DNA of 44,329 nucleotides, from contig JAKORJ010000067.1 of the NCBI GenBank assembly GCA_029777885.1, forward strand, positions 1 through 44,329, read 5' to 3'. This document shows positions 1 through 44,329 of the stretch, in pieces; within the stretch, counting starts at the first letter, position 1; every line of letters begins with the position of its first letter. The stretch is from Bacillota bacterium (GTDB lineage: Bacteria; Bacillota; Clostridia; Caldicoprobacterales; DTU083). The notes beneath the pieces are model-generated. The model saw only the letters and a list, made by a program, of their open reading frames with translations. It was not told where the DNA came from and made no database searches. The position numbers were made by a program, and so were the translations under genes.

Positions 1-159
1 AAATCCGAACTGTTGTACTTAAGAACGTTCAAGGATATTGATGAGTTTAGAGATGAACTAGAAAAATACATATACTATTACAACAACCATCGAATCAAGG
101 GCAAACTAAAAGGTCTGAGTCCGGTTCAATACCGGATTCAGACCCAGGCAATTGCTTAA
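1..159 (+). CDS. IS3-family transposase, C-terminal end (partial)
   Basis: The reading frame is open from the first base to a TAA at 157-159 and encodes 52 residues. It carries the typical end of an IS3-family (IS150-like) OrfB integrase: a Phe-x-x-Ile-(D/E)-Glu stretch, then YYYNNHRIK, then a GLSPVQYR-like ending. This is the end of the DDE integrase domain; the catalytic residues lie outside the window. It is one of only three plus-strand genes here, and its end is followed within about 40 bases by the element's terminal repeat. Whether the complete element is active cannot be judged. Confidence 0.85.
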
Positions 160-201
160 CTACGGTATTCATCTTTTGTCTAACATTTTGGGGTCAGTTC
201 A
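1..201 (+). mobile_element. Right end of an IS3-family (IS150-like) insertion sequence
   Basis: After the transposase stop the sequence runs to TTTTGGGGTCAGTTCA (about 186-201). Read inward from the edge this is TGAACTGACCCCAAAA, the TG...CA-ended inverted repeat expected of this IS group. The boundary at 201 is inferred from that repeat; the left end and any target duplication are outside the window. The element sits 41 bases beyond the stop codon of the convergent thioredoxin gene. Confidence 0.75.
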
Positions 202-242
202 AAACCGCCGGTATGTTTTTCTTATGTATATTTATAAATATC

Positions 243-572
243 TCAAAGCACGCTCTCAAGCATTTTTTCCAGGTCGCCCTTGGGTCTTGCCCCGATCGCC
301 TGGTTCACCACTTCTCCGTCCTTGAATACAAGCAGGGTGGGGATGCTCATTATCCTGTACTGCTCTGCCACGCTCCTGCTTTCATCCACGTTGAGCTTGG
401 CGACCTTGACCCTGCCCGCATATTCCTCGGCCAACTGGTCGATGATCGGCGCTATCATTTTGCAGGGTCCGCACCAGGAAGCCCAGAAGTCTACGAGCAC
501 GGGCTCTGCTGAGTTAAGTACCTCGCTTTCAAAGTTTTCAGCGTTCAGAATCACAACCTTATCACTTGCCAC
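243..572 (-). CDS. trxA: Thioredoxin
   Basis: A 109-residue cytoplasmic disulfide reductase of normal family length. The active site WCGPCK is at residues 33-38 and the cis-proline loop (SIPTLLVF) has its proline near residue 78. The start is GTG, with AAGGGAG about nine bases upstream. The GTG lies inside the last codons of the RseC-like gene (11-base overlap), so the two are probably translationally coupled. No clear terminator is visible between this gene and the IS end about 40 bases downstream; the insertion may have displaced it. Several clostridial genomes carry multiple thioredoxins, so the exact symbol is tentative. Confidence 0.93.
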   Translation of the reverse strand: MASDKVVILNAENFESEVLNSAEPVLVDFWASWCGPCKMIAPIIDQLAEEYAGRVKVAKLNVDESRSVAEQYRIMSIPTLLVFKDGEVVNQAIGARPKGDLEKMLESVL

Positions 573-1014
573 TCAAATCTTCTCCCTTCTTTTTTGTCTT
601 TATTATATTTACCATTTTAGGTGAAAAGCTATGGTTTTTTTTGAACCTGGGCTCTACCGCCCTGATCCCCAGAAAAGCTATGACCGTCAGCCCTATGCCT
701 GACACAGCGCCCAAAAGCTCCGGGTCCATTCCAAAGGCTGGAGCCAGCATAAATCCGCCCGCGATCCCCACGAAAAGCGCAATCAGCGGGATGAGATAGA
801 CGATCACAGACGCCTTGAGCACCTGGGTGGAGGACAGCTCCAGCTCCGCATAGTCGCCCACTTCACCATTCAAGGTATTAGGTATGGTCAGCAGCATCTC
901 GCCCTTGTGCGACCCTATGCCGCAGGCGCCGCATGAGGCGCAGGCCGAGCTCCGGTTTATTTTTATGACCGCTTTGTCATCCTTAACCTGAACTATCTGG
1001 CCGTATTCGTTCAA
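562..1014 (-). CDS. RseC/MucC-family membrane protein
   Basis: A 150-residue protein of the RseC/MucC (SoxR-reducing system) family. The N-terminal part is soluble and has three closely spaced cysteines (C25, C28, C31, in a CASCGACG cluster) that could bind metal or an Fe-S centre. Two hydrophobic segments follow at about 67-90 and 99-118, then a Lys-rich tail. In proteobacteria the family acts on sigma-E signalling or SoxR reduction; in Firmicutes the role is not established. The start is TTG preceded by GGGAG. It is followed by the overlapping thioredoxin gene, which is consistent with a redox-related role, but that is an inference. Confidence 0.8.
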   Translation of the reverse strand: MNEYGQIVQVKDDKAVIKINRSSACASCGACGIGSHKGEMLLTIPNTLNGEVGDYAELELSSTQVLKASVIVYLIPLIALFVGIAGGFMLAPAFGMDPELLGAVSGIGLTVIAFLGIRAVEPRFKKNHSFSPKMVNIIKTKKKGEDLSGK

Positions 1015-1106
1015 TAATATCGTCTCCCTAGGTTACTTGTACTTTTGTTATTATCCTAACTGAACTTAAGATTTTTATCCTTATGGTGCCTATCACCTTA
1101 TGCTGC

Positions 1107-1868
1107 TTAGTCCTTCTTCCAGCCGATCAGGTCCTTCACGACCTCACCGGCTAATATAAGCCCTGCCACGGAGGGTACAAAGGCTATGCTGCCCGGTACT
1201 GCCCTTTTCCTGAGCCTTGGCTGCTCAGGGTAGTTATCCTCTTCTTTGTCCCCTGCCTTCATGTATTCGGGCACACGGGGCTTTATCGGGGCCTCGGTAG
1301 AGTATGCGACCTTGAGTCCGGTTACTCCCCGTTTTTTAAGCTCCTTACGCATCACCTTGGCAATAGGGTCCACTGAGGTTTCGTATATATCCCCTACCCT
1401 GAAGGCTGTGGGGTCCAGCTTGTTTCCCGCCCCCATGCTGGATATGATCGGTATGCCCCGCTGAGTGCAGCGGACAGCCAGATCGATCTTAGCAGTTATG
1501 GTGTCTATCGCATCCACCACATAGTCCAGGTCGTCGCTTAAGAGCTCATCGGCATTCTCGGCAGAGTATAACGACCTAAGTGCTGTCAACTTTGCTTCGG
1601 GATTTATGGTCAGGATCCTGTCCCGCATCAAATCCACCTTGGGCTTGCCTATGGTATCAAAGGTGGCGTGGAGCTGTCGGTTTATGTTCGTCAGCTCGAC
1701 GCTGTCATAATCCACAAGGACCAGGGACCCAATGCCGCATCTGGCCAGGGCTTCAACGGCGAAGGTCCCGACCCCGCCTATGCCAAAGACCGCGACTTTG
1801 CTTCGTCTCAGCTTTTGTAGGCTTTCAGGCCCTATCAGCATCTCGGTTCGTGTAAACGCATGCAGCAT
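1107..1868 (-). CDS. tcdA: tRNA threonylcarbamoyladenosine dehydratase
   Basis: A 253-residue ThiF/MoeB-type enzyme of the TcdA (YgdL/CsdL) subgroup, which cyclises t6A37 of tRNA to ct6A in an ATP-dependent reaction. The nucleotide-binding loop GIGGVGT is at residues 29-35. The Asp (VDYD, 53-55) and Asn-x-Asn-Arg-Gln motif (61-65) of the adenylating fold are present. A conserved SSMGAGNKLDP stretch lies in the middle. The ATG overlaps the aspS stop as TAATG, so it is coupled to aspS; together with hisS this makes a tRNA-centred operon. Confidence 0.9.
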   Translation of the reverse strand: MLHAFTRTEMLIGPESLQKLRRSKVAVFGIGGVGTFAVEALARCGIGSLVLVDYDSVELTNINRQLHATFDTIGKPKVDLMRDRILTINPEAKLTALRSLYSAENADELLSDDLDYVVDAIDTITAKIDLAVRCTQRGIPIISSMGAGNKLDPTAFRVGDIYETSVDPIAKVMRKELKKRGVTGLKVAYSTEAPIKPRVPEYMKAGDKEEDNYPEQPRLRKRAVPGSIAFVPSVAGLILAGEVVKDLIGWKKD

Positions 1869-3643
1869 TATTTCAACCCCAGCTCCTCGAGCTGCTTGTC
1901 GTCAACGGGGCTGGGCGCTTCCGTCATCAGGTCCGAGGCGTTCTGCACCTTGGGGAATGCAATCACGTCCCGGATCGAGCTGCGGTTGGCAAGCAGCATT
2001 ATGAGCCTGTCAAGGCCATAGGCGATTCCCCCGTGGGGAGGAGTGCCATACTTGAAGGCCTCAAGCAGGAAGCCGAAGCGCTCCCAGGCCTGCTCCCTGG
2101 TGAATCCCAAGGCATCGAACATCCTCTCCTGGAGGTCGGTGCTGTGTATCCTGATGCTGCCCCCGCCTATCTCCACACCGTTGAGCACGATATCGTAAGC
2201 CTTTGCCCTCACCTTTTCCGGCTGGGTCTCCAATAGCGGTATATCCTCATCCATAGGAGATGTAAAGGGATGGTGCTTTGCAACATAGCGCTGCTCTTCC
2301 TCATCGTACTCCAGCAGCGGGAACTCAGTGACCCACAAGAGGTTCATTTTAGTGTTATCCACAAGGCCCAGCTTTTCAGCCAGCTCCAGCCTTAGGTGCC
2401 CCAATGACTGGAATACAACATCATTGTTCTGGTCCGCTACAAACAGCAGTAGGTCGCCTGTCTCAGCGCCAAGGCGCTTTAGAATCGCATCCATATGCTC
2501 ATTCGACAGGAACTTGGCTATGGAGGACTTGATGCCTTCCCCGGTCACGTTGATCCAGGCCAGGCCCTTGGCCCTGTAGGTCTTAACCGTCTCGCCCAGG
2601 GAGTCTATTTCCCTGCGGGAGAACTTCTCGCCGCAGCCTTTTGCGTTGATGGCTCTTACGCTGCCACCTCCGGATACGGCATCGGCAAAGACCTTGAAAC
2701 CGCAGTCCTGGACTATATCGCTTACATCTGTCAGCTCCAGCCCAAACCTTGTGTCCGGTTTGTCCGAGCCGTACCGTTCCATTGCTTCCTTATACTTTAT
2801 CCTGGGAAGGGGCAGCTGTATATCCACTCCCTTGGCTTTTTTGAATATATGGGCCAGGAGCCGCTCGTTTATGGATATCACATCATCCACATCGACAAAG
2901 GACATCTCTATATCGATCTGGGTAAACTCAGGCTGCCTGTCAGCCCTTAAGTCCTCGTCCCTGAAGCACCGGGCTATTTGGAAATACCTATCATACCCTG
3001 CCAGCATGAGAAGCTGCTTGAATAGCTGGGGTGACTGGGGCAGGGCATAGAATTTCCCCGGATGGACCCTGCTCGGCACGAGATAGTCCCTTGCGCCTTC
3101 AGGCGTGCTTTTGGTCAGCATGGGCGTCTCGATCTCCAGGAATCCCTCATTGTCCAGGAAGTCACGCACCCATTTTGTGACCCTGTGCCTCAGGATGAGG
3201 TTTTTTTGCATTTCCGGCCTTCTTAAGTCCAGGTACCTGTATTTCAGCCTGATGGCTTCCGATGCGTCCAGCCCGTCCTCTATATAGATCGGCGGGGTAG
3301 CCGCGGTGGACAGTATCTTCAGTTCATCAGCGATTATCTCTATGTCCCCGTTGGGGTATTTTGGATTTATAGCCGACTCGTCCCGCTTGACGACTGTCCC
3401 GCTCACGGCAAGGACAAATTCGCTCCGGACCGCCTGGGCTTTGTCAAATATATCCTTGCTTTTCTCCGCATCGAAGACGACCTGGACAAAGCCTTCACGG
3501 TCGCGCAGGTAGGCAAAGATCAGCCTGCCCAGGTCCCTCCTGCGCTGTACCCAGCCCATCACGGTCACATGCTCTCCTACCAGGTCCCTGTTTATCATAC
3601 CGCACATATGGGTCCGTTTCAACCCGCCCAACAGCTCATTCAT
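1868..3643 (-). CDS. aspS: Aspartate-tRNA ligase
   Basis: A 591-residue bacterial-type class II aspartyl-tRNA synthetase. It has an N-terminal OB-fold anticodon domain (about 1-110) and YRYLDLRR at 135-142. Motif 2 ([14 protein letters not shown]) starts near residue 227. A GAD-type insertion follows (about 285-420), and motif 3 ([10 protein letters not shown]) is near 540. The start ATG overlaps the hisS stop as ATGA, with GGGAGG eight bases upstream. No T-box precedes aspS itself, so its expression probably depends on the hisS leader. From sequence alone I cannot tell whether it is discriminating (Asp only) or non-discriminating (Asp/Asn). Confidence 0.97.
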
Positions 3644-4914
3644 TTTTCAATTCCTCCCAACTGCTCCTTTAAATATGTGCCGATCGCATCTATTGGTACG
3701 TTGACCGCTGTGCCTGCTGCCATGTTTTTGACCTGGATCTCACCCGCAGCGAGCTCGTTGTCGCCCAGGGTGCATACAAACCTGGCTCCCTGCTTGTCGG
3801 CATACCTGAACTGCGCCTTCAGGCTCCTGCCCGCGTGATCCATGTCCGCAGATATGCCCATGCCGCGCAGCCGCTGCAGGATCTCAAAGGCTTTGTGCCT
3901 TGCCTGATCGCCTAAAGCTGCAATGTATGCATCGCATACGCAGGGCTTGCCTGCCTCTATCCCCTGGGCCTCCATGATAAGGAGGAGGCGCTCCAGGCCG
4001 AGGCCAAAGCCTACGCCGGGTACGCTTGGGCCACCACACTCTTCTACAAGGCGGTCATAGCGCCCGCCGCCGCATACCGTGCTCTGGGCCCCCAGGGAAT
4101 CGGACACTATTTCAAAGACGGTTTTGGTATAATAATCAAGGCCTCTGACTATCATCGGGTCGACTACATATTTTATGTCTGCGGCATCAAGATAGCTTGT
4201 CAGCTCATCAAAGTGCACCCTGCAATCATCGCACAGGTTGTCGAGCATGCAGGGGACGTTTTTAACTACCTCCTTGCATTTATCCTCCTTGCAGTCGAGG
4301 ATGCGGAGGGGGTTTTTCTCGAACCTTTCCCTGCAGACCGCGCAAAGGCCGTCCAGGTTGCTTTTCAGGAATTCCCTCAGGGTCTCATGGTATTTGGGTC
4401 TGCATTCCGGGCACCCTATGCTGTTGATACCGGTCTTCAAGCCTTTTATACCCAATCTTTCAAACAATGTAACAGCCAGGGCTATGATTTCAGCATCCAG
4501 AGACGCTTCCTTGCCGCCGAAGGCCTCGATGCCGAACTGGTGAAACTCCCTGAGCCGGCCTGCCTGTGGCCTTTCATGCCTAAAGCATGGAGCGATATAA
4601 TAGAGCTTTGCCGGCTGGAGGTCGGCGTAAAGGTTGTGCTCTATATAGGCCCTGACCACCCCGGCTGTCCCTTCCGGCCTTAAGGTGAGGCTCCTGTGGC
4701 CCTTGTCCTCGAAGGTGAACATTTCCTTGCGCACTATGTCAGTGGTATCACCGACGCTTCTTACAAACAGCTCGGTATGCTCAAAAACAGGGGTCCGGAT
4801 CTCGCTGTATCCAAAGCTCCTGGTTATTTCGCGTATAGTGTCTTCTATGTAATGCCATTTGTATGACTCCTGGGGCAAAACATCCTTCGTGCCCTTCGGC
4901 GCTTTTGTCAACAT
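3640..4914 (-). CDS. hisS: Histidine-tRNA ligase
   Basis: A class II histidyl-tRNA synthetase of 424 residues from the ATG at 4914. That start gives the canonical [14 protein letters not shown] opening and has AGGAGG seven bases upstream; an in-frame ATG 18 bases earlier is less likely. Motif 2 ([10 protein letters not shown]) is at residues 111-120, and the histidine-specific RGLDYYT motif is near 258. An internal region contains paired cysteines (CPEC, CAVC, CDDC patterns around 170-235), unusual compared with the E. coli enzyme and possibly zinc-binding. It is the first gene of hisS-aspS-tcdA and is controlled by the upstream T-box. Confidence 0.97.
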
Positions 4915-4950
4915 GCCTGTTCCTCCTGTCATACTTAGTTTTTCCTATAA

Positions 4951-5200
4951 TAAAAAAATCCCTTCATCCTCAATAGGGACGAGAGACTGAACTGCCCGCG
5001 GTACCACCCCGGTTGGAGGCCTTTAAACCTCCCGCTTTTAAAATAACGCATTAATGCGGACCTGCCTACTGCCCTTTTCAGCAGATCTGCTCATGAGTGT
5101 CCTTCCCCGGTACTTTCCGCAAGAGATACTTTCAGCCGCGGTACCTCCTCTCTGATGCTTCCGTATCAGGTACTCTCTCAATCATCGCATAAATATGGAT
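4951..5200 (-). promoter_or_regulatory. T-box leader (histidine) of hisS-aspS
   Basis: The minus strand contains the T-box core GGTGGTACCGCGGG (5008-4995). Upstream is a Stem I region with an AGTA motif and an AGAGAG bulge. Downstream is a terminator-like element, TCCCT...AGGGA followed by seven T (4979-4952). In the expected specifier region the RNA reads ACACTCATGAG (5100-5090), which contains both histidine codons, CAC and CAT. Only CAT is followed by a purine, as is usual for T-box specifiers. Uncharged tRNA-His should stabilise the antiterminator and allow hisS transcription. The class is certain from the core; the exact specifier is inferred. Confidence 0.93.
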
Positions 5201-5207
5201 TTATTGT

Positions 5208-5236
5208 ATTATAAACAAAAGATATGCAGGTGTCAA
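5208..5236 (-). promoter_or_regulatory. Consensus sigma-A promoter of hisS
   Basis: TTGACA (5236-5231), a 17-base spacer and TATAAT (5213-5208): a perfect match to the vegetative promoter. The hemZ stop codon TGA (5235-5233) lies inside the -35 hexamer. The predicted start is near 5200, directly upstream of the T-box Stem I. Confidence 0.85.
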
Positions 5237-6840
5237 CCTAATAGGAGCACTTTCCGCTTTTTCTCTATCATCTGGTCTATCCGCTCAATATAGTCCTTCA
5301 GGCTCTTAACGTTGGCGATCCGCTCGATCCTGTCCTCATCGGGATAATACACCTTGCTTGCCGCGCCGGCGCCAAAAGCCCAGATGCTCCTTTTTTCCTC
5401 CATTATGTGGATGTTGTACAGGCATTCCTTGCCCGGCCTGCAGTACCCGATGTTTTCCATGTGGTCAAGCATATACTTCTGCCGGTACAGGTAATAGGGA
5501 ACCATGTGGAGCTTATCGATCCATCTATGGCAGATCTCGGCCATCGCCTCGGCCAGGCCTTCGCGCTCCGGATCGTATTGGCTGAAGGAATCCTTAAGCA
5601 GGGACCCGCGCTTTACCGCCAGGGTATGCACAGTGATATTGTCCGGCTCAAGGCGGGCTATTTCCTCCATGGTTTTGTTGAAATCCTCCGCTGTCTCCCC
5701 CGGCAGTCCGGCTATCACGTCCATATTGATATTGTCAAAGCCCGCGCGCCTTGCCTTATGGTAAATGTCCTTTATATCATCCACCGTATGGTTCCTTCCT
5801 ATCAGGTCAAGGGTGCGCTGGTTCATGGACTGGGGGTTTATGCTGAGCCTGGTGACCCCATAGTCCTTCATGAGCATAAGCTTGTCATCATCCAGGCTGT
5901 CCGGCCTGCCTGCTTCCACGGTAAATTCCAGGAGGTGGCTGCCCGGCAGGGAATCAAGGGCTGTCCTGATTATGTCAAGCAGGCGCTTCAAGGCCGGCAG
6001 CTCCAGTACTGTCGGCGTGCCTCCACCGATGTAAAGGGTATCGATGGTTGTGCCTTTTATGCTGAAAAGCTCGAATACCTCCATGAGCTCCTTCTGGACA
6101 CAGTCGAGATACTGGTCCATCCTGTCCGAGACCCTGGATATCAGGTCCGAGGGAAATGAACAGTAATTGCACCGGGAGGCGCAGAAGGGCACATGGATAT
6201 AAAGGCAGGCCGTCCTGCCGGATACGTCTTTGACATAGGGTGCCTGGACATCAGCTACTTCCAGCATCAGGTCCGCTTTTTCCGGATGGATCCTGTAGGC
6301 TTCAACAACCTCTTTGCGAATGTCCTCCTTGGGCATCCCTTCCCTTATCATCTGGTTGACGAGCTTGACAGGCCTTATGCCTGTCAGTATGCCCCATTTG
6401 GGCCTCCGGCCCGTATATGCGGACAAGAGCTCATATACGCACCCCTTGAGGGCATTCTTTATATTCCTGTGCAGAGCATTATCATTGTCCGCTGCTATAT
6501 ACTGCTGAAGCCTATGCTCTTGGATTCTACCGGAGTGCTCCCCGGTTTCACCGGTGCCTTCTATTAGCCTGGCATAAAAGGTATGGCATCCTCCTTGGCT
6601 GACTGCCCCCTGGCCGGTTGCACCCTGGCCGGTTTCATAGCCGCACTTAATCAGAGTGAACTTATGCGCCTTAGCGTCTGGCAATGGGACCTCTGGCGAT
6701 GTTGCCTTCAGCGATGGTGTATCCAGCAGAGGCATCTCATACTTTTGAGCGAAGTCCACGGTATCATTCGGGAAAAACACCCTGGCAAGATCGATTATTT
6801 CATTTTCGTAAGATACCTGGCGTGCTTCCACCAATATCAT
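5233..6840 (-). CDS. hemZ: Oxygen-independent coproporphyrinogen III oxidase-like protein HemZ
   Basis: A 535-residue radical-SAM protein of the HemN/HemZ family, annotated as coproporphyrinogen dehydrogenase in heme synthesis. The cluster motif CxxxCxxC is at C220, C224 and C227 (in HVPFCASRCNYCSF). It is followed by GGGTPT and by the HemN-like region that binds a second SAM in relatives. The N-terminal 200 residues are typical of HemZ. Residues about 68-84 are a Gly/Gln-rich insert encoded by a short imperfect tandem repeat. The start ATG has GAGAGG about ten bases upstream. Heme activity is family-based; some HemN-like proteins do other chemistry. Confidence 0.88.
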   Translation of the reverse strand: MILVEARQVSYENEIIDLARVFFPNDTVDFAQKYEMPLLDTPSLKATSPEVPLPDAKAHKFTLIKCGYETGQGATGQGAVSQGGCHTFYARLIEGTGETGEHSGRIQEHRLQQYIAADNDNALHRNIKNALKGCVYELLSAYTGRRPKWGILTGIRPVKLVNQMIREGMPKEDIRKEVVEAYRIHPEKADLMLEVADVQAPYVKDVSGRTACLYIHVPFCASRCNYCSFPSDLISRVSDRMDQYLDCVQKELMEVFELFSIKGTTIDTLYIGGGTPTVLELPALKRLLDIIRTALDSLPGSHLLEFTVEAGRPDSLDDDKLMLMKDYGVTRLSINPQSMNQRTLDLIGRNHTVDDIKDIYHKARRAGFDNINMDVIAGLPGETAEDFNKTMEEIARLEPDNITVHTLAVKRGSLLKDSFSQYDPEREGLAEAMAEICHRWIDKLHMVPYYLYRQKYMLDHMENIGYCRPGKECLYNIHIMEEKRSIWAFGAGAASKVYYPDEDRIERIANVKSLKDYIERIDQMIEKKRKVLLLG

Positions 6841-6879
6841 AGGCAGGTATTCCTCTCAAGCACTTTCGTTTGTAACTTC

Positions 6880-7329
6880 CTAGAACTGTCTCCTGCTGTC
6901 GATCAACATTGTCACAGGCCCGTCATTGACCAGGTCCACGAACATGTGAGCCCTGAATATCCCGGTTTCAACCCTGACGCCCATGCCTTCCACCAGGCGG
7001 CAGAACTCTTCGTATAAGGCATTAGCCTCCTCCGGCGGGGCAGCCTTATCAAAGCTGGGGCGCCTGCCCTTCCTGCAGTCCCCGCACAGGGTGAACTGGG
7101 ACACAGCCAGCATGGCTCCCCCTGTGTCTAACAAGGACAGGTTCATCTTGCCGTTCTCATCCTCAAAGATCCGCAGGTTGACTATTTTTTCGGCCATATA
7201 TTCTGCGTCCTTGACAGTGTCTCCGTTTTCCACTCCTAAAAAAACAAGAAGACCTGCACCGATCGCGCCGGTCACTTGTTCATCAACAGTAACTTTTGCT
7301 CTGCTGACTCGCTGCAATACAGCCCTCAC
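6880..7329 (-). CDS. dtd: D-aminoacyl-tRNA deacylase
   Basis: A 149-residue homodimeric proofreading enzyme that hydrolyses D-aminoacyl-tRNAs. I chose the GTG at 7329 because it begins the family's [15 protein letters not shown] opening and has AAAGGAG eight bases upstream. An ATG 39 bases earlier would add a non-conserved extension. The active-site motif SQFTLCGD and the later NDGPVT motif are both present. It lies just after relA and before hemZ, an order widely conserved in Clostridia. Confidence 0.95.
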
Positions 7330-7371
7330 ATCTATTAGCTCCTTTGTATAGCCCTTTGCCTGTTTCATGCG

Positions 7372-9546
7372 TCATGCATTCACCCTGAATACATCAAGCA
7401 CGTCCCTGACCCGGCCGAAGAACTTGATGACTCGCTCAAGCTGCTGGGTATCGTGTATTTCAAGCACAAGGTTTATGATGGCCAGCTTGTTCTTTGCTGT
7501 CCGTGCGTTGATAGCCGTAACGTTTATCTTGATCTCAGCCAGGGCATTGGTGATGTCTGCCAGTATGGCCTGCCTGTCTCTGGCGATGATTTGGATCTCG
7601 GCATTATAGGAGGCCTTGCTCTCCGCAGCCCAGCTCACTTCCACCAGGCGGTTGGCCTCGACGGCCTGGTCCGTCAGGTTGATGCAATCAGCCCTGTGTA
7701 CAGACACGCCCCTGCCCCTGGTGATATACCCTATGATCGGGTCACCGGGCACCGGGTTGCAGCACTTGGCAAAGCGCACCAGCACATTGTCTATGCCTTT
7801 TACCCTTACGCCGTTGTCCGATGAGCTCTTTTCCCTTATAGGCTTGGTTTCCTTTGGGACGAGGCCGGAAGGCTCAGCTGCCTTGTTTGACTTCCGGTAT
7901 TCCTCGATGAGCCTTGTGAGCACCTGGTTGGTGGTCAGGCCGCCGTAGCCCACAGCCGAGTACATATCATCCAGGGTATGGAATCCGTATTTCCTGAAGA
8001 TGCCTTCCACCCATTCATTTTTGACCAGCTGGGAAAGGACAAAGCCCTGCCTCTTGGCTTCCCGCTCCAGCATCTCCTTGCCCTTTTCGATGTTCTCCTC
8101 CCGTTTTTCCTTCTTGAACCATTGCCGGATCTTGTTCTTGGCCTGGCTGGTCTTTACTATCTTGAGCCAGTCCCTGCTGGGTCCATGGGAGGTCGAAGGA
8201 GATGTGAGTATCTCTACTATGTCGCCCGTACGCAGCTCATACTCCAACGGCACTATTTTCCCGTTGACCTTGGCTCCGATGCACCTGTTGCCTATAGCAC
8301 TGTGAATCGCATATGCGAAGTCCAGGGGTGTAGCGCCCTTGGGTAGGTCGATCACATCGCCCTTGGGCGTGAACACAAATACCTCGTCAGTAAACAGCTC
8401 GATCTTGAGGGATTCCATGAACTCCCTGGCATCGCTCTGGTCGTTCTGCCACTCCAAAAGCTGCCTAAGCCAGGCAAACTTTTTGTCCATATCATAGGAG
8501 GTCTTGCGGCCCTCCTTGTATTTCCAGTGGGCAGCTATGCCGTATTCCGCTGTCCGGTGCATTTCCCAGGTACGGATCTGGATCTCGATCGGGTCTCCAT
8601 GGGGGCCTATTACGGTGGTGTGGAGGGACTGGTACATGTTGGGCTTGGGCACCGCTATATAGTCCTTGAACCTTCCCGGTATAGGCTTCCAGAGGGTATG
8701 GACGACCCCAAGGACGCCGTAGCAGTCCTTAATGCTGTTTACCAGGATCCTGACCGCAAGCAGATCGTATATCTGTTCAAACTCCTTGTGCTGCATATAC
8801 ATTTTCTTGTATATGCTGTAGAAGTTCTTAGGCCTGCCCTCTATATCAAAGTCTCCGACCACGTCGGTGAGCTTTTGCCTGAGCGTGTCGATGACCTCCT
8901 GGATATATGCTTCCCGTTCCCTGCGCTTCTTGGCTACCTTTTCCACCAGGTCATAATATCCTTTGGGGTCGATGAACCTTAATGAAATATCCTCGAGCTC
9001 CCACTTGATCTTGTATATACCCAGGCGGTGGGCCAGGGGGGCATATATCTCCAGGGTCTCATATGCCTTTTCACGCTGCTTTTCTTCGTCCACATACTCA
9101 AGAGTCCGCAGGTTGTGTAGCCTGTCGGCCAGCTTGATGATGATCACCCTGATGTCCTTGGCCATGGCCAGGAACATTTTGCGCAGGTTTTCGACCTGCT
9201 GCTCTTCTTTGGTCTTGTATGAAAGCCTGCTCAGCTTGGTGACGCCGTCTACCAGCATCGCCACTTCCGAGCCGAATCTTCTTTCCAGCTCTTCCTGTGT
9301 CGTCTCGGTATCCTCGATCGTGTCATGGAGCAGCCCTGCTGTGATGGTATCCACATCCATACCCATATCGATAAGGATTTTAGCAACCTCGATGGGGTGA
9401 ATGCTGAAAGGCTCGCCTGAAGACCGTTTTTGGCCCTCGTGCACCTTGATGACAAAGTCGCAGACCTCTCTTATTTTTTCTGCTACACTTGGCCCATATG
9501 CTTTTTCAATTTTTGACTCCAGCTCAAGCTGCAGCTTTTCCAGCAT
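7372..9546 (-). CDS. relA: Bifunctional (p)ppGpp synthetase/hydrolase
   Basis: A long RelA/SpoT (Rel) stringent-response protein of 724 residues. It has an N-terminal HD hydrolase domain (HPIEVA, LLHDTIEDT), the synthetase domain (about 220-350), a TGS domain (VFVFTPKGDVIDLPKG), a Cys-rich zinc-finger-like segment (CCNPVPGD) and a C-terminal ACT domain. The hydrolase HD motif is intact, so it should both make and degrade (p)ppGpp. The ATG at 9546 (MLEKLQ) has GGAG six bases upstream and fits the family; an in-frame upstream ATG would add 20 unlikely residues. It belongs to a recJ-apt-relA-dtd-hemZ block. Confidence 0.96.
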   Translation of the reverse strand: MLEKLQLELESKIEKAYGPSVAEKIREVCDFVIKVHEGQKRSSGEPFSIHPIEVAKILIDMGMDVDTITAGLLHDTIEDTETTQEELERRFGSEVAMLVDGVTKLSRLSYKTKEEQQVENLRKMFLAMAKDIRVIIIKLADRLHNLRTLEYVDEEKQREKAYETLEIYAPLAHRLGIYKIKWELEDISLRFIDPKGYYDLVEKVAKKRREREAYIQEVIDTLRQKLTDVVGDFDIEGRPKNFYSIYKKMYMQHKEFEQIYDLLAVRILVNSIKDCYGVLGVVHTLWKPIPGRFKDYIAVPKPNMYQSLHTTVIGPHGDPIEIQIRTWEMHRTAEYGIAAHWKYKEGRKTSYDMDKKFAWLRQLLEWQNDQSDAREFMESLKIELFTDEVFVFTPKGDVIDLPKGATPLDFAYAIHSAIGNRCIGAKVNGKIVPLEYELRTGDIVEILTSPSTSHGPSRDWLKIVKTSQAKNKIRQWFKKEKREENIEKGKEMLEREAKRQGFVLSQLVKNEWVEGIFRKYGFHTLDDMYSAVGYGGLTTNQVLTRLIEEYRKSNKAAEPSGLVPKETKPIREKSSSDNGVRVKGIDNVLVRFAKCCNPVPGDPIIGYITRGRGVSVHRADCINLTDQAVEANRLVEVSWAAESKASYNAEIQIIARDRQAILADITNALAEIKINVTAINARTAKNKLAIINLVLEIHDTQQLERVIKFFGRVRDVLDVFRVNA

Positions 9547-9602
9547 GCTATACTCCTTTCCTGTACAGGTATACAGCAGGACTTGCCAGACGACTGACAA
9601 AA

Positions 9603-10115
9603 TCAATAGCTGACGAGCGACTTCACCTCATAGTCCTTGAGCATCTCTCTACCCTTCAGTTCTGTAAGTTCAATAACAAATATGATCCCTACGACTTTCC
9701 CGCCCAGCTTTTCGACCAGCTTGGCCGTTGCCAGGGAAGTACCGCCGGTAGCCAAAAGGTCGTCGGCTATGATGACCCTCTGACCGGGCTTGATCGCATC
9801 CTTGTGAAGCTCAAGGGCATCTGTGCCATATTCGAGCTCATATTCATACCTAACGGTCTCAGCAGGCAGCTTCCCGGGCTTTCTTACCGGCACGAACCCT
9901 ACCCCCAGGCCGTATGCCACAGGAGCGCCCAAAACAAATCCCCTTGCCTCGGGCCCTACTATGATATCAGCATTCTTGTCCCTGCAATAAGCAACCAGTG
10001 AATCTACTGTGTACCGGTATGCTTCTGCATCCTTAAGCAGCGTGGTAATGTCTTTGAATGATATGCCTTCCTTTGGAAAATCCTCGATCACCCTGATTTT
10101 TTGTTTAAGATCCAT
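9603..10115 (-). CDS. apt: Adenine phosphoribosyltransferase
   Basis: A 170-residue type I phosphoribosyltransferase that salvages adenine and PRPP to AMP. The PRPP-binding motif [13 protein letters not shown] lies near residue 115-127, and the substrate-hood region GPEARGF is in the N-terminal half. Length is typical. The ATG is preceded by GGAGG about eight bases upstream. It sits between recJ and relA, which is the usual clostridial order. Confidence 0.96.
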
Positions 10116-10138
10116 ATTCCTTTCCTCCTTGATAAATA

Positions 10139-12652
10139 TCAGTGATTACTCGTTTGTATCAATCCAGCTAACCACGCCCTATGGAATGCAAACATCCTGC
10201 TTTCGGCAAGCTTTCTGCTTATCGGGTTCTTCACGCAGTTTACCCTGATGAATTGTGTACCCGATTCAAGGGCTATGAAATTGAGCTCTTTAAAAACTTG
10301 CAGGGCGAGCAATAGCTGAAAGCTGTTCAGTTCATGCCCTGTATCTGCCTTGAAACTGGCTGACAGGTGGCAGGTACCGGTCCAGAAGTTCCTGCCTGGC
10401 TTGGCGGCACGCAGCCATTTGTAGAAGGCCTCGAACTGCTCGCGGGTAAGGTCCAGGTCCTCATGATAAGGCCTATCATTCGGTGGCATGCCGTCCGGTT
10501 TTATTATGCAGTGTTTCCTATCCACGCAAGCACTGGATCTGCGTATCCTTTCCGCGAATCCGGCTTCGCTGCCGGGTACCATGATAGTATGATAGTTTTC
10601 AGCAGGAAAAACCGTCGTGTCCGGAGCTAGTAGTATAATGTTCCTCCCCGCGCCGTCTTCGATGCACGGCGCATTATACCTGACCACAACGTCATTCAAA
10701 ATGCCATGGCTGAGCAAACCCCCCAGCAGGGCCCTGGCTGCGCCGGGCGTGTGGACCAGCACCGCAACGCCGAACTTGCAGGACCTCAGCATGGCGCAGA
10801 AGTCATCTATGCCAATTTCCACAAGGTCATTGCCTGTTCCTGCTGTTACTGGAATTTCTGGAGTAACTACATTACCATTATACATAAATTCAGCAAAAAA
10901 GGCATTAAAAAGTTTGTCATAAAACATCTCAAGCAGCTTCTCGATATCTCCCTGGCTCCGATAGGACCTGTCCAGGCTGTGGATCTGGAACTGGGTAGTG
11001 CTTACGCCCATCCATTCATTCAGTTTCAACGAAACCAGCAGGTCAACCTCGCATCCCTGCTGCAGCTCGTTATCCAAAGCAGCCAAATTGAACCCTATCG
11101 CATCCCAGGACCTTTGCCCCAGTCCCAGGGCAAGCTTAAGGTGTTTATCGTCCTTGCCCAATAGCCTTCGGCTTTCAATGGATGCGGACCTAATCAGAAA
11201 CTTGGGTACCGGATTTCCAAAGCCGAATGGGGCAAGCATGTCTATCTCCCTGTGCAGGTCCGGTGTGATATCCTCAGGTCTGAGCGGCCCGTCATAGAAG
11301 TACCGGGGAAGCATAAGGTCTTCATTTATATTTTCATCTGCATACTCACATATTCTTTTTCTGAAGGCATCTATGTTTCCGGCTGCCAGTGACAGGCCGG
11401 CCGCCTGCTCGTGGCCGCCGAACCTGGTCAGCAGGTCGCTGCAGGACTTTAGTGCCTCATAAATATTGAAGCCCTTGATGCTCCTGCAGGAGGCCGTACC
11501 TACACCGTCATTGACTGAGATCAACACACAGGGCCGGTTGTACCGCTCAACCACCCTTGACGCCGCGATGCCGATGACACCGGGATGCCAGCCTTCTCCA
11601 CAGACCACGATCACTTTTTCCCGGGCGGGATCCACCTGATGCTTTATGTTTTCAAAAACAGAAGTGATGATTCCGTTTTCTGCTTCCTTGCGAGCATTAT
11701 TCTCCGCTGCCAGGGCCTCTGCTGCAGGAATGGCTTCATCCAGGCTGTCAGCAGTAAGGAGCTCAAAGCCTTTTCGGAAGCTCGACATCCTGCCCGGCGC
11801 ATTGAGACAGGGCGCTATCCCGAAAGAGATCCTGCCTGCATCGATGGTGCCATCCTCATAGCCCAGCGCCCTTGCCAGGGCTCTGATTCCCGGCCGGGGT
11901 CTCTCATTTATGGCCTTAAGGCCAATGGCCGCCAATATACGGTTTTCCCCTGTCAGAGGGACCACATCGGCTATCGTGCCGATAGCGGCCAGATTTATGT
12001 ATTTCTCGACCTCACCTGTCCCCCCGATGGCCTGGATCAGCTTCAGGGCGACGCCGACGCCGGCCAGGTCTTTGAAAGGATAAGCCTGCCCTGGCTGCTT
12101 GGGGTTTATGACCGCATAGGCTTCCGGCACAATATCGCCCGGGTTGTGATGGTCGGTAACTATGATATCCAGGTAAGGCTTCAAGGCATATATCTCATCT
12201 ATGGCCGAAATACCGCAGTCGACCGTGATTATAAGCCCCGCTCCCTGCTCCTTCAGGGATTGCAGGGCATCCAGATGCAGGCCGTAGCCCTCATCCTTCC
12301 GGTTTGGTATATAGATGTCCACATCCGCGTTTATGGATTTGAAGTACAGGTAAAGCATCGAGGTTGAGGTCACGCCATCTACATCGTAATCGCCGTATAC
12401 TATGATTTTTTCCCTGCTTGCAATAGCCCTTTTTATCCGTTCAACGGCCTTGTCCATTCCGGACAGAAGATAGGGGTCATGTAGCCGGCTCAAAGCCGGA
12501 TTGAGAAACTCCCTGGCTTCCTCCGGTGTCGTTATTCCCCTGTTCACCAGCAGCCTGGCAGCGACCTCGCTTATGTTGAGCTCATATTTCAGCATAAACA
12601 CTGCGCTGTCGATATTATTGAGCGCAGGCTTCATAAGTTCGTAAACAGCCAT
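10139..12652 (-). CDS. recJ: Single-stranded-DNA-specific exonuclease RecJ
   Basis: A DHH/DHHA1-family 5'-3' ssDNA exonuclease of 837 residues acting in recombination and mismatch or base-excision repair. The first metal motif DYDVDGVTS is near residue 87, VDCGIS follows, and the family-defining VTDHHNPGD is near 165. The DHHA1 domain shows GGHEQAAG around residue 415. The protein exceeds the roughly 570 residues of E. coli RecJ because of a C-terminal extension of about 270 residues of the kind seen in long Firmicute RecJ proteins. The ATG has GAGGGG upstream. A terminator stands 24 bases before the start, so how recJ is transcribed is unclear. Confidence 0.95.
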
Positions 12653-12675
12653 CTAAACCCCTCATGTAAAATCAT

Positions 12676-12706
12676 CAAAAAGAAAAGCTTCTCAATCGGA
12701 AGCTTT
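12676..12706 (-). terminator. Rho-independent terminator upstream of recJ
   Basis: On the minus strand AAAGCTTC pairs perfectly with GAAGCTTT (12706-12699 and 12691-12684) around a seven-base loop and is followed by TCTTTTT. It would end the transcript from the promoter at 13094-13122, which otherwise contains only the riboswitch and the sortase remnant. The rest of 12707-12787 is AT-rich with no gene visible. Confidence 0.75.
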
Positions 12707-12787
12707 AGATTGCATCTTTATTATATTATGATATCGTGCCAATAGTAAAGTACGACACAAAGGTTTGTTCCAACAGGCCTTAGCAGT

Positions 12788-12970
12788 TTAGGTTTGGCTC
12801 CGATGGGCGGCCAGGACTGAGCTCCCTATGCCGCCCGGCTCGGAGGTGTCGGTTATATGCCCTACCCCTACCTTAAGATTGGTTATGCAAGTGCCCTCCA
12901 GAATGGGGATATTTGCATTGAGCTTGGAAGAAACTCTTAAAACAAGCAAGGCTGCAAGATTAAATAATTT
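12788..12970 (-). pseudogene. Sortase remnant (class D-like), truncated
   Basis: The minus-strand frame ending in TAA at 12788 encodes a stretch recognisable as the centre of a sortase: NIPILEGT, then LKVGVGHI, then GIGSSVLAAHRS. The His in AAHRS matches the catalytic histidine. The reading frame stops three codons later, so the TLxTC cysteine and the catalytic arginine are missing, as are a membrane anchor and a proper start. The same frame runs back without a stop into the riboswitch aptamer (to a TTG at 13006), which is not a credible start. I read it as a gene fragment left by deletion. About 60 codons remain of a family that usually has 200 or more. Confidence 0.75.
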
Positions 12971-13069
12971 AACCTGCAGCCTGACGATCATGGTACTATC
13001 CAACAAACAGATAATACGGTAGACTCATAGCTTTGCGTCCTATACTTTCGTATAGTTTGCCTACATGTT
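12971..13069 (-). promoter_or_regulatory. Cyclic di-GMP-I (GEMM-I) riboswitch
   Basis: The minus strand shows the hallmark GGCAAAC, then a perfect six-pair hairpin CTATAC-GAAA-GTATAG with the conserved GNRA loop (13055-13040), then GGACGCAAAGCTA. The second stem follows (TATTATC...GATAGTA), then the receptor side ACCATGATCGTCAGGC. P1 pairs AACATGTAG (13069-13061) with CTGCAGGTT (12979-12971) with one mismatch. These are the conserved features of the class I c-di-GMP aptamer. The next coding remnant is a sortase fragment; c-di-GMP riboswitches are known to control surface-protein and sortase-linked genes in Clostridia. Confidence 0.9.
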
Positions 13070-13093
13070 CAGTTTTAGTTTCTATTTATATCC

Positions 13094-13122
13094 ATTATAT
13101 GGACACGTTAATCAAATGTCAA
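13094..13122 (-). promoter_or_regulatory. Consensus sigma-A promoter for the riboswitch transcript
   Basis: TTGACA (13122-13117), a 17-base spacer and TATAAT (13099-13094), identical to consensus. Transcription would start near 13087, about 18 bases before the aptamer's P1 stem. A full match suggests a strong promoter even though the downstream gene is decayed. Confidence 0.85.
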
Positions 13123-13166
13123 TCATATGTTTAAGTTTTTTTGAGCATCAAAAGGCAATTTAAGCT

Positions 13167-14516
13167 TCATTCTTCGAAGGTTTCCAGGGCCTTTATCGCA
13201 AGGGCGCACTCAAGGCGCTTTTTCTCCATCTCGCAGCCCAGATCATAGGGCTTGTCGATCGAGCCGTTGAAATGGAAAGCATTTGCAGCGCAGCCCCCGC
13301 TGCAGTAGAATTTCGCCCAGCAGGACGCGCATTTTTCCTTTGTGAAAACATTGGTGCCCCTGAACCGCAGCTGCTTTTCCCGGTCAAAGGAACCGTCCAC
13401 CACGCTGCCCATCCTGTATTCCTCATCCCCTACGAACTGATGGCAGGGATAGATATCTCCCCTGGGCGTAACCGCGATATATTCATTTCCGGCACCGCAG
13501 CCCGTGGACCTTTTTGCGGCGCATGGACCCTGGTTCAGGTCGACCATGAAGTGGAAGAAGTTGAAGCCCCGGCCTTCCTTCCGCCTTTTTATATAGGCCT
13601 CTGCCAGCCTGCCGTAAGCGGCGAAGATATCCTTCAGATCCGCCTTGGTCAGGGCATAGTCCTCGCTTTCCGGCGCAACGACAGGCTCTACGGATATCTG
13701 CTTAAAGCCCTGGTCTGCCAGGTGGAGGACATCCTTGTCAAAATCCTTGTTGAATCTCGTAAAGGTGCCTCTAACATAGTAGTTGTTCTGGTCCCGGCTG
13801 TCCGCCAGCCTGAGCGCCTTGGGCGCTATTATGTCATAGCTGCCCCGGCCCGTGCAGGTCTTACGCATGCTGTCGTGCACCTCTGGACGGCCGTCGATGC
13901 TTATGACTACATTCACAAATTCCCGGTTTATATAGTCTATGGTATCGTCATCCAGGAGCAGGCCGTTTGTGGTTATGGTGAACTTGAATTTTTTATTGTG
14001 TTTCTTCTCCAGCGCGCGGCCATAAGCCACCAACTGCTTTACGGTGTCAAAATTCATAAGGGGCTCACCGCCGAAAAAGTCAACTTCCAGGTTCCTACGG
14101 TGGCCTGAATGCCTGACCAGAAACTCCAGGGCTTTCTTCCCGGTCTCAAAGTCAAGCAGCTCCCTTTCGCCTTTGAAGTCCCCTGTGGAAGCGAAGCAAT
14201 AGGAGCAGCGCAGGTTGCAGTCATGGGCGGCATGGAGACACATGGCCTTTATGACAGGTTCGCCGGCCATGGCCGGGATCCCGCCATCCCATTCCGTATA
14301 AAGCATGTTTTCTTGTATAAGCACATTCAGCTCATCCATGGCTTCTTGTATATCGGACACCGGATATTTGCCTCTTAAGGCTTTATATACGTTATCCGTA
14401 TCAAAATCAGGCCCATGATCGAGCAGGTCCCATACGAGATCATCTATCACGTGCACGGCCCCGCTGTTTACATCAAGGACCAGCTTTATGCCATTTACCT
14501 CAAACTTATGTATCAT
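13167..14516 (-). CDS. scfB: SCIFF peptide maturase, radical-SAM/SPASM thioether-forming enzyme
   Basis: A 449-residue radical-SAM enzyme that installs Cys-to-residue thioether links in the SCIFF precursor. The N-terminal 75 residues look like the peptide-recognition (RRE/PqqD-like) domain. The SAM cluster motif CxxxCxxC is at C100, C104 and C107. The C-terminal SPASM region contains CAAKRSTGC, CHQF and CASCWAKFYCSGGC, which should bind two auxiliary Fe-S clusters. It follows the 45-residue scfA precursor by 140 bases, confirming the assignment. The final product and role of SCIFF are not known. Confidence 0.95.
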   Translation of the reverse strand: MIHKFEVNGIKLVLDVNSGAVHVIDDLVWDLLDHGPDFDTDNVYKALRGKYPVSDIQEAMDELNVLIQENMLYTEWDGGIPAMAGEPVIKAMCLHAAHDCNLRCSYCFASTGDFKGERELLDFETGKKALEFLVRHSGHRRNLEVDFFGGEPLMNFDTVKQLVAYGRALEKKHNKKFKFTITTNGLLLDDDTIDYINREFVNVVISIDGRPEVHDSMRKTCTGRGSYDIIAPKALRLADSRDQNNYYVRGTFTRFNKDFDKDVLHLADQGFKQISVEPVVAPESEDYALTKADLKDIFAAYGRLAEAYIKRRKEGRGFNFFHFMVDLNQGPCAAKRSTGCGAGNEYIAVTPRGDIYPCHQFVGDEEYRMGSVVDGSFDREKQLRFRGTNVFTKEKCASCWAKFYCSGGCAANAFHFNGSIDKPYDLGCEMEKKRLECALAIKALETFEE

Positions 14517-14558
14517 CAGCTAAACCCCTTTATCAGATCGATATATGACCCCAGCTGC

Positions 14559-14625
14559 CGGAATTGGCGGCAGGAGCAACCACTTAGTATTCAACAAAGA
14601 TAGCAGTAGCTATGCTACTGCCATC
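14559..14625 (-). promoter_or_regulatory. Two RNA hairpins between scfA and scfB
   Basis: In the scfA-scfB mRNA, GATGGCAGTAGC pairs with GCTACTGCTATC across a three-base loop (14625-14599). It is a 12-pair stem with a single G-U, and the wobble is paired only in minus-strand RNA. A second, smaller stem (CTGCC/GGCAG, about 14577-14557) follows. The T-tract after the first stem is weak (TTTG), so it may act as a leaky terminator or processing/stability element giving more precursor than maturase. That role is an inference. Confidence 0.6.
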
Positions 14626-14656
14626 TGCTTTTTTGCTATTTGGCTTGATTCTGGGC

Positions 14657-14794
14657 TTATTTCTGGCAACTCTGGTTGGCCACAGTGCAGGACGTCTTGC
14701 ATGCAGACTGGCAGGATGCCTGGCACTCGCCACAGCCGCCCTTGGACAGGCTCTGTTTTAAATTGCCCCTATGTAGTGTCTTGATATGCTTCAT
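14657..14794 (-). CDS. scfA: Six-cysteine ribosomal peptide precursor SCIFF
   Basis: A 45-residue peptide with the SCIFF signature: a basic leader (MKHIKTLHRGNLKQSL) followed by a core with six cysteines at positions 21, 24, 28, 32, 36 and 43. The core ends TVANQSCQK. This near-invariant clostridial RiPP precursor is modified by the adjacent ScfB. GAGAGG lies about ten bases upstream of the ATG. The gene is too short for most ORF finders but is unambiguous from its pattern and neighbour. Confidence 0.97.
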   Translation of the reverse strand: MKHIKTLHRGNLKQSLSKGGCGECQASCQSACKTSCTVANQSCQK

Positions 14795-14831
14795 AACAGT
14801 CATTCCTCTCTCATAATACAGTTTCCATGAT

Positions 14832-14837
14832 ATTATA
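14832..14837 (-). promoter_or_regulatory. Possible -10 element of scfA
   Basis: A perfect TATAAT lies 37 bases upstream of the scfA ATG. The best -35 at normal spacing (TTTCTA) is weak. It is plausible as the scfA promoter, since SCIFF genes are usually highly expressed. Confidence 0.4.
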
Positions 14838-14863
14838 GCATAATGTACCTGAAGTAGAAAGCA

Positions 14864-15274
14864 TTATTTAAGATTTACCCCTATAGCGCCGCCGATCGCT
14901 CCTGTGATCAGGGCTGTCAGAGTATCTGAAAGCATGATCATGTCAAAGGCTACCTTACCACCGGAGACAAGGCTTATTATCGAAACAAGCAATATATACA
15001 TAAGTCCCGAAGCAGCACCCTTCAGCCAGCCGTTTTTCCGTATGAGCCGGGCTGCATATGCTCCGCCGAAGGCTATGCTGAATATCTTAACTACCTGCAG
15101 TACAGGCTTTATGACTGAGTCGTGCAGCTCAGTAAGCTGCATAACGAAGGAAAAAATGATTATGCAGATAAGCGTTATGATGACTGCCAGGACAGCCCCC
15201 TTAAAAACAAGCATCAATTCCTGCAGCAAGGAGTTGTCTTCCTGTCTTGCGGAAATCTGGCGGCTCCTTCTCAT
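14864..15274 (-). CDS. TIGR04086-type small membrane protein
   Basis: A 136-residue protein with about four hydrophobic segments (roughly 22-45, 58-75, 82-102 and 112-132) and glycine-rich motifs (FGGAYAARLIRK, ITGAIGGAIGV). It matches the Firmicute membrane family known as TIGR04086, commonly found between yajC and the SCIFF genes. No function is established. The ATG at 15274 has GGGGGAG nine bases upstream; a TTG 18 bases earlier would be inside that Shine-Dalgarno region. A terminator separates it from yajC. Confidence 0.8.
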   Translation of the reverse strand: MRRSRQISARQEDNSLLQELMLVFKGAVLAVIITLICIIIFSFVMQLTELHDSVIKPVLQVVKIFSIAFGGAYAARLIRKNGWLKGAASGLMYILLVSIISLVSGGKVAFDMIMLSDTLTALITGAIGGAIGVNLK

Positions 15275-15338
15275 ACCACTCAACTCCCCCAATGCGTCTT
15301 AGTTAAATTTATGCATGGGGAGCAGCTTATATTACTTA

Positions 15339-15369
15339 TAAAAAACCTGCTTCCGGATCCGGAAACAGG
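15339..15369 (-). terminator. Rho-independent terminator after yajC
   Basis: On the minus strand CCTGTTTCCGG pairs with CCGGAAGCAGG (one mismatch) and is followed by TTTTTTAT, nine bases beyond the yajC stop. Confidence 0.85.
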
Positions 15370-15377
15370 CTTTGGCG

Positions 15378-15731
15378 TCAGTCGTCCGATATGGGTCTGT
15401 CTACATCACGGATAGCCCAGCGTTCGAACACAAGCTTGACCTTGTCATTTCCGACTTCAACGGTAATGATGTCATCCCGGATGGCGGTTATCTTGCCGCA
15501 GATGCCGCCTATAGTCGTGACATTGTCGCCGACCTTCAGGGAAGCCAGCATCTCCTTGGTCTCTTTTTCCTTTTTGCGCTGGGGGCGGATCAGCATGAAG
15601 TAGAAGACCACGATCAGGATTATAAAGGGTGCAAACTGGATAAGCATTGCAAGCAACGGGTTGCCGGCTACTTCTCCAGGTGCGGGTGACCCTGTCGGTG
15701 TCGGTGTTGATGCCAATGCAGTAAACAGCAT
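15378..15731 (-). CDS. yajC: Preprotein translocase subunit YajC
   Basis: A 117-residue single-pass membrane protein that associates with SecDF in the Sec translocase. It has a short N-terminal extracytoplasmic segment rich in Pro/Thr/Gly and one transmembrane helix at about 29-48 (PFIILIVVFYFMLIRPQRKK, the family signature). A cytoplasmic beta domain follows, with GDNVTTIGGICGKI. GGAGG precedes the ATG. It follows tgt and queA, the classic queA-tgt-yajC order. Here secD-secF is about 27 kb away instead of adjacent. Confidence 0.95.
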   Translation of the reverse strand: MLFTALASTPTPTGSPAPGEVAGNPLLAMLIQFAPFIILIVVFYFMLIRPQRKKEKETKEMLASLKVGDNVTTIGGICGKITAIRDDIITVEVGNDKVKLVFERWAIRDVDRPISDD

Positions 15732-15807
15732 TCTATATCCTCCTTTAAGTATATAGTAATATTCTAATCCCTTTGACCGCCTTTATCAAGTCAATATTGA
15801 AAATTCT

Positions 15808-16938
<1,131 letters not shown>

Positions 16939-16977
16939 TCAATATCAAGACATATTAGGTAAACATGATTAATTGAA

Positions 16978-18003
16978 TCAATATATAAACATGGCATCGC
17001 CGAAGCTGAAAAAGCGGTAACGCTTTTCGATGGCCTCCTTGTATACCCTCAGTATTTCCTCCCTGCCCGCAAGGGCGCTGACGAGCATCAGCAAGGTCGA
17101 TTTGGGAAGATGGAAGTTGGTTATGAGGGCATCGGTTATTTTAAACTTATAACCCGGATAAATGAAGATGCCGGTGGAACCGCTGCCCGATTTTACATGT
17201 CCCGTATCATCGGCTATCGATTCAATGGTCCTGAGGGATGTGGTGCCAACTGCTATGACCCTGCCGCCGGAATCCCTGGTCCTGTTGATGATGTCAGCCG
17301 CTTTTGGATCGACGTTGTAGACCTCCTCGTGCATCCGGTGGTCCTCAAGGTTTTCGGTCTTGACTGGACGGAACGTGCCTATGCCTACATGGAGGGTCAC
17401 CTTGGCTATTTGTACCCCGGACTCCTCTATCTTCTTCAGCAGCTCCGGAGTAAAGTGGAGACCTGCGGTAGGCGCCGCCGCTGAACCGCTGTGCTCGGCA
17501 TAAACGGTCTGATACCGGTCCCTGTCCTTCAGCTCTTCATGTATGTATGGGGGCAGGGGCATGATCCCCGCCTTCTCCAGGACCTCTTCGAACACTCCGT
17601 CGTAATGAAATCTGACCAGGCGGCCGCCTTCCTCGGTCTTGTCCAGGACTTCAGCCTTCAACAAGCCATCAGCAAATATAAAGCGTGTCCCGATCTGCGC
17701 CCTTTTGCCCGGCTTTACCAGCACACGCCATACATCATCCTCTTGCCTGCTCAGCAGTACGAACTCCATGCTGCCGCCCGTGTCTTCCTTTTTGCCCAAA
17801 AGCCTTGCAGGTATGACCTTTGTATCATTGAGGACGAGGCAGTCGCCCTTATGGAGATATTCCACTATATCCCTGAACACCCTGTGCTCTATGCTGCCGT
17901 CAGCCCTGTTGTACACAAGGAGCCTTGATTCGTCCCTTTTGTCAATAGGCCTTTGGGCTATCAGCTCCTCGGGCAGATCGTAATCAAAATCAGAAACCTT
18001 CAA
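16978..18003 (-). CDS. queA: S-adenosylmethionine:tRNA ribosyltransferase-isomerase
   Basis: A 341-residue QueA, which transfers and isomerises the ribosyl group of SAM onto preQ1-tRNA to make epoxyqueuosine. I chose the TTG at 18003 because it yields the family start ([18 protein letters not shown]), has GGAGAGG upstream, and gives the normal length. A longer frame to 18066 would add 21 non-conserved residues. Motifs such as [13 protein letters not shown] and [11 protein letters not shown] are present. Confidence 0.95.
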
Positions 18004-18037
18004 CAGTGCCTCTCCGTTCTCTGTGTGATTTAAGCAA

Positions 18038-18064
18038 GATATTACATGATACCTATGTAATATC
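18038..18064 (-). repeat. Perfect 10-bp inverted repeat upstream of queA
   Basis: GATATTACAT and ATGTAATATC flank seven bases, 35 bases before the queA TTG. A TATAAT lies at 18110-18105 on the minus strand with only a weak -35. The dyad is a possible operator or a 5'-UTR hairpin; no known regulator motif is recognised. Confidence 0.55.
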
Positions 18065-18124
18065 ATAATATCTGTATAATTTCATAATATCCTGAATCTC
18101 GCCTATTATACCCCAGCACCCGTC

Positions 18125-19147
18125 CTACAAAAGGCTTGCCTGCTCCTCCACGGGGATGTTCAGGTGCTTAAGCCCCAGGGATGTGATCACCCTTCCCCTG
18201 GGCGTACGGGCTATAAAGCCCAGCTGCAGCAGGTAAGGCTCGTACACATCCTCAATGGTGGTGCTTTCCTCCCCTGTGGATGCGGCAAGGGTTTCCAACC
18301 CGACGGGGCCGCCGTCGAATTTTTCATATATGGCCCTGAGTATTCGCCTGTCGACCTCATCCAGCCCTATGGCATCGACCTCAAGCATGTTGAGGGCATC
18401 CTTGGCCACATCCAGGGTTATCACATTATCGGCCTTGATCTGGGCATAGTCCCTTACCCTCTTGAGCAGCCTGTTGGCCACCCTCGGCGTCCCCCTGGAG
18501 CGCTTGGCGATTTCCATTGCGCCCTCGGGATCAATGTCTATGCCTAGAATGCCGGCAGACCTTGTGACGATTTTTGCCAAATCGGCCGGGCTGTAAAGCT
18601 CCAGCCTGTTTATTACCCCAAACCGGTCCCTGAGCGGGGAAGTGAGCATCCCTGCCCTGGTCGTGGCGCCCACCAGGGTAAACCTGGGCAGGTCAAGCCT
18701 GATCGACCGGGCGCTAGGCCCCTTGCCGATGATTATATCCAGCGCAAAATCCTCCATTGCTGGGTATAGTATTTCTTCAACGCTGCGGTTGAGCCGGTGT
18801 ATCTCATCTATAAAGAGGACATCCCTGTCCCCCAGGTTGGTCAGTATGGCAGCCAGGTCTCCGGGCTTTTCAATGGCCGGGCCTGAGGTTATCCTTATGC
18901 TGACGCCCAGCTCATTGGCTATGATATTGGCCAGGGTAGTCTTGCCAAGGCCAGGTGGGCCGTACAGCAGCACGTGGTCCAAGGCCTCGTTGCGCTCCCG
19001 GGCAGCCTGTATGAATATCAATATCTGTTCCTTGACCCTGGTCTGGCCGATATACTCGTCCATGGTCCTTGGCCTAAGGCTCAGCTCTATATCCTGGTCT
19101 TCGACCGTTCTGTTTGCTGCTATTATCCGATCCTGGAGCTCGTCCAA
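18125..19147 (-). CDS. ruvB: Holliday junction branch migration ATPase RuvB
   Basis: A 340-residue AAA+ motor that drives branch migration with RuvA. Walker [10 protein letters not shown] is at residues 63-71, Walker B (FIDEIHRL) near 112, sensor 1 GATTRAG near 165, and the C-terminal winged helix ends TPRGRVIT. The start appears to be TTG (TTG GAC GAG CTC) with GGGGG upstream. It lies 11 bases after ruvA in a ruvC-ruvA-ruvB operon that runs on towards queA. Confidence 0.97.
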
Positions 19148-19158
19148 AACGAATCCCC

Positions 19159-19755
19159 CTATCTGTTGCGATTATCCAGGCTTCTAAGCGCCTGCCTGAT
19201 AAGGTCTGAGGCGTCTTTTCCTTCCAGACCCCGCAAGGCATCCTCTGCATCAGCTGCGGAGTAACCGAGCCCCTGGAGGGCTTCCAGGGCTTCAAAGTAT
19301 ATGCTGCCCCGGGCTGTCGGAAGTCCTTCCCCGGCCTTTTCTGCAAGGGCTGCCTTGTCAAGCTTGTCCTTCAGCTCAAGTATGATGCGGTCTGCTGTCT
19401 TTTTGCCCACCCCAGGCACAGTGCTGAGCAGCCTGCTGTCGCCTGTCAAAATAGCCATGGCAAGCTGGGCTCTGCTGTAGCTGGAGAGCATGTTCAAGGC
19501 GACTTTCGGTCCGATGCCGGATACTGAAATCAGCTTGTCAAAAAAAAGCTTGTCCTCCTCATCGATAAAACCATAAAGCTCCTGCGCATCCTCCCTGAGA
19601 TGCATATATGTATAAAGCTTTGCTGCTTCGCCTTGCCTGGGCAGGTCCGTTATGACGGTATTCGGAACATAGATCAGGTACCCGATGCCGTGGGCCTCAA
19701 GGATGACCTGCTGATTGCCGACCTCTGCCAGCGTCCCTTTTATATATGCGTACAT
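19159..19755 (-). CDS. ruvA: Holliday junction DNA helicase subunit RuvA
   Basis: A 198-residue tetrameric junction-binding protein. It has an OB-fold N-terminus ([12 protein letters not shown]), two helix-hairpin-helix motifs ([11 protein letters not shown] near 75; [15 protein letters not shown] near 110) and a C-terminal domain ([15 protein letters not shown]) that contacts RuvB. Length and domain order are typical. It starts 11 bases after the ruvC stop. Confidence 0.97.
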
Positions 19756-19766
19756 CTGCTTATCCC

Positions 19767-20261
19767 CTATCGATTTCCCAGTTTGCGACCCATCTGTGAG
19801 CTATGTATATGACACACCGCCACTGCCAGCGCGTCTGCGGCATCATCGGGCTGGGGCACGTCTTTAAGGTTCAAAAGCAGCTTAACCATCTGCTGGACCT
19901 GGTGCTTGTCAGCCCTGCCGTACCCTACCACGGATTGCTTGACCTGCAGGGGGGTGTATTCATAAAGATCGATCCCCAAGCCTGCGCAGGCCACTACCGC
20001 AGCCCCTCTGGCATGGCCGATGATTATCGCGGTTTTAGCGTTTTTGTTGAAGAACAGCTCTTCAAGGGCGGCCGCGTCCGGTGAATAGCGCTTTATAAGG
20101 TCAGCGGCTGAGTTATATATATGGAGCAGCCTTTGCGGAGTCTCCATATCGGGGGGAGTGGTGATCACGCCATAATCCAGTACCCTCAGGCTATTGCCCC
20201 GGTCTTCAACTACACCGTACCCCATTATGGCCATACCCGGATCTATTCCTAATACCCTCAA
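19767..20261 (-). CDS. ruvC: Crossover junction endodeoxyribonuclease RuvC
   Basis: A 164-residue RNase H-fold resolvase that cuts Holliday junctions. The catalytic acidic residues are visible: D7 in LGIDPG, E67/E68 in [10 protein letters not shown], and the aspartates in [10 protein letters not shown] near 138-142. The start is TTG with an AAGGGTGA Shine-Dalgarno five bases upstream. It is the first gene of the ruvCAB operon, with a promoter at 20309-20337. Confidence 0.96.
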
Positions 20262-20308
20262 CTAAGTCACCCTTCCCCAAAGCCCTGAAGCTTGTTCGTC
20301 CATAGACA

Positions 20309-20337
20309 ATATTATGCCTTTTGACCGGGCATGTCAA
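20309..20337 (-). promoter_or_regulatory. Sigma-A promoter of ruvCAB
   Basis: TTGACA (20337-20332), a 17-base spacer and TAATAT (20314-20309), starting eight bases beyond the proA stop. The -35 is perfect and the -10 matches four of six. Confidence 0.65.
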
Positions 20338-20344
20338 CGCACAC

Positions 20345-21589
20345 TTACCGCGTCTGCCCGTTTCCATGTACCACATACTTTATGGTAGTCAGAGCCTTGA
20401 GCCCCATAGGGCCTCTGGCATGGAGCTTCTGGGTGCTGATGCCAATCTCCGCCCCAAAGCCGTACTCGTAGCCATCGGTGAACCTAGTGGATGCATTGAC
20501 ATATACAGCGGCGGCATCCACTTGGGATGTGAATTTGCGGCTATTGAAATAGCTGGATGTGACGATTGCCTCTGAATGCCCGGAGCCGTAACGGTTTATA
20601 TGGTCGATTGCCTCGTCCACGCCGTCCACCACCTTTATCGCCATGATGAGGCTGAGATACTCCCTGCCCCAATCATCCTCCGTGGCAGGCATTATCCCCC
20701 CTGCCAGCCTCATGGCTTCAGGGCACCCCCTCAGCTCGACGCCCTTGTCTTTTAGTGCCTTGACCAGTTTCGGTAGCAGGTCAGGTGCCGCCTTCCTGGA
20801 GATCAGGAGCTTTTCTGCGGCGTTGCAGACTCCCGGCCGGCTTGTTTTGGCATTGATTACGATGTCGACCGCCATTTCGTGATCACACTCGTCGTCTATA
20901 TACACATGGCAGTTGCCTTCCCCGGTTTCGATCACAGGCACTCTGGCGTTCTCCACCACTGACCTTATGAGTCCGCCTCCCCCCCTGGGTATGAGCACGT
21001 CTATTATGCCGCTTAGGGTCATCAGCTCAACTGCGCTGCTTCGGTCCGTATCGTGGATCAGCTGTATAGCTCCCTCAGGTACGCCCGCTTCAAGAGAAGC
21101 CTGGGCCAGGATATCTGCTATGATCCGGTTCGAGTTGATCGCATCCGACCCACCCCTTAAGACCACTGCGTTGGCTGTTTTGATGCACAGGCCGATAGCG
21201 TCGGCAGTCACATTGGGCCTGGACTCGTAGATGATGCCCACAACACCCAAGGGTACCCTGATCTGGGCTATTTCAAGGCCGTTGGGCCGTATCCAGGCCG
21301 ATACCGTTTCACCGATAGGGTCGCTGAGCTGCCTGATGCTCAAGAGGCCTTTGGCCATATCCCCAATCCTGGGCTCATTAAGCATGAGCCTGTCGAGGAA
21401 AGCCTGGGGCTTTCCGTTTTCTGCTGCCCTCGCCATGTCCTTTCTGTTTTCCTCGATGATCTGGTCTGCATTCCGGATAAGGGCATCAGCCATCAGTTCC
21501 AGCGCCCTGTCCCTTTCAACGGATGAGAGGGCAGCCAGGGATCGGGATGAGCTTTTGGCCAAAAGGGCCTTGGTCCTTGCTTCACCCAA
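20345..21589 (-). CDS. proA: Glutamate-5-semialdehyde dehydrogenase
   Basis: A 414-residue gamma-glutamyl phosphate reductase (NADPH-dependent), the second step of proline synthesis. The catalytic cysteine is in RPGVCNAAEKLL near residue 255. The cofactor region LGVVGIIYESRPN lies near 113-125, and GFGAEIGISTQK is near the C-terminus. The start is TTG two bases after the proB stop, with GGAGG inside the end of proB, so the pair is translationally coupled. Confidence 0.97.
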   Translation of the reverse strand: MGEARTKALLAKSSSRSLAALSSVERDRALELMADALIRNADQIIEENRKDMARAAENGKPQAFLDRLMLNEPRIGDMAKGLLSIRQLSDPIGETVSAWIRPNGLEIAQIRVPLGVVGIIYESRPNVTADAIGLCIKTANAVVLRGGSDAINSNRIIADILAQASLEAGVPEGAIQLIHDTDRSSAVELMTLSGIIDVLIPRGGGGLIRSVVENARVPVIETGEGNCHVYIDDECDHEMAVDIVINAKTSRPGVCNAAEKLLISRKAAPDLLPKLVKALKDKGVELRGCPEAMRLAGGIMPATEDDWGREYLSLIMAIKVVDGVDEAIDHINRYGSGHSEAIVTSSYFNSRKFTSQVDAAAVYVNASTRFTDGYEYGFGAEIGISTQKLHARGPMGLKALTTIKYVVHGNGQTR

Positions 21590-21591
21590 CC

Positions 21592-22404
21592 TTAGTCCTC
21601 CTTCCCCTGGGGCACGAACAAGGTCCCCAGTTCCTCACCTGATATAATCCTGTTTATGTTTTCCGGATCGTCGCCGTTGGCTATGACCATCGGGACGCCC
21701 GCATCAGTGCATATCCTGGCGGCTTCGATCTTGGTCTTCATGCCGCCTGTGCCCAGATTGCCATGGGTGTCCCCACACATACTGACGATCTCATCTGTGA
21801 TCCCATCAACCGTGGGAATGAGCCTGGCATCGGCGCAGTTTTTCGGGTCCTTGTCATACAGTCCGTTTATGTCTGACAAAAGTATGAGCAGGTCTGCCTT
21901 GATCAGGGCGGCAACCATGGCAGACAGGGTGTCATTGTCGCCAAACTCGATCTGCTCGGTCGATACGGTGTCATTTTCATTCACTATTGGGATGCTGTTG
22001 TATTGTAGCAGCAGGGTGTTGAAGGTATTGATCGTATTCTGTTCCCTAACTCCGTTGTCAAGCACGTCCCTGGTCAGGAGCACCTGGGCGGCAGTCTGGC
22101 CGTACTCGCTGAACAGCTTGGAATATATGTACATAAGGCTGACCTGGCCAATGGCTGCAAGGGCCTGCTTTTCAGGTATGCTCGCAGGCTTGTGGGCTTG
22201 TCCCATCTTTGCCCGGCCTACTCCGATAGCCCCGGAGGTGACCAGCACTACGTGCCTGCCCTGGTTGACAAGGTTGGAGATAACCCTGACGAGCCTTTCT
22301 ATCAGCATGATGTTCGGCTTGCCGTTCGGGTGGGTGACGGTGGATGTCCCTACCTTTATTACGATCTTGTTTGCAGCCTTTATCCTGTTCTTTAGTTCGG
22401 TCAA
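21592..22404 (-). CDS. proB: Glutamate 5-kinase (no PUA domain)
   Basis: A 270-residue amino-acid kinase that phosphorylates glutamate in the first committed step of proline synthesis. VIKVGTSTVT is at 15-24, VLVTSGAIGVGRAKMG at about 53-68, and FGDNDTLSAMVAALIKADLLILLSD (in parts) at about 150-175. GTGGMKTKIEAA is near 220. Unlike the roughly 365-residue enzymes of E. coli or B. subtilis it ends before a PUA domain; such short forms occur in other bacteria. The start is TTG behind a G-rich Shine-Dalgarno. Confidence 0.95.
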   Translation of the reverse strand: MTELKNRIKAANKIVIKVGTSTVTHPNGKPNIMLIERLVRVISNLVNQGRHVVLVTSGAIGVGRAKMGQAHKPASIPEKQALAAIGQVSLMYIYSKLFSEYGQTAAQVLLTRDVLDNGVREQNTINTFNTLLLQYNSIPIVNENDTVSTEQIEFGDNDTLSAMVAALIKADLLILLSDINGLYDKDPKNCADARLIPTVDGITDEIVSMCGDTHGNLGTGGMKTKIEAARICTDAGVPMVIANGDDPENINRIISGEELGTLFVPQGKED

Positions 22405-22431
22405 GAAGGACCCCCCTGTTAGTTTTTATAT

Positions 22432-22460
22432 ATTTTACACTTAATCATAAACATTTACAA
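22432..22460 (-). promoter_or_regulatory. Sigma-A promoter of proBA
   Basis: TTGTAA (22460-22455), a 17-base spacer and TAAAAT (22437-22432), directly after the terminator of the upstream gene and 28 bases before the proB start. Confidence 0.6.
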
Positions 22461-22483
22461 GAAAAGAAGTCCACAGGGACTTC
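22461..22483 (-). terminator. Terminator between the amidase-domain gene and proB
   Basis: GAAGTCC pairs with GGACTTC across a four-base loop (22483-22466), followed by TTTTC. It probably ends the upstream unit; an attenuator role for proBA is possible but no antiterminator is evident. Confidence 0.7.
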
Positions 22484-22527
22484 ATTGCTACACAAATCTG
22501 CCAAGCCGTGTTATGTTTTACAAGCTT

Positions 22528-22553
22528 GAGCCTGCCGGCAAGCCTGCAGGCTC
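22528..22553 (-). repeat. GC-rich hairpin just after the amidase-domain stop codon
   Basis: GAGCCTGC pairs with GCAGGCTC, with an internal GGC/GCC pairing in the ten-base loop. It starts at the base after the stop codon and has no T-tract. Possibly a 3'-end stabilising structure ahead of the real terminator at 22461. Confidence 0.5.
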
Positions 22554-23057
22554 TCACCTGACGCCAAGTATTTTTATAAACCGGATCCTGGTCCAGAAAT
22601 ACTTCGAGAGGGGATAATCCTTCCTGTCGTAGGTATGGGTATTGATAAGTATATTATCCAGGGCAGGACGGGCGCCGCAGTGTACAACAAAGAGAGAGTG
22701 GGCAAAACGTCCCGAATCCTGGAAAGCAAGCTGTATGATATCGCCTGGCTCGATCTCGGATACATCCGCCTCCCGCCCAAAGGGCCCCGGGTCCAGGGTC
22801 ATCCTGGTCAGGAAGTTGTACAGGTACTGCACTCCCGTCCAGGCAGGCGCCTTATCATTGGGACTTATATAGTACCAGCCCAGGTCCCTTGTATAATTCA
22901 TCCTCCCGCACCCGGCATATATGCACTGGGATATGAAATTGGTGCAGTCACCGCCTAGGCTCGAATAGTCGTAATAGGCAGGATTCCTGCCCATGGCCCA
23001 GCGGTTCGAATACTCAAGCGCCTTTTGCCTGTCATATGTCAGCTGCAAACCATACAT
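22554..23057 (-). CDS. Amidase-domain (Amidase_6) protein
   Basis: A 167-residue protein of the putative amidase family Pfam Amidase_6, which resembles NlpC/P60 cysteine hydrolases. The likely catalytic cysteine is C38 in LGGDCTNFISQ, with the histidine at H120 in GRFAHSLFV and a second conserved INTHT near 138-142. No signal peptide or membrane segment is visible, so it may act inside the cell or mother cell, or be part of a larger system. Members are often linked to sporulation or cell-wall turnover in Clostridia; the substrate here is unknown. Confidence 0.8.
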   Translation of the reverse strand: MYGLQLTYDRQKALEYSNRWAMGRNPAYYDYSSLGGDCTNFISQCIYAGCGRMNYTRDLGWYYISPNDKAPAWTGVQYLYNFLTRMTLDPGPFGREADVSEIEPGDIIQLAFQDSGRFAHSLFVVHCGARPALDNILINTHTYDRKDYPLSKYFWTRIRFIKILGVR

Positions 23058-23064
23058 AGTAAGA

Positions 23065-23104
23065 ACCCCCGCACTTATACTGCTACCAGTATATGTGCAG
23101 GGGT
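23065..23104 (-). promoter_or_regulatory. Long hairpin covering the amidase-domain gene's ribosome binding region
   Basis: Between yebC and the amidase-domain gene the minus strand folds as ACCCC-GCAC-TATACTG / CAGTATA-GTGC-GGGGGT with a few single mismatches and a short loop. The 3' arm ends in GGGGG, the only purine-rich stretch before the ATG at 23057. The structure could be a terminator for yebC (no good T-tract) or a translation-limiting hairpin. Confidence 0.5.
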
Positions 23105-23113
23105 CAACAACCG

Positions 23114-23842
23114 TTAAACTATTTCAAGGTTGTGGAACACATTCTGGACATCATCGTTGTCCTCAAGCTTGTCTATCAGGTTCTCAACCTGCTCAGCCTG
23201 CTCTGCATTAAGCTTCACCGTATTTTGCGGGATCATTTCTATAGAAGCCGAAGCAAATCTGTAGTTGGCATTTTCCAGGGCTTCCCTTACGGCTGAAAAG
23301 TTTGAGGGATCAGTATAGATCTCAAAGGCTTCCTCGCTTTCCTCGATATCCTCCGCCCCAGCCTCCAGAGCTTCCATCATAAGGGCATCCGGGTCTATAT
23401 CGCCGGTGTTTTCAACGACCAAAACGCCTTTCCGGTCAAACATCCAGGATACGCAACCTGTCGCTCCCAGGCTGCCCCCATTGCGGTCGAAGATGTACCG
23501 CATCTCGCTTGCTGTCCTGTTCCTGTTGTCGGTCAGGGCTTCAACTATGACTGCTACCCCGTTGGGTCCATACCCCTCGTATGTAACCTTTTCGTATGTG
23601 ACTGAGCCAAGCTCCCCCGCTGCCTTCTTTATGCTTCGCATAATATTGTCATTGGGCATATTGGCAGCCTTGGCCTTGGCTATGGCATCGCGGAGCCTGG
23701 AGTTCGTAGCAGGGTCGCTACCGCCTCCCTCCTTGACTGCAACGGCAAGCTCCCTGCCTAGCTTGGTAAAGATCTTGCCCTTCTGTGCATCAGTTTTTTC
23801 CTTTTTGTGCTTTATATTTGCCCATTTCGAGTGGCCGGCCAT
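23114..23842 (-). CDS. yebC: YebC/PmpR-family regulator (translational or transcriptional)
   Basis: A 242-residue YebC/TACO1 protein. The N-terminal [14 protein letters not shown] is diagnostic, followed by a helical domain ([14 protein letters not shown]) and domains 2-3 with [19 protein letters not shown]. Proteins of this family were first called transcription regulators, and recent work links several to ribosome stalling at proline runs. Length is typical. AGGAGG precedes the ATG; a promoter stands at 23874-23902. Confidence 0.95.
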
Positions 23843-23873
23843 ATTTTAACCTCCTATATGCTACTAACATTTA

Positions 23874-23902
23874 ATGATAGCACATGTCAGTCCTCCTGTA
23901 AA
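23874..23902 (-). promoter_or_regulatory. Sigma-A promoter of yebC
   Basis: TTTACA (23902-23897), a 17-base spacer and TATCAT (23879-23874); each hexamer has five of six consensus bases. It begins 12 bases after the yunB stop. Confidence 0.65.
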
Positions 23903-23913
23903 GAAACCGGGCT

Positions 23914-24573
23914 TCATTCAATAGGTATGAGGTTGAGCATCTGGTCCTCATTTGCCACATTGACATAGGTGTTGGGCACTTCGCCAACCACGATCGACTC
24001 GCTGATCGGGACCCTGGTCGATACGCTTATGGTCTCGCTGCCCAGAGGCACGACTATCCTGACCTGGGTCCTGAGCTGGAGATATATTTTATGCCTGGTC
24101 TGGTTGATACCCGCCTGATGGAATTCATCGGTAAAATCAGTAGACACCGCCCCGACCGGGATTATCCTGACCTTGATATTGGGCCCCATGCCCGACAGTA
24201 TCTTGCTGCGGGTGATCGAGCCCAGGGGCACGGTTATACCCTCCTCGCCAAGGGCCCTGATCTCGTCCTGGGCCAAGGTGGAGGTTTCTCTGGCCAGCCT
24301 GTTGATCAGGATGGTATTATACTGGATCATGGAGATTTTTCCGTCCTTGTCCAGCAGCACATCAGTGAGGTCGGTATACTTGATATCCGAGCCCAGGATC
24401 TTGTTGACGGCATTGTTCATGGCAAGTATGGCGATATATTCGACCTTTGCCTCGGACATGGCTATGATCGTAGGCTTTATGCCTATATCTATCAAAATGA
24501 AGATACATATGAATACCCCGATTATGATCAGGGTTATGATAAGGAGCTTCCTCCCGATTTTGATCCGCTTCAT
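23914..24573 (-). CDS. yunB: Sporulation protein YunB
   Basis: A 219-residue membrane-anchored protein of the YunB family, mother-cell expressed in B. subtilis and needed for normal spores. One transmembrane helix is at about 10-31, followed by a soluble extracytoplasmic domain. That domain has the conserved NAVNKIL, ITVPLGSITRSKILSGMGP and VPISESIVVGEVPNTYVNV motifs. I chose the ATG at 24573 (GGGGGAGG nine bases upstream); another ATG two codons earlier is possible. No sigma-E promoter could be identified with confidence in the 24580-24740 region. Confidence 0.88.
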   Translation of the reverse strand: MKRIKIGRKLLIITLIIIGVFICIFILIDIGIKPTIIAMSEAKVEYIAILAMNNAVNKILGSDIKYTDLTDVLLDKDGKISMIQYNTILINRLARETSTLAQDEIRALGEEGITVPLGSITRSKILSGMGPNIKVRIIPVGAVSTDFTDEFHQAGINQTRHKIYLQLRTQVRIVVPLGSETISVSTRVPISESIVVGEVPNTYVNVANEDQMLNLIPIE

Positions 24574-24738
24574 AAGCATACGCCTCCCCCTACATTTTAT
24601 GCCCGGCTTAGCAAAACGTGACACTGGATATGCCGGGGGCATGGCTCAATTTAAGGCAGGTTTACTTTTAGCGCAAATGGGTATACAATATGGTAATATA
24701 TTTGTAATTTCGTATTAATACACGAGATTGTACATGTA

Positions 24739-24747
24739 TGCTATAAT
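24739..24747 (+). promoter_or_regulatory. Extended -10 promoter of the first class A PBP
   Basis: TGCTATAAT is a perfect extended -10 (TGn-TATAAT), 32 bases upstream of the ATG at 24780. No good -35 is seen, as is common for this promoter type. GGAGG lies at 24769-24773. Confidence 0.65.
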
Positions 24748-24779
24748 ATAATAAAGTCCGGTTAAAACGGAGGTCGATC

Positions 24780-27563
24780 ATGAATACAAAGCAAGGCAAA
24801 ACCAAGGCTGACAAGTCCGGATCGAAAATCAAAGGCTGGCTTAAACGCCACCTTGTGCCAAGAAAAAAGGAACCGAACTTTGTGCTTTCGGTCATAGTTA
24901 CTACTGCAAGGCTTTTCATCATCTTCTTAATAGTTGCTGGCTTTGCGGGCTTCGGCACCCTGCTCGGGGTGGCCAAGGCTTATGTTGACGGTACCCCCAC
25001 CCTTGATGTCAGGCGGATCGAGGACCAGAACCTTACCTCATTTATATATGACATGAACGGGAACCTGATCACTGAATACAAGGGGCTGGAGCACCGTATC
25101 TGGGCATCCCTGGATGAAATACCCCAGGATCTTATAGATGCCTTCATCGCGACCGAGGACGTCCGCTTCATGGCCCACAACGGCCTGGATTATAAAAGGC
25201 TTGTGGGTGCATTCATAAACAACCTGCTGAGCGAAACAGTCCAGGGCGGCAGCACGATAACCCAGCAGCTCATAAAAAACACCCTGCTCAGCCCTGAGCA
25301 AACCTACAAGCGAAAAATCCAGGAAGCATATCTTGCTTTACAGTTGGAACAGGAATATACCAAGCAAGAGATCCTGGAAGCCTATCTGAATACTATTTAC
25401 CTGGGCAGCGGTAACTATGGGGTCAAGGCGGCAGCCATGAACTATTTCGGCAAGGAGCTCAAGGACCTTACCCTCAGGGAATGCGCAGTGATCGCAGGTA
25501 TCACGAAGAATCCATACTATTATGATCCCAGATTGAACTTCTACACCAGAAACAGGCCCGAGGTCACATACAAGCGGGCAAACCTGGTGCTCACCCTCAT
25601 GTATGAGAACGGCTTTATCAACAGAAGCGAGTACGAGCAGGCGCTTTTCGACACTGAAGGCGACGAAACCAGGAATGCAGGCTTTACAGTCATAGAAGAG
25701 TCAAGCCACCAAAAGCTTTATGACATGCCATACTTTATCGAGTATGTTGTTGAGGATGTCATCGATGCGCTGATGAAGCAGAACGGCTGGACAGGCAGCG
25801 ATGGCAAACGCAAGGCGGAAAACCTATTGCTGACAGGCGGGCTCCACATTTACACGACAGTGGATCCTGAAATCCAGAAAATCGTTGAAGATACCCTGTA
25901 CAACTGGGACGATTACCCCAGTACCGCCAATCCCAAAGATAGCGTGCTCAGAGTGGTCATGGGCGATATGGTCATTGATGTGCCCCAGCCGCAGGCAGCT
26001 GCCGTTGTACTAGATCATCACACGGGCGAGCTCAGGGCCATCGTCGGCGGCAGGGTTGAGCCCCAGGGAAGGCGCTGGCTCAACAGGGCCGGCTCCAGTG
26101 GAGGGTTCCCCATAGGTTCAGCCGTAAAGCCCATTAGCGTATATGCTTCCTTTATAGAAGCAGGTTATCCAGGGGGCATCATTATAGAAGACGTGCCTGT
26201 CCCCATCAAGGGCTGGGATGACGGAGGAGTCAAGGGCTACCCCAACAACTATTATGCAGGTACCTTTTACGGCCCCACCCCGTATAGGGAAGCAGTCATA
26301 GAGTCCCTTAACGTATCCTCTGCCAGGACCTTGCTTGAAAGGCTCGGCGTCGATTATGTCGCAAACAAGCTCAGGGAGCTCGGAATAACTTCCAAGAATT
26401 ATGTGGATACGCCTTTGCCTAATAACTTAGCTCTGGGTACTGACATTGTGAATATGATCGAGGTAGTTGGGGCATATGGCGCCCTTGCAAACAAAGGCGA
26501 GTACCGCCAGCCTATATCCTTTACCAAAGTGCTTGACAAGGACGGAAATATAATACTCAGCAACAATACCCAGCGCAAGCTCACGGTATTCAAGGAAAGC
26601 ACGGCTTTTATAATCACCAATGTCCTGGAGGATGTCATGGCCAGGGGCACAGGTAAAAGGGCAAAATTCCCAAATATGTCCATAGCGGGTAAAAGCGGTA
26701 CCAACACCAATAACATGGGTGTGTTCTTTGCAGGTTATACCCCATACTATACGGCAGTAGTCGGAATAGCTGAAGATAACTACAAGAAACTTTCCACAAA
26801 TGCCACCGGCGGCAGGCAAGGGGCGTCCCTGTGGAGGGCCTTCATGGAAAGGGTCCACAAGGAAAAGGAGCTTCCGAACAAGCCTTTCTACGAGGAAATA
26901 CCCGAGGGTGTGACTGAAGTTGCGGTCTGCGCCTTGTCAGGCAAGCTTCCGAACGAGTACTGCACGGATCTGGTGACCGAGTACTATCCTGATTACGCCG
27001 TACCGACAGAAGAATGCGACATGCACCAGGAGATGGTCGTATGCAAGTATTCCGGCAAGCTTCCGTCACCCTACTGTCCAGCTGAGCATCTGGCCAAGAA
27101 GCCCATAGTAGTCATCCCTGAAAATTCACCCTATCAGCAACTGACCGATGAACAACTGGCAAAATATGTGCCAGGCGCCTTCCGCAAGCCGGTCAGTGCC
27201 GGAATGGATTACAACGATCCTACCCAGCGGGATGCATTCTGCCCCCTGCACAACGAGGCCTGGTATGCTACTGAAACCCAGAGGCCGGCTCTAGAGGCAG
27301 ATGCATATAGGCTCATTGACCAGATTAATTACAATATTCGCAGGTACAGCGGCCTGATAACCCAGGAGGAATTGACCGGGCTTCAAGATGCAATGGCAGC
27401 AGTTGAAAACGCCCTCAATGAAAGCAAGGTGGCACCGCCCGGACAAGGCCAGCCTTATTACACAAGCATACCCATCCTGCAGCCGGACCTGGTCCGGGAA
27501 AAGATGAACGAACTCGTGGCTGACTATGACGCAGTGCTGGCACGGATTTATTCCGGCAGATAG
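24780..27563 (+). CDS. Class A penicillin-binding protein (PBP1A family)
   Basis: A 927-residue bifunctional peptidoglycan synthase. A basic cytoplasmic tail and one transmembrane helix (about 34-65) precede a GT51 glycosyltransferase domain with catalytic Glu126 (ATEDVRF) and QGGSTITQQ at 155-163. The transpeptidase domain has SxxK at 447-450 (SAVK), SxN at 509-511 (SLN) and KSGT at 638-641. The C-terminal 220 residues hold paired cysteines (C717, C728, C746, C755, C766) in two repeats of the form C-x-x-SGKLP-x-x-YC, which may form disulfides outside the cell. It is transcribed opposite to its neighbours. Confidence 0.95.
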   Translation: MNTKQGKTKADKSGSKIKGWLKRHLVPRKKEPNFVLSVIVTTARLFIIFLIVAGFAGFGTLLGVAKAYVDGTPTLDVRRIEDQNLTSFIYDMNGNLITEYKGLEHRIWASLDEIPQDLIDAFIATEDVRFMAHNGLDYKRLVGAFINNLLSETVQGGSTITQQLIKNTLLSPEQTYKRKIQEAYLALQLEQEYTKQEILEAYLNTIYLGSGNYGVKAAAMNYFGKELKDLTLRECAVIAGITKNPYYYDPRLNFYTRNRPEVTYKRANLVLTLMYENGFINRSEYEQALFDTEGDETRNAGFTVIEESSHQKLYDMPYFIEYVVEDVIDALMKQNGWTGSDGKRKAENLLLTGGLHIYTTVDPEIQKIVEDTLYNWDDYPSTANPKDSVLRVVMGDMVIDVPQPQAAAVVLDHHTGELRAIVGGRVEPQGRRWLNRAGSSGGFPIGSAVKPISVYASFIEAGYPGGIIIEDVPVPIKGWDDGGVKGYPNNYYAGTFYGPTPYREAVIESLNVSSARTLLERLGVDYVANKLRELGITSKNYVDTPLPNNLALGTDIVNMIEVVGAYGALANKGEYRQPISFTKVLDKDGNIILSNNTQRKLTVFKESTAFIITNVLEDVMARGTGKRAKFPNMSIAGKSGTNTNNMGVFFAGYTPYYTAVVGIAEDNYKKLSTNATGGRQGASLWRAFMERVHKEKELPNKPFYEEIPEGVTEVAVCALSGKLPNEYCTDLVTEYYPDYAVPTEECDMHQEMVVCKYSGKLPSPYCPAEHLAKKPIVVIPENSPYQQLTDEQLAKYVPGAFRKPVSAGMDYNDPTQRDAFCPLHNEAWYATETQRPALEADAYRLIDQINYNIRRYSGLITQEELTGLQDAMAAVENALNESKVAPPGQGQPYYTSIPILQPDLVREKMNELVADYDAVLARIYSGR

Positions 27564-27601
27564 CATTGGCAGCTAACGTTAGCAGCTTACAGTAACAACA
27601 T

Positions 27602-27628
27602 TAAAGAGAGGCCATGCCTCTCTTTTTT
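27602..27628. terminator. Bidirectional terminator between the PBP and dodecin genes
   Basis: AAAGAGAGGC-CAT-GCCTCTCTTTTTT gives a GC-rich stem with T-tracts usable on both strands, between the two convergent genes. A perfect 12-bp palindrome GCTAACGTTAGC lies just before it at 27572-27583. Confidence 0.88.
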
Positions 27629-27656
27629 ATTGCTTATTATGCCTAATAACCCTGGA

Positions 27657-27866
27657 TCAGTCCCTGTTCTCGACGCGGAAGGAAATATGGACGTTGGCCC
27701 TGTATTCAACTATTTTGCCGTTTTCCACTTTTGCGGTGTTGCCGATCACCTCGACCCCCACTATATTATCAACTGTCCTGGCAGCTGTAGCGACACAGTT
27801 TTCCACAGCGTCCTGCCAGCTTACGGTCGATGAGCCTACAAGGTCCAATATCTTATATACTGACAC
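27657..27866 (-). CDS. Dodecin (flavin-binding protein)
   Basis: A 69-residue member of the dodecin family, small dodecameric proteins that store or buffer flavins. The sequence VYKILDLVGSS, SWQDAVENCV and the ending VENGKIVEYRANVHISF match family signatures. The GTG at 27866 has AAGGAGG seven bases upstream and gives the normal length; an ATG 21 bases earlier would place the start before its Shine-Dalgarno. It is the last gene before the shared terminator. Confidence 0.92.
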   Translation of the reverse strand: MSVYKILDLVGSSTVSWQDAVENCVATAARTVDNIVGVEVIGNTAKVENGKIVEYRANVHISFRVENRD

Positions 27867-27892
27867 TCCTGTCCCTCCTTTTTGCATAAAAG

Positions 27893-28048
27893 CTATTTGG
27901 TAATATCCCTGCCTTTTGCGGCATTTCTAACATCCCTGCTGCCAACAGGGTCTAACGTTTCCTTGTGATGTATCTCGTTTTCCTCAAGGTTGCGTCCTTC
28001 CGTTTCCGGCTGCTTTATCTGATGCCTGACCCTGTTCAATCTGAACAT
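27893..28048 (-). CDS. Possible 51-residue charged protein after spoVAB
   Basis: An intact frame from ATG (28048) to TAG (27893) fills the gap between spoVAB and dodecin. The predicted protein is hydrophilic, rich in Arg, Lys, Glu and Asn, with no Cys and no membrane segment. I do not recognise it. GGGAG is only two bases from the ATG, so the true start could be a TTG four codons in. It may be a small spore-compartment protein of the spoVA unit or a chance frame. Confidence 0.35.
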   Translation of the reverse strand: MFRLNRVRHQIKQPETEGRNLEENEIHHKETLDPVGSRDVRNAAKGRDITK

Positions 28049-28073
28049 CACTCCCTATGCGGTGGCGGCAGCG

Positions 28074-28478
28074 CTAATGCAAAAAGAATACTGCTGAACC
28101 AATGGTCTTGCCCAGGATCACGATCCAGACCAGTATGTAGATCCACCTGACGATTTTGAAGGTATCTGCCGCAACTGTCAATATATCGAAGGTTTCTGTC
28201 AAGGCCGCCGCGATCATTCCAACGTAAATGCCGCATACGAGCCCCGCCGGGGCAACCAGTATCCCGCATCCTCGAAGGTCCAGGCCGAAAAAGTATGCGG
28301 CGCAGGCAAATATGCTACCCAGTATGACGCTTGCCTGGTACCAGCGGATGCTGAAGCTTTCCCCTGTCAGTTCCACTATCCTTATGATAACCCCCAGTAC
28401 AGTAAAAAATGCAACAAGAGCCGCACCAACCACCAGCCCGCCGGCAAAGGCCACCAGTACGGACACGATGTATATCAA
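28074..28478 (-). CDS. spoVAB: Stage V sporulation protein AB
   Basis: A 134-residue integral membrane protein with about four helices and the SpoVAB motifs SIRWYQASVILGSIF and CGIYVGMIAAALTE. SpoVA proteins move dipicolinic acid into the forespore during sporulation and out at germination. The ATG overlaps the spoVAA stop as ATGA. No spoVAC, spoVAD or spoVAE gene follows, so the channel-forming genes must lie elsewhere if present. Confidence 0.9.
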   Translation of the reverse strand: MIYIVSVLVAFAGGLVVGAALVAFFTVLGVIIRIVELTGESFSIRWYQASVILGSIFACAAYFFGLDLRGCGILVAPAGLVCGIYVGMIAAALTETFDILTVAADTFKIVRWIYILVWIVILGKTIGSAVFFLH

Positions 28479-29098
28479 CTTTTATCTTGCTCCTCCATAT
28501 AAATCAGATAGTCATGCAACTCCCGTTTGCCCTGATGCAGCTCCAACTCCAGGGGGCCAGGCCGGCTCCTTCTGTCCTTGCCCGCGAACATATTGAAAAA
28601 TACCCCTATCCCGATGCCTATGCCCAGGGAATAGGGTATGCTGAACAACAAGGGGCTTGCGGCGCGGTCGCCGGTCAGAAGGCGGCCGAGCATCCTGTGG
28701 ACTTCCTTCATGTTCACATCGGCATGGAAATACATTATCGCCAGGGCAGATCCAAAAAACAGGAGGATCATGGCAAAAATAAGCCTTGCGTATGCAAGCA
28801 GCCTATTCCCCCCCTGCTGTTTAGCCGGCACGAGCAGGATGTTTGTGCTGCCCATATGGTTTATGGTCATGTCTCCGATTTCTGCGGTAATAATGCCTAT
28901 CACCTGTACAGCCGAAACCTTGACAGGCTCTTTGATCCCTTCCGGAAAAACCTTGATCCTAAGGATCTTGTCCTTAAGCCCGGGGAGACAGGCTATGTCA
29001 AGGATATCCCCCAGAGATACCGGCCTGCCAGGTTCGATCCGGAAACCGGTCTTGAACTGGGTATAAATGATGCCACCATCTTGATCATGCCGGTTCAT
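28475..29098 (-). CDS. spoVAA: Stage V sporulation protein AA
   Basis: A 207-residue SpoVAA protein. An N-terminal soluble part (about 1-98) is followed by two transmembrane segments (about 102-122 and 150-170). The motifs GSALAIMYFHADVNMKEVH and IPYSLGIGIGIGVFFN match the family. It is part of the machinery for dipicolinic acid uptake. The start ATG overlaps the stop of the 53-codon upstream ORF, and its end overlaps spoVAB by four bases, so three genes are translationally coupled. Confidence 0.92.
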   Translation of the reverse strand: MNRHDQDGGIIYTQFKTGFRIEPGRPVSLGDILDIACLPGLKDKILRIKVFPEGIKEPVKVSAVQVIGIITAEIGDMTINHMGSTNILLVPAKQQGGNRLLAYARLIFAMILLFFGSALAIMYFHADVNMKEVHRMLGRLLTGDRAASPLLFSIPYSLGIGIGIGVFFNMFAGKDRRSRPGPLELELHQGKRELHDYLIYMEEQDKS

Positions 29099-29256
29099 AA
29101 GAGATCAGTATAGACCACATTGATATATTTTGCCCCGGAATATGTCCTGTTTTTATTGGCCTGGTAATGCATAACGGCTAAAACTGACAAGGCACCGAAT
29201 GCTGCCACCAGTAAAATCGTGACAATGACCCTTAATACTATCCTTCCGGATTTCAT
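29095..29256 (-). CDS. Small membrane protein (53 residues) coupled to spoVAA
   Basis: An ATG-to-TGA frame of 53 codons whose TGA overlaps the spoVAA ATG (ATGA). The product starts with a basic MKSGR, has one hydrophobic helix at about 6-29 (IVLRVIVTILLVAAFGALSV region) and a short polar tail containing NKNRTYSGAKY. GAGGG lies about ten bases upstream, and a sigma-G-like promoter lies 60 bases upstream. The overlap, position and composition all support a real gene. I do not recognise a family. Confidence 0.7.
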   Translation of the reverse strand: MKSGRIVLRVIVTILLVAAFGALSVLAVMHYQANKNRTYSGAKYINVVYTDLL

Positions 29257-29315
29257 GGCATATCATCCCTCATACCTGTTGAAAAGTTGCTTAAAATCGC
29301 CCGAAATGCTATAGC

Positions 29316-29345
29316 TAGTATGTGCAGCGCTTTTGTGTATTATAC
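29316..29345 (-). promoter_or_regulatory. Sigma-G-type promoter of the spoVA unit
   Basis: GTATA (29345-29341), an 18-base spacer and CATACTA (29322-29316) fit the Bacillus forespore sigma-G pattern (about GHATR, 17-18 bases, CATWHTA). spoVA operons are sigma-G-dependent in B. subtilis, so context agrees. Overlap with sigma-F specificity cannot be excluded. Confidence 0.7.
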
Positions 29346-29384
29346 GGAAGCAGTACCAAGACCTGGATGCTAAGAACCATTAAA

Positions 29385-29416
29385 TAAAAAAAAGACCTGT
29401 CAGTCCGAACAGTCTT
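29385..29416 (-). terminator. Terminator after sigF
   Basis: AGAC-TGT pairs with ACA-GTCT (one bulged G) and is followed by nine T. It begins ten bases after the TGA that ends the full-length sigF frame at 29426, which supports that TGA as the original end of the gene. Confidence 0.75.
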
Positions 29417-29425
29417 ATAGCTAGA

Positions 29426-30184
29426 TCACATCATCTCCCGCATTTTGAGCAGGACCTTCTTCTCGATCCGTGAGACCTGCACCTGGGAAATGTTAAGGAG
29501 CTGCGCTATTTCGCTCTAGGTCTTGTCCTTGAAGTATCTCAATATGATAACTGTCCGCTCCCGCTTGTCGAGCCTGGACAGCATATTCTTGAGTGTCATA
29601 CGGTTGGTGGATTCTTCCATCTGGGTGTCGTCTTCTGCCATTTTATCGATCAGCAGGATCGGGTTGTCATCATCTTCATAGATCACATCATATATCGAAG
29701 CCGGGGTCCGCACAGCCTCCATGGCATAGATAATGTCTTCAGGAGTGCTGCCTGTTGCTTCTGCAATCTCCTGGATGGTCGGGTCCCGCCCCAAGGTCCC
29801 CTTTAGCTGCTCCTTGACCGCTAAAGCCTTGTTCACCAGCTCCTTTAGTGACCGGCTCACCTTTATGATCCCATCATCCCGCAGGAAACGCTTTATCTCC
29901 CCTACTATCAAGGGGACGGCATAGGTTGAGAAACGAACGTTATACTTGGGTTCATAGTTCTGTATGGCCTTTATAAGGCCGATGGATCCCAATTGAAACA
30001 GGTCTTCATATTCGTAGCCCCGGTTCAGGAATTTTTTCACCAGGCTTTTGACCAGGGCGATATTTTTGCGCACCAGCCTGTCCTTTGCTTCTTCATCTCC
30101 GTTCTGGGCTTTTTTGATCAGGCTGAGGGTCTCTTCATGGGAAAGCAGGTCTCTGTCTTCCCCAGGATCAGTAACAGCACACAT
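29426..30184 (-). pseudogene. sigF: Sigma-F (spoIIAC) interrupted by an in-frame TAG
   Basis: The frame encodes the forespore sigma factor. Region 2 is intact (DLFQLGSIGLIKAIQNYEP, RFSTYAVPLIVGEIKRFLRD), as are region 3 and the start of region 4 (RERTVIILRYFKDKT). At 29518-29516 a TAG replaces what is CAG/Gln in homologues (KDxTQSE). Beyond it the same frame continues for 29 codons with the expected SEIAQLLNISQVQVSRIEKKV... ending and stops at TGA 29426. So 222 of 252 residues are made, and the region 4.2 recognition helix is lost. The ATG overlaps the spoIIAB stop (TGATG). TAG is used as an ordinary stop in nearby genes. This could be a true nonsense mutation, a base error, or a suppressed codon. 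Confidence 0.88.
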
Positions 30185-30633
30185 CAGCCATTCCCCGTTT
30201 CTCCGGCATTGCTTCTGATGTACTTTACCATCCTTACCCTTGTGCCCTGCCCCAGCGCTGAGGTCACCTCCACCTCGTCCATAAAGGTCTCCATGACCGT
30301 AAAGCCCATTCCGGACCGCTCAAGTTCAGGCTTTGTAGTAAAAAGGGGCTGCCGCGCCTGCTCTATGTCTTCTATACCCTTGCCGTGGTCGATCACCTCA
30401 ATGACCACCCTGTCATCATATATCCTTGTAATGACCTGTACATACTTGTCCGGACTTTCGTAGCCATGTATTATGGCATTGGTCACCGCCTCGGAAACGG
30501 CGGTCTTGATGTCTGCTATTTCTTCAAGGGTAGGATCAAGCTGGGCTGCAAACGCAGCTACCGCAGCTCTGGCAAAGGATTCATTCTGGGACTTGCTCAA
30601 AAACTCCAGCCGCATCTCATTCCTCAGTTCCAT
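30184..30633 (-). CDS. spoIIAB: Anti-sigma F factor SpoIIAB
   Basis: A 149-residue GHKL-fold kinase and anti-sigma factor that binds sigma-F and phosphorylates SpoIIAA. The N box [12 protein letters not shown] (about 48-59), G1 [10 protein letters not shown] and G2 [12 protein letters not shown] are intact. I chose the ATG at 30633, which overlaps the spoIIAA stop as TGATG and has GGGAGG seven bases upstream; a GTG one codon earlier is also possible. It is intact even though its target sigF is interrupted. Confidence 0.95.
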
Positions 30634-30980
30634 CACTGCACCTCCCTGATGCCTTTTATGGCCTGCCCGACACTGTCATACACCTTTAGTACCTTGTACA
30701 GCCCTGATATCTCCAGGATCCTGTCGAGCTGCGGATTTATGGCGGCAAGGCATGCCTGACCGCTGCGCCTGGCTATCGTCCTGTATCTGCCTAAAAACAC
30801 CCCTATGCCTGAGCTGTCCATGAACTGCAGCTTGCTCAGGTCAAATACCATATGCTTAATAGAAGTATCCTTAAGCATCTCATCGAGCCTTTCCCTGGCC
30901 TCATCAGCATGATGATGGTCCAGCTCCCCGCAGAGCTCAACTATCAAGACGTCTTTGTCTCTTCTGCTGTTAAGCTGCAA
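30633..30980 (-). CDS. spoIIAA: Anti-sigma F factor antagonist SpoIIAA
   Basis: A 115-residue STAS-domain protein that releases sigma-F from SpoIIAB when unphosphorylated. The phosphoacceptor is in [13 protein letters not shown] (Ser56/Ser57, the second serine by analogy with B. subtilis). The start is TTG with AAGGGAGG eight bases upstream. It is the first gene of spoIIAA-spoIIAB-sigF behind a sigma-H promoter. Confidence 0.95.
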
Positions 30981-31019
30981 GTCGAATACCTCCCTTGAAA
31001 AGAGTCGTGGTCAGTGTTT

Positions 31020-31048
31020 ATATTCTTCGTGGCCTGTGATTCTCCTTC
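31020..31048 (-). promoter_or_regulatory. Sigma-H-type promoter of the spoIIA operon
   Basis: GAAGGAGAA (31048-31040), an 11-base spacer and GAAGAATAT (31028-31020) match the sigma-H pattern RnAGGAwWW-(11-12)-RnnGAATww with a single mismatch. The spoIIA operon is sigma-H dependent in B. subtilis. No Spo0A box was identified with certainty. Confidence 0.78.
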
Positions 31049-31093
31049 AGCGAATAATGTATGCTTTTGGCGCAATTGCTGTTTAAATGCAAC

Positions 31094-31123
31094 AACCCCC
31101 TTGGTTTTTGTCCAAAGGGGTTT
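31094..31123 (-). terminator. Hairpin terminator candidate upstream of spoIIA
   Basis: On the minus strand AACCCCTTTGG pairs with CCAAGGGGGTT around an A-rich loop; the following T-tract is poor. It would separate the small gene at 31137-31364 from the spoIIA promoter. Confidence 0.55.
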
Positions 31124-31136
31124 GATATCAATGAAT

Positions 31137-31364
31137 CTAGTTTTGTACTTCCACTTCCTGGATCTCTACCCGGATCGACTGGCGCTTGTTCAGGTCTTCT
31201 AGTATCTTGTGCTCGTCGTTCCAGGTCCTGTATTTTTTCCGTTCATCCTCCGTCAGTATTATCTTGTCCAGGATCTCCCTTCCCGTAAGCTGACGGTTGC
31301 TTACCAGGGTCTGCATTATTGGCTTATTCTCCAACACTGTGAGAATCGCGTAAACAAATTTCAT
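31137..31364 (-). CDS. Unknown 75-residue protein
   Basis: A small gene with GGAG about nine bases before its ATG and a hairpin after its stop. The protein has a slightly hydrophobic start (MKFVYAILTVLENKP) and then a charged, helical remainder (EDERKKYRTWNDEHKILEDLNKRQ) without Cys. I do not recognise a family. It sits between L25 and spoIIAA on the same strand. The motif AACTAGTTTACAT at 31396-31408 upstream is shared with the ftsH leader. Confidence 0.6.
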   Translation of the reverse strand: MKFVYAILTVLENKPIMQTLVSNRQLTGREILDKIILTEDERKKYRTWNDEHKILEDLNKRQSIRVEIQEVEVQN

Positions 31365-31440
31365 GTCCCCAAGCTCCTTACACTAAGTCTGCATAAACTA
31401 GTTTACATCAATCATCACAGAAATTCAATATAGGTTTGGC

Positions 31441-32031
31441 CTATTGTTCCTGGCCGGCCTGGTCCTTGTCACCTTCGCCGTCATCTTCGATTCGGGACGC
31501 CTGGGTTACTGTAGCTATTATATCTTCGGGATCGCTGATTATGCTCAACTCCGCAGCGGCTTCTATATCCCTGACCCTTATGCTCCGCTTGCCGTCCAAA
31601 GCGCTAAGGGGGATGTTTATATGAGGTGGTATGCTGTCCGGCAATCCCTCTACCTCAACAGTGTTGAGCTGCTGGTTTATGATAAAGCCCAGCCTGCTTA
31701 ATTTCTGCCTGTCTTCAAACCTAATGGGGATAGTGGCCTTCACCTTTTTGTCCATCCGCACGCTTTGCAGGTCTATATGCAGGATCTCACCGGTGACAGG
31801 ATGGCGCTGCACCTCACGTATCCTTACAGGCTGCTCCTGACCGCTAAAGGATACCTGGAAAACCGCATTATCGCCCTTGTGCTGGACAAAGCTCTCCGCG
31901 CTCTTTTTCTCGAATATCACAGGCTGGTTCATACCGCTGCCGTAGAGCACTCCGGGTATATAGCCCTCACGCCTGAGCCTGCGGGCATTCGCCGTGTACA
32001 TTCGGGGCAAAATGTTGAGCGTTTCTCCCAT
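31441..32031 (-). CDS. rplY: 50S ribosomal protein L25/Ctc
   Basis: A 196-residue bL25 of the long Ctc form, which binds 5S rRNA. The N-terminal L25 domain (ANARRLRREGYIPGVLYG; HPVTGEILHIDLQSV) is followed by the TL5/Ctc C-terminal beta domain (about 95-180) and an acidic tail. In B. subtilis Ctc is a general stress protein. The Shine-Dalgarno AAAGGATGATC seven bases upstream of the ATG can pair with an upstream inverted repeat. Confidence 0.93.
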   Translation of the reverse strand: MGETLNILPRMYTANARRLRREGYIPGVLYGSGMNQPVIFEKKSAESFVQHKGDNAVFQVSFSGQEQPVRIREVQRHPVTGEILHIDLQSVRMDKKVKATIPIRFEDRQKLSRLGFIINQQLNTVEVEGLPDSIPPHINIPLSALDGKRSIRVRDIEAAAELSIISDPEDIIATVTQASRIEDDGEGDKDQAGQEQ

Positions 32032-32038
32032 AAAACAG

Positions 32039-32111
32039 GATCATCCTTTCACGCTTAAAAGTCAGCAATATTTTGTCCAATACTGCTAATTTTAAACATA
32101 AAAGGATGATC
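32039..32111 (-). promoter_or_regulatory. Leader inverted repeat that can hide the L25 ribosome binding site
   Basis: GATCATCCTTT (32111-32101) is perfectly complementary to AAAGGATGATC (32049-32039), which contains the only Shine-Dalgarno for L25. The 51-base region between them is AT-rich. The 5' arm begins 12 bases after the stop of the upstream gene. It may be a translational switch or coupling device; no known leader class is recognised. Confidence 0.6.
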
Positions 32112-32123
32112 GGAATCTTGCTA

Positions 32124-33407
32124 TCACATAGCGCTCAGTTCCATAGCCTGGTCTTGTGATTTTATGATGTCATACTCCTTGCCGAGATACTCCAGGGCAT
32201 TCAGGACTGTGTCAAGGTGCTCCCTGGTGTGCTCCGACATCAGGCTGATCCTGATCCTGGCCAGGTTTCTCGATACCGCAGGATAAAATACCGGGTTCAC
32301 ATATATGTTCATTTCATCAAGCCTGCGGCAGAGCTCCTTGACCTTCATGTCGTCCCCTATGATCAGGGGGAATATGGCTGTCTGGGAGTTTCCGAGATTG
32401 AACCCCAGGGTCTTTAAGTTTTCTCTGAAGTACTTGATGTTGTCCCAGAGCCGCTCCCTCCTCTCAGGCTCCTCAACTATCACTTTAAGTCCTTCACGGA
32501 GGGAGCCTGCGACCTGGGGCGTCATGGCTGTTGAAAACATGTATCCTCTGGAATAAAACCTCAGGTATTCAACCAGGTCGGGATTGGTGGCTATAAAACC
32601 TCCCACTGCGCCAAGCCCCTTGCTGAAGGTGCCTGCGACTATGTCTACCTTGCCTTCGATATGGAAATGCTCCGGTGTGCCCCTGCCGTTTTCACCGATG
32701 ACCCCTGTGGCGTGGGCTTCATCTACCATCACGTATGCGCCGTGGCTGTGGGCCAGCTCTACTATCTGGTCAAGCGGCGCTATGTCGCCGTCCATGGAAT
32801 AGACTCCGTCAACGACCACCAGCTTGGTCACATACTCGTGCTCAAACTTCTCAAGGAGCTTTTCGAGAGCTTCCAGGTTGTTGTGCCTGAAAAAGCGCAC
32901 ATTCGTCCGGCTGCAGCCGTCAACGATGCTGGCATGTACATACTGGTCGAGTATGGCGATGTCGCTTTTGCCAAGCATGGCCAGCAGGGTATTGCAGTTT
33001 GAGCCGAACCCGGACGTATATACGATCGCATCCTTGCAGCCTTTGAACTCTGCAACGGCCTTTTCCAGCTCGCAATGGATATCCAGGGTGCCGCCCAAAA
33101 GGGGTACGCTCCCTGCCCCTGCCCCGTATTTCTCCAGGGCCCTCCTGCCTGCTTCTATCACCCTCGGGTGCTTGGTCAGGTTCAGGTAGTCATTGGATGC
33201 CATGTAGATCATCTCTCTGGCCTTGCCCGTATATGTATCGATCACTTCCATGGTCGGACCTGAGCCTGTCAGTGACACCCTTCGGTACTGGTAGTGGTGC
33301 CTTCGCTTCACATCCTCTGAGTACTCCGAGAATACAGCCGCTTTTTCCATGATGTCTTTCCCGGGTATATCATAAAAATCCTTTAAGCTGTACTTCGTCG
33401 AATCCAT
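32124..33407 (-). CDS. PLP-dependent alpha-oxoamine synthase (Kbl/BioF/SPT-like)
   Basis: A 427-residue fold-type I PLP enzyme that condenses an acyl-CoA with an amino acid. The family includes 2-amino-3-ketobutyrate CoA ligase, 8-amino-7-oxononanoate synthase and serine palmitoyltransferase. MASNDYLNLTKHPRV is near 71, VDEAHATGVIG near 233, and the PLP-lysine motif GTFSKGLGAVGGF near 260. The N-terminus is about 40 residues longer than E. coli Kbl, and no tdh or bio genes are adjacent, so the substrate is uncertain. I chose the ATG at 33407 (AGGAGG eight bases upstream). Confidence 0.85.
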   Translation of the reverse strand: MDSTKYSLKDFYDIPGKDIMEKAAVFSEYSEDVKRRHHYQYRRVSLTGSGPTMEVIDTYTGKAREMIYMASNDYLNLTKHPRVIEAGRRALEKYGAGAGSVPLLGGTLDIHCELEKAVAEFKGCKDAIVYTSGFGSNCNTLLAMLGKSDIAILDQYVHASIVDGCSRTNVRFFRHNNLEALEKLLEKFEHEYVTKLVVVDGVYSMDGDIAPLDQIVELAHSHGAYVMVDEAHATGVIGENGRGTPEHFHIEGKVDIVAGTFSKGLGAVGGFIATNPDLVEYLRFYSRGYMFSTAMTPQVAGSLREGLKVIVEEPERRERLWDNIKYFRENLKTLGFNLGNSQTAIFPLIIGDDMKVKELCRRLDEMNIYVNPVFYPAVSRNLARIRISLMSEHTREHLDTVLNALEYLGKEYDIIKSQDQAMELSAM

Positions 33408-33451
33408 ACTAAAGCCTCCTTCTTTTGTGCTCAACTTTGTGCACTAAAGAT

Positions 33452-33480
33452 ATTATACACCTATTTTCGCTGAGATGCAA
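33452..33480 (-). promoter_or_regulatory. Promoter candidate of the oxoamine synthase gene
   Basis: TATAAT (33457-33452) is perfect; the -35 at 17-base spacing, TTGCAT, matches three of six and overlaps the T-tract of the preceding terminator. Confidence 0.5.
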
Positions 33481-33504
33481 AAAAATGCAGCTAATAAAGC
33501 TGCA
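33479..33504 (-). terminator. Terminator after the Tyr/Met-rich gene
   Basis: TGCAGCT pairs with AGCTGCA across five bases and is followed by seven T on the minus strand. Confidence 0.88.
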
Positions 33505-33522
33505 CTTTGCTTATTGTTTATT

Positions 33523-33969
33523 TTAATACCAGTATCCGCTTCCGCTTACGTATGGGAACCTGCGCCTGCGCCGCCTGAAAAGCTCGCTGATAAGGATTAT
33601 TGCGATAAGGTCCCTGAGCAACGGCCTTCTCCTGTACTGCTGGCTTACCCCGGCATCAGACTGTGCCTTCATATCCGCATAATCGATCAGATCAGGCATA
33701 TTTCTGACGCATACATCGTAGCACTCGTCGACCATGCTTTCCACATGGGCTTCTGAGGGATACATCATATAGGGATTGTCCATGCGGTCGCATATCATGC
33801 TGGCATATGGATATATCCTGTAGTAGATATCGGGGTACATTATGGGTGATACCATATCATCGTAAATGTCCGGCTCTATCGAAGGATACATATGCCTGTA
33901 TCTTTCATGATATCCGATCGGATACATGCAATCCCATGGATGGTCCATACCCCAGTTTGCGTAATCCAT
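33523..33969 (-). CDS. Unknown Tyr/Met/Pro-rich protein, possibly spore-coat related
   Basis: A 148-residue protein with AGGAGG seven bases before its ATG and a strong terminator after it, so a genuine single-gene unit. The first 80 residues are very rich in Tyr, Met, Pro and Asp (MYPS, MYPD, IYPY, MMYPS repeats). A middle region has two cysteines (ECYDVC). The end has a hydrophobic patch (DLIAIILISELF) followed by six arginines in a row. The Tyr-rich MYP repeats resemble coat or exosporium proteins, but I do not recognise a family; the coat link is an inference. Confidence 0.65.
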   Translation of the reverse strand: MDYANWGMDHPWDCMYPIGYHERYRHMYPSIEPDIYDDMVSPIMYPDIYYRIYPYASMICDRMDNPYMMYPSEAHVESMVDECYDVCVRNMPDLIDYADMKAQSDAGVSQQYRRRPLLRDLIAIILISELFRRRRRRFPYVSGSGYWY

Positions 33970-34041
33970 AAAAGTGCCTCCTTCATAAATGCTATTAGTA
34001 TATTTCTTAACAACATACTATGAAGGAAGGCAGCAAATAGT

Positions 34042-35799
34042 TCACACGGCAGCCTTACCTGATTGCATCATAGCCTCCAGGTCCCTTTCGTCAAGGCTTT
34101 CCTTTTCGAGCAGGCTGCTTGCAATAGTCTCAAGCACATCCATGTTTTCCTTGAGCATATCCAGGGTGATGCCGTAAAGGTCATCCATGTATGCCTTTAT
34201 ATCATTCATCACATCAGCCTGGACCTGGGTAAACCCGTTCCGGTACAGGACATCATAGTTGAGCAGGCCTGATTTCTCCTTCATGCCGAACCGCCTTACC
34301 ATGTCGAGCAGTATGGACGTAGCCCGTTCCAGGTCGTTGGATGCTCCCGTGGTGATGTTTTCAGGTCCAAAGACCAGGTCTTCCGCTGCCCTGCCGGCCA
34401 AGGCTATTTTTATGCTGTTTTCCATGTCGACCTTCCTGTGGTACATCCGGTCAGGCGGTATGTTCATACTGAAGCCGCCCGCGCCCCTTGCGCTTGGGAT
34501 GATGGTGACCTTGGTCACCCTGTTCTCAGGGGCTATCAGCCTTGTGACCAGGGCATGCCCCGCCTCATGGTAAGCGGTGACCTCCCTGTCGCGCCGGGCT
34601 ATGGCGCTCCTGTCCTTCTTTTCAGCCCCGGCTATGACCGTATAGAAGGCTTTATCGATATCCTCCATGCGGATAGAGCCGCAGTCGCTCCTGGCCGCTA
34701 TTATCGCCGCTTCATTCAGCAGGCTTTCCAGCTTGGCACCACTGAAATATACCGTCTGGCAGGCTACCTTCTTTAAGTCGACATCCTTGTCCAGTGGCTT
34801 GTTTTTAGAGTGGAGCTCCAGGATCTTCAGCCTGCTGTTCACATCGGGCAGCTCTATCTCTATATGCCTGTCAAACCTGCCCGGCCTGAGCAGGGCTTCA
34901 TCAAGGGTATCGAGCCGGTTGGTGGCAGCTATGACTACGATCCCTTCGTTGTCATTGAACCCGGACATTTCGGCCAGGAGGGCGTTGAGGGTCTGGTCCC
35001 TCTCGTCATTGCCCCCGCCCTCGGGCCCACCGTCACGCTTCTTGCCCATAGCATCGATCTCGTCTATGAATATGACGCACTTTCCGCACTCCCTGGCCTT
35101 TTTGAACAGGTCCCTGATCCTGGCTGCCCCGACACCTACATATACCTGGACGAAGTCGGAACCGGAAACGGCGAAGAAGGGCACGCCGGCTTCGCCGGCA
35201 ACGGCCTTGGCCATCAGGGTCTTGCCCGTTCCCGGAGGACCGTACAAAATGATGCCCCTGGGCAGGCGGGCACCGTACCTGGCATATTTCTCAGGATTCT
35301 TGATGAAGTCTACAAGCTCCTGCATGCTTTCCTTTGCTTCTGCATTACCCGCTATATTGTCAAAGCTGACTTTTATGTTTTCTTCCGGACTCAGCAATAC
35401 AGACTTACCAAAGCCGCCCTGGGCCTGTTTGGCTCTTTTCTGAAAGAGCAGGAGCACTGCACCGAATATGCCAAGGGTCAGGATGATGCTCCCAGCTTGC
35501 TCTATTTGCATCTGCCTCGTCCGCTCATCTACAACTATATCCTTTTTAAGAAGCTCCTCCTTGAAGCCTTCCTTTCGGGGATTGTCGGTTGAAAAGGCTC
35601 TTCCGTCCGTGTATGTGCCTGTTATGACATCACTGTCATTTAAGTATACTTTTCCAACCCTGCCTTCATCGACCGCCCTGAGAAAATCATTGTATGACAG
35701 CTTTTCCGCTTGGGGCGGCTTCAGCCAAAACGCTGCTGAGGCTGCAAGGACTATTATCACTAATATCGCAGCCACATGAACCAGTCTGATCCTTCTCAT
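34042..35799 (-). CDS. ftsH: ATP-dependent zinc metalloprotease FtsH
   Basis: A 585-residue membrane AAA+ protease. Two transmembrane helices (about 6-26 and 105-121) flank a small extracytoplasmic domain. Walker A GPPGTGKT is at 187-194, Walker B IFIDEIDAMG near 245, the arginine-finger region RPGRFDRHIE near 305, and the zinc motif HEAGH near 415. The ATG at 35799 has AGGAGG upstream; a more upstream ATG would extend a non-conserved tail. It is somewhat shorter than the family's usual 610-650. It is divergent from the PBP gene at 35976. Confidence 0.96.
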   Translation of the reverse strand: MRRIRLVHVAAILVIIVLAASAAFWLKPPQAEKLSYNDFLRAVDEGRVGKVYLNDSDVITGTYTDGRAFSTDNPRKEGFKEELLKKDIVVDERTRQMQIEQAGSIILTLGIFGAVLLLFQKRAKQAQGGFGKSVLLSPEENIKVSFDNIAGNAEAKESMQELVDFIKNPEKYARYGARLPRGIILYGPPGTGKTLMAKAVAGEAGVPFFAVSGSDFVQVYVGVGAARIRDLFKKARECGKCVIFIDEIDAMGKKRDGGPEGGGNDERDQTLNALLAEMSGFNDNEGIVVIAATNRLDTLDEALLRPGRFDRHIEIELPDVNSRLKILELHSKNKPLDKDVDLKKVACQTVYFSGAKLESLLNEAAIIAARSDCGSIRMEDIDKAFYTVIAGAEKKDRSAIARRDREVTAYHEAGHALVTRLIAPENRVTKVTIIPSARGAGGFSMNIPPDRMYHRKVDMENSIKIALAGRAAEDLVFGPENITTGASNDLERATSILLDMVRRFGMKEKSGLLNYDVLYRNGFTQVQADVMNDIKAYMDDLYGITLDMLKENMDVLETIASSLLEKESLDERDLEAMMQSGKAAV

Positions 35800-35975
35800 C
35801 CACAATCCCTCCTTCCTAACTAGTTTACATAATACAAGCATATGTACAATTATATAATATAAATCGGCTCAAGTCCACATTTAGTTTGGGTCATCGTCCG
35901 GACAAGCTTTTGATTAATTAATGGTCTGTTGGGAAAAATTATATTGAATTTTCCAAATCAAAGAAGGTGAGACTG

Positions 35976-38426
35976 GTGCCTGAATCTAGGCGAGCTTCCC
36001 GAATGGAAAACAGGAGGAAAAAGGATAAAAAAAGGACCTTCTGGTCCGTTATCAAAAAAATAATGGCAGTATTCCTCATTCTCGGAGCAGTCGCTGGGAT
36101 CGCAGCCGGGATCTACCTCTACTCTATCCTGGGCACGCTCGAGGAATTCGACCCCGAATCACTGGATGACTACCAGTTGACCACCTTTGTATACGACAGC
36201 GAGGACAAGCTCATCTCATCCATACACGGCATAGAAAACAGGATCCAGATACCTTTGAGCGATATACCCGTCCATGTGCAGGAAGCCTTTATCTCCGCGG
36301 AAGACAGGCGGTTCAGGTCCCACCCTGGCTTTGATATTAACAGGATCTTCGGTTCCTTGCTCCAGAATATAAAGGCCAGGGGCATCGTTGCAGGCGGGGG
36401 CACCATAACCCAGCAGGTCATCAGGAACACCGTACTCACGCAGGAAAAGACCATAGACCGCAAGGTCAAGGAGATATTCCTGGCCTGGCAGCTTGAGAGA
36501 AAGTACTCCAAGGATCAGATCCTCGAGATGTATTTGAATGTCATATACTTCGCAGAAGGTGCTTATGGTATAGAAGCCGCGTCAAGAACTTATTTCGGTA
36601 AATCGGCTTCCGAGCTGACCGTGGCTGAAGGAGCGCTGCTGGCGGGCATCATAAAAAACCCACACAAGAACTCACCTTTTGTAAACATGGAGCGGGCCTT
36701 GCAGCGAAAGGACCTGGTAATCAACCTGATGGTCAGGTACGGAAAGCTGACTCCCGAGGAAGGAGAGGCGGCTAAAAATGAAAAGCTCGAGTTTGCAGAG
36801 GATACAAAGCCCAAGTATGAACACGGTTACTTTATGGATATGGTGATGTCAGAGGCCGCTTCCTTGCTGAAAGTCAGCCAGGAGCAGCTATACACGGGAG
36901 GTTACCGGATCTATACGACCCTGGATAAGTCCCTCCAGGAGCAAGTCGAAGCCCTGTATGCGGATGACAGCCTGTTTCCGAAGAGCCCGGCTTCCGGAGA
37001 GACATGCGAATCTGCCCTTGTGGTACTGGAAACCTCTACAGGCGAGGTGCGGGCCATCCTCGGAGGCAGGAAGTATCCGGAGGGTCAGCGGAAGGTCTTG
37101 AACAGGGCCCTGGAAAAGCGGCAGCCGGGTTCTGCCATCAAGCCCCTGGTCGTCTATGCGCCGGCTATTGAGCTGAACCGGTATACACCGGCCACCCTGG
37201 TAGAAGACGCTCCGGTCGCCTTTGGCGATTACTCCCCTAAGAACGCAGACAACAATTTTGACGGCTTCGTGACGGTAAGGACTGCTTTGGCGGATTCAAT
37301 AAACATACCGGCGGTAAAGATACTCCATGATATCGGCGTCAATCTTGGCATAAGCTTTGGGGAGCAGATGGGCCTGGAATTTGACCCGAATGACAGGAAC
37401 AGCCTGACCGTGGCGCTGGGAGGACTGGTCCGGGGCATAAGCCCCATCGACCTTGCCAGAGCGTACACGGTGCTCGGAGACAGGGGGGCATATAAGGATT
37501 ATACTACGATAAGACGCATAACCGATTCATATGGGAGGGTCCTGTATGAACACCGCCCGCAGAAAAAGCAGGTCCTGACAGAGGAGACAGCATTCCTGGT
37601 AAGCAGCATACTGCAATCGGCCGCCGGTCCAGGCGGGACTGCCTGGAGGCTGAGCGGCCTGAAGGTAGCCGCCAAGACCGGAACGGTCCAGTTGCCTGAA
37701 ACTCCTGAATTTGAAAGGATCAGCGGTATCAACGATGCCTGGATCGCTGCCTACAATCCTGATTATACGCTGGCCATCTGGATGGGCTTTGACCGGACCA
37801 CAACCCAGGATTACTTGCCACCGGGAGCCTATGGCGGCAGCATGCCGGCCCAGCTTGCAAAAAGGATCTTCGACTTTCTGTATGAAAAAGCTGAACCGCC
37901 GGATTTTGAACAGCCGATGGGGGTGGTCCAGATCGAGCTGGACAGGAAAGCCCTTGAAGAAGAGCACAGGGTAGTGCTGGCCTCACCAATGACCCCCAAA
38001 GAATTTGTACTAAAGGAATACTTCAGAAAGAATACGGTGCCTACGGAGCAGTCCGAATACTGGGTGATCCCCGGGCCACCGTACAATTTCAACGTGGTGC
38101 TGAACGATGATGAATTCCCCGTTATAACCTTTACACCGGCGAATACCTTTGCCGCTTACAACGTGATGCGAATCGAAGAGGATGGAGGGGTGCCCATACT
38201 GGTCCGGCAGGTAGCCACCGGTACCCTTGACCCCGTCGAAATCATCGATTACCAGGTGACCAGGGGAAAGACATATGGCTATTACATAGTGCCGATACAC
38301 ACGGAAATGAAACAGAACGGCAGGCCTGCCGAAGGCACCCCGACTGAGACTATCGAAGTCAAAATACCTGACCGGGCTGATTTCGGCGATATATGGGACT
38401 GGTTCTTCAACAGGAGGGACGACTAG
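35976..38426 (+). CDS. Second class A penicillin-binding protein (PBP1A family)
   Basis: A bifunctional peptidoglycan synthase of 816 residues. A Lys/Arg-rich tail and a transmembrane helix (about 30-52) precede GT51 with catalytic Glu in ISAEDRRF (about 109) and GGGTITQQ. The transpeptidase motifs are SAIK, SIN and KTGT. The C-terminal 150 residues look like an Fn3-type beta domain and lack the cysteine repeats of the other PBP here. I prefer the GTG at 35976, five bases after an AAGAAGGTGA Shine-Dalgarno; a GTG at 35967 or ATG at 36003 are alternatives. Confidence 0.94.
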   Translation: MPESRRASRMENRRKKDKKRTFWSVIKKIMAVFLILGAVAGIAAGIYLYSILGTLEEFDPESLDDYQLTTFVYDSEDKLISSIHGIENRIQIPLSDIPVHVQEAFISAEDRRFRSHPGFDINRIFGSLLQNIKARGIVAGGGTITQQVIRNTVLTQEKTIDRKVKEIFLAWQLERKYSKDQILEMYLNVIYFAEGAYGIEAASRTYFGKSASELTVAEGALLAGIIKNPHKNSPFVNMERALQRKDLVINLMVRYGKLTPEEGEAAKNEKLEFAEDTKPKYEHGYFMDMVMSEAASLLKVSQEQLYTGGYRIYTTLDKSLQEQVEALYADDSLFPKSPASGETCESALVVLETSTGEVRAILGGRKYPEGQRKVLNRALEKRQPGSAIKPLVVYAPAIELNRYTPATLVEDAPVAFGDYSPKNADNNFDGFVTVRTALADSINIPAVKILHDIGVNLGISFGEQMGLEFDPNDRNSLTVALGGLVRGISPIDLARAYTVLGDRGAYKDYTTIRRITDSYGRVLYEHRPQKKQVLTEETAFLVSSILQSAAGPGGTAWRLSGLKVAAKTGTVQLPETPEFERISGINDAWIAAYNPDYTLAIWMGFDRTTTQDYLPPGAYGGSMPAQLAKRIFDFLYEKAEPPDFEQPMGVVQIELDRKALEEEHRVVLASPMTPKEFVLKEYFRKNTVPTEQSEYWVIPGPPYNFNVVLNDDEFPVITFTPANTFAAYNVMRIEEDGGVPILVRQVATGTLDPVEIIDYQVTRGKTYGYYIVPIHTEMKQNGRPAEGTPTETIEVKIPDRADFGDIWDWFFNRRDD

Positions 38427-39136
38427 GTATTTAGTTCACCATTTTGCTCCTGCTCAAGAGCCCGGAGCCTTTCCTCAATCTGGTCGCGGCTCACTGTGCT
38501 CAGGGCAGAAATGTTGCGGTCGCCAGCCTTCCTTAAGAACTCAAGGGCTTTTGCCTTGTCGCCCCTGTCCTGGTATATGCAGCCCAAATGATACAGGGTA
38601 GACAGCTGGTCAGGGTTCTCCTCGTAGGCCCTACTGAAATACATGAGCGCCTGATCGATGTCGCCCTTCAGGTAGTATACCTGGCCAAGGTTATCCAGTA
38701 TTTCTTCATCGGTATCGTCATAATCCAGGGCTTCCAGGTTGAACTCCAGGGCCTTGTCCAGGTCCCCGGCTTCTATGAGGAGATATCCCAAAATGCTGTA
38801 AGTCCTTGAATTTCTCAGCTTGTTATGGACTTCGGTGAGCATCTCCAGGGCTGTATCCAGGTCGCCTAGCTTCCAGTAAGCGAGGGCCTGGTTTATTTTT
38901 GCCCTGTATTTCACAGGCTCGCTGTGCGGGTAATCTACTATCAGCCTGCCGAACACCTGCCGGGCTTGTTCAAACTCGCCTTTCCTGAGCAGCATCACTC
39001 CATAGGCCATCTGGCAGCTGGGAATGGACACTCCCTTTGCCATGGCCTTTTCATACAGCGCCAAGGCCCTGTCTGCCTTGCCCCTTATCTGGTTCAAATA
39101 ACCCAGCATACCATAGATGTTTCCTATCAAACCCAT
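38423..39136 (-). CDS. Tetratricopeptide repeat protein
   Basis: A 237-residue protein made of about six TPR units (for example ALALYEKAMAKG, ALEFNLEALDYDD, DQALMYFSRAYEENPD, KALEFLRKAG), with a short hydrophobic N-terminus (MGLIGNIYGMLGYLNQI). It probably works as a protein-interaction scaffold. The start overlaps mrfB by ten bases, and the stop overlaps the convergent PBP stop in a shared CTAG. Its partner is unknown, but its position makes it the third gene of the mrfA-mrfB unit. Confidence 0.85.
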   Translation of the reverse strand: MGLIGNIYGMLGYLNQIRGKADRALALYEKAMAKGVSIPSCQMAYGVMLLRKGEFEQARQVFGRLIVDYPHSEPVKYRAKINQALAYWKLGDLDTALEMLTEVHNKLRNSRTYSILGYLLIEAGDLDKALEFNLEALDYDDTDEEILDNLGQVYYLKGDIDQALMYFSRAYEENPDQLSTLYHLGCIYQDRGDKAKALEFLRKAGDRNISALSTVSRDQIEERLRALEQEQNGELNT

Positions 39137-40359
39137 GATCCTTCAACCCTTCCCTTTTTTCTCAGCAGCCTTGCCCTGCGGTGAAGCAGGTCTTCATAAA
39201 TATTTTCTGACGCTGCCGGGCGCTGCCTGTACACTATAGACAGAGCCTGCTCTGTAAGCTTTAGGGCACTGTCAATGTCCTTTTCCTTATGTTCAAAATG
39301 CTTTGCCATCTCTATCAGGGGCAGTACCATGATGCTGCCTTGGCTGCTCGCCATCTCCGCCCATATATCCATGGCAGCCCCAGACCCCTGGTGCCTTTTG
39401 ACCAGGAATGCCAGCTTCTTTTGAGCCTGGGTCCTTACACGACCTATATTAGTTCTGTCTATGCAAGCCCTGTAGCACCGGCAGGCTTCATCGACCCTCC
39501 CTGCGCGCTCAAGATCCTTTGCCACGCCCAAAAGCTCCACGTCATCACAAAAGACGGCAGGCTGTCTGAACATAGGCGCGACTCGGGCGAGTAAGGCAGC
39601 CATCGCAAGGATGTCCCATTCATTATGCTTAATGACGCGGACCATGTCACCGGTTTCCCCTGTTTCAAGGTATTTCAGGTAAATGCCTGGTATCAGCGAG
39701 CCCGGAATGTCATCGGGTCTTGAATGCCCCAGGATGTTTTCCTCCAGCGAAGCCAAAGAGCAGCTATCAAGCCTGTCTCCCCAAAGGCGCCGTGCAACGT
39801 GCAGGAGGTCCAGGTGGCGCCCTTCCCAGTTAAGCGGCCGCAGTCGGGAATATATGAGCCGGCTTTCCAGAAGGGGCCAGTCAAAAGCTTTGCCGTTGAA
39901 GGTGATCAGCATCCCGCAACCTTTAAGGTCTTCCAGGACCGCTGCCAGCACGGCATACTCCTCGTCAAAGTCCCTGGCAAGGTACTGCCTGATAACCAGC
40001 CCGCCGTCCTCTATATGCCCCAGGCCGATCAAAAATGCCATGGTACCGGTGCCCCCGGCCAGCCCGGTGGTCTCCGTATCTAAAAATACAACATCCTTTA
40101 TGTCTATATCTACATCCAGCCGGGCCCACCAGCTGCTGTCACTGAAATCCGCGCAGATGAGCGTTTTCAAGGGTATGATCCCAAAGCTGCTGTCAAGACC
40201 ATGCAGAGCGGTTTTTAATACATACCTACCTCCAGCCCCGTCCACGACCCTACCTCCGAAGTCTCCCCTGTCACGATCCCGAGGTTTTAGGTCGGCATAC
40301 TCATTTGAACGGGAGCTCGAAGAAATGGCTCTTAGCTTTGCCTTCAGGTTGGTTATCAA
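39127..40359 (-). CDS. mrfB: Exonuclease MrfB/YprB, RNase H-like with TPR-like C-terminus
   Basis: A 410-residue homologue of B. subtilis YprB (MrfB), a DEDDh-type 3'-5' exonuclease for mitomycin-type damage repair. Motif I VFLDTETTG gives D94 and E96. TFNGKAFDWPLLESR (near 160) and HNEWDILAM (near 248) carry the remaining acidic and histidine residues. The C-terminal 140 residues form helical TPR-like repeats. The start is TTG with GGGAGG eight bases upstream, lying 59 bases inside the end of mrfA. Confidence 0.88.
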   Translation of the reverse strand: MITNLKAKLRAISSSSRSNEYADLKPRDRDRGDFGGRVVDGAGGRYVLKTALHGLDSSFGIIPLKTLICADFSDSSWWARLDVDIDIKDVVFLDTETTGLAGGTGTMAFLIGLGHIEDGGLVIRQYLARDFDEEYAVLAAVLEDLKGCGMLITFNGKAFDWPLLESRLIYSRLRPLNWEGRHLDLLHVARRLWGDRLDSCSLASLEENILGHSRPDDIPGSLIPGIYLKYLETGETGDMVRVIKHNEWDILAMAALLARVAPMFRQPAVFCDDVELLGVAKDLERAGRVDEACRCYRACIDRTNIGRVRTQAQKKLAFLVKRHQGSGAAMDIWAEMASSQGSIMVLPLIEMAKHFEHKEKDIDSALKLTEQALSIVYRQRPAASENIYEDLLHRRARLLRKKGRVEGSWV

Positions 40360-42616
40360 GGATTATTCCTCCCAATATCCTTAATGCAAGGGCCTTGCCC
40401 TGATCCGTGACCTCCGCGGCCGGGCCTACGCATCCGGGGCAGCCGGTATCGCAGCCGCACTGGGATATGACCTCATAGGCCTTTTCAAAAAGATCGGTAT
40501 GTATCTCGTAGAGCTTCTCGCTGAAGCCCACCCCACCCGGGCAGCTGTCATAGATAAATATCGTGGGCTTTTGGGTGAACGGCGACTTGACATGATATAC
40601 AACATTGATATCCTTAGGGTCGCACATCAGGTAGAGTGGCGCGATCTGCCCCAGCACGTTGGTTACCCCCATGAGGGCGTTTTGAAGCTCATCCTGGCTT
40701 TGTAAGCCAGCCGGATGGTCCTCCAGGGTCGCCCAGTAGGCGGTAGTATGGAGCTCCAGCTCAGGCAGCCTGACAGGGCCCCAGCCAAGGTTCTCGTGGG
40801 TATCGAACTTGATTTTTTTGAACATCGTGACAAGGGCGGTCACCATTACCTCGCCCCAGCTCCTGCCGATCCGGTCCCCCTCCTCGGTCTTGAATACATC
40901 AAGCACCTTCAGGTTGACTGCCAGGCTCGCGTCGGTGTAATAGTCCACATCCACCTTGCGCACATAGGCCTTTTTCTCCTCGAAGTCCAGCTTTTCGACC
41001 TGGTACTGGATCCCCTCGTGTATATAAATGGCTTCTTCGTGCAAGAACATGGGAGCGCTGAACCTGTCGATCTGGCCTATGACCCTGTGATGGGGCGTTG
41101 ATATATCTATGATGACGAAGTTTTCGTCGGCAGCGCTCCTCAGGCTGACCGCGTCGGCCGGGAAGCTGTCCGCCGTCCAGTACCACCTGCCTCCGACATG
41201 ACGGAGTATTTTCTCCTCCTCAAGGTACTCCAAAACCTGGTCCAGGGTGTCCACCCCAAAGGTCTCCCCGTCCTCAAAGGGGAGCTCAAAGGAAGCACAC
41301 TTTATATGAGACATCAGGATATACAGATTGTTGGGATTAATAAGGCCCAGCTCCGGGCTGGCTTTAAAGAAGTATTCCGGATGCTGGATGATAAACTGGT
41401 CCAGTGGAGAACTCCGGGCAACCATTAGGGCGACGGACGACTCGCTCCGCCTGCCCGCCCTGCCAGCCTGCTGCCAGGCGGATGCGATAGTGCCTGGATA
41501 GCCGCACATGATGCATACCTGCAAGCGCCCTATATCGATGCCTAGCTCCAGGGCATTGGTGCTCACAACGCCCAGTATGCTCCCGTCTCTCAGCCCGCGC
41601 TCTATATCCCGCCGCTCATTTGGCAGGTAGCCGCCGCGATAGCCCCTGATGGTCTCCTGCCGCCCCGGGCGGGCTTGCATGAGCTCCTTCAGGTAGGTCA
41701 GCAGGACCTCTACAAGGAGCCGGCTCCTGGCAAATACGATAGTCTGGATGCCATTTTTCAAAAAGATAGAGGCAAGCCTGCGCGTTTCCAGTATCGAGCT
41801 TTTCCGGATACCAAGCTGCTTGTTGACGACCGGGGGATTGTAAAAGATCATATGCTTTTGGCCTGACGGAGCGCCGTTCTGATCGATCAGAACCATTTCC
41901 CTTCCTGTTATGCGCTCTGCAAGCTCCTTCGGATTGGCAATGGTCGCCGAGCAGCAGATGAACCTGGGGTTAGACCCGTAAAACCGGCATATGCGCTTTA
42001 AGCGCCTTATGACATTGGCGAAATGGCTGCCGAAGACCCCCCTGTAAGAGTGGATCTCATCGATGACCACATATTTCAGGTTTTCAAAAAGCTTTACCCA
42101 CTTGGTGTGATGGGGCAGTATACCCGAATGGAGCATATCCGGGTTGGTAACTACTATATGCCCGGCCTGGCGTATGGCCTTTCGGGCGCTGACCGGCGTA
42201 TCGCCGTCATATGTATAGGTTTTGATGGGATGATCAAGCTGGGTCAGGATCTCATGGAGCTCACTGACCTGGTCCTGCGACAGGGCCTTGGTCGGGAACA
42301 AATACAAGGCCCTCGCGTCATCGTTTTCAAGGATCGCATTTATCACAGGTATGTTGTAGCACAGGGTCTTGCCGGAGGCCGTGGGCGTAACAACGACCAC
42401 ATCTTTTCCCTGCTCGACTTGCTCAATGGCCTCAGACTGATGGGAGTACAGGCGACTAATGCCCTTCTTGCCGAGCACTTCGATAAGCTCCTGCCGGATT
42501 CCCGGGGGAAAGGGCCCATACATTGCCCCCCGGCCCCCTATGACCTCCCAGTGGGTGACATTGTCCATGATATCCCGGTTGGATTTGATTTGCTCTATTA
42601 GCTGATAAATGTTCAT
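40301..42616 (-). CDS. mrfA: DEAD/DEAH-box helicase MrfA/YprA
   Basis: A 771-residue superfamily 2 DNA helicase with a C-terminal MrfA (DUF1998) zinc-binding domain. TPTASGKT is at 77-84, DEIH at 186-189, CCSATIANP near 225, and QQAGRAGRR near 380. The cysteines near the end (SCPGGVG, CGCDTGCPGC) fit the four-Cys site. In B. subtilis MrfA works with MrfB to remove mitomycin C lesions independently of UvrABC. ATG at 42616 with GAGGAG upstream. Confidence 0.93.
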   Translation of the reverse strand: MNIYQLIEQIKSNRDIMDNVTHWEVIGGRGAMYGPFPPGIRQELIEVLGKKGISRLYSHQSEAIEQVEQGKDVVVVTPTASGKTLCYNIPVINAILENDDARALYLFPTKALSQDQVSELHEILTQLDHPIKTYTYDGDTPVSARKAIRQAGHIVVTNPDMLHSGILPHHTKWVKLFENLKYVVIDEIHSYRGVFGSHFANVIRRLKRICRFYGSNPRFICCSATIANPKELAERITGREMVLIDQNGAPSGQKHMIFYNPPVVNKQLGIRKSSILETRRLASIFLKNGIQTIVFARSRLLVEVLLTYLKELMQARPGRQETIRGYRGGYLPNERRDIERGLRDGSILGVVSTNALELGIDIGRLQVCIMCGYPGTIASAWQQAGRAGRRSESSVALMVARSSPLDQFIIQHPEYFFKASPELGLINPNNLYILMSHIKCASFELPFEDGETFGVDTLDQVLEYLEEEKILRHVGGRWYWTADSFPADAVSLRSAADENFVIIDISTPHHRVIGQIDRFSAPMFLHEEAIYIHEGIQYQVEKLDFEEKKAYVRKVDVDYYTDASLAVNLKVLDVFKTEEGDRIGRSWGEVMVTALVTMFKKIKFDTHENLGWGPVRLPELELHTTAYWATLEDHPAGLQSQDELQNALMGVTNVLGQIAPLYLMCDPKDINVVYHVKSPFTQKPTIFIYDSCPGGVGFSEKLYEIHTDLFEKAYEVISQCGCDTGCPGCVGPAAEVTDQGKALALRILGGIILDNQPEGKAKSHFFELPFK

Positions 42617-42669
42617 CTTTATGCTCCTCAAACACTGTTTTCCTTATCAGCGCCTGCTTTGCTGATTAA

Positions 42670-42698
42670 ATTATATATTCTTATGAGGCGAATGTCTA
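42670..42698 (-). promoter_or_regulatory. Sigma-A promoter of mrfA-mrfB-TPR
   Basis: TAGACA (42698-42693), a 17-base spacer and TATAAT (42675-42670): five and six of six consensus bases, 54 bases before the mrfA ATG. Confidence 0.75.
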
Positions 42699-42702
42699 TT
42701 CG
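42689..42702. promoter_or_regulatory. LexA-like dyad over the mrfA -35 box
   Basis: CGAATAGACATTCG on the minus strand is a perfect CGAAT-N4-ATTCG dyad enclosing the -35 hexamer. It differs from the Firmicute LexA operator CGAAC-N4-GTTCG by one symmetric change per half. Placement suits repression; binding is not shown by sequence. Confidence 0.5.
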
Positions 42703-42729
42703 ATTTTTGTGAGGAGCCTGGCATGTATC

Positions 42730-42768
42730 AAAAAAGACCCCCTGGCTTTCATACCAGGGAGTCTTTTT
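42730..42768. terminator. Bidirectional terminator after secF
   Basis: AAAAAGAC-CCCTGG pairs with CCAGGG-GTCTTTTT with one mismatch and an eight-base loop, and has T-tracts on both strands. Confidence 0.88.
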
Positions 42769-42798
42769 AATAGTGCAAATCATATAGTTTTGTTTCAG

Positions 42799-43716
42799 CT
42801 ATTTTCTTGCTGCTCTATGCTTTTTCCACATTACCCAGAGCGGGCCGGAGATGCATATGGTCGAATAGCAGCCGCTAATGGAGCCTATGGCCATGGGGAG
42901 CGCAAAGCCCTGTATCGATTCGATGCTGTTGGCGAAAGCCAGCACATAAACGACCGCAACGCTCAAGGTCACGCAGAGGTTAGTGTTGATCGACCGCATC
43001 ATAGATTGGGAGATCGACAGGTTGGTGACCCATTCAATGGGCTGCCTGGGGTGTTTCTTGAAGTTTTCCCTGATACGGTCATAGATAACGATCGTATCGT
43101 TTATCGAGTAACCGATTATCGTGAGGGCCACAGCTACAAAGGAATCGCCGATCGGTATACCGAAGATGACGCAAGTGAAAAAGACTACAAGAAGGTCATG
43201 GAACAGGGCCACAAGGGCCATGAGGCCGGCTGAAAGCCCGCCGATCCTCCTGAACCGGATCCAGACGTATACGACTACAAAGAAGGATGCCAGCAGGATG
43301 GCTATAATGCCGTTTCTCAGGAACCTGTGCCCGAAGAAGGGCTCTACCATTGAGGACTCGGAAAGCTTGAGATCTGCTTCGGGGAACTCCGCTTTCAATG
43401 CATCGTCCAGCTCGGACTGGACCTTGGCGTCAAGACCCTGGTTGCCGGCAATGTTAAGAACCAGGCGTTTTTCGTCTGTGGCCAGGTCGGAGGTTATCTG
43501 GGTGGTGACGACCCGGCCCGTGACCTCTTCGACTATATCAGTCGCCCTATCCTCATCTATCTCGCCAACATAATTGTATTTCAATATGGCACCGCCCTTG
43601 AACTGGATGTCAAGCTGCACTCCGTTGACAAATATCATAACAATGCCTACCAGGAACAGGGTCAATGAGATAGCAAAGTAAATCCAACGGTTTTCAAAGA
43701 ATCTAATTATTTTCAT
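42799..43716 (-). CDS. secF: Protein translocase subunit SecF
   Basis: A 305-residue six-helix membrane protein that uses the proton gradient with SecD to pull preproteins across the membrane. It has an N-terminal helix (about 12-32), a P1-like extracytoplasmic domain with DIQFKGGAILKY, then five clustered helices. The motifs GYSINDTIVIYDRIREN and SINTNLCVTLS are present. AAGGAGG precedes the ATG. It overlaps secD by 14 bases, and a terminator follows. Confidence 0.96.
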   Translation of the reverse strand: MKIIRFFENRWIYFAISLTLFLVGIVMIFVNGVQLDIQFKGGAILKYNYVGEIDEDRATDIVEEVTGRVVTTQITSDLATDEKRLVLNIAGNQGLDAKVQSELDDALKAEFPEADLKLSESSMVEPFFGHRFLRNGIIAILLASFFVVVYVWIRFRRIGGLSAGLMALVALFHDLLVVFFTCVIFGIPIGDSFVAVALTIIGYSINDTIVIYDRIRENFKKHPRQPIEWVTNLSISQSMMRSINTNLCVTLSVAVVYVLAFANSIESIQGFALPMAIGSISGCYSTICISGPLWVMWKKHRAARK

Positions 43717-44329
43717 TTACAATAACCCTCCTTGATAAGCATTTGTACAGGGCAGGCCTGCGCAGGAACTCAAATTGGCTCAATGAGCTTATCATCAGCC
43801 TGGAAGCGGTGACGCCTGCCAGGAAGTTGAAGAATATACCTGTCAAAAGCGTATACGCGAAGGACAGGAGTGAACCCGAGCCGAATATCATCAGGATCAC
43901 AGCTACTATCATAACGGTTATATTGCCGTCAAATACCGAAGAAAATGCGTTTTGGAAGCCTGATGATATGGCATAGCCCAGGCTTTTGCCGCTGCCTATC
44001 TCCTCGCTGATGCGCTCGGATATGATGACGTTGGCGTCAACGCCCATGCCGATGGACAGGATGACACCTGCAATACCGGTAAGCGTCAGGGTAATCTGCG
44101 GCACTGAGATCACAAGGATCTGGCCTGATACCTGGATCAGCAGGGCTATGCTGGCTACCAGGCCCGGCAGCCTGTAGTAGAAGATCAGGAAGGCGCAGAT
44201 GATCGCAAAGGCAATAACGCCTGCCAGCACCATTATGTCAAGCGCACCGCTGCCCAGCATGGGGCTGATGGTCGAATGGTTCTTGGTCACCATGGAAAAG
44301 GGCAGGGCACCGGCATTTATCTTGTCGGA
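43703..44329 (-). CDS. secD: Protein translocase subunit SecD (C-terminal part)
   Basis: The frame is open to the right edge and covers the last 208 residues of SecD. It starts within INAGALPFSM at the end of the P1 domain, followed by helices two to six. GIAGVILSIGMGVDANVIISERI carries the conserved Asp, and FDGNITVMI follows. The start and the large extracytoplasmic domain are outside the window. It is followed by secF with a 14-base overlap. Confidence 0.95.
   Translation of the reverse strand, partial: SDKINAGALPFSMVTKNHSTISPMLGSGALDIMVLAGVIAFAIICAFLIFYYRLPGLVASIALLIQVSGQILVISVPQITLTLTGIAGVILSIGMGVDANVIISERISEEIGSGKSLGYAISSGFQNAFSSVFDGNITVMIVAVILMIFGSGSLLSFAYTLLTGIFFNFLAGVTASRLMISSLSQFEFLRRPALYKCLSRRVIVNENN

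Follow-up and report, generated by a model that had tools for sequence, protein, structure and literature searches.

The window, that is, the whole 44,329-nt stretch of DNA analyzed here and to which all coordinates refer, carries on its minus strand a short riboswitch-sortase unit between two intact genes, scfB and recJ. Read along that strand, the order is scfB, sigma-A promoter, aptamer, terminator, sortase remnant, recJ promoter-like site, leader hairpin and recJ, with the following features:

13167..14516, minus strand: scfB, the intact upstream gene, encoding the SCIFF peptide radical-SAM maturase (TIGR03974, 679.3 bits)
13094..13122, minus strand: sigma-A promoter, TTGACA-17-TATAAT
12972..13071, minus strand: c-di-GMP-I riboswitch aptamer, RF01051 (GEMM-I)
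13069..13061 and 12979..12971, minus strand: the two P1 strands of the aptamer
12949..12982, minus strand: intrinsic terminator, AGGCTGCAGGTTAAATTATTTAATCTTGCAGCCT, then TGCTTGTTTT (−17.3 kcal/mol, U-rich tail)
12788..13006, minus strand: mechanically called 72-codon open reading frame enclosing the sortase remnant, with a TTG start at 13006
12791..12925, minus strand: sortase remnant, NIPILEGT...LAAHRSQT (PF04203), with the His motif kept and the Cys and Arg region lost
12749..12720, minus strand: recJ promoter-like site, TTTACT-18-TATAAT
12706..12684, minus strand: recJ leader hairpin and U tract
10139..12652, minus strand: recJ, the next intact gene downstream (TIGR00644, 546.9 bits)

Transcription from the sigma-A promoter would start near position 13087 on the minus strand. 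An assembly artefact is an unlikely source of this arrangement; the same layout occurs in a second MAG, the sister genome JAKPIB01 (G001), which was the sole other member of the genus compared with the window’s own genome (G000). A plasmid search using the riboswitch-remnant locus gave no match. Elsewhere in the window, an ordinary T-box leader (4972..5194, minus strand, 116.7 bits) lies directly 5' of apparent hisS and aspS genes.

The initial annotation of this DNA had described a perfect sigma-A promoter and a full class I c-di-GMP aptamer with a GAAA loop and P1 pairing, and both descriptions held up. The promoter (13122..13094) matches the consensus at 12 of 12 positions, and a covariance-model scan (cmscan) recovered the aptamer, GAAA tetraloop included, over model positions 1-87 of 87 at 64 bits (E = 2.3e-10), where the gathering score is 35. 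What had been overlooked is that the riboswitch possesses its own terminator, whose 5' arm includes the 3' strand of P1, with bases 12979..12971 common to both helices. When transcripts of increasing length were folded, P1 was the outcome for 3' ends at 12965 and 12960; once the end had reached 12950, the terminator took its place. Both the shared bases and this fold series make the terminator mutually exclusive with P1, and the switch is built as a standard transcriptional ON arrangement, in which ligand-stabilized P1 blocks termination. Without c-di-GMP, the hairpin 12982..12949 would form and transcription would stop after ~150 nt, which should be the default product in place of the ~410-nt transcription unit proposed initially. 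With c-di-GMP, P1 (13069..13061 paired with 12979..12971) would hold the 5' arm of the hairpin and allow read-through of the remnant towards the recJ leader.

By alignment, the terminator hairpin is common to G001 and four family genomes, with no call in G010 by the hairpin scan. In an alignment of six orthologues, 89.7% of the cells retain its base pairs, compared with 33-59% in slid controls; support for the terminator comes from this retained pairing and not from covariation, which showed no excess over shuffles in these six near sequences. The P1 pairing is kept less well in the same comparison (72.9% of cells). The core blocks of the window’s aptamer are intact and common to the orthologues that precede complete cassettes (see below), and we infer that it binds c-di-GMP. 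The ligand is probably made in G000, because this genome contains nine GGDEF matches, eight above and one below the cut-off.

No other c-di-GMP-I aptamer was found in the 249 contigs of G000 (91% complete). That the aptamer in the window is the sole one of its genome was nevertheless set aside as a conclusion; the orthologue of a further riboswitch target known from G001 lies on a contig that stops just before the expected aptamer position. This contig end (L112, G000:C38) breaks just short of the site at which G001 carries a c-di-GMP-I aptamer upstream of a gene for a 165-aa predicted secreted protein. A further c-di-GMP-I aptamer of G001 (L053:4426-4516) lies ahead of a gene for a dCache-GGDEF-EAL protein, an arrangement by which c-di-GMP might regulate its own metabolism in a feedback loop.

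Downstream of the terminator, residues 28-69 of the 72-aa translation match profile positions 5-46 of 125 of the sortase family PF04203 with 29.6 bits (cut-off 26.6; 28.3 bits in a second search of the remnant). The sortase core does end past the His, as the initial annotation had stated, whereas its length of ~60 codons was an overestimate, about 45 being sortase-like. In intact sortases of the family, the motifs AAHR, TLITCTP (Cys) and HRLVVHAV (Arg) accompany an N-terminal hydrophobic segment. Over the shared stretch, the remnant has 52-67% identity with these proteins; it contains the AAHR part only and terminates with LAAHRSQT-stop, without the regions of TLITCTP and HRLVVHAV. Among the His, Cys, Arg and N-terminal membrane anchor of a functional sortase, the His region alone is left, and the remnant can yield no useful sortase. 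Among the NCBIfam sortase classes C, D and E, it scored best with SrtD, far below the cut-off (33.2 vs 140); we assigned no class letter because the intact sortase of the family genome G004 also stays under every class cut-off (class C, 145.5 vs 160). The 72-codon reading frame is probably not a gene because translation would have to begin at a TTG within the aptamer. The frame is not open in G001, and in the comparison of the locus no relative showed this 72-codon form conserved as a gene.

The former target of the switch can be seen in related genomes. In G003, G004, G010 and G012, orthologous aptamer-terminators lie ahead of genes for LPxTG surface proteins, and a full-length sortase gene adjoins; G002 resembles these cassettes in part. 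A transglutaminase-like gene comes next in all five genomes and has a c-di-GMP-I riboswitch of its own. These riboswitches (L055:9949-10034, L057:7691-7776, L058:2777-2862, L059:8674-8759 and L060:6584-6669) are of a second type, located directly 5' of the gene, and some of them fit the GGC variant best. No convincing terminator was found at them in the five genomes, the aptamer end continuing into AAAGGAGAG, which suggests translational control.

No intact sortase of the cassette type was found in G000 or G001. Besides the remnant, each of the two genomes contains one sortase above the cut-off, that of G000 belonging to class B. The motif LPKTGE is absent from both genomes as an exact pattern, which misses variants such as LTQTGE of G010; the exact pattern was used because a Pfam LPxTG search gave mostly sub-threshold matches, also in control genomes. 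The search for remnants of the cassette transglutaminase gene yielded weak domain-level matches only.

When named relatives were searched with RecJ, the sister MAG was the only near match. Over 6 kb, gene order in G001 agrees with that of the window (84% identity), and G001 carries a syntenic copy of the riboswitch (72.8 bits) and, at the same locus, the same sortase remnant with frameshifts and stops. Together with the full-length orthologues in relatives, this broken copy bears out the initial proposal that the sortase was largely deleted under an intact promoter and riboswitch.

In the window (12749..12653, minus strand), the recJ promoter is followed by the hairpin and U tract right past the predicted start. 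The whole segment is ~95% conserved in G001 (promoter 37/39 and hairpin 36/38 identical), and its structure is kept in G006, a member of a different genus with a RecJ of 58% identity, whose scfB-recJ gap of ~190 nt contains the recJ promoter and leader hairpin and no riboswitch. The hairpin at 12706..12684, initially taken for the terminator of the riboswitch unit, was reassigned to the recJ leader for this reason, and the recJ leader hairpin and promoter appear to be older than the insert. The leader may possibly be an attenuator of recJ. At the scfB-recJ junction, 11 other family genomes are without such an insert. Because of these 11 genomes and the recJ leader standing alone in G006, arrival of the cassette in the window’s genus, 5' of the older recJ promoter and leader, is the most economical reading.

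This arrangement raises the question of whether recJ has come under the switch, such that at high c-di-GMP polymerase would pass the remnant, read through the weak leader hairpin (−7.7 kcal/mol) and add c-di-GMP-dependent expression of recJ. The recJ gene lies ~300 nt beyond the terminator in the same orientation as the next intact gene, and with the sortase core gone it is the nearest full gene in reach. However, recJ retains a conserved promoter of its own, which the relative without the insert has as well, and the leader hairpin with its U tract stands between the switch and the gene. We also know of no link between RecJ and c-di-GMP. No positive evidence emerged for such a capture, and we consider it rather unlikely.

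Selection on the unit was assessed with the four-fold sites of five neighboring genes as a neutral yardstick, which are 65% identical between G000 and G001. The remnant is identical at 102 of 129 positions, and its differences are concentrated at third codon positions (13/41, as opposed to 10/82 at the other two codon positions; p = 0.01). Neutral evolution of the remnant since the common ancestor was rejected, as 35% differences would be predicted at the first and second positions (p = 2e-6). Because the differences favor third codon positions, the sortase was constrained at the level of its protein during much of the period after the two species separated. The aptamer is identical at 81 of 90 positions, and both promoter hexamers are unchanged in G001 within a spacer of which only 7/17 positions are identical. 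Since the remnant was coding-constrained over the same period, the conservation of the aptamer would not by itself indicate a new function, and recent cis-function could cover most of it. A hint that the RNA may still be under selection comes from 65 core aptamer and P1 bases, which show no differences, compared with the 10/82 in the remnant (p = 0.002; the core was chosen after seeing the alignment of two genomes).

The same figures bear on a second alternative, in which the terminated ~150-nt transcript would act as a free RNA, either as a c-di-GMP sponge or by pairing with mRNAs in trans in the manner of SreA. The hexamers preserved in a diverged spacer and an aptamer well above the identity of four-fold sites would fit such a role, for which the trans action of a terminated riboswitch RNA offers a precedent (PMC8079631). 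However, the comparison involves two genomes, and the codon pattern of the remnant allows the recent cis-function to explain the conservation; the trans-acting or sponge role, already suggested in the initial annotation, gained no positive evidence. Coming from a single locus, the RNA would also probably be too scarce to titrate c-di-GMP. We regard the free-RNA explanation as very unlikely. It is hardly credible that the truncated sortase core has been kept under the riboswitch as a gene for a short functional protein: the low divergence of its first and second codon positions, below both third positions and neutral sites, would favor it, but the product would lack membrane anchor, Cys and Arg and deviates at positions invariant in six intact sortases, and the gene would have no plausible start, its TTG being within the aptamer, and is interrupted by frameshifts and stops in G001. 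Taken more broadly, it is unlikely that the riboswitch has been kept by selection in the genus as a c-di-GMP-gated RNA, whether as the free ~150-nt RNA or as a new input to recJ.

We thus favor, as the likely explanation, a recently orphaned and still switch-competent c-di-GMP-I ON riboswitch, whose controlled cassette of LPxTG protein and sortase has been mostly deleted. The ancestral switch would have controlled this cell-surface cassette after its placement between scfB and recJ in the genus, and the subsequent deletion would have removed most of the cassette and left the switch complete. The unit is presumably still transcribed and presumably has no selected function at present. One observation does not fit a simple account in which the sortase was dead since the ancestor. 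The start of the remnant almost coincides in G000 and G001, around the SSKL codons of the linker; because of this near-identical start in both species, the N-terminal truncation is suggested to predate their split, which conflicts with the coding constraint after it. The two could be reconciled either by parallel deletions, by a truncated reading frame that was constrained for a time, or by misalignment of the short 5' edge.

In its architecture, the locus resembles other c-di-GMP-I ON riboswitches (RF01051), with a full aptamer, a terminator overlapping P1 and a sigma-A promoter that read in the same direction as a surface-protein or sortase locus, but the coding sequence under its control is a non-functional remnant. 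Likewise, it shares the orthologous riboswitch and terminator and a sortase of the same group with the cassettes of G003, G004, G010, G012 and, in part, G002, whereas the LPxTG protein, the full sortase and the downstream transglutaminase gene are present there and the window retains the switch and a piece of the sortase only. The locus therefore looks like an ordinary leftover soon after gene loss and not like a new kind of RNA. It offers a snapshot of a riboswitch after gene loss in which the ancestral state, a sister copy and the neighboring gene can all be compared. If further genomes show the aptamer outliving the sortase, this would be a natural test of the re-use of a riboswitch as a free RNA or of its rewiring to a neighbor.

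Riboswitches located antisense beside pseudogenes have been described (PMC9943018). In Listeria, the SAM riboswitches SreA and SreB act in trans, SreA while still controlling an intact operon (PMC8079631); a terminated riboswitch RNA could likewise exist here as a free small RNA. In Clostridioides difficile, the c-di-GMP-I riboswitch found between CD2517 and CD2517.1 is an orphan listed with no known function (PMC11477304). It belongs to the same class I as the riboswitch in the window, whose lost target is identifiable from its relatives.
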